Source: Clostridia bacterium (lineage in GTDB: Bacteria; Bacillota; Clostridia; Christensenellales; RUG350). Taken from it: a stretch of DNA of 32,471 bases. The stretch lies in contig JAGBSX010000009.1 in the NCBI GenBank assembly GCA_017631635.1, positions 1 to 32,471 of the forward strand, in the 5' to 3' direction. The notes under the pieces are model-generated. The model ran no database searches. It was not told where the DNA came from and worked only from the letters and a program-made list of their open reading frames with translations. Of the stretch, positions 1-32,471 are shown piece by piece (position 1 is the stretch's first letter; every line of letters begins with the position of its first letter). The position numbers and the translations under genes were made by a program.

Positions 1-11
1 AAATAAATCCT

Positions 12-170
12 TAACTTGCCGTAGGCAAATATAACTGCCAAGGCAGTTGGCGTTCGCAACTAAAGTTGCTCGGCAACACTGCCGATAGGCAATATCACTC
101 GTCGTTAGACGAATATCACAAATCCGTAAGGATTTATTTAGCCCTCGAATCCCTTACAGGGACTCGGCTT
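12..170. repeat. Mini-hairpin array, copy 1
   Basis: This stretch is almost identical to 23745-23904. It is a string of small perfect palindromes: TTGCC/GGCAA (16-28), TGCC/GGCA (36-45), GTTGC/GCAAC (65-77), TGCC/GGCA (80-91), TCGTC/GACGA (99-112) and AAATCC/GGATTT (120-135). Several are joined by the fixed linkers AATATAAC or AATATCAC. The first 13 bases of the window are the reverse complement of about 127-139, so copy 1 may also have outer inverted ends, but the window edge hides the rest. The segment 150-170 forms one more imperfect hairpin. No coding potential is seen. Family and function are unknown to me. Confidence 0.85.
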
Positions 171-210
171 ATCGTTAGCCTTTTTTGTTGTAGTTGTTCT
201 AATTTGTGAA

Positions 211-1685
211 TTATCTCACTCTGTAGATACCACTCACGTATTCGACTGTCACAGTCTCATTTGCGTATATAGTCTCTAGTGAGCCGTCTGCTCTCTCTAT
301 GACTAGGTATGGAGTGACCTCTAGGATAGGATACTTTCCTCCAAAATCATATAGTACCAAACCGTACGTGCTATCCTCCTTGATGTTGGCGAATTCTCCG
401 TCGTATATATCTAGGTACTTGTGTGCAGTAGAGTCTGTTATTATCTGCACACCTACGTTGACTACCTTGAGTGATCCGTGTACGTCCGTGATATTGATGA
501 CCATAAATAGCGCGTCATTCGCTGTAAAGCTGTATCCACTATTGTAATTGATACCCTCATAATAGCCAAAGTAGACGTCTGCTACCATAGAGGTAGAGTA
601 TAGTCTCTCCTTGATAGTCAGGTTAGTATACTCGCCATAAGTATAAGTACTACCTATAGCACTATACATCCTCACTCTAGCAGAACTACTAGTAGTAGGT
701 ACTACTACTCCGTACACTCCTGCCTTGGTATAATCCACAGGGTATTTGACGCCGTCCACTTCTATACCAAAGGTATTTATATTAGAACTACCCTTGTTAA
801 AATAAGCGCTTAGGTACAATTTGCCGTCTAGGTAGTTGTATCCCTCTCTCAACGTCGCCTCGCCCATATCGTAGAGTGTAGATACCTTGATGAGAGTGTC
901 TGTCTTGAGCACGATAAATGAGGATAGTAGATAATCGTCTTGGTGGTAGTACCAGGTATCAGCAAGTTGTAATTGGTGGCTTGTTTGCCCCACGTAGTAG
1001 TATTCGCTCTAATATTAGAGATAGGCTTGGAGATATTGTAGCCTGCGCTACCCGATATCACCTCTTTACCTGCTATGACGTCGGAGGTGATGAGCACCTT
1101 GCCAGACTCGTCTGCACCATTGAGAATATCCGTGTATGCGTATTTCTCTGTCGAAGCGTCGTTGCTATCGTGTATGAGATACGCCACGCCTCCATATATA
1201 CCTTGCCAATCGTTGGTGTAGGTAGGATAGGTAGCCACTCCTGCCACCTCAGGAGACACCTCTCCTAGATTGACAGAGTAATGTGCATCATATTGATAAT
1301 CAGTAGTATGACTAACCACGTTGCCATTGTCTTGGACGGACACCTCGTCGTCACGGCTCATTATCACTATGTTTGACATAGCGCTAGAATACACCTTGTT
1401 GCTAGCACGATAATCTAGTTCTACACCTACTCCACAAGTGGTATAATCATTATTTCTAATGAGTAGTCCACTAGATAGTAGTGTAGTCAACGTACCTGCA
1501 TTAGCGTTGTCCACCAAGTTATTTTCTATCAATATATTTTTGTTGACCTCTGGTGTGGCACTAGGCAAATACCTAGCGTGATCGTTGGTAATCATACCTA
1601 CGAATATACCTGATACTTGGCAGTTTCCACCATTGACGTGGGTGTACACCTCGTCTCCTGACGAATTGTCTCTACTCTCCTCGCA
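211..1685 (-). pseudogene. Surface protein fragment, beta-helix-like, frameshifted
   Basis: Two overlapping open frames (1685-849 and 993-211) read as one broken gene. The upstream part has short NILIENN/LLIRNN-type turns as in parallel right-handed beta-helix proteins. The downstream part is rich in Tyr, Thr and Val, like the C-terminal domains of large secreted proteins. The first frame opens straight after an in-frame TAG (1688-1686) and has no ATG or Shine-Dalgarno site, so the N-terminus and signal peptide are missing. The frame change falls somewhere within 849-993. Codon use matches the rest of the window, so the gene is probably native and decayed. A programmed frameshift is possible but less likely because the start is also missing. 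The precise family is not recognised. Confidence 0.6.
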
Positions 1686-1820
1686 CTATTTAGGGCAAAT
1701 TGACAAGTATATTTTTTGCAAATAAGGGGTATTTTATTGAATTTTTGGGACAAGATTTTCGCTAGACAATAGGTTTTGCACGGCTAGAAAAGTGGTGAAA
1801 ACATTTTTTTGCTCAATTAG

Positions 1821-1849
1821 TTGACAAATATAGCATAACTGCATATAAT
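1821..1849 (+). promoter_or_regulatory. Sigma-A promoter of mgtE leader
   Basis: TTGACA (1821-1826) and TATAAT (1844-1849) are both perfect consensus and are 17 bp apart. They lie about 20 bp before the M-box, so transcription should start near 1856 and include the whole riboswitch. Confidence 0.85.
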
Positions 1850-1865
1850 AAAACTATAAAATCAA

Positions 1866-2015
1866 TATCGGTAGGCAAGGCTACTTCAGGGATACGGGTT
1901 ACTGCCGTTTGGTAGAGGAGACTCCACCACACAGGTCAACAGGCTACATCGAATACAAGGTGTAACCTAACGTAATTTCAAGCCCTGTTGAGTTAAAGCT
2001 CACACGCTAGGTTGC
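1866..2015 (+). ncRNA. M-box (ykoK) Mg2+ riboswitch
   Basis: The conserved M-box blocks occur in the right order: an AGGCAAGGCTAC segment near 1873, GGTTACTGCC near 1897, GGTCAACAGG near 1934, and AGTTAAAGCTC near 1991. The gene directly downstream is mgtE, the classic target. In this family Mg2+ binding stabilises a fold that lets a terminator form, so high Mg2+ turns the gene off. A terminator hairpin at 2036-2065 supplies the expression platform. Identification rests on remembered consensus, not on a covariance-model search. Confidence 0.9.
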
Positions 2016-2035
2016 ATTTTTCCATAAAATTTTTT

Positions 2036-2071
2036 ACGGTTCTTTGTGATTTGGCGAAGAACCGTTTTATT
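2036..2071 (+). terminator. Riboswitch-controlled terminator before mgtE
   Basis: ACGGTTCTT (2036-2044) pairs with AAGAACCGT (2057-2065) and is followed by a T-rich run. It lies between the M-box and the mgtE ribosome binding site, as expected for a transcription-attenuation platform. Confidence 0.85.
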
Positions 2072-2091
2072 TGCCTACGAAGGAGGTGCTT

Positions 2092-3789
2092 ATGCTCGAA
2101 AAAATCAAACAACTCCTATCTTCTGAGAGGGAGGGTGATTTGGCTACGTTGCTCGAGGAGACTTCGCTAGAAGATATCGTATCCGTATTCGAACAACTCA
2201 GCGACGAAGAATTCTTGGCGGCTTTTGACCTGCTAGAGGCAGAAAAGGGCGCTGACATATTTAAGGCTACCACACAGCATAGACAAGAACTCGTACTCAA
2301 TAGGTTTAGTGACGTGGAGATTAGCGACGTCGCCGAAGAGATACTAGACGACGACATCATAGAGGTAATGGACGAGATAGATACAGATATCGTACATCAC
2401 CTACTACTCAAAGCAGACCCCGAGATACGTAATGAAAAGATAGTAGAGATACTAGAGTATATCGAAGAGAAAAAGTTTAGTTCGCTCAAACCTCTACTGG
2501 CAGAAATGCAACCTATCGATATCGCCGACGTCATCAACGAACTAGACGACGACAAAGTGCCAGTAGTATTTAGACTGCTCCCCAAGGATTTGGCTGCAGA
2601 GACCTTCGTAGAGATGGACACCGAAAATCAGCGAATACTCATACAGTCCTTTAGTGACAAAGAGTTGCGTCTAATCATAGCAGACCTATACCTAGACGAC
2701 ACCGTAGACCTCATAGAGGAGATGCCTGCCAACGTGGTGAGCCGTATACTATCACTCACCTCCAAGGATGATAGAAATACTATCAACGAAATGCTACGTT
2801 ATCCCAAGGATACGGCTGGCTCTATAATGACTCCAGAGTGCATATCTCTACGAGCCAATATGACTGTGGCAGAGTGCTTTGACAAGATAAGACGTCAGGC
2901 TATCGACAAGGAGACCGTATACACCTGCTACGTCACCAACAACCAAAAGAAACTGCTAGGTACTGTCACCGTCAAGGACCTACTACTACACGATTATGCT
3001 GAGAAAGTAGGCGACTTCATGGAGGATAACTACATCTATGCAGATACCCTGATGGACAAAGAAGAAGTGGCTCAACTACTCTCCAAGTACAATCTACTCG
3101 CCATACCTGTAGTTGACCAAGAGAACTTGCTCGTAGGTATCGTCACCATAGACGACGCATTGGACGTCCTCACCGAAGAGGCTACTGAGGATATTAGCAA
3201 GATGGCAGCTATTACCTCATACGACAAGCCATACCTCAAGACCAACATATTTAGGATATTTTGGTCGCGTATACCTTGGCTAATGCTACTACTACTGAGC
3301 GCGACCTTCACAGGTATCATCATCAACAACTACGAACTCACACTCCAAGGTGCACTCATAGCCTGCGTACCTATGCTAATGGGTACGGGTGGTAATTCGG
3401 GTAGCCAGTCCTCCGTCACCGTAATACGTGGTATGTCGCTAGGCGAAGTAGAACAGGCAGATTTTGGTAGAGTATTGCTCAAAGAGACGCTAGTAGGTCT
3501 CATATCTGCACTCACTCTAGCGCTAGTTTGTTTTGCCAAACTACACCTGATAGACAACTTGATATTCAATTCGGGTTATCCTATCAGTGAGATAGTCATA
3601 GTGTCGGTATCTCTAGCACTCACCGTACTATTAGCCAAGATAATAGGTGCGACTCTCCCCTTCCTCGCAAGGCTCTTGCACCTAGACCCAGCAGTAGTGG
3701 CTAGTCCATTCATCACTACGATAATAGACGTCATCACCCTACTACTCCTATGTGCTACGGCAGGCGTAATCCTACCTATGTTTATCTAA
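2092..3789 (+). CDS. mgtE: Magnesium transporter MgtE
   Basis: This is a Mg2+ channel/transporter of the inner membrane. The start is ATG 2092, seven to eight bases after AAGGAGG, rather than the in-frame TTG at 2071. The product is 565 aa against roughly 450 for typical MgtE. The order is an acidic helical N-domain, two CBS domains (about residues 240-370; GTVTVKDLL and GIVTIDDALDVL are typical), then a five-helix membrane domain from about 385. The pore motif GTGGNSGSQSS is intact. The extra length lies at the N-terminus, where residues 1-120 look like a second copy of the MgtE N-domain seen again at about 125-235. In known MgtE the N and CBS domains close the pore when cytosolic Mg2+ is high. 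Expression is probably also set by the M-box upstream. Confidence 0.95.
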   Translation: MLEKIKQLLSSEREGDLATLLEETSLEDIVSVFEQLSDEEFLAAFDLLEAEKGADIFKATTQHRQELVLNRFSDVEISDVAEEILDDDIIEVMDEIDTDIVHHLLLKADPEIRNEKIVEILEYIEEKKFSSLKPLLAEMQPIDIADVINELDDDKVPVVFRLLPKDLAAETFVEMDTENQRILIQSFSDKELRLIIADLYLDDTVDLIEEMPANVVSRILSLTSKDDRNTINEMLRYPKDTAGSIMTPECISLRANMTVAECFDKIRRQAIDKETVYTCYVTNNQKKLLGTVTVKDLLLHDYAEKVGDFMEDNYIYADTLMDKEEVAQLLSKYNLLAIPVVDQENLLVGIVTIDDALDVLTEEATEDISKMAAITSYDKPYLKTNIFRIFWSRIPWLMLLLLSATFTGIIINNYELTLQGALIACVPMLMGTGGNSGSQSSVTVIRGMSLGEVEQADFGRVLLKETLVGLISALTLALVCFAKLHLIDNLIFNSGYPISEIVIVSVSLALTVLLAKIIGATLPFLARLLHLDPAVVASPFITTIIDVITLLLLCATAGVILPMFI

Positions 3790-3853
3790 TCAATCGCAAA
3801 AAGCAAAAAGCAAGCCGATAATGGCGTCGCTCTTAGGGATTTTTAGGAACTAT

Positions 3854-3890
3854 AAAAGGATAGCAAAAAATTTTGCTATCCTTTTCTTTT
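3854..3890 (+). terminator. Terminator of mgtE
   Basis: A 15-bp perfect stem (3854-3868 with 3871-3885, core GGATAGC/GCTATCC) is followed by a T-rich tract, 64 bp after the mgtE stop. Confidence 0.85.
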
Positions 3891-3919
3891 TGCTTTGCAA
3901 AACACACGACTTTCATTTG

Positions 3920-3945
3920 AAAGTATAGTGTGCTATACTTTTTTA
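3920..3945 (+). terminator. Second terminator-like hairpin
   Basis: AAGTATAG (3921-3928) pairs with CTATACTT (3933-3940) around a TGTG loop and runs into six T residues. It may be a back-up terminator for mgtE. Confidence 0.6.
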
Positions 3946-3972
3946 TCAAAATCAATATAATATGACTGAGTA

Positions 3973-4080
3973 ATAAAAAACGGTAGGAGCGTAAATTCCT
4001 ACCGTTATACTGATTAAAGAGTAAAAGTAAATCCGAACCATTCACTCGTTATAAGTATTTGGTTCGGATTATACTGATTT
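3973..4080. repeat. Two hairpins sharing an ATACTGATT tail
   Basis: AACGGTAGGA/TCCTACCGTT (3979-4006) and AATCCGAACCA/TGGTTCGGATT (4030-4070) are different palindromes. Each is followed at once by the same ATACTGATT. On the minus strand the first hairpin is followed by a run of T residues and could terminate transcripts coming from the lipoprotein gene. The layout of variable palindrome plus fixed linker recalls the arrays at 12-170 and 23601-23904, but the linker sequence differs. There is no gene in 3790-4176. Confidence 0.6.
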
Positions 4081-4093
4081 GATGCCCCAATGA

Positions 4094-4135
4094 CAACGTA
4101 AGTTGAAGCGAAAGGTTTGATTTACGTTGTTTTTC
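4094..4135 (+). terminator. Hairpin with T tract
   Basis: CAACGTAA (4094-4101) pairs with TTACGTTG (4122-4129), followed by TTTTTC. The 20-base loop is long for a terminator and no plus-strand gene lies just upstream, so its role is unclear. Confidence 0.4.
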
Positions 4136-4144
4136 TTTATGCAT

Positions 4145-4172
4145 AAAGGCGAGCTTTTTACGGCTCGCCTTT
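4145..4172 (-). terminator. Terminator of lipoprotein gene
   Basis: AAAGGCGAGC (4145-4154) pairs perfectly with GCTCGCCTTT (4163-4172), directly after the lipoprotein stop codon at 4177. The U tract is short on the minus strand. Confidence 0.65.
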
Positions 4173-4176
4173 ATTG

Positions 4177-4941
4177 TTAATATAGTTTATTCGGAAAAGA
4201 CTCAAGAACATCAATGACTTCGGATAAAACAGCCGTATATTCATTGAGCATTTGCTTATATGCTGCAGAGGCACGATTATATTCATTATCCTGTGCTGTA
4301 GTTGAATCTTGTTTGTTAATGGTTCGTCTTATCTGTTCAGAAAATACTTTGTACCATTCGGCAGCTTCTTGCATACCTTTTTCATTACTATTTTTAAAAT
4401 GATTATACGCATTGTTTGATACCGTATATGCTTTTTCGTAGTATGTAACAGCAATAGACCAAGAGGTGTTTCTGTATGGTGCTCCTTGATTCATATATTC
4501 TACGGCTTTTGTGAGATAATTGTCATTAGATTTATAATAATCATTCCACTCAGTATATTCCGAAAGCTTTAATGCTGTAGAAACAAAGGTTGTTGCATTT
4601 GTAAATGTATCATCTAAAGGTAACAAATTAAGTATTTTTTGATATATCTTTAATTCATCTATTGCTTTAGTTTCAATCAAAGCATAATTCGTATTAGTCC
4701 AATTATCTGAATCAAGATAATAATTCAATTTTTTTAAGACACAATCCAATATTTTGTCTTTACCCTCTTCAAGCGTTTTTTCGTTCATAGATTCACAAAT
4801 CTCTAATGCATTTTCCAGCTCGTTTGCTTCTATGTGTGTGATTGCTTTTTCAATGGAAGTGCTATCCGCACCATTTGAACCACAACCAACAAAACAGCAC
4901 GCAATAAATACAAATAACAATAAAGCCAATAATTTTTTCAT
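4177..4941 (-). CDS. Putative lipoprotein, helical, function unknown
   Basis: The product is 254 aa. The start at 4941 is chosen because AGGAGG lies eight bases upstream and MKKLLALLLFVFIACC is a clear type II signal peptide ending in the lipobox FVGC (Cys20). The mature part is predicted to be almost wholly helical, with repeated Tyr/Ala-rich helices at about residues 35-60 and 130-230 that recall TPR-like folds. I recognise no family. Its DNA differs from the neighbours: it has no CTAG, and Leu and Ile codons are TTA/ATT-like and AT-rich. This suggests acquisition from elsewhere or a different selection history. It is the only gene between a minus-strand promoter at 5178-5206 and the terminator at 4145-4172. 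A terminator-like hairpin stands just before its ribosome binding site, so attenuation is likely. Confidence 0.8.
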   Translation of the reverse strand: MKKLLALLLFVFIACCFVGCGSNGADSTSIEKAITHIEANELENALEICESMNEKTLEEGKDKILDCVLKKLNYYLDSDNWTNTNYALIETKAIDELKIYQKILNLLPLDDTFTNATTFVSTALKLSEYTEWNDYYKSNDNYLTKAVEYMNQGAPYRNTSWSIAVTYYEKAYTVSNNAYNHFKNSNEKGMQEAAEWYKVFSEQIRRTINKQDSTTAQDNEYNRASAAYKQMLNEYTAVLSEVIDVLESFPNKLY

Positions 4942-4969
4942 AAGATAACCTCCTAAAATTTGACAAAAT

Positions 4970-4999
4970 AAAAAAGTGCGCCTACCGAAGTAAACGCAC
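4970..4999 (-). terminator. UUCG-loop terminator/attenuator before lipoprotein
   Basis: On the minus strand GTGCGTTTAC, loop TTCG, then GTAGGCGCAC form ten pairs (two G-T), followed by TTTTTT. It sits 29 bases before the lipoprotein start codon. There is no promoter between it and the gene, so the gene should need read-through. Confidence 0.8.
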
Positions 5000-5171
5000 A
5001 AAAACACAGACTCCGATAGTCGCTAAACAAAACATAAATGAGCGAAGTATTACCTTACACAATCACTTAGTAGAATCTGCATTTTATCAAATTCAAAAGT
5101 AATTGTGCAAAATGATATAAAGCGCCCTAAAAATAAAGACACTTCGCTCCATACATTTAGTTTTGTTTAGC
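4970..5171 (-). ncRNA. Candidate structured leader or small RNA
   Basis: A minus-strand promoter predicts a transcript starting near 5171. Its first 31 bases (5171-5141) are complementary to 5048-5022, with small bulges, giving a long closing stem. Inside, 5107-5097 pairs with 5068-5058 (CACAATTACTT with AAGTGATTGTG; one G-T pair). After the fold-back comes a perfect 10-bp stem with a TTCG loop (4999-4976) and a run of six T residues (4975-4970). The RNA would be about 200 nt. The lipoprotein ribosome binding site follows within 20 bases, so this could be a riboswitch-like attenuator. A free small RNA with a 6S-like fold is the main alternative. No known RNA family is recognised. Confidence 0.6.
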
Positions 5172-5177
5172 ATAACT

Positions 5178-5206
5178 ATTATAACACTTATAAATAATTT
5201 TTTCAA
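5178..5206 (-). promoter_or_regulatory. Promoter of the structured leader
   Basis: On the minus strand TTGAAA (5206-5201) and a perfect TATAAT (5183-5178) are 17 bp apart. The predicted start falls on the first base of the fold-back arm at about 5171. Confidence 0.75.
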
Positions 5207-5223
5207 GTATTTTTGTGTGGATA

Positions 5224-5255
5224 AAAGAAAACTCGACTCTTCCAAGTCGAGTTTT
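5224..5255 (-). terminator. Terminator of the fhs/membrane protein unit
   Basis: AAAACTCGAC (5228-5237) pairs with GTCGAGTTTT (5246-5255). On the minus strand it is followed by a T-rich tract. It lies 66 bp beyond the stop codon at 5321. Confidence 0.8.
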
Positions 5256-5320
5256 ATAATTTGTTAAATCTTAATCACTATGAGTGACGCCCAAATGGCT
5301 TGCTTTTTTTGAATTGTTAA

Positions 5321-6880
5321 TTAGTTGGCTTTGTAGGCGTCGTTGAGTATCGTCTTGACCATATCTAGAGATATGTCTCCCTCACTCTCTATGGTGTACC
5401 AACCTGGTGTGGTAGGGAAGGTAGCCTTGGTGACGGATATACCACTATTTTCGTAATATGCTAGTCTACTCTCATCAGCCTTGACGGTGAGTTTGAAATC
5501 TATATCCTTACCATTGACAAATGCCAAAGTCTTGCCATCTTTCTTGATAGAGATATAATTGCGTTTGTCAGCCTTCTTGACCTCTACGTCCTCTACCCCC
5601 TTGAAACTCTCGCTGATAGACTTGACGTCTGCGATACCTTTCTTCTTGGCGTCACGTAGTCTCTTCTTGTACTGGGACTCTTGAGCCTTGGACTCGTCGG
5701 CTACGATACCTGTCTCGGCTAGAGATGAGTCTATGATAGCCTTGACTATGTTGGCAGGAGTGCTAGATGGTATCTTGATCCACTTGGGAGACTTGGGCAC
5801 TACGGAGTAGGTAGCCTCGTCTAGTTGGCTAGTCAACTCCTTGGCGAAGTCCTCATCCACTCTAGCGACTATCTCTACACTACCGTCCTTGAGGGTGTGG
5901 AAGAATCCCATAGCCTTGTCCTTGTACATCACGTAGCGACTCTGAGAGAGAGGATTTTCTTTGGTCTCTACCTCGCACTTGGAGGTGACGTATAGCATTA
6001 TCTCCTCCTCTGTCATAGGCTTGTGATAACTACTCTCTTGTATCAATACTGCTATTCTCTCTGGGAGAGTGAGTTCTTTGGCTGGTTGGATATCCCTAGA
6101 GTCAAATATCGCGGTCTCGTCCACGTATGAGACTACCACGTCTCTATCTCTAGCGATAGCACGAGCATTTGAACGGCCTCTACCACGCAAATCATCATTT
6201 TTCTCCATAGTACGCTTAGGTGCAGGTGGCGCTACTGCGACACTATCACACTCACATTCGCATACTGGCGCACAATCACATACGGTATCCGACTCTACGA
6301 TACATTGGCACTCTTCTACTTTGTCCTCGCACTCGCACTCGCACTTGCACTCATTATCGACCTCTCTATTGTCAAGGTTGGCGTATGCTTGCTTGTAGTA
6401 CGCATCCCTGCTACCTGCAAACATTTGCACTATTATTCTCGCCAATAGGAGTAGCATAACTACATAAAAACCTATGGTTATATGGTGACATACGTGTCCG
6501 TCTGCTGATGCAAATGGATTGATGAAATGCAATAGTGGTTTGCTGTCGTATATAAACATATTGACTATGTACATAGCATACGTCATCATACCTAGTACGC
6601 CTATGGCAAAAGTGCCACTACGAGACAATGTCTTGAAAAACTTGCCGTTGACCCCACGTGCTATATCTAGCACTATATCTAGCACTAGTAGTGCTACGAA
6701 TACGTACGCTAGTATCATGATGCCTTTTGCCCACTTGCTAGCATCCAAATCTCCTACGTGCTCTTGAAGGAGATATATACCTGTGTCTATACCAAACATA
6801 GGCATTACCAAAAAGATCACTAATGCCGATACCGACAATAGTGTCGCTACGATAGCAAGGGTTGAATTTCTCTTTTTCAT
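5321..6880 (-). CDS. Membrane protein with CxC linker and YjbR-like repeats
   Basis: The product is 519 aa, starting at ATG 6880 after AGGAGG; a start seven codons earlier lacks such a site. Four membrane helices lie at about residues 7-29, 52-72, 88-110 and 132-153. Residues 178-211 then hold eleven Cys in CxC pairs separated by acidic residues, followed by a Pro/Ala and Arg-rich hinge. The soluble C-terminal half (about 275-519) seems to contain two related segments. Each ends in a Trp-containing turn (KWIKIP, GWYTIE) and a helix (IIDSSLAE, ILNDAYKA), as in MmcQ/YjbR (CyaY-fold) proteins. That assignment is inference. The Cys cluster might bind metal. Function is unknown. It lies 51 bp downstream of fhs, probably on the same transcript, and shares the CTAG-rich codon style of the window. 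Confidence 0.8.
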   Translation of the reverse strand: MKKRNSTLAIVATLLSVSALVIFLVMPMFGIDTGIYLLQEHVGDLDASKWAKGIMILAYVFVALLVLDIVLDIARGVNGKFFKTLSRSGTFAIGVLGMMTYAMYIVNMFIYDSKPLLHFINPFASADGHVCHHITIGFYVVMLLLLARIIVQMFAGSRDAYYKQAYANLDNREVDNECKCECECEDKVEECQCIVESDTVCDCAPVCECECDSVAVAPPAPKRTMEKNDDLRGRGRSNARAIARDRDVVVSYVDETAIFDSRDIQPAKELTLPERIAVLIQESSYHKPMTEEEIMLYVTSKCEVETKENPLSQSRYVMYKDKAMGFFHTLKDGSVEIVARVDEDFAKELTSQLDEATYSVVPKSPKWIKIPSSTPANIVKAIIDSSLAETGIVADESKAQESQYKKRLRDAKKKGIADVKSISESFKGVEDVEVKKADKRNYISIKKDGKTLAFVNGKDIDFKLTVKADESRLAYYENSGISVTKATFPTTPGWYTIESEGDISLDMVKTILNDAYKAN

Positions 6881-6931
6881 AAATAATTTCCTCCTAATCA
6901 AGTGTTTTTTTAATTTATCTCACGTCAAATC

Positions 6932-8569
6932 TCAAAATAGTCCTGTTATATTGCCGTCCTCGTCTATAGTCATCTTCATATAGTTGGGAGTCTTGTTGAG
7001 ACCTGGCATCAGCATAATGCTACCTGCCACAGCCACTACGAATCCTGCTCCTGCCTTGAGGATAAGATCTCTGATCTTGATAGTAAATCCACTAGGTCTA
7101 CCTAGCAAATTCATATCGTCAGATAGGCTGTACTGTGTCTTGGCTAGACATATAGGCAAACCGTTCGCCCTGTCGCCCATATCCTCTAGTGCCTTGAGCG
7201 CCTTGGGAGACAACTGTACTCCATCTGCTCCTAGTCTACGGGCTAGTTTGTCCAATTTGACTAGTAGAGTGTCCTCATCACTATACGTGAAGGTAGGTGC
7301 GTGTGGCTCGACTAGACTCTCCATCACCACTCTAGCCAACTCTTCTGCTCCCTTGCCACCCTCGGCAAATGCCGTGGTGCATACAGCCTCGACACCGTAT
7401 CTAGCACAAGCATTCTTGATGCACTCTATCTCGGCATCAGTATCTTGATAAAATCTATTGATAGCCACCACCGGCTTGTATCCAAATGCCGTCATTCCCT
7501 CTATGTGAGCCTCTAGATTGACCATACCTAGCCCTAAGGCCTCTATATTCTCGACGTTGACGTCCTCTGCTCCACCCATATGTTTGAGAGCACGAGCAGT
7601 AGCCACTATGACTACGCCAGATGGCTTGAGTCCTGCAGTACGGCACTTGATATTCATAAATTTCTCTGCGCCTAGGTCTGCTCCAAATCCTGCCTCGGTG
7701 ACTACCACGTCACTAAGGCTCATAGCCAACTTGGTAGCACGCACGCTATTGCAACCGTGGGCGATATTGGCAAATGGTCCTCCGTGCACAAATGCAGGCG
7801 TACCCTCTAGAGTTTGTACTAGGTTTGGCTTGAGCGCGTCCCATAGCAGTATAGCCATAGCCTCAGTCACCTCTAGGTCTCCTGCTGTGACCACCTCGCC
7901 ACTCTTGGTGTAGGCGACTATGATATTTGACAATCTACGCTTGAGGTCGGTAGCGTCTTCGCTTAGACACAACACAGCCATTATCTCGCTAGCGGCAGTT
8001 ATGTCAAAGGCGTCTTCTCTCTCTACGCCTACGCCCACAGATACCTTCACCCCTCTGAGAGCCCTATCGTTCATATCCATACAACGGTGGAATATGATAT
8101 TGTTCTCATCTATATCTAGCGCGTTGCCCTGAAATAGATGATTGTCTATCGCTGCACATAGTAGATTGTTGGCAGAGGTGATAGCGTGTAGGTCTCCTGT
8201 GAAATGCAGATTGATATCCTCCATAGGAGCGATTTGCGCATATCCACCTCCTGCAGCACCTCCCTTGAGTCCGAAGACTGGACCTAGAGATGGCTCGCGT
8301 AGGGCTAGTGATGACTTGACTCCTATCCTCCTCATACCGTCAGCCAGTCCTATGGATATAGTAGTCTTGCCCTCGCCGTATTTGGTAGGGTTGATGGCTG
8401 TGACTAATATAAGTTTGCCTTGCTTGCGATCGTAGATAGAAGAGTCAAAGTTCACCTTGGCTTTGTATCTCCCGTAGGTCTCAAGTTGGTCTACCACATC
8501 TATAGACTCGGCTATCTGGGTGATAGGTTTTAGTTGTACGCTCTTGGCTATTTGATAATCACTCAACAT
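6932..8569 (-). CDS. fhs: Formate-tetrahydrofolate ligase
   Basis: The enzyme makes 10-formyl-tetrahydrofolate from formate, ATP and tetrahydrofolate in the cytosol, for purine and one-carbon metabolism and the Wood-Ljungdahl methyl branch. The 545-aa product is of usual length (about 555). The start MLSDYQIAKS is typical of the family. The P-loop YGEGKTT lies near residue 65, followed by REPSLGPVFGLKGGAAGGG and the conserved HFTGDLHAI. The C-terminus MPGLNKTPNYMKMTIDEDGNI is complete. GGAG stands 11 bases before ATG 8569, and a promoter lies at 8638-8667. No other Wood-Ljungdahl gene is in the window, so its role here is most simply one-carbon supply. Confidence 0.98.
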   Translation of the reverse strand: MLSDYQIAKSVQLKPITQIAESIDVVDQLETYGRYKAKVNFDSSIYDRKQGKLILVTAINPTKYGEGKTTISIGLADGMRRIGVKSSLALREPSLGPVFGLKGGAAGGGYAQIAPMEDINLHFTGDLHAITSANNLLCAAIDNHLFQGNALDIDENNIIFHRCMDMNDRALRGVKVSVGVGVEREDAFDITAASEIMAVLCLSEDATDLKRRLSNIIVAYTKSGEVVTAGDLEVTEAMAILLWDALKPNLVQTLEGTPAFVHGGPFANIAHGCNSVRATKLAMSLSDVVVTEAGFGADLGAEKFMNIKCRTAGLKPSGVVIVATARALKHMGGAEDVNVENIEALGLGMVNLEAHIEGMTAFGYKPVVAINRFYQDTDAEIECIKNACARYGVEAVCTTAFAEGGKGAEELARVVMESLVEPHAPTFTYSDEDTLLVKLDKLARRLGADGVQLSPKALKALEDMGDRANGLPICLAKTQYSLSDDMNLLGRPSGFTIKIRDLILKAGAGFVVAVAGSIMLMPGLNKTPNYMKMTIDEDGNITGLF

Positions 8570-8637
8570 ATTCTGATATTCTCCAACTAATTATTCAATG
8601 ATAATTAAATAATTAATATCTCCTTTTTGTTATTTTT

Positions 8638-8667
8638 ATTATATATCATACCTCGTTGATATTTCAA
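8638..8667 (-). promoter_or_regulatory. fhs: Promoter of fhs
   Basis: On the minus strand TTGAAA (8667-8662) and TATAAT (8643-8638) are 18 bp apart. The -35 box directly abuts the stop codon of the upstream regulator gene. The roughly 70-base leader holds a strong AAGGAG (about 8623-8618) without a start codon nearby; the real start is further on. Confidence 0.7.
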
Positions 8668-9519
8668 CTATTTTTCAATACTTTTTTTGCAAGTTTGTCT
8701 ATATTTACGGGGGGATTTTCCACACGAACGGGTAAATACACGGCTAAAATAGTCTGCATCCATATACCCCACGTGAGACGCCACGTCTCCTATCTGCATA
8801 GAGGTATTGGCTAGCAAATCTCTGGCAATATCCATACGCACCTGCTTGATATACTCGCCTATACTCATACCTCTCGATTGACTAAATACGTGACTCAACC
8901 TCGATACGCTATACTTCTCCATACGAGCCAAATCCTCTATCTTGATATCCTCATGATAATGACTATCTACGTACGCTACCACTCTATCCACCACGTCGGT
9001 AGCCTCTCGAGATAGAGCCAAAGTCTCTAGCATACGCACTAGGGGCATCACCAACGTATCTATCATCTCCTCGTCCATTTGGCTAGCAGGAGTGATGCTA
9101 TCTAGCATATACGTAGAGAGCCTACGACTATCTAGCGAAGTACCCTCGCTCAATCTCTCTATTCGCCTACGAGTACGACTAGTATCTCCCCCTAGTCCAC
9201 TCACCGACAAAAAACCTACGAATCTATCACTACCTACCCTATACACTCTCTCGTACATGCCTGCGTGACAACATCCACTAAATCTATCTTCTCCCGACAA
9301 CATCTTGTCTCGGAGCGCGACTTGTTTGTGTATACAGCGAAGTCTAGCACCCTCATCACTCTTGACGTAAGCACAAAATGGACTTCGGTGCAAGAAGTCC
9401 CCTATCATCAATCCTAGCCTAGGGTACAAGGTATCGTTGGCTAAACACAAAGACACCTCTATACCTAATCTCTCCAGATAATTTTTGTAATTGATAATAT
9501 CCGTCAAAATCTTATTCAT
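8668..9519 (-). CDS. AraC-family regulator with PocR-type sensor domain
   Basis: The product is 283 aa. Residues about 5-170 resemble the PocR ligand-binding domain, with Cys-containing motifs CIHKQ and GCCHAGMYE and a following VGFLSVSG strand. Residues about 180-278 are an AraC/XylS double helix-turn-helix ending in the signature DADYFSRVFTRSCGKSPRKYR. PocR domains in other bacteria sense small metabolites such as propanediol-type compounds or sugars. The gene is divergent from the FAD oxidoreductase at 9612, with 92 bp between the starts, so that gene is its most likely target. No clear Shine-Dalgarno site precedes ATG 9519. It is one of the few genes here that ends in TAG. Confidence 0.9.
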   Translation of the reverse strand: MNKILTDIINYKNYLERLGIEVSLCLANDTLYPRLGLMIGDFLHRSPFCAYVKSDEGARLRCIHKQVALRDKMLSGEDRFSGCCHAGMYERVYRVGSDRFVGFLSVSGLGGDTSRTRRRIERLSEGTSLDSRRLSTYMLDSITPASQMDEEMIDTLVMPLVRMLETLALSREATDVVDRVVAYVDSHYHEDIKIEDLARMEKYSVSRLSHVFSQSRGMSIGEYIKQVRMDIARDLLANTSMQIGDVASHVGYMDADYFSRVFTRSCGKSPRKYRQTCKKSIEK

Positions 9520-9611
9520 AGCATAATTATACAGTTATTTAGCACGATTGTCAAGGTTTTTTAATCAAGAAGATTTATAATAATCATAGATATAAGCATC
9601 AGGAGGTGCGT

Positions 9612-11315
9612 ATGCGAAAGGTAGATTTGCACACCGATTTGTGTGTAGTAGGTGGAGGTATGGCAGGTATTACGACTGCCCTATCAGCCGCTAGACGTGG
9701 TGTCAAGGTAGTACTTATCCAAGACAGACCCGTGCTAGGTGGCAACGCTTCTAGTGAGTGCCGTATGTGGATATGTGGCGCTCCAGGGCAAAATTCTCTA
9801 TATCGTGAGACTGGCATACTAGAAGAGATAGAACTAGAGAACTTCATATACAACGAATCTCTAAATTATAGTATGTGGGATCAGGTACTATACGGCAAGG
9901 TCAAGTATCAAGAGGGACTCACTCTACTGCTCAATACGGTATGCCAACGAGCAGATATGGAGGGTAGCGCCATCAGTAGTGTGACTGCATATCAAATGAC
10001 TACCGAGACATACTACACGGTGCACGCCAAGTTTTATGCAGATTGTTCTGGAGATAGTGTGCTAGCCCCTCTCACAGGCGCTAGTTTTAGACAAGGCAGA
10101 GAGTCTCAAAGCGAATACAACGAGAGTATCGCTCCCCTCGTCGCCGACTCCTGTACTATGGGTATTAGTTGTCTCTTTCAAGTGAGAGAGGATACTCGCC
10201 CTCACAAATTCGTGCCACCTAGTTGGGCTCACAAATACACCTCCAAAGACTGTTTTCCCGAGCGTCTAGTACATCTAGATACCAACTGGTGGTGGATAGA
10301 ACTAGGAGGTACGGCAAACTGTATAGATGATGCCGAGAGTATCAAGGACGAACTACTTCGTATCGCTATGGGAGTGTGGGATTACGTGAAGAATTATTCG
10401 GACCTAGACGCTGACAACTACCGGCTTGACTGGGTAGGATTCCTCCCTGCCAAGAGAGAAAGCCGTAGATATATAGGAGACTACGTAGTCAATCAAAACG
10501 ACGTGGAGAGTGGAGGCGAATTTGACGACGTGGTGGCGTATGGAGGGTGGAAGATGGACGACCATTTCCCAGAGGGTTTTGATTATCCTGCTCACCCCAC
10601 TATATATCACCCTGCACCTTGCCCTTGGGGGATACCATATAGAGCATTGTACTCCAAGGACGTGGACAATCTATATTGCGCAGGTAGAAATATAAGTGTG
10701 ACGCATACTGCCCTATCCTCATCTAGAGTAATGGCGACTTGCTCGTCTATCGGTCAAGCAGTAGGTACTGCCGTGGCGATAGCCATAGAGGACAACGTGA
10801 GCAAACGAGATGTAGATATACACAAACTCCAACAATACCTAATACAAGACGATTGCTATATACCACACGTGGAGAGAGTTCTATCCCCTCTCACTATATC
10901 TGCAGATACTCAATACCCCTCTCTCAAAGACGGACTAGATAGAGACTTGCCAGACATTAGCACGGGGGCTAGCGTAGCGATAGGAGATAGTATCACTTAC
11001 ACTTGGACTTCATATATCCCTGCCAAGGCTCTAACTCTAGTGTGGGATTCTCACCTAACGCGCGCTATTCACAATATGCCTTGCGTATATCATCTAGACA
11101 ACCCCTCTAGCGTAGTGCCTAGCACCCTAGTCAAATCCTATGAGGTACGCATCACTACCAAAGAGGGCGAAAAGGCTATATATACCACCCTCGACAATAG
11201 GCTACGACACGTCAAGATACCTATAGGAGAGCAAATATCCTCCGTGTCCGTGATACCTCTATCTACCTATGGTGATAGCGAGGAGTGTAGACTGATAAGT
11301 ATGTACGTAGACTGA
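9612..11315 (+). CDS. FAD-dependent oxidoreductase (PF12831 type)
   Basis: The product is 567 aa, starting at ATG 9612, six bases after AGGAGG; a GTG at 9606 lies inside that site. The N-terminus has the dinucleotide-binding fingerprint VVGGGMAGITTALSAARRG and then DRPVLGGNASSECRMW, typical of the FAD_oxidored family often found in carbohydrate utilisation loci. The FAD-closing segment LYCAGRNISVTHTALSSSRVMATCS lies near residues 355-380. The last 130 residues form a predicted beta-rich domain beyond the FAD fold. The substrate is unknown. The divergent PocR-type regulator suggests an inducible catabolic role. No signal peptide is present, so it is cytosolic. Confidence 0.88.
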   Translation: MRKVDLHTDLCVVGGGMAGITTALSAARRGVKVVLIQDRPVLGGNASSECRMWICGAPGQNSLYRETGILEEIELENFIYNESLNYSMWDQVLYGKVKYQEGLTLLLNTVCQRADMEGSAISSVTAYQMTTETYYTVHAKFYADCSGDSVLAPLTGASFRQGRESQSEYNESIAPLVADSCTMGISCLFQVREDTRPHKFVPPSWAHKYTSKDCFPERLVHLDTNWWWIELGGTANCIDDAESIKDELLRIAMGVWDYVKNYSDLDADNYRLDWVGFLPAKRESRRYIGDYVVNQNDVESGGEFDDVVAYGGWKMDDHFPEGFDYPAHPTIYHPAPCPWGIPYRALYSKDVDNLYCAGRNISVTHTALSSSRVMATCSSIGQAVGTAVAIAIEDNVSKRDVDIHKLQQYLIQDDCYIPHVERVLSPLTISADTQYPSLKDGLDRDLPDISTGASVAIGDSITYTWTSYIPAKALTLVWDSHLTRAIHNMPCVYHLDNPSSVVPSTLVKSYEVRITTKEGEKAIYTTLDNRLRHVKIPIGEQISSVSVIPLSTYGDSEECRLISMYVD

Positions 11316-11332
11316 TAATCCTCAAATATATA

Positions 11333-11362
11333 AAAATATCGCCCGAGGGCGATATTTTAATT
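11333..11362 (+). terminator. Terminator of FAD oxidoreductase gene
   Basis: AAAATATCGCC (11333-11343) pairs with GGCGATATTTT (11348-11358), then a T-rich tail. The 100 bp from 11363 to 11460 show nothing I can name. Confidence 0.85.
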
Positions 11363-11455
11363 TGATAAAAGATAAATATTGTCAATTTATCTACTATACA
11401 CGTTAGTTGTCTCGACTACGTCTTAATCAATGCTAGTGAGACTGCGTTTACTTCG

Positions 11456-11485
11456 ACAAAAAAAGAACCGTAATGATACGGTTCT
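11456..11485 (-). terminator. Terminator of rplM-rpsI
   Basis: AGAACCGTA (11464-11472) pairs with TACGGTTCT (11477-11485). On the minus strand it ends in a run of T residues, 10 bp after the rpsI stop. Confidence 0.85.
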
Positions 11486-11495
11486 CTTTGTACAA

Positions 11496-11906
11496 TTAAC
11501 GCTTGCTAAATTGTGGTGCTTTACGAGCCTTCTTGAGACCTGGCTTCTTACGCTCCTTGGCACGTGGATCACGAGTCAAGAATCCAGCCTTCTTGAGCGC
11601 TGGTCTCAAAGTCTCATCAGACTTCTCTAGAGCACGTGCTATACCGTGACGGATAGCGCCTGCTTGACCTGCCACACCACCACCAACTACGTTGACAGCG
11701 ATATCAAACTTGTCTAGAGTCTCGGTCAATGCTAGAGGTTGACGTACGATAAACTTGAGAGTGTCTAGTCCGAAATACTCGTCTAGTGATCTCTTGTTGA
11801 TGATTATCTCACCTTTGCCACCTGGGATAAGACGTACTCTAGCGATAGCCTTCTTACGTCTACCAGTTCCCCAAAATTGTATCTTCTTCTTTGATTTGGT
11901 TGCCAT
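11496..11906 (-). CDS. rpsI: Ribosomal protein uS9
   Basis: The 136-aa product is a full-length S9 of the small ribosomal subunit. It has the [14 protein letters not shown] start region, the [19 protein letters not shown] core and the basic tail ending QFSKR that reaches the tRNA P site. AGGTG precedes ATG 11906. It starts 14 bp after rplM, the normal bacterial pairing, and is followed by a strong terminator. Confidence 0.98.
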
Positions 11907-11920
11907 AATTTCACCTCACA

Positions 11921-12349
11921 TTAGAACACTAGAGTCTCTGGCTTCTGAGCCTCGTGATTGTGCTCAGCATCCTTGTAAACTCTTAGTTTCTTAATCATCT
12001 GTCTACCTAGTGCATTCTTAGGTAGCATACCTCTGATTGCCTCGTATACAGCAAAATGAGGCTTGTTAGCCATAAGGTGCTTGTACTGAATCTCCTTCAA
12101 ACCACCTACGTATCCGGTGTGATAGTAGTAGTACTTGTCCTCTAGCTTGTTTCCGGTCAACTTGACCTTACTGCAGTTAATAACTATTACGTGGTCTCCT
12201 GTGTCTACGTTAGGAGTGTAATCTGTTCTGTGCTTGCCGCGAAGTACGGATGCAACTCTCGATGCGAGTCTACCCAAAGACATACCAGTAGCGTCTACGA
12301 CGTACCAATTTCTCTTGACTTCTTCGGCTTTAGCCATATAAGTCTTCAT
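11921..12349 (-). CDS. rplM: Ribosomal protein uL13
   Basis: The 142-aa product is a full-length L13 of the large subunit, with [35 protein letters not shown] and the [12 protein letters not shown] segment. I choose ATG 12349 ([10 protein letters not shown]) because that matches the family length. GGAGGG lies ten bases upstream, and an in-frame ATG at 12367 overlaps that site. Its own promoter and a leader of about 80 bases precede it, so rplM-rpsI can be transcribed separately from truA. Confidence 0.97.
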
Positions 12350-12391
12350 AGGTATATAACCCTCCATAATTTTTAATAAGTAGCCTATATC

Positions 12392-12417
12392 GTCAGGGAC
12401 GAGGGCTAATTCGCCAC
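12392..12417 (-). promoter_or_regulatory. Leader hairpin of rplM, possible autoregulation
   Basis: Within the rplM leader, AGCC...TCGT and ACGA...GGCT (12417-12392) form a hairpin 25-45 bases before the ribosome binding site. Several Bacillota regulate rplM-rpsI through an L13-binding leader. Whether this is that element is only inference. Confidence 0.35.
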
Positions 12418-12437
12418 TTAACTGCATAAGCCTAATT

Positions 12438-12466
12438 ATTTTAGTAAATTTTACCCCTATTGTCAA
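12438..12466 (-). promoter_or_regulatory. Promoter of rplM-rpsI
   Basis: On the minus strand TTGACA (12466-12461) and TAAAAT (12443-12438) are 17 bp apart, between the truA stop and rplM. Confidence 0.8.
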
Positions 12467-12503
12467 ACGTTTTGATAGGGTTTTTTGGATTTTTTCAACC
12501 AAA

Positions 12504-13262
12504 TTAGTCCAAATATATATTATTTGGATATTCTACACTCTTGAGATACAATGCGTGGGCAGGTGCTGTAGGCGAAGCCTTGCTCCTATCCCTAGATGCT
12601 ATGATATCTTCCATATGCGAGGGGGGATATTTGTGAGAGCCTATAGCCACGAGAGTACCTACTATGATACGCACCATATTGTACAAAAATCCATTTCCCT
12701 CTATCTCAAAGTGTATCTCGTCGTCTCCTACGCTATACACCTTGGCGCTATATATAGTCCTCACGGTATCCTTGACTTGAGAGCCTGATGCCAAAAAACA
12801 CCTAAAATCATGCTCCCCTATGAGATAAGTACAAGCATCCTGCATACTCTCTATATCTAGTGGTACACTCACTCTCATATGAGTATCGTCTCTCAGAGGA
12901 GAGATATGGCGAGAGGTATATATCTTGTATAGATAAGTCTTTCGCTTGGCGCTATACCTAGCATTGAAGTCATCCACGACCACCCTGCTACTAGTTATCC
13001 TGATATCTTCGGGCAATATAGCGTTGATAGCAAATGGCAATTTGTCCGTAGATATAGTAGTGTCCAACGCGCAAGATGCGACTTGGCATATAGCGTGCAC
13101 TCCACTATCCGTCCTGCCACTACCCGTCAGCGATACCGTGTGCCCTACTAGTGAGGATAGAGCATCCTCTATCTTCTCTTGGATAGAGGGCAAATCCTTT
13201 TGTCTCTGCCACCCTACGTAATTTCGTCCGTTATATTCGATAGTGAACATATAATTTCTCAT
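12504..13262 (-). CDS. truA: tRNA pseudouridine(38-40) synthase TruA
   Basis: The 252-aa cytosolic enzyme converts uridines 38-40 of the anticodon arm to pseudouridine. [12 protein letters not shown] at the N-terminus and [10 protein letters not shown], containing the catalytic Asp, are intact. [20 protein letters not shown] is the second conserved block. The start ATG 13262 follows AGGTGG and comes eight bases after the ecfT stop, so the two genes are in one unit. The order ecfA-ecfT-truA-rplM-rpsI is standard in Bacillota, although rpoA-rplQ, which normally lead it, are absent here. Confidence 0.97.
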
Positions 13263-13270
13263 AATCCACC

Positions 13271-14080
13271 TCAAAATATCACGTTTGCACTAATGATTAA
13301 TAGTAGCAACAATGCATTTGACATGATGGCTATCACGTCAGCATAACCTATCCTAAATACCTTGCGCCTGGTACGAGCAGTAGTGGTATTGTAGCATCTG
13401 CTATCCATAGCCTCTGCTAGTTCTTCTGCTCGCCTAAATGCGCTCACTAGTAGTGGTATGAGTATAGGTACTAGAGCCTTTGCCCTAGATATGAGTCCAC
13501 CACTCTCAAAGTCTGCTCCCCTACTTTTTTGCGCCATCATTATCTTGTCAGTCTCATCCATGAGAGTAGGCACGAATCGTAGCGCGATAGACATAATCAA
13601 TGCTAGGTCGTGGGTAGGGAATTTGAACACCTTGAGTGGAGATAGTAGGCTCTCTATACCGTCCGTGAGTTCGATAGGAGTAGTCACTAGCGTGAGCATA
13701 GACGCGCTCATCACTAGCATAACTAGTCTCAACGCCATACGCACGGCGTAGTCTATAGATGCGTCGCTAACTCTAAATATCCACCAGGTATATTCGTTGC
13801 CTGCATCTACGGGATTGTACAAAAACAAATTGCAAATAGCAGTAAATAGCACCAAGAATAGCACTCCCCTCACGGTCTTGAGGAGGGTAGTGAGAGGTAT
13901 CTTGGATAGTAGGATAGTGAGCAGTAGATAGGCACCCAGTATGGCAAATCCCACGTAGGTCTGTATCAAAAACACCTCGACTATCATAGCCACCGATAGC
14001 AATATCTTTAGTCTAGGGTCTAGCCTGTGTATGATAGAGCCGGTAGGATAATATTGACCAAACGTCACGTTTTGTCTCAT
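13271..14080 (-). CDS. ecfT: ECF transporter membrane component EcfT
   Basis: The 269-aa product is the transmembrane coupling subunit of energy-coupling factor transporters, which take up vitamins and metal ions with exchangeable S-components. About five to six helices are seen. The two coupling motifs are present as AQKSRGADF and AMDSRCYN (normally ARG-type triplets; the second has SRC where ARG/SRG is common). ATG 14080 overlaps the ecfA stop by ATGA and has GGAGGTGG upstream, so translation is coupled. No S-component gene is in the window. Confidence 0.95.
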   Translation of the reverse strand: MRQNVTFGQYYPTGSIIHRLDPRLKILLSVAMIVEVFLIQTYVGFAILGAYLLLTILLSKIPLTTLLKTVRGVLFLVLFTAICNLFLYNPVDAGNEYTWWIFRVSDASIDYAVRMALRLVMLVMSASMLTLVTTPIELTDGIESLLSPLKVFKFPTHDLALIMSIALRFVPTLMDETDKIMMAQKSRGADFESGGLISRAKALVPILIPLLVSAFRRAEELAEAMDSRCYNTTTARTRRKVFRIGYADVIAIMSNALLLLLIISANVIF

Positions 14081-15849
14081 AGTCCACCTCCACATATAGA
14101 TACTAGAGTATCCGTCAAGGCAGACTTGCGTACAGGCATATAACCTATATCTAGTCCTCTATCTTTGAGCGCAAGCGCCACCCTAGACGCCATAGGCAAC
14201 TCCAATCGACATCTCTGTACCAAATCACGGTCGCCAAATATCGCGCTGACCGTGTCTACTGCCTCTACCACTCCGTCTTTGAGTACGGCGATACGGTCCG
14301 TGATGTCGGCTACCTCATCCATATTGTGAGATATGATTATGATAGTAGGCGAACACTTTTGGTGCAATTTGAGTACTAGAGATAGTATATCTCTCTTGCC
14401 AGCAGGGTCTAGTCCTGCAGTAGGCTCGTCGAGTATGAGCATACGAGGTCTCATAGCGATTACTCCTGCTATCGCCACTCGTCTCTTTTGACCACCGCTG
14501 AGTTCAAATGGACTCCTGTCCTTGATAGCATCATAATCTAGTCCTACCATCTCGATAGCCTCTCTGACACGAGTCTCTATCTCTTGGGTAGGTACTGCTA
14601 GATTGCGTGGACCAAATGCCACGTCCTCATACACAGTCTCTGCAAATAGTTGATGCTCAGGATACTGAAATACCATACCAACCTCTCTACGCAAGGCTCT
14701 ATATTCGGGTTTCTTGACGTGTAGAGGATAACCACATACACTCATCTCTCCCTCTTGCACCTTGATGAGTCCGTTGAAATGTTGGATAAGAGTGGACTTG
14801 CCACTACCAGTATGTCCTATGATACCGAGTAATTCTCCGTCCCTGACGGTGAGATTGATATTTTTCAATGCTTTGGTCTCAAAAGGAGTCTTGGGCATAT
14901 AAGCAAATGACACTCCCTTCATATCCACGATAGGCGTCTTGGTATAAGTGGCGCTAGGCATATCCACCCTAGACACAGTCCTCTTGCCTACCACCTCTAC
15001 TATATGGTCTGCCAAAGTGTCTACGTCATACGATATAGGCAAGGATATACCTTTTTCGCAGAGCATATCTTGGATAGCGAGTATAGGAGGTAGCGACAAC
15101 GAATATCTAGATAGCACCTCTCTATCGGCAAATACCTCTCTAGGCACACCGTCTAGACGCACCCTACCGTCCTCCATGACTATCACTCTAGAGGACATGA
15201 GAGCCTCCTCCATATAGTGGGTGACTAGTATGATAGTGATACCCTCCTCTCGATTTAGGCGAAGTAGTAGTTCCATAATCTCACTACGGCCCATAGGATC
15301 TAGCATAGCAGTAGATTCGTCTAGGACCAATATGCGTGGATTGAGAGCCAATGCGCCTGCTATAGCGATACGTTGCTTTTGACCACCGCTGAGTCTAGAG
15401 GGGTCTGCCTTGCGATAGCCAGCCATACCCACAGCCTCTAGCGACCAGTCTATACGTCTCTCTATCTCCTCTCTCTCTACACCTAGATTCTCCGGTCCAA
15501 AGGCAATATCGTCCTCTACTACTCCTGCGACCATTTGATTGTCTGGATTTTGAAATACCATACCTACTTTGCTACGAATATCGTAGAGTAAAGTGCCGTG
15601 AGATTTGCTATCCTCATCAGCCTCACGTGTAGATACTCCGTACACCCTGACCTCTCCCTCTTGAGGGATTATCAAACCGTTGAGAGTCTTGGCTAGGGTA
15701 CTCTTGCCACTACCATTTTTGCCAAGTATAGTGACGAATTCTCCCTCGCATACCGAAAAAGACACTCCCTTTAGTGCCTCGTTGACTTCGGTTTGCGAAG
15801 TGTAAGAGTATTTTACATTTGTCAAAGACAGTATTTCCATATCTAACAT
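14077..15849 (-). CDS. ecfA: Fused EcfA1-EcfA2 ATPase of ECF transporter
   Basis: One 590-aa frame carries two complete ABC ATPase domains that are usually two proteins. Domain 1 (about residues 5-240) has Walker A GKNGSGKST, signature LSGGQKQR and the EcfA1-type Walker B VLDESTAMLDP. Domain 2 (about 310-545) has GHTGSGKST, LSGGQKRR and the EcfA2-type LDEPTAGLDP. A linker of about 60 residues joins them. No stop or frame change separates them, so this is a true fusion as sequenced. The start could be 15849 or ATG 15840 (MEILSL); neither has a strong ribosome binding site. It is the first gene of the ecfA-ecfT-truA unit. Confidence 0.95.
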   Translation of the reverse strand: MLDMEILSLTNVKYSYTSQTEVNEALKGVSFSVCEGEFVTILGKNGSGKSTLAKTLNGLIIPQEGEVRVYGVSTREADEDSKSHGTLLYDIRSKVGMVFQNPDNQMVAGVVEDDIAFGPENLGVEREEIERRIDWSLEAVGMAGYRKADPSRLSGGQKQRIAIAGALALNPRILVLDESTAMLDPMGRSEIMELLLRLNREEGITIILVTHYMEEALMSSRVIVMEDGRVRLDGVPREVFADREVLSRYSLSLPPILAIQDMLCEKGISLPISYDVDTLADHIVEVVGKRTVSRVDMPSATYTKTPIVDMKGVSFAYMPKTPFETKALKNINLTVRDGELLGIIGHTGSGKSTLIQHFNGLIKVQEGEMSVCGYPLHVKKPEYRALRREVGMVFQYPEHQLFAETVYEDVAFGPRNLAVPTQEIETRVREAIEMVGLDYDAIKDRSPFELSGGQKRRVAIAGVIAMRPRMLILDEPTAGLDPAGKRDILSLVLKLHQKCSPTIIIISHNMDEVADITDRIAVLKDGVVEAVDTVSAIFGDRDLVQRCRLELPMASRVALALKDRGLDIGYMPVRKSALTDTLVSICGGGL

Positions 15850-15925
15850 TTTAGCACATAATCATCAATATTACAAGTAGATTGACCTCTCCAATATAGT
15901 CAAAAAATTAAAACTCCCCAAATAA

Positions 15926-15954
15926 TTGACAAAATGCCATTTTAATAATATAAT
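15926..15954 (+). promoter_or_regulatory. Promoter of apgM-like gene
   Basis: TTGACA (15926-15931) and TATAAT (15949-15954), both perfect, are 17 bp apart, 27 bp before the ATG. Confidence 0.85.
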
Positions 15955-15980
15955 CAAGATTACTCGACAAGGAGAAATAT

Positions 15981-17201
15981 ATGAATAGAAAATATTTAGT
16001 TATACTAGGCGACGGCATGGCAGACAGACCTCTAGACTCTCTAGACGGCATGACTCCACTAATGGTAGCCAACAAACCAAATATAGACTGGCTAGCATCT
16101 CACGGAGAGATAGGATTGTGCCACACTATCCCAGATGGTATGAAACCTGGTAGCGACGTAGCGAATTTGTCCGTGATAGGATACGACCCTCTAGTGTATT
16201 ACACAGGTCGTAGTCCTCTAGAGGCTATGAGCATAGGCGTAGACTTTTCGCCTATCGACGTCACGTATAGGTGCAATCTAGTGACTATATCCTCAGAGCC
16301 TGATATCAAAGACACTACGCTAGTAGATTACAGCGCCGGCGAGATATCTACCGAGGAGGCAGAGAGCCTGATACAATCTCTCAAAGATGCGTTTGATAGC
16401 GACACCTTGGCTTTTTATAGAGGTGTGAGTTATCGCCATTGTCTACTACTGCGCAAAGCCAAAGAAGGGGCTATACTCACCCCTCCTCACGATATCACAG
16501 GCAAAAAAGTAGCAGAGTATCTACCAGACGGTACTAATAGCGAACTGCTATACGATTTGATGCGCAAGGCTCGTGCAATCCTCGAGTCCCACCCTATCAA
16601 CAAAGAGAGAGTACGACTAGGCAAGAATCCTGCCAACTGTATATGGCTATGGGGCGAAGGTCGCAAGCCCAACCTCACCGAATTTGCTCAAAAGACAGGA
16701 CTAAAGGGCGCTATGATATCTGCAGTAGACCTACTCAAAGGTATAGGCAAAGTCAGCGGTATGACGGTCTATGACGTAGAGGGGGCTACAGGTACTATAC
16801 ACACCAACTTTGATGGCAAGGCAAATGCTTGTATAGATGCCTTTGAGAGTGGACACGACTACGTATATATGCACCTAGAAGCACCAGACGAGTGTGGTCA
16901 CCAAGGAGATCTAGAGGGCAAAATCAAGTCGATAGAACTCATAGACGACAAGATAGTCGCTCCTATACTCAAGTATCTATCCTCCCAACCTGCACCTTAT
17001 ACTATACTAGTATGTCCAGACCACCCTACTCCTATATCAATACGTACGCATAGCGCAGATGCTATACCTTATATCATATATCGTAGCGACGTAGAGATAG
17101 ACACGGGGCTAAAGTATGACGAATATAGCGCCACCTCTACCCTCAACGTACTACCTCACGGATACGACCTGATATCAAAGATGCTAGGCGAAGAGGTATA
17201 A
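15981..17201 (+). CDS. ApgM-family enzyme, possible homoserine kinase
   Basis: The 406-aa product belongs to the archaeal-type cofactor-independent phosphoglycerate mutase family of the alkaline phosphatase superfamily. The metal-binding start VILGDGMADRP, the nucleophile region PGSDVANLSVIGYDP, and YMHLEAPDECGHQGD and VCPDHPTP for the second metal site are all present. Bacterial members close to this type have been proposed as homoserine kinases (TIGR02535 model), which would feed threonine synthase, encoded 5 kb away at 21960. A glycolytic phosphoglycerate mutase role remains possible. No other homoserine kinase is in the window. AGGAG precedes ATG 15981. It is followed after one base by the Nudix gene. 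Confidence 0.85.
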   Translation: MNRKYLVILGDGMADRPLDSLDGMTPLMVANKPNIDWLASHGEIGLCHTIPDGMKPGSDVANLSVIGYDPLVYYTGRSPLEAMSIGVDFSPIDVTYRCNLVTISSEPDIKDTTLVDYSAGEISTEEAESLIQSLKDAFDSDTLAFYRGVSYRHCLLLRKAKEGAILTPPHDITGKKVAEYLPDGTNSELLYDLMRKARAILESHPINKERVRLGKNPANCIWLWGEGRKPNLTEFAQKTGLKGAMISAVDLLKGIGKVSGMTVYDVEGATGTIHTNFDGKANACIDAFESGHDYVYMHLEAPDECGHQGDLEGKIKSIELIDDKIVAPILKYLSSQPAPYTILVCPDHPTPISIRTHSADAIPYIIYRSDVEIDTGLKYDEYSATSTLNVLPHGYDLISKMLGEEV

Positions 17202-17202
17202 T

Positions 17203-17733
17203 ATGGATTTGATAGAAAAAACTCTATCCTCTACCACTATCTATGACGGCAAGGTAATCAAGGTCATAAGAGACCAAGTATCTCTGCCAAACGGAGAGAG
17301 TGCCTATAGAGAGATAGTTCATCACAACGGTGGCGCTACAGTACTCGCAGTCAAAGATGATATGGTATATTTCGTACGTCAGTATAGATATGCCTACCAC
17401 GACGAACTATTAGAATTGCCTGCAGGCAAACTAAACGAAGGTGAAGACCCCAAGAGTTGTGCCATTAGAGAACTAGAAGAAGAGACAGGGCTGAAGGCGA
17501 CTGACGTCGACCTCATCACCAAACTATATCCCTCACCCGGCTACACCGACGAGGTGATATACGTATATCTAGCCCGAGACTTCGTCCAAGGCACTCAGCA
17601 CCTAGACGAAGATGAATTTTTGGGAGTAATCACTCTACCACTATCCACCGTCAAGGACATGCTAGATAGTGGAGAGATACGAGACGCCAAGACTATAGTA
17701 GCGCTCAGATACTACCTATCAAATACAAAGTAA
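17203..17733 (+). CDS. Nudix hydrolase, ADP-ribose pyrophosphatase-like
   Basis: The 176-aa product carries a full Nudix box, G-x5-E-x7-REL-x-EETGL, at about residues 76-98. Strands before it (YFVRQYRYAYHDELLELPAGKL) and the following SPGYTDEVIYVYLA are typical of the ADP-ribose pyrophosphatase (NudF) group, which hydrolyses ADP-ribose to AMP and ribose 5-phosphate. It starts one base after the upstream stop codon, so the two genes share a transcript. Confidence 0.93.
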   Translation: MDLIEKTLSSTTIYDGKVIKVIRDQVSLPNGESAYREIVHHNGGATVLAVKDDMVYFVRQYRYAYHDELLELPAGKLNEGEDPKSCAIRELEEETGLKATDVDLITKLYPSPGYTDEVIYVYLARDFVQGTQHLDEDEFLGVITLPLSTVKDMLDSGEIRDAKTIVALRYYLSNTK

Positions 17734-17735
17734 TC

Positions 17736-17774
17736 AAAAAAGCAAGTCTAACTCAAGTGGACTTGCTTTTTTAA
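17736..17774. terminator. Bidirectional terminator
   Basis: AAAAAAGCAAGTC (17736-17748) pairs with GACTTGCTTTTTT (17760-17772). It serves the Nudix gene on plus and the membrane protein gene ending at 17779 on minus. Confidence 0.9.
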
Positions 17775-17778
17775 TATT

Positions 17779-18378
17779 TTATTTTTTCTTGCGTGCTCTC
17801 TTGCGCTTTCGCTCTTCTTCGGTATGCGCTAGTTGTGCCTGCTTGTCTTTCTCTTGTCTCCTCTCTACTACCGTATGTATGGCTCGTTTGGCTCTATCAA
17901 ATATCTCTCTATGCCTATCCTCTAGCACCTCGTAGCCTACGTATTCGCCTGCGTAATAGGTGACGAAGGCTAGCACACTCTCATCATTGATAGTAAATGG
18001 TATTACGTGCTTGTAATCACTGACGGTCAAGGTAGGGTGAGGGCGAGACACGTAGATATAGTAGTCGTATTTTTTACCATTTTTCTTCGAATATACTCCC
18101 ACCTCACTACTATCCCACTCGTGTGTGGCTATGACTTTGTTAAATTTCTTAACAGTCACTCCTTCGCTATCAAAATACGCTATCGCTAGAGCATTTTTAC
18201 TCAAAAATAAGTATAGCAAAGGCAATAGCAACACCACTATGCTAGCGCCCGTGATAGTATTTAGGGCGCTCACGTAGAGATTGTAGGACACTACAAATGC
18301 GCACACCTCCATCAATGCCGTGAATATTAATTTGTTTTTGTTGACAAACACTTTGGCAAAATTGGTATCGCTCTGCAT
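17779..18378 (-). CDS. Small membrane protein, unknown function
   Basis: The 199-aa product starts at ATG 18378, whose A overlaps the last base of the rhaB stop (TAATG), so it is translationally coupled to rhaB. Two membrane helices lie at about residues 17-37 and 43-62. A soluble domain of about 100 residues follows, with an HEWDSSEV strand and paired Tyr-rich strands (KYDYYIYVS), resembling YcxB-like or PH-like membrane-attached domains in outline only. The last 40 residues are highly charged and end in a KRKRARKKK run, perhaps binding nucleic acid or lipid heads. I do not recognise a family. Coupling to a kinase gene is unexpected. Confidence 0.75.
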   Translation of the reverse strand: MQSDTNFAKVFVNKNKLIFTALMEVCAFVVSYNLYVSALNTITGASIVVLLLPLLYLFLSKNALAIAYFDSEGVTVKKFNKVIATHEWDSSEVGVYSKKNGKKYDYYIYVSRPHPTLTVSDYKHVIPFTINDESVLAFVTYYAGEYVGYEVLEDRHREIFDRAKRAIHTVVERRQEKDKQAQLAHTEEERKRKRARKKK

Positions 18379-19838
18379 TATTTGCCTACTACCTCCAAAT
18401 ATCTTAGGTAAGCCTCGTCCCAAGCCTCTCTATCCGTAGGCTCGTATACCTTGGCGTCAAAACTCTTGGCTATCATACGCCTAGCCTCACTCAAAGACTG
18501 TATCTCTCCACCTGCTATGAGTTGGACGGATATATTACCTATGACAGTACCCTCCACAGGTCCTGTGGGAACTGTGAGATTGCATGCGCTAGAGGTGAAC
18601 TTGCATAGTATCTTGGCGTTGATACCTCCACCTACTATATTTAGTCCGTCTACCACTCTGCCTGTCTCTCTCATATCGTTGAGGCTCTTGCGATACTTGA
18701 GCGCTAGGCTCTCGTATACACATCTAGCCACTTCGCCTACGCTACTGGGCACTCTCTGCGTGGTGCGCTTGCAAAATTCTTTGATACGACTAGGCATATC
18801 TCCCATAGGGCTAAACTCTTGATTATCTACGTCGATAAAGCATCTAAATGGCTCTGCCTCCTCGGCTAGGCTGGCTATATCAGCGTAGGATATATCCATA
18901 CCCTCCCTTATCCATTGACGACGGCACTCGTTGATAATCCATAGTCCCATTATGTTGCGTAGATATCGAACCGTACCATCATATCCTCTCTCATTTGAAA
19001 AACCTGCTATCTCTGACGCCTTGGACATATCTGGAGATTTTAGTTCCATACCCATGAGTGACCAAGTACCACTAGAGATAAACATAGAGTTCTCCGTAGC
19101 AAATGGTACTGCCACTACTGCAGAGGCTGTGTCGTGAGTACATACTGCTATGACTGGTACTTGGGGTACTTGTAGTTCTCGAGCCAAATCCTCTCTCAAA
19201 TCACCATATTTCTCGCCAGGCATGATGATATCTGGCATTAGTCGAGATGGTATACCTAGTATGTCCATCAACTCTACGTTCCACTCGTTGGTATATTGAT
19301 TGAGTAGTCCTGAGGTAGAGGCTATGGTGTACTCTGCACGCTTATTGCCAGTGAGGTAATACATCACGAAATCTGGCATAAAGAGTATCTTGTCTGCTCT
19401 ATCTAGTAGGTCTGGGCGATACTTGGCTAGATAATACAATTGGTAAATTGTATTAAAATTGTTGACTTGTAGTCCCGTATGAGTATATAGTACTCCCTCT
19501 CCTAGCAAATCATCTATCTCCTTGGGCATACCCTCGGTACGAGAGTCTCTATAATGCACAGGGTTGTCTATGAGATTGCCATCCTTGTCTATGAGAGCAA
19601 AGTCCACTCCCCAAGTATCTACGCCTATAGAGTCAAATCCACCTTGATTCTTCGCCTCGGTGATACCTGTCCTTACCTCGTGGATAAGTCTCAATATGTC
19701 CCAGTATACCGTGCCGTTTATCTCCACAGGATCATTAGAAAAACGGTGTATCTCATCTATCTTGATATCTCCACCCTCTATGTATCCTATCATTGCTCTA
19801 CCACTAGATGCTCCAAAATCAAATGCTAATGCTCTCAT
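18378..19838 (-). CDS. rhaB: Rhamnulokinase
   Basis: The 486-aa product is a FGGY-family sugar kinase. Rhamnulokinase features are DFGASSGRAMIG at the N-terminus, VYWDILRL, GVDTWGVDFALID, HYRDSRTEGM, ISSGTWSLMG and NIVGGGINAKILC. It phosphorylates L-rhamnulose. I choose ATG 19838 (MRALAFDFG) because GGAGG lies five bases upstream; an ATG four codons earlier overlaps that site. No rhaA, rhaD or rhamnose regulator is present, so the pathway partners lie elsewhere or the substrate is a different ketose. The stop overlaps the next gene. Confidence 0.93.
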   Translation of the reverse strand: MRALAFDFGASSGRAMIGYIEGGDIKIDEIHRFSNDPVEINGTVYWDILRLIHEVRTGITEAKNQGGFDSIGVDTWGVDFALIDKDGNLIDNPVHYRDSRTEGMPKEIDDLLGEGVLYTHTGLQVNNFNTIYQLYYLAKYRPDLLDRADKILFMPDFVMYYLTGNKRAEYTIASTSGLLNQYTNEWNVELMDILGIPSRLMPDIIMPGEKYGDLREDLARELQVPQVPVIAVCTHDTASAVVAVPFATENSMFISSGTWSLMGMELKSPDMSKASEIAGFSNERGYDGTVRYLRNIMGLWIINECRRQWIREGMDISYADIASLAEEAEPFRCFIDVDNQEFSPMGDMPSRIKEFCKRTTQRVPSSVGEVARCVYESLALKYRKSLNDMRETGRVVDGLNIVGGGINAKILCKFTSSACNLTVPTGPVEGTVIGNISVQLIAGGEIQSLSEARRMIAKSFDAKVYEPTDREAWDEAYLRYLEVVGK

Positions 19839-19868
19839 ATTTGCCTCCATATAGATATTTTCCTAATC

Positions 19869-19898
19869 ATTATATCCTATCCACTCCCCCTTTGTAAA
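19869..19898 (-). promoter_or_regulatory. rhaB: Promoter of rhaB
   Basis: On the minus strand TTTACA (19898-19893) and TATAAT (19874-19869) are 18 bp apart, 31 bp before the start codon. Confidence 0.7.
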
Positions 19899-19899
19899 G

Positions 19900-19936
19900 A
19901 AAATTGAGTGTTTAGATACACTCTCCTCTCAATTTT
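19900..19936. promoter_or_regulatory. Inverted repeat between rhaB and glyS promoters
   Basis: AAAATTGAG (19900-19908) and CTCAATTTT (19928-19936) are perfect arms, with a second pair GAGTGT/ACACTC inside. The element directly abuts the rhaB -35 box and ends 14 bp before the glyS -35 box. It is a plausible operator; a regulator is not identified. Confidence 0.5.
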
Positions 19937-19949
19937 GGACGATTATAGG

Positions 19950-19978
19950 TTGACAAACGGTGTCGGGTATTATATAAT
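19950..19978 (+). promoter_or_regulatory. glyS: Promoter of glyS
   Basis: TTGACA (19950-19955) and TATAAT (19973-19978) are 17 bp apart. The leader is only about 48 bases, too short for a T-box, and holds a small TTAGGAT/ATCCTAA hairpin just before the ribosome binding site. Confidence 0.85.
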
Positions 19979-20032
19979 TTATGAGTACTTAAATATTATT
20001 TAGGATAATATCCTAAAGAGAGAGGTAATATA

Positions 20033-21418
20033 ATGGCAAAATTAACTATGGACAAGTTGGTAGCACTATGCAAAGGTAGAGGCTATATATTCGCTGGTAG
20101 CGAGATATACGGCGGTCTAGCCAACACCTGGGATTACGGTCCTCTAGGTGTCGAACTCAAGAATAACGTCAAGCGCGCTTGGTGGAAGAAATTCATCCAA
20201 GAGTCTCCCCTCAACGTAGGCGTAGACTGTGCTATACTCATGAATTCTAGAGTGTGGGAGGCTAGTGGTCATATAGGTGGATTTAGCGATCCCCTTATGG
20301 ATTGCAAGGGCTGTCACGCACGCCATAGAGCAGACAATCTCATAGAAGACTACATGTCCAAAAAAGGCATCAGCGAAAATATCGCAGGTTGGTCAAACGA
20401 CAAGATGGAGCAATATATCGCTGACAACAAGATAGTATGCCCAGTATGTGGCAAGAGCGATTTCACAGGCGTACGCAAGTTTAACCTAATGTTCAAGACT
20501 TTCCAAGGTGTCACCGAAGATACTGCCAACACCGTATATCTTCGCCCAGAGACTGCTCAAGGTATATTCGTTAACTTCAAAAACGTCCAACGCAGTTCTC
20601 GTAAGAAGATACCATTTGGTATAGGTCAAGTGGGCAAGAGTTTTAGAAATGAGATAACTCCAGGCAACTTCACTTTCCGTACACGTGAGTTTGAGCAAAT
20701 GGAACTAGAATTCTTCTGCAAACCTGGTACTGACCTAGAGTGGTTTAACTACTGGAAAGAGTTTTGCAAAAACTGGCTACTCTCTCTAGGTATCCCAGAG
20801 GAGAGACTACGCCTCAGAGACCACGATCCAGAAGAGTTGGCATTTTATTCACGCGCTACTACCGACTTTGAGTACCTCTTCCCCTTTGGTTGGGGCGAAC
20901 TATGGGGCATAGCCGATAGAACTGACTACGACCTAGGTCAACACGCCAAGTTTAGTGGCGAGAATATGGAGTACACCGATCCCGTCACCAACGAGAAGTA
21001 CGTACCATATTGTATAGAGCCATCTCTAGGCGCTGACCGTGCTACTCTAGCGCTACTATGCAACGCATACGAAGAAGAAGAACTAGAGGGTGGAGACGTG
21101 AGAGTAGTCATGCACCTACATCCTACCCTAGCACCATACAAGGTGGCTATACTCCCTCTACAAAAGAAACTCTCTGACAAAGCAGACGAAGTATATGCTA
21201 TGCTATCCAAGGAGTTTATGGTCACTTACGACGAGACTGGTAGCATAGGCAAGAGATACCGTCGCCAAGACGAAATAGGTACTCCATACTGCGTCACCAT
21301 AGACTTTGACACTATCGAAGACGGTACTGTCACCGTACGTGATAGAGACACTATGGCTCAAGAACGTATCGCTATCAGCGACCTAGTAGAGTACGTAAGA
21401 GAAAAAATTCAATACTAA
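20033..21418 (+). CDS. glyS: Glycyl-tRNA synthetase, alpha2 type
   Basis: The 461-aa product matches the length of single-chain bacterial GlyRS. It charges tRNA-Gly in the cytosol. Class II features are [23 protein letters not shown] at the N-terminus, motif 2 [25 protein letters not shown] and motif 3 [13 protein letters not shown]. Two Cys pairs (CKGC near residue 86, CPVC near 136) form the zinc site. An anticodon-binding domain occupies the last 100 residues. AGAGAGG lies upstream of ATG 20033. It has its own promoter and appears monocistronic, though no clear terminator follows. Confidence 0.97.
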
Positions 21419-21479
21419 TACCAACATCTAGCAACAAAACCCCGTAGATAAAATTTTTGAAAAAAAATAAAAATCTTCG

Positions 21480-21509
21480 TTGACTTTTGACTATACGCGA
21501 TAGTATAAT
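21480..21509 (+). promoter_or_regulatory. Promoter of P-loop gene and thrC
   Basis: TTGACT (21480-21485) and TATAAT (21504-21509) are 18 bp apart, 27 bp before the start codon. Confidence 0.75.
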
Positions 21510-21535
21510 AAAGAAAAGGTAAGGAGGATATCTTT

Positions 21536-21943
21536 ATGATAACTATTATTTATGGGGCTAAAGGCACAGGCAAAACCAAGACAATCTTGGCAAAATGCAA
21601 CGACGACGCACGCACTAGTAGCGGTACTGTAGTGTTCTTGACAGACACTAGCAAATACTCTACTCAATTAGACTTGTCTGTACGTATGATAGACGTGACT
21701 CAATATCACGTGACCGGCAAACTAACCCTAGAGTCCTTTATCGAAGGCATGATAGCCGCCAACCACGATATCAAGTCCGTGTATATAGACGGTGCTCAAC
21801 GTATCACTCGCGAAGATTTAGCAAGTATGTCGGACTTTTATAGTCAACTAGAGTTTATGTCGATAGACAACGACGTCAACTTCACCTTGACGGTGTCCGC
21901 TCCTCTAGAGGATTTGCCTGACTTTATGAAGAAATACATCTAA
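21536..21943 (+). CDS. Small P-loop NTPase, unknown function
   Basis: The 135-aa product begins MITIIYGAKGTGKTK, a perfect Walker A at residues 7-14. A hydrophobic strand, KSVYIDGAQRI, near residues 84-94 can serve as Walker B. The protein is little more than a bare nucleotide-binding fold, with no fused effector domain and no membrane segment. AAGGAGGA precedes ATG 21536. It lies 16 bp before thrC and shares its promoter, so the two are co-expressed, but the link may be only positional. Small ATPases of this kind occur in Clostridia without an assigned job as far as I know. Confidence 0.82.
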   Translation: MITIIYGAKGTGKTKTILAKCNDDARTSSGTVVFLTDTSKYSTQLDLSVRMIDVTQYHVTGKLTLESFIEGMIAANHDIKSVYIDGAQRITREDLASMSDFYSQLEFMSIDNDVNFTLTVSAPLEDLPDFMKKYI

Positions 21944-21959
21944 TAAGGATATATTATCT

Positions 21960-23441
21960 ATGAAATTTATCAGCACGAGAAATGCAAACGTGAGTGTCAC
22001 GGCTTCTCAGGCGATAGTTAGTGGAATTGCAGATGATGGTGGCTTGTACGTCCCATCATCTTTTCCTATTATCACCCTAGAAGAAATCAGCAAAATGCAA
22101 CAAATGTCCTACCCAGAGCGCGCCGCTTACGTGATAGGCAAATACCTAGACGAGTTTGAGGTAGAAGAATTACTCTCCTACACTACTCAAGCCTACTCTA
22201 GATTTGACGGAGAACCTGCTCCTCTATCTATGGTCAAAGAGGGAGTATATGCCCTAGAGTTGTACCACGGTCCTACCCTAGCATTTAAGGATATGGCTCT
22301 CACTCTACTACCCTATCTACTCACCGCCTCCAAGAAGAAGAACGGCGTAGATACCAAGACCTTGATACTAGTAGCCACCTCCGGAGATACTGGCAAGGCT
22401 GCTATGGAGGGATTTAAGGACGTAGAGGGTACGGAGATAATAGTACTCTTCCCTTCTGGTGGAGTTAGCCGTATGCAAGAGGCTCAAATGCGTACCCAGG
22501 AGGGTGCTAACGAGCACGCATCTTCGATAATAGGCAACTTTGACGATGCCCAAAGCGCAGTCAAGCACATATTCAATAGTACAGACGCCGTAGCCAAGAT
22601 ACGTGAGTGTGGATACGAACTCAGTAGTGCCAACTCTATCAACTGGGGCAGACTAGTACCACAGATAGTATACTATATATCTGCCTACGTAGACCTCGTA
22701 GATAGTGGTGTCATTAGTCTAGGCGAAGAGGTCAACTACACCGTGCCTACAGGCAATTTTGGCAATATACTGGCTTGCTACTACGCCAAGCGCATGGGAC
22801 TACCAGTAGGCAAGATGGTGTGCGCATCAAACTCAAACAAGGTGCTCACAGACTTCATCACTACGGGTACTTATGACATATCCGATAGACAGTTCTTCAA
22901 GACGGAGTCTCCATCTATGGATATACTCATCTCCTCCAATCTCGAGAGATTGATATTCGAACTATCTGGCAGAGATGCGTCTCTCACCGCTAGTCGTATG
23001 CAAAGTCTAAAGGATAATAAGTCATATAGCATATCCCTAGACGAACTAACTAGCCTACAAGATTTGATGTGGGCAGGCTGGTGTGATGATGAGCAGGCTA
23101 TGGATACTATCGCCGAGATAGAAGATGAGTACGACTATCCTATGGATACTCATACAGCCGTGGCTATGTCCGTGAGCGAGAATTATATCTCTACTAGCGG
23201 GGATGATAGACCTATGGTAGTAGTATCTACTGCTAGTCCATACAAGTTCCCTCGAGCAGTATATATGGCTATGACAGGCGAACAAATAGACGACGCATTT
23301 GAGGCTAGCGAGGCTCTATACGAATATACTGCTATGGATATACCTGAGCAGATATCTGCTCTCAAAACAAAGCCTTTTGTACACACCTCCGTATGCGAAA
23401 AGGACGATATACTAGACAAGATAATATCTTTCATCAGTTAA
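21960..23441 (+). CDS. thrC: Threonine synthase
   Basis: The 493-aa PLP enzyme converts O-phosphohomoserine to threonine in the cytosol. The PLP lysine lies in LAFKDMAL near residue 110. The phosphate-binding stretches VATSGDTGKAA and VPTGNFGNIL are intact, and length fits the longer fold-type II class. AAGGA precedes ATG 21960. It is second in a two-gene unit with the small P-loop protein. Its substrate could be supplied by the ApgM-family enzyme at 15981. Confidence 0.97.
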   Translation: MKFISTRNANVSVTASQAIVSGIADDGGLYVPSSFPIITLEEISKMQQMSYPERAAYVIGKYLDEFEVEELLSYTTQAYSRFDGEPAPLSMVKEGVYALELYHGPTLAFKDMALTLLPYLLTASKKKNGVDTKTLILVATSGDTGKAAMEGFKDVEGTEIIVLFPSGGVSRMQEAQMRTQEGANEHASSIIGNFDDAQSAVKHIFNSTDAVAKIRECGYELSSANSINWGRLVPQIVYYISAYVDLVDSGVISLGEEVNYTVPTGNFGNILACYYAKRMGLPVGKMVCASNSNKVLTDFITTGTYDISDRQFFKTESPSMDILISSNLERLIFELSGRDASLTASRMQSLKDNKSYSISLDELTSLQDLMWAGWCDDEQAMDTIAEIEDEYDYPMDTHTAVAMSVSENYISTSGDDRPMVVVSTASPYKFPRAVYMAMTGEQIDDAFEASEALYEYTAMDIPEQISALKTKPFVHTSVCEKDDILDKIISFIS

Positions 23442-23522
23442 GAAATTGCGACCAAAATTCTAACAAAAAAACACGCTATTAGGGCGTTCCTATAATGGAA
23501 TTTTAATTTAATACAAAAGTGT

Positions 23523-23567
23523 AGCCCACTATACTTCGCAAAAAGCGAAATATGGTGGGCTTTTATT
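23523..23567 (+). terminator. Terminator of thrC unit
   Basis: AGCCCAC (23523-23529) pairs with GTGGGCT (23555-23561), with a further inner CGC/GCG pair, followed by TTTTATT. Confidence 0.85.
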
Positions 23568-23600
23568 ATCCACAAAAGATTAAGTTTAATAAGTTATATT

Positions 23601-23904
23601 TTTAGCCTTGTGGCTAAAAGTGCTATGCACATAAGTTTTGCGTTAGATTGCGACTTGCAGTCGCAGTTATATTATATTTGCCACAACTTTTCCGAAAGGG
23701 AAAATAAAACTTTGCGTTAGCAAAATATAACTGCGTAAGCAATATAACTTGCCGATAGGCAAATATAACTGCCAAGGCAGTTGGCGTTCGCAACTAAAGT
23801 TGCTCGGCAACACTGCCGATAGGCAATATCACTCGTCGTTAGACGAATATCACAAATCCGTTTAGGATTTATTTAGCCCCCGAATCCCTAATAGGACTCG
23901 GCTT
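23601..23904. repeat. Mini-hairpin array, copy 2 (longer)
   Basis: This is a gene-free array of at least ten small palindromes: TTTAGCC/GGCTAAA (23601-23618), GCGACT/AGTCGC (23650-23664), TTTTCC/GGGAAAA (near 23688-23704), TTTGC/GCAAA (23711-23724), TGCG/GCA (near 23732), then the block 23745-23904, nearly identical to 12-170. Linkers are AATATAAC and AATATCAC. Loops are mostly GTTA, GATA, GTA or GTAA. Differences from copy 1 are confined mainly to loop bases (for example GTA against GATA, GTAA against GTTTA) and to the last hairpin. It ends exactly at the stop codon of the remnant gene that follows on the minus strand. Confidence 0.85.
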
Positions 23905-24140
23905 TATACGTTGGGTAGTGTAAAGTCTCCTTGACCTACTGTGAGTGTGAAGTGGTAGGTATTTGGCTGATAGCCTATTTGCTCGTAAGTCATATCCCAC
24001 TCGATACTAGTGATTACGTTGTCAGAGAGAGTTATCTCTATATTGGTGTAGATGTAATTAGCCTCAGCATAATCCTCCTCGTACTCCGCATTACTTATCC
24101 AGTAGTTGCCTGGCATGTACAACGAATAAGTTATTTTGAT
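23904..24140 (-). pseudogene. 3' remnant of a surface protein gene
   Basis: An open frame ending at 23904 encodes about 75 residues of Tyr/Asn/Thr-rich beta sequence (SLYMPGNYW, IEITLSDNVITSIEWDM), like the C-terminal end of a large secreted protein. The frame formally extends to 24215, but that part reads through an intrinsic terminator at 24150-24175, so only the downstream portion is likely genuine. There is no start codon, ribosome binding site or signal peptide. Its stop abuts the hairpin array, as the fragment at 211 almost does. Confidence 0.55.
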
Positions 24141-24149
24141 TTTTTCATA

Positions 24150-24175
24150 TGAAAAAAGCACCCTCTTAGGTGCTA
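24150..24175 (-). terminator. Terminator of HTH regulator gene
   Basis: On the minus strand AGCACC (24174-24169) pairs with GGTGCT (24162-24157) and is followed by six T residues, about 90 bp after the regulator stop codon. Confidence 0.8.
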
Positions 24176-24264
24176 AAAAGAAACGGTCAAAGACTACCAC
24201 TCCGAAAAAAGGCAATACTCCCCCCCTACGTACTACTATCGACTATACGCCTAGCATAGTACCA

Positions 24265-24465
24265 TCAAGTCAATATATCGTCAAAACTCTCATCAAATAT
24301 CTCACACAACTTGCGGAGCATATTAAATGATGGCTCGCATATCTCATTTTCCCAAGCAGAGACTGTGCGTTGGTCCACTTTGAGAATATCTGCTAGTTGC
24401 TTTTGAGTCATAGACGCAGACTTGCGAAGTGTTTTTAAGTTAGTTGCAAAATTTATTCCACCCAT
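24265..24465 (-). CDS. Small XRE-family transcription regulator
   Basis: The 66-aa product is a single helix-turn-helix domain: NLKTLRKSASMTQKQLADILKV, then DQRTVSAWENEICEPSFNMLRKLCEIF, as in Cro/C1 and SinR-type repressors, with nothing else attached. I choose ATG 24465 because the family start is near and no Shine-Dalgarno site supports the longer frame to 24513. The predicted -10 box (24480-24475) puts the transcript start almost on the ATG, so the mRNA may be leaderless. Two identical-type palindromes upstream suggest that it represses itself. No phage or toxin genes are nearby. Confidence 0.85.
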   Translation of the reverse strand: MGGINFATNLKTLRKSASMTQKQLADILKVDQRTVSAWENEICEPSFNMLRKLCEIFDESFDDILT

Positions 24466-24474
24466 ATCTTTTAT

Positions 24475-24503
24475 AGTATACCAAAGTTTGTGGTACATTA
24501 GCA
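24475..24503 (-). promoter_or_regulatory. Predicted promoter of HTH regulator
   Basis: On the minus strand a weak TGCTAA (24503-24498) and TATACT (24480-24475) are 17 bp apart. The -10 overlaps operator 1. Confidence 0.5.
24479..24495. promoter_or_regulatory. Operator 1, TACCA-N7-TGGTA
   Basis: This is a perfect 17-bp interrupted palindrome lying in the spacer and -10 box of the regulator's promoter. Confidence 0.7.
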
Positions 24504-24507
24504 TACA

Positions 24508-24524
24508 TACCAATCATTTTGGTA
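24508..24524. promoter_or_regulatory. Operator 2, TACCA-N7-TGGTA
   Basis: This has the same half-sites and spacing as operator 1, with a different centre. The two centres are 29 bp apart, close to three helical turns. Confidence 0.7.
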
Positions 24525-24620
24525 AAACTGATAAAAATATCCTTTTTTGCCCAAAAACTTAATAAAAATTTCTTATTTTGCACTTTTTACACTATAAATT
24601 AGTGGATTTTTTTGCATTTT

Positions 24621-24650
24621 AATAGCCACTACGACACGTAGTGGCTATTT
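24621..24650. terminator. Terminator of NSS transporter gene
   Basis: AATAGCCACTAC and GTAGTGGCTATT form a 12-bp stem with a five-base loop, 16 bp beyond the stop codon at 24666. U tracts are modest on both strands. Confidence 0.75.
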
Positions 24651-24665
24651 TCGTTTGCACGTCTA

Positions 24666-26204
24666 TTATGCAGTTGTTTTGTCTATTATCTCTTCGTCGG
24701 CATTTGTGCCTAGAGTTTTGTTCTTGAGGTAGGCGTAGAATATCACTATGCTAGCCACCACCATCAATCCTCCTACTATGACTGGATATATATATCCACC
24801 CATAGAGATATAGTCGGCATCTGTAAACTTGCCTATGAGACCTGCTATCTCTACTAGTAGTATCAAGGCAGGAGTCACGTATTTGACCATTACCGAGAAT
24901 ATCATAGATATAGTAGGATTTAGTTCCAATCCGTCTGCCTTGAGAGTAGATAGAGTTGCCATAGGATTTGGCGTGATATTTTTGTCTATAAACCAACCTA
25001 CTGCCATACAACTGATAAATGCGCCTATAGGCATAAGCACGGTATTGGTCGCTTCATCAAACAATGTCAGCAAGTCATACCCTGCTACCTTGATAGCACC
25101 GTCAAATGCTCCTCCTACACTCCAAGCAATAGGTATAGATATCGCGAACATAATCAGTCCTATGATTAGCGAAGCCTTCTTTCTATTTATCTTAAATCTC
25201 TGTATGACGTATTGAGATACTACCTCTAGTAGAGATATGACGGAGGTGACTGCTGCTATAGCCACCATAGCAAAGAACAAGAAGGATATCACGTATCCAA
25301 ATACTCCCATATCTGCAAATACTTGTGGTAGTATGACAAACATCAAGGTAGGTCCTGCCTCGATAGTATTGTTGGCTAGTATCTCAGGGCTTAGCGCACC
25401 TATGGCAGAGAATATACCTAGTCCTGCTATTAGCGCTACACAGGTATCAAATATCGCTATCATCATAGCAGATTGACCTAGTTTGATCTCTTTGCCTGTG
25501 TACGAGCCGTAGCTGACCATAATACCCATACCTAGCGACATAGAATAAAATGCCTGTCCCATAGCGGCTATCACGCCGTCTAGTCCCAATTTGTTAAAGT
25601 CAGGCATTAGATAAAATGCCAATCCATCGCTGACGCCCTCTCCTAGACATAGACAGTATATCGCTATGAATATGATGATAACAAATAGCATAGGCATCAA
25701 TATCTTGGACATCTTCTCTATACCAGCCTTGACACCACCCATGATGATAGCGACTGCTAGTCCCAAGAAAATCAGTCCAAATACGACTGTCTGTACAGGG
25801 TCGGAGATAAATTCTCCAAATATAGATACGTTGTCTCCACCACCTAATACAGGGATAGAGTTGACTGCGAATTTGAGAGTCCAGCCACCTAGCACTACGT
25901 AATAGCAAGTAATCAAAAATGGTATAAGTACTACTAGTAGTCCTACCCAACCCAACTTCTTGTTAATCTTTGAGTACGAAGTGACCGTATTTGCCGAAGC
26001 ACGTCTACCTATATATAGTTCGGCTACCATAGCCACTAGTCCTATGAGCAATATAGAGAGTATATACGCTACTACAAATGCAGCACCACCGTTGGCGTAC
26101 ACTTTGTATGGAAAACTCCATAGATTGCCTAGTCCTATAGCCGAGCCTGCACCTGCTAGTATAAATCCTATCTTGGAGGCAAAACCGTTTTTCTTAACTT
26201 CCAT
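24666..26204 (-). CDS. Neurotransmitter:sodium symporter family transporter
   Basis: The 512-aa product is a LeuT-fold Na+-coupled transporter of the cytoplasmic membrane. The first helix carries the NSS signature (FILAGAGSAIGLGNLWSFPY, then GGAAF) with the unwound substrate and sodium site. About twelve hydrophobic segments follow. A short polar C-terminus ends in NADEEIIDKTTA. Amino acids are the usual bacterial substrates of this family; which one is not readable here. AGGAG precedes ATG 26204, and promoter and terminator flank it, so it is a single-gene unit. Confidence 0.95.
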   Translation of the reverse strand: MEVKKNGFASKIGFILAGAGSAIGLGNLWSFPYKVYANGGAAFVVAYILSILLIGLVAMVAELYIGRRASANTVTSYSKINKKLGWVGLLVVLIPFLITCYYVVLGGWTLKFAVNSIPVLGGGDNVSIFGEFISDPVQTVVFGLIFLGLAVAIIMGGVKAGIEKMSKILMPMLFVIIIFIAIYCLCLGEGVSDGLAFYLMPDFNKLGLDGVIAAMGQAFYSMSLGMGIMVSYGSYTGKEIKLGQSAMMIAIFDTCVALIAGLGIFSAIGALSPEILANNTIEAGPTLMFVILPQVFADMGVFGYVISFLFFAMVAIAAVTSVISLLEVVSQYVIQRFKINRKKASLIIGLIMFAISIPIAWSVGGAFDGAIKVAGYDLLTLFDEATNTVLMPIGAFISCMAVGWFIDKNITPNPMATLSTLKADGLELNPTISMIFSVMVKYVTPALILLVEIAGLIGKFTDADYISMGGYIYPVIVGGLMVVASIVIFYAYLKNKTLGTNADEEIIDKTTA

Positions 26205-26232
26205 AAATATCTCCTAACAATAATTCCCTAGT

Positions 26233-26262
26233 ATTTTATCAAATATAGAGGTGTTTAGTCAA
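26233..26262 (-). promoter_or_regulatory. Promoter of NSS transporter
   Basis: On the minus strand TTGACT (26262-26257) and TAAAAT (26238-26233) are 18 bp apart. Confidence 0.7.
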
Positions 26263-26292
26263 GTGATATAATATCCTAGCACTTTCTCTAAT

Positions 26293-26325
26293 AAAAAAAC
26301 ACCAAATTAGATTTGGTGTTTTTTC
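26293..26325. terminator. Terminator of thrS
   Basis: AAAACACCAAAT and ATTTGGTGTTTT form a perfect stem around TAG. It is T-rich on both sides and lies just after the thrS stop codon. Confidence 0.9.
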
Positions 26326-26333
26326 GTTGTTTT

Positions 26334-28061
26334 TTAGTCTAGAGTCTTGCTCTCTACCTCTCCTACTATCCTAGCGATAAACTCGTCTAGTGATACTATA
26401 CCTTGGTCACCCACACTTCTCTTGCGAACAGCCACAGTACCATTTTCAACCTCTTGCTCGCCTATGACTAGAGTGTATGGTATCTTCTTGAGTTGAGCCT
26501 CTCTTATCTTCTTGCCGATAGACTCGTTTCTATCATCTATCTCTGCCCTGATACCTGCCTTGCGAAGATTATCTACTACGCTATTAGCATAGTCTAGCGC
26601 CTTGTCATTGATGATAGCCACCTTGACTTGTACAGGGGCTAGCCAAGTAGGAAATGCTCCTGCAAAATGCTCGGTGAGTATACCAAAAAATCTCTCTATC
26701 GAGCCTAGTACTACACGGTGTATCATGATAGGCTCTTTCTTCGAACCATCGCTATCGGTGTACTCTAGATTAAATCTCTTGGGTAGTTGCATATCTAGTT
26801 GGATAGTACCACATTGCCAAGTACGCTTGAGCGCGTCCTCGATATGTATATCTATCTTTGGTCCGTAGAAAGCACCGTCCCCCTCATTGATGACGTAATC
26901 TCTGCCTAGTTTCTTGAGAGCATTGGCTAGACAGGTCTCTGCGTGTTGCCAGTCCTTGATATCTCCCATATGGTCCTCTGGCATAGTGGAGAGTTCGAGA
27001 TGATAATTGAGTCCAAAGGTAGAATACGCCTCGTCTACTAGCGCTAGTACGCTAGCCACCTCACTCTCTATCTGATCGGGAGTCATAAATATATGCGCGT
27101 CGTCTTGGGTAAAGCATCTGACTCTAAATAGCCCGTGCAAAGTACCACTAGCCTCGTGACGATGTACCTTGCCTAGTTCGCCCACTCGTAGAGGAAAATC
27201 CTTGTAGGAGTGCATATCTTGTTGGTAATATAGCATACCACCCGGACAGTTCATAGGCTTGATAGCGAAAGTCTGCTCCTCGCAGGAGAAGGTGTACATA
27301 TTCTTGGAGTAGTGGTCCCAATGTCCACTAGTCTCCCATAGGGTACGATTCATAGCCATAGGGGTAGTAATCTCTACGTAGCCGGCTCTCTTGTGTATCT
27401 CTCTCCAGTACTCTGTGAGTTTGTTGATGACGGTGAGTCCGTTTGGCATAAAGAAAGGCATACCTGGAGCATAGTCCGTCATGAAGAATAAGTCTAGTTC
27501 GCGACCTAGTTTGCGATGGTCTCTCTTCTTAGCCTCCTCTATCATACGCATATAATCTTTGAGTTCATTTTTGTCCAAAAATCCATATACGTATACTCTC
27601 TGGAGCATTTTATTCTTCTCGTCACCTCTCCAATAAGCACCACTTACCTTGTTGAGTTTGTATGCAAATCCCCTTAGGAATTTGGTATTCTCTACGTGAG
27701 GTCCACGACATAGGTCTACGAAGTCGTCTCCTAGATAATACACGGATATTATCTCATCTTCGGGTAGATTTTCTATGAGTTCCACCTTGTACTCGTTGCC
27801 CTTGAAGAGTTCTAGCGCCTCGCTCTTACTGATCTCCTTGCGAGTAAAGTCGGCATTTGACCTAAGCACTGCGTCCATCTCCTCTTCTATCCTCTTGAAA
27901 TCGTCTGGCGTGATAGACTCCTCCATATCGATATCATAATAAAAACCATTGTCTATACTAGGTCCTATGGTCAACTTGAGTTTGTCACCATATATCTTCT
28001 CTAGTGCTTTGGCTAGCACGTGTGCCATACTGTGTCTAAACATAGATACGTCTCTTTCCAT
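26334..28061 (-). CDS. thrS: Threonyl-tRNA synthetase lacking TGS domain
   Basis: The 575-aa product charges tRNA-Thr. It starts almost directly at the editing domain: FRHSMAHVLA (the HxxxH site) at residue 9, with DLCRGPHV near 120, both intact. The class II core has the zinc ligands in MNCPGGM and VHRHEA and the motif VRCFTQDDAHIF. The anticodon-binding domain is complete to the end. Typical bacterial ThrRS has about 640 aa, with an N-terminal TGS domain of about 60 residues; that is missing. The region upstream is the T-box terminator, so no longer start is possible. AGGAGG precedes ATG 28061. The T-box should make expression respond to uncharged tRNA-Thr. Confidence 0.96.
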   Translation of the reverse strand: MERDVSMFRHSMAHVLAKALEKIYGDKLKLTIGPSIDNGFYYDIDMEESITPDDFKRIEEEMDAVLRSNADFTRKEISKSEALELFKGNEYKVELIENLPEDEIISVYYLGDDFVDLCRGPHVENTKFLRGFAYKLNKVSGAYWRGDEKNKMLQRVYVYGFLDKNELKDYMRMIEEAKKRDHRKLGRELDLFFMTDYAPGMPFFMPNGLTVINKLTEYWREIHKRAGYVEITTPMAMNRTLWETSGHWDHYSKNMYTFSCEEQTFAIKPMNCPGGMLYYQQDMHSYKDFPLRVGELGKVHRHEASGTLHGLFRVRCFTQDDAHIFMTPDQIESEVASVLALVDEAYSTFGLNYHLELSTMPEDHMGDIKDWQHAETCLANALKKLGRDYVINEGDGAFYGPKIDIHIEDALKRTWQCGTIQLDMQLPKRFNLEYTDSDGSKKEPIMIHRVVLGSIERFFGILTEHFAGAFPTWLAPVQVKVAIINDKALDYANSVVDNLRKAGIRAEIDDRNESIGKKIREAQLKKIPYTLVIGEQEVENGTVAVRKRSVGDQGIVSLDEFIARIVGEVESKTLD

Positions 28062-28075
28062 ATATATCCTCCTAA

Positions 28076-28288
28076 TAAAAAACCCTCTACAACTATGTTG
28101 TAAAGGACGATAAATTACCGTGGTTCCACCTTCGTTCGTTGAATAATCAACCTCTCATTGACGTCACGCAGTCGATACGACGCAGTCCACTAGTGGTTTC
28201 TCCTAGATATTCGTGACCTCATCTCAGCACCCGAGGCTCTCTGTGCACTACCTATATAGAATACTTGTCTAGCATCTACCTGCGATTT
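28076..28288 (-). ncRNA. T-box riboswitch of thrS
   Basis: On the minus strand the leader carries an AGAGAG motif near its start (28242-28235), the conserved T-box GGTGGAACCACGG (28130-28118), and a terminator, CCTTTACAAC/GTTGTAGAGG with TTTTTT (28105-28076), right before the thrS ribosome binding site. Uncharged tRNA binding would favour the antiterminator. A threonine specifier triplet such as ACC or ACT can be placed in the AACCACTAG segment near 28190, but I could not fold stem I with certainty. Confidence 0.92.
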
Positions 28289-28294
28289 TTAATT

Positions 28295-28324
28295 ATTATA
28301 CTATCCTTTTACCCAATTTGTCAA
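28295..28324 (-). promoter_or_regulatory. thrS: Promoter of T-box/thrS
   Basis: On the minus strand TTGACA (28324-28319) and TATAAT (28300-28295) are 18 bp apart. Confidence 0.85.
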
Positions 28325-28411
28325 ATAAATATGAGAAATTATTTAATATAACTGCTCTATACATACTTGGAAGTAGAGGCGTTAAAAGTTGCCGATATTT
28401 TTACAAAACAC

Positions 28412-28440
28412 TTGCTATAAATAGTATGAAATGTTATAAT
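28412..28440 (+). promoter_or_regulatory. Promoter of GH1 pseudogene
   Basis: TTGCTA (28412-28417) and TATAAT (28435-28440) are 17 bp apart, followed by AGGAG and ATG 28468. The promoter is still intact although the gene is broken. Confidence 0.65.
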
Positions 28441-28467
28441 TTTAGTATAAAATCTCAGGAGAAATTT

Positions 28468-29363
28468 ATGTTCAAATCAGACTTTTTGTGGGGAGTCGCC
28501 GCAGCGGCGCACCAGATAGAAGGAGCAACGAATATAGACAGCAGAGGTCCGTCCGTATGAGACACCTATTGTACTCGTCACGACGCGATACTAGACCACG
28601 CAGATGCTAGCGTTGCTTGTGACCACTACCATAGGTACAAAGAAGATATCTCCCTTACGAAAAAACTAGGAGTACACTCCTACCGATTGTCATTGTCTTG
28701 GTCTCGTATGTTTCCAGACGGAGATATCTCTAGACCAAATGAGAAAGGCATAGAGATGCTGACGCTATGTGGGCAGACCCTATATACCTAGGCAAATTCC
28801 CTGACGATATAGACCTACATATGCCAGGGCTAAAGGACTTGTACACAGAGGACGATATGGCTCTCATATCTCAACCTCTAGACTTCTATGGTGTCAACCT
28901 ATACTCATCTCAATACGTGAGAAGTCTAGGCGACGGCAAGTGGGAGTTCGTAGATTTTCCTAGCGACGGAGAACGCAACAATATGGGTTGGCCTGTCATA
29001 CCAGAGGTAATGTACTACGCAATTCGACACTTTCACAACAAGTATCACCTACCTGTCATTATCACCGAAAATGGCTTCCCTGCCACGGATATAGTAGACG
29101 TAGACGGTGAAATACACGACGGTAGTCGTATCACATTTGTCAAAAAGTATCTACTACAAGTAGAGAGGGCTATCGACGAGGGGTATGATTGCGCAGGATA
29201 TTTCTACTGGTCGATACTAGACAACTTTGAGTGGGAGTATGGATATAGACCTAGATTTGGCATCATCAGAGTAGACTACAGCACCCAAAAGCGTACCCTC
29301 AAAGATAGCGCCAAGTGGTACTCCGAGGTGATACGCACCAACGGTAATCACCTACACGATTAA
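28468..29363 (+). pseudogene. Beta-glucosidase (GH1), nonsense plus internal deletion
   Basis: The start FLWGVAAAAHQIEGA and the later FYGVNLYSS, IITENGFPA (with the nucleophile Glu) and YFYWSILDNFEW are clear GH1 motifs. The gene is dead in two ways. TGA at 28558 replaces the Trp codon expected in GPSVWDTY; TGG is normal elsewhere and TGA ends real genes here. Near 28757 the frame jumps from NEKGIEM straight to WADPIYLGKFPDD, removing about 200 residues including the acid/base NEP segment. The remaining 3' part is otherwise clean, so decay is recent. Confidence 0.9.
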
Positions 29364-29408
29364 TAAATATAACATATTTATTAAAGCCCCTAAACTGATA
29401 ATTTGTAC

Positions 29409-29438
29409 AAAAAAGCATTTCGTAACGAAATGCTTTTT
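29409..29438. terminator. Terminator after GH1 pseudogene
   Basis: AAAAAAGCATTTCG and CGAAATGCTTTTTT form a perfect stem around TAA. Confidence 0.9.
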
Positions 29439-29473
29439 TAAGTGTTTTTGTAGATTATGTAGTTTTGGTTTGT

Positions 29474-31347
29474 TTAGAATATTACCTCTATCTCTACCTT
29501 GTCTTTGCCCTCTATCATAGATAGTGGTACGAAGTTGCCCTCTATCATCTCTCCATCTACCTTATGACGCAGGATAGTGCGATATACAACCAAATTCACA
29601 AAATAGATATTTGTTGACGTTGTCAAATGCTATATTGCCTTGCTCTAGGCTAGGTAGTCTAGAGAGTACTGCCCACGATTGAGGATTGAGGAATATCTTG
29701 TTGTACTCATCCTCATCCGTACCGTACTTCTCACCTTGTCGGTATAGGCTCTGATGAACCACTTGCCGTCCCAAAGTCTAGGATAGGTGTCTTGACACCA
29801 CTCGTAGTATTCTCTAGCCCACTTTAGATGCTCGCTGTCTCCTAGATACTCAAATAGTTGGATGAGTTCGTAGATAGCGTGTGCCGTGTGGAAAAATACG
29901 AAAGTACTCTCAGCCTTGCCATCTTGGCCTATAGGCGATAGGGTATCGTTCCAGTCGCTCTTTAGAAATAGTGGTATACCGTGTTCGCCTAGATGCTCAC
30001 GAGTGAACTCGAGACCTCTGATAAGGTGGTCTAGCACCGTACCCTCGCCACCGTCTACATAAGGAACTATCTCCTCCAAAAATGCAACATCTCCAGTCTC
30101 TTTGATATAGGTACATACCGAGAATATAGACCATATATGGTCATCTGAACGACCACCACCGACAGACTCTCCCGATCCTGGATAATATACTGATCTAGCA
30201 TTACCGTCTTGCTTTTGAATCTTGAGTAGTGTCTTGATACGAGCCTTGACCTCGCTAGGCATAGCGTGTACAACGCCTAGTATGTCTTGCATACTGTCTC
30301 TAAAGCCCCAGCCTCTATCCGTGCCTCTCTCGTAGTATGATATAAATCTAGACCAGTTAAAGGTCATTTTGCATTGATATTGATGCCATACGTTGAGGAA
30401 GGTATTGATGAGTGGGTCTGGAGTCTTGACTTGCAAAAACTCTAGGTGATTGCCCAATCTCTCTTGATATGCGATAGTCCCTCTCTCGCGCTATCAAAGT
30501 CAGTAGCCTCCTTGACCAATGCCTTAGCATCATATTTGTCAGCGACTACACCGATAGTGTATATAAAATCTCTGCTCTCTCCCTCCTCTAGCATCACGGT
30601 AGAGGATAGAGATGCGCACGCGTGGTCTGCATTGATAGTACTATTTGAGCAATATCCTCTCTCTACAGCGATAGGATTATGCTCTCCTCTATATGCACCG
30701 ATAAAAGCATCTCTCCAGCAATCGTATCCGTCTACCTCTAGGCTAGTGCCAAAAACTGGATATAGTCCAGTAGAGGTAAATCTCTCCGAGGAGGAGTCAA
30801 AGGTGATGACACCCTCGTCACATGTGCAAGTCATGAAATAGCGAGCCCACTCTGCATTGACGTCGTTGGTAACGATAGGGTGCGAAAACTCCATATAACT
30901 AAACAACTTCAAATTGCGAGGTCTAGAGGACTTGTTGGTTATCTTGCCTAGCCAAATCTCGTGTTTTTTGCCAGCAGGTATAAAGTAGGTAATCTCTACC
31001 TCGATACCTTGATAACTGCTCTTGATGACGGTGTATCCTAGACCATGGCGACACTCATAACTGTCCAAATCTTTGAGTACAGGTTGCCAAGTAGGAGACC
31101 AGTATTCGCCTGTCTCCATATCTCGAACATATAGAAAATGTCCTTGCCTATCGGCAGGTAATTGATTGTATTTGTATCTAGTGAGCCTCTTCTTGCCAGG
31201 ATCACCATCAAATACAAGACCACCTGCATTGTTGGAGATAATCGAACTAAATCCACCACTACCTAGATAATTGAACCAAGGGGTAGGGGTGTCGGGGCGA
31301 GTGACTACGTATTCTCTAGTAGCATCATCAAAATAACCGTATTGCAT
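29474..31347 (-). pseudogene. GH94 glycoside phosphorylase, frameshifted and deleted
   Basis: The start at 31347 (MQYGYFDD) has AGGTG upstream. The first 300 residues, with PTPWFNYLG and YECRHGLGYT, are the cellobiose/chitobiose phosphorylase N-domain. A one-base loss near 30455 shifts the frame to LEFLQVKTPDPL, RGWGFRDSMQDI and SDWNDTLS (catalytic Asp region). A second one-base loss near 29735 shifts it again to GTDEDEYNKIFLNPQSWAVLS. After CEFG near 29590 about 180 residues are missing. The reading then meets VDGEMIEGNFVP, the usual GH94 C-terminal strand, ending at 29474. Such enzymes split beta-linked disaccharides with phosphate. The region 31372-31498 beyond its start holds no feature I can name. 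Confidence 0.88.
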
Positions 31348-31498
31348 TAAAACACCTCGCAGTAAATACATGTAGCATATCGTAAAATATACTATATAAT
31401 GTTAACAGTACACATCACAAACCACCTAAAGTCAATGTTCTTTTGGAGAAAATGCAATTTTATCTACGCAAAATACGGATTTTGGCTATTTGATAGCA

Positions 31499-31531
31499 CA
31501 AAAAAACCTTGACCGAAGTCAAGGTTTTTGT
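31499..31531 (-). terminator. Terminator of tuf
   Basis: AAAACCTTGAC and GTCAAGGTTTT form a perfect stem around CGAA, T-rich on both strands, just after the tuf stop codon. Confidence 0.9.
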
Positions 31532-31544
31532 TAGTGCGTATAGA

Positions 31545-32471
31545 TTACTCTATAACCTTAGCTACGACACCAGAACCAACGGTACGTCCACCCTCACGGA
31601 TAGCGAAACGTAGTCCCTCTTCGATAGCGATAGGAGTGATAAGGGTAACTTCCATAGCGATATTGTCACCAGGCATAACCATCTCAACACCATCTGGTAG
31701 CTTGATGTTACCAGTAACGTCGGTAGTTCTGAAGTAGAACTGTGGACGATATCCGTTGAAGAAAGGAGTATGACGACCACCCTCATCCTTGGTCAATACG
31801 TAAACCTCAGAAGTGAAGTGGGTGTGTGGCTTGATAGAACCTGGCTTAGCAAGAACTTGTCCACGCTCGATGTCAGTTCTTTGTACACCACGAAGAAGAG
31901 CACCGATATTGTCACCAGCCATAGCGTTGTCAAGAAGTTTACGGAACATCTCGATACCAGTAACGGTAGTCTCAACGGTATCCTTGATACCTACGATCTC
32001 TACCTTATCGTTTAGATTGAGGACACCTCTCTCTACACGACCAGTAGCAACAGTACCACGACCAGTAATGGTGAATACGTCCTCAACAGGCATGATGAAA
32101 GGCTTAGCATCATCACGCTCAGGAGATGGAATGTAGCTATCAACAGCTGCCATTAGCTCGTCGATGCAAGCGCAAGCAGGATTGGTGATATCACCAGCAG
32201 TAGCAGCCTCTAGAGCCTTTAGAGCAGAACCTTGTACAACAGGAGTGTCATCACCAGGGAATCCGTACTCGGATAGTAGCTCTCTGATAGACATCTCTAC
32301 TAGCTCAAGTAGCTCTGGATCGTCTACTTGATCAACCTTATTCATAAATACTACGATGTATGGTACACCAACCTGACGAGCTAGCAAGATGTGCTCTCTA
32401 GTCTGAGGCATAGGACCATCAGTAGAAGCAACTACAAGTATAGCACCGTCCATTTGAGCAGCACCGGTGAT
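31545..32471 (-). CDS. tuf: Elongation factor Tu, 5' end beyond window
   Basis: About 308 C-terminal residues of EF-Tu, the GTPase that brings aminoacyl-tRNA to the ribosome, are present. The window cuts the gene just after the G3 region ([11 protein letters not shown]). MNKVDQ (G4 element, usually NKxD), GSALKAL (G5), domain 2 from about IPSPERD and domain 3 ending [10 protein letters not shown] are intact. The frame runs through the window end without a start. Codon use is smoother than in its neighbours, as expected for a highly expressed gene. Confidence 0.98.

Follow-up and report, generated by a model that had tools for sequence, protein, structure and literature searches.

What does a long fold-back do between a promoter and a lipoprotein gene? 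The question arose from a locus on the minus strand of the window (the whole 32,471-nucleotide stretch of DNA analyzed here), where a sequence-only reading had noticed a structured RNA in the layout of an attenuator or riboswitch. From comparison with its relatives, the element is probably a cis-acting transcription-attenuation leader, a member of a large family in one Clostridia class whose switching would be controlled by a pseudoknot.

Structure of the element in the window

The features of the element are listed in Table 1. As had been proposed, the consensus-like promoter leads to a predicted transcript start around 5171-5173, at the first bases of the 5′ arm (GCTAAAC) of a fold-back that spans 5171 to 5022 (−) and holds inner stems. 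The whole element folded at −76.1 kcal/mol, compared to −40.4 ± 3.8 kcal/mol for dinucleotide shuffles (n = 200; z = −9.4), and 0/200 shuffles equaled it. The fold-back is followed by a terminator hairpin with a UUCG loop, GTGCGTTTA-CTTCGG-TAGGCGCAC (4999-4976), the RBS and, 29 nt after the end of the terminator, the ATG of the lipoprotein gene, in agreement with the layout first suggested. The terminator had been described as a perfect 10-bp stem; the 10 pairs, the loop and the six T residues are present, but the count includes G-U and the stem is not perfect Watson-Crick.

Table 1. Features of the leader element and of the gene behind it; positions are those of the window.
Feature	Positions	Strand	Sequence or remark	Basis
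Sigma-70 promoter	5178..5206	(−)	TTGAAA-17-TATAAT, TG ahead of −10	11/12 consensus matches
Promoter boxes	5206-5201; 5183-5178	(−)	TTGAAA; 17-nt spacer; TATAAT	
P1, 5′ strand	5154..5171	(−)	GCTAAACAAAACTAAATG; consensus in family GCCAAACNAAYTNAATA	100% paired over the eight basal pairs; compensatory changes
P2 hairpin	5119..5145	(−)	Missing from shorter subfamily	Fold and comparison of relatives
P3 long hairpin	5051..5117	(−)	Arm sequences variable, each pairing its own partner in relatives	Arm-swap z −51
P3 apical hairpin	5073..5094	(−)	GAATTTG-ATAAAATG-CAGATTC	94.9% paired, 53 relatives
Strand 1	5072..5085	(−)	AAAATGCAGATTCT; apical loop and 3′ arm; partner of strand 2 in pseudoknot	99.5% paired, compensatory changes
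P1, 3′ strand	5022..5040	(−)	Ends in GTTTAGC	Fold and covariation
Strand 2	5000..5019	(−)	CTATCGGAGTCTGTGTTTTT	Conserved pairings with strand 1 and strand 4
Intrinsic terminator hairpin	4976..4999	(−)	GTGCGTTTACTTCGGTAGGCGCAC; strand 4 = 4990-4982	Sequence and covariation
Terminator U-run	4970..4975	(−)	Six T	Sequence
Shine-Dalgarno	4949..4954	(−)	AGGAGG	Sequence
Putative regulated gene	4177..4941	(−)	Lipoprotein, 254 aa	ATG at 4941

Searching Rfam 15 at the window element with E-values up to 5 gave only chance-level matches and none at gathering, in line with the earlier remark that no known leader motif is visible. No match was obtained with the 6S model at the window element, with the T-box model at the window element or tested relatives, or with any Rfam 15 family in relatives from the long family and the shorter subfamily described below. 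The lipoprotein itself was without match in Pfam, NCBIfam or PADLOC. Elsewhere in the window, an M-box magnesium riboswitch (RF00380, 80.7 bits, Rfam 15) was located at 1860-2019 (+), directly 5′ of a 572-aa ORF (2071-3789) resembling the MgtE magnesium transporter by eye.

Relatives of the element and covariation of the stems

In a BLAST search of 61 genomes from the order, 14 gave matches, the layout recurring in full ahead of different genes. One degenerate tail pattern yielded at least 117 loci in a one-genome-per-species collection; the genomes among the matches listed were of Clostridia type, MAGs with few exceptions, and many derived from gut samples. In 120 copies it was possible to place P1 together with a promoter-like sequence lying 5-7 nt ahead of it; a comparable promoter preceded almost all, and the P1 span measured 134-177 nt in nearly all. 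A shorter subfamily, without P2, was also found. Using a covariance model, the element was detected in 26/151 genomes of the order and in 36/148 genomes sampled from the class, where single genomes carried as many as 12 copies, and its distribution was patchy across both; in the phylum sample of 199 genomes only the window's own genome carried it, and none outside the class did. A phage or plasmid origin was rejected, as the element was present in 1/50,697 phage records, four IMG/VR contigs and 0 plasmids.

The element belongs to a large family of probable RNA switches in gut Clostridia that is apparently undescribed. No paper describing the family was found in the literature searched; it may figure as an unnamed candidate in the supplements of large screens (e.g., PMC8040213), which lay outside the search. 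Rfam 15 has no entry for this structured-RNA family, whose members number in the hundreds across gut Clostridia, a single genome carrying as many as a dozen.

The main covariation tests were carried out on an alignment of 53 relatives, using shuffled and slid pairings as controls. P1, apical hairpin and terminator, taken together, were 97.0% paired and contained 111 double-change cells vs 35 in shuffles, and slid versions of these pairings all collapsed. The arm-swap test gave z −40 for P1, z −51 for P3 and z −12 for the antiterminator, the own partner being far better than those of other copies. These comparisons show strong covariation in the P1, P3 and terminator stems, and the stem conservation in relatives that had been set as a check on the first reading was confirmed.

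Competing pairings and the attenuation model

Strand 2 takes part in two conserved pairings. In the pseudoknot, the strand AAAAUGCARAUUCC from the apical loop is paired to GGAGUYUGYGUUUU, immediately 5′ of the terminator (99.5% paired; 7 double-change cells vs 1.1 in controls, G-C replacing A-U included). In the antiterminator, CWAUCGGAG pairs with CUUCGGUWG of the terminator (96.6% paired; 26 double-change cells vs 10.4). On a tree built solely from sequence upstream of strand 2, independent double changes numbered at least nine at one antiterminator pair and seven at one pseudoknot pair. In the window, the 5′ part of strand 2 (5019-5011) pairs with strand 4 and the 3′ part (5014-5000) with strand 1. 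Because GGAG is common to both, pseudoknot and antiterminator are mutually exclusive; the antiterminator excludes the terminator as well, taking its loop and 3′ arm. At the level of sequence comparison, the family therefore displays two mutually exclusive conserved pairings, a conserved layout and covarying stems. Competing folds that are directly visible in covariation are rare for expression platforms.

The strands involved differ from those of the switch originally suggested, in which CGAAGU of the 5′ arm would pair with ACUUCG in either the 3′ arm or the terminator. ACTTCG does occur at both places in the window, but the coincidence is not conserved: a 5′-arm CGAAGT and a 3′-arm ACTTCG were found together in just 2/112 copies, the window element and its closest relative, and this pairing was rejected as a conserved switch. 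A leader peptide from the apical-loop ATG (AAAAATGCAAATTCC) was likewise rejected, given that it has no SD, that the frame is unconserved past the stem and that some copies read AAAAACG (by eye).

In the shorter subfamily, pseudoknot and antiterminator scored better than all 2000 shuffles, a result of supporting weight only since some terminators were misplaced. A good score was also obtained there for a control pairing between the 5′ end and strand 2, as the stretch scored takes in the P1 3′ arm and some terminators were misplaced. In part of the long family, with the terminator GTGCGTGGCTTCGGTCACGCAC, one or two of the antiterminator pairs are broken. In three loci of the shorter subfamily (L202, L205, and L218), the terminator 3′ arm repeats the P1 5′ strand, and the antiterminator may extend into P1 at these loci, opening it.

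G-U far exceeded A-C on the minus strand (119:0 in the pseudoknot, 121:10 in the antiterminator), so that pairing is selected in the RNA of this strand. This count bears on the proposal that the fold-back matters as DNA, as in an attC-like recombination site or a MITE, which is otherwise suggested by near-identical copies in unrelated flanks (arms >72% identical, 123 pairs) and by the patchy distribution. In most copies the element is oriented from promoter to gene with the RBS after the terminator, and in the loci read the copies stand single ahead of genes, with no cassette arrays; together with the G-U excess, this makes a DNA-level element quite improbable. An attC-like DNA fold was rejected on the G-U and A-C counts, the integron attC test being negative on this ground and on the single placement of the copies. 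The element could be mobile and an RNA switch simultaneously.

For the window copy, the antiterminator was the predicted fold at 3′ ends 185-194 of 202 and the terminator thereafter. The energies were −71.9 kcal/mol for the antiterminator state, −76.1 kcal/mol for the terminator state and about −79.4 kcal/mol for pseudoknot plus terminator, the last being a rough sum as the folding program cannot model the pseudoknot. While the terminator is being transcribed, the antiterminator was the predicted intermediate fold in 110/110 elements, lying 1.1 ± 1.7 kcal/mol from the final fold. These predicted energies and intermediates match the expectation for a kinetically balanced attenuator, and from the modeled folds we infer attenuation itself.

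In the proposed mechanism, P1, P2, and P3 would fold once the promoter is left behind, and strand 2 (5019-5000) would then have two rival partners, strand 1 and strand 4. In the OFF state, strand 2 would invade the P3 apical hairpin at strand 1, resulting in a pseudoknot of 14-15 bp in which strand 2 is consumed and the terminator closes. In the ON state, the apical hairpin would stay intact and strand 2 would capture strand 4 (CUUCGGUAG) on its exit from RNA polymerase; the resulting 9-bp antiterminator would prevent the terminator from forming and let transcription proceed to the RBS and to the gene, which lies 29 nt farther along. An effector, whether a small molecule, an ion, a protein or an RNA acting in trans, may stabilize the P3 apical hairpin or the pseudoknot. 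Switching on and off during transcription, the default state and the existence of an effector are all presumed in this model.

In kind, the element is a probable transcription attenuator: an intrinsic terminator lies between promoter and RBS, and a conserved, covarying antiterminator excludes it. The family itself has no entry in Rfam 15. Riboswitch and T-box attenuators share with it a leader RNA between promoter and RBS, an exclusive terminator and antiterminator, and a common strand that decides between them. In contrast to these, the element matches no Rfam 15 model (T-box and known riboswitches included), its antiterminator takes the terminator loop and 3′ arm, and it stands under a long loop-to-tail pseudoknot with diverse cargo genes. 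In pseudoknot riboswitches such as preQ1 and SAM-II, the tail immediately preceding the expression platform is paired to the loop of a hairpin farther upstream, and the element is alike in this respect; by a comparison from general knowledge, it differs in its 14-15 bp pseudoknot formed by apical-stem invasion, in its length of ~200 nt and in the high variability of its arms.

A narrower form of the attenuator explanation takes P1-P3 as the aptamer of a small-molecule riboswitch proper. The succession of aptamer and expression platform with strand exchange would suit it, as would the numerous copies per genome ahead of varied genes, a situation also seen for second-messenger riboswitches. However, the P1-P3 arms are highly variable, few unpaired bases outside the switching strands are invariant and the downstream genes suggest no single metabolite, which leaves this form possible but rather doubtful.

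Downstream genes and portability

The gene start was found at a median of 23.5 nt after the U-run, and for most of 116 copies the distance to RBS and start codon fell within a narrow range. The attenuation model had first been framed around control of a lipoprotein gene specifically; this did not extend to the family, in which downstream proteins included BspA-type LRR proteins, lipoproteins, EcoRI-like methyltransferases, AbrB/MazE-type regulators, TIR, SLOG, and GIY-YIG proteins. Using simple heuristics, a lipobox was enriched in downstream proteins (26% vs 5% in other ORFs of the same loci, p 5e-9), as was a hydrophobic N-terminus (51% vs 18%, p 4e-10). A small Cys-rich family (IDVTGIKLTPGNEGKDCLGNG...CCCDECDY) had 6/6 of its genes in genome G414 and 4/4 in G453 at ~18-35 nt behind an element (L187, L188, L192, L195-L197, and L228-L237), and may be connected with the RNA. 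One possible regulon would thereby join this small family with DNA methyltransferases, adhesins, lipoproteins and secreted proteins that are otherwise unrelated.

The alternative offered by the sequence-only reading was a free small RNA, 6S-like or acting in trans, with a constitutive terminator and a merely adjacent gene. It is suggested by the ~200-nt fold-back reaching from promoter to terminator, as in 6S RNA, and by several copies that are in tandem or without a gene behind; gene-less copies are a minority, and a free role is possible for some of them. Yet neither the 6S covariance model nor any other in Rfam matched, and the three stems are followed by RBS and gene. The narrow distance from U-run to RBS and start in most copies, an antiterminator whose conservation would be pointless behind a constitutive terminator, and the 10/10 genes of one small-protein family directly behind the element in two genomes argue further against a free RNA, which we consider unlikely.

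Promoter, structured RNA, terminator, RBS and ORF follow each other in the same order in type III toxin-antitoxin loci, where the RNA is the antitoxin. The element differs in having no short tandem pseudoknot repeats and in being an attenuator by its pairings; the downstream genes are mutually unrelated, and for 84 downstream proteins (Pfam and PADLOC) no type III toxin was among the matches listed. A toxin-antitoxin function is therefore very improbable.

EcoRI-type adenine methyltransferase genes recurred behind the element at L020, L124, L129, L008, and L227, in different genomes and a faecal phage (L227, record MT835503.1, whose ORF resembles those enzymes by eye against L020). Copies without a gene behind were L194, L200, L214, L215, L216, and L219; several gene-less copies are then followed by a GTTGCTACACAC-like sequence, resembling the reverse complement of the shorter-subfamily P1 3′ end and linker. 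Tandem pairs, the first element ending without a gene, were seen at L202, L007, and L036.

Pairs of copies with near-identical variable arms, among them L057/L058 and L001/L002 (94-95% identical over the element), had flanks with an identity of 0.28-0.37 upstream (outside the promoter boxes) and 0.29-0.30 downstream. Near-identical elements in unrelated flanks indicate that the module was copied or shuffled independently of the gene. We tentatively suggest, as a rather speculative extension, that the new RNA switch class is also portable, a unit of ~225 bp bounded roughly by its own transcript start and end that spreads in gut Clostridia, independently of genes, to positions ahead of accessory genes and genes for surface proteins, bringing them under one shared signal. 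Homology boundaries coinciding with transcript ends would fit RNA-mediated copying. The family offers a ready-made case for studying the spread of a regulatory RNA module from gene to gene.

The proteins downstream of L057 and L058 differ in their N-termini and have the C-terminal motif PPPSKRH in common, for which module exchange is possible. A skipping-rope RNA (RF02924) was located near an element, at L204 1434-1523 (−).
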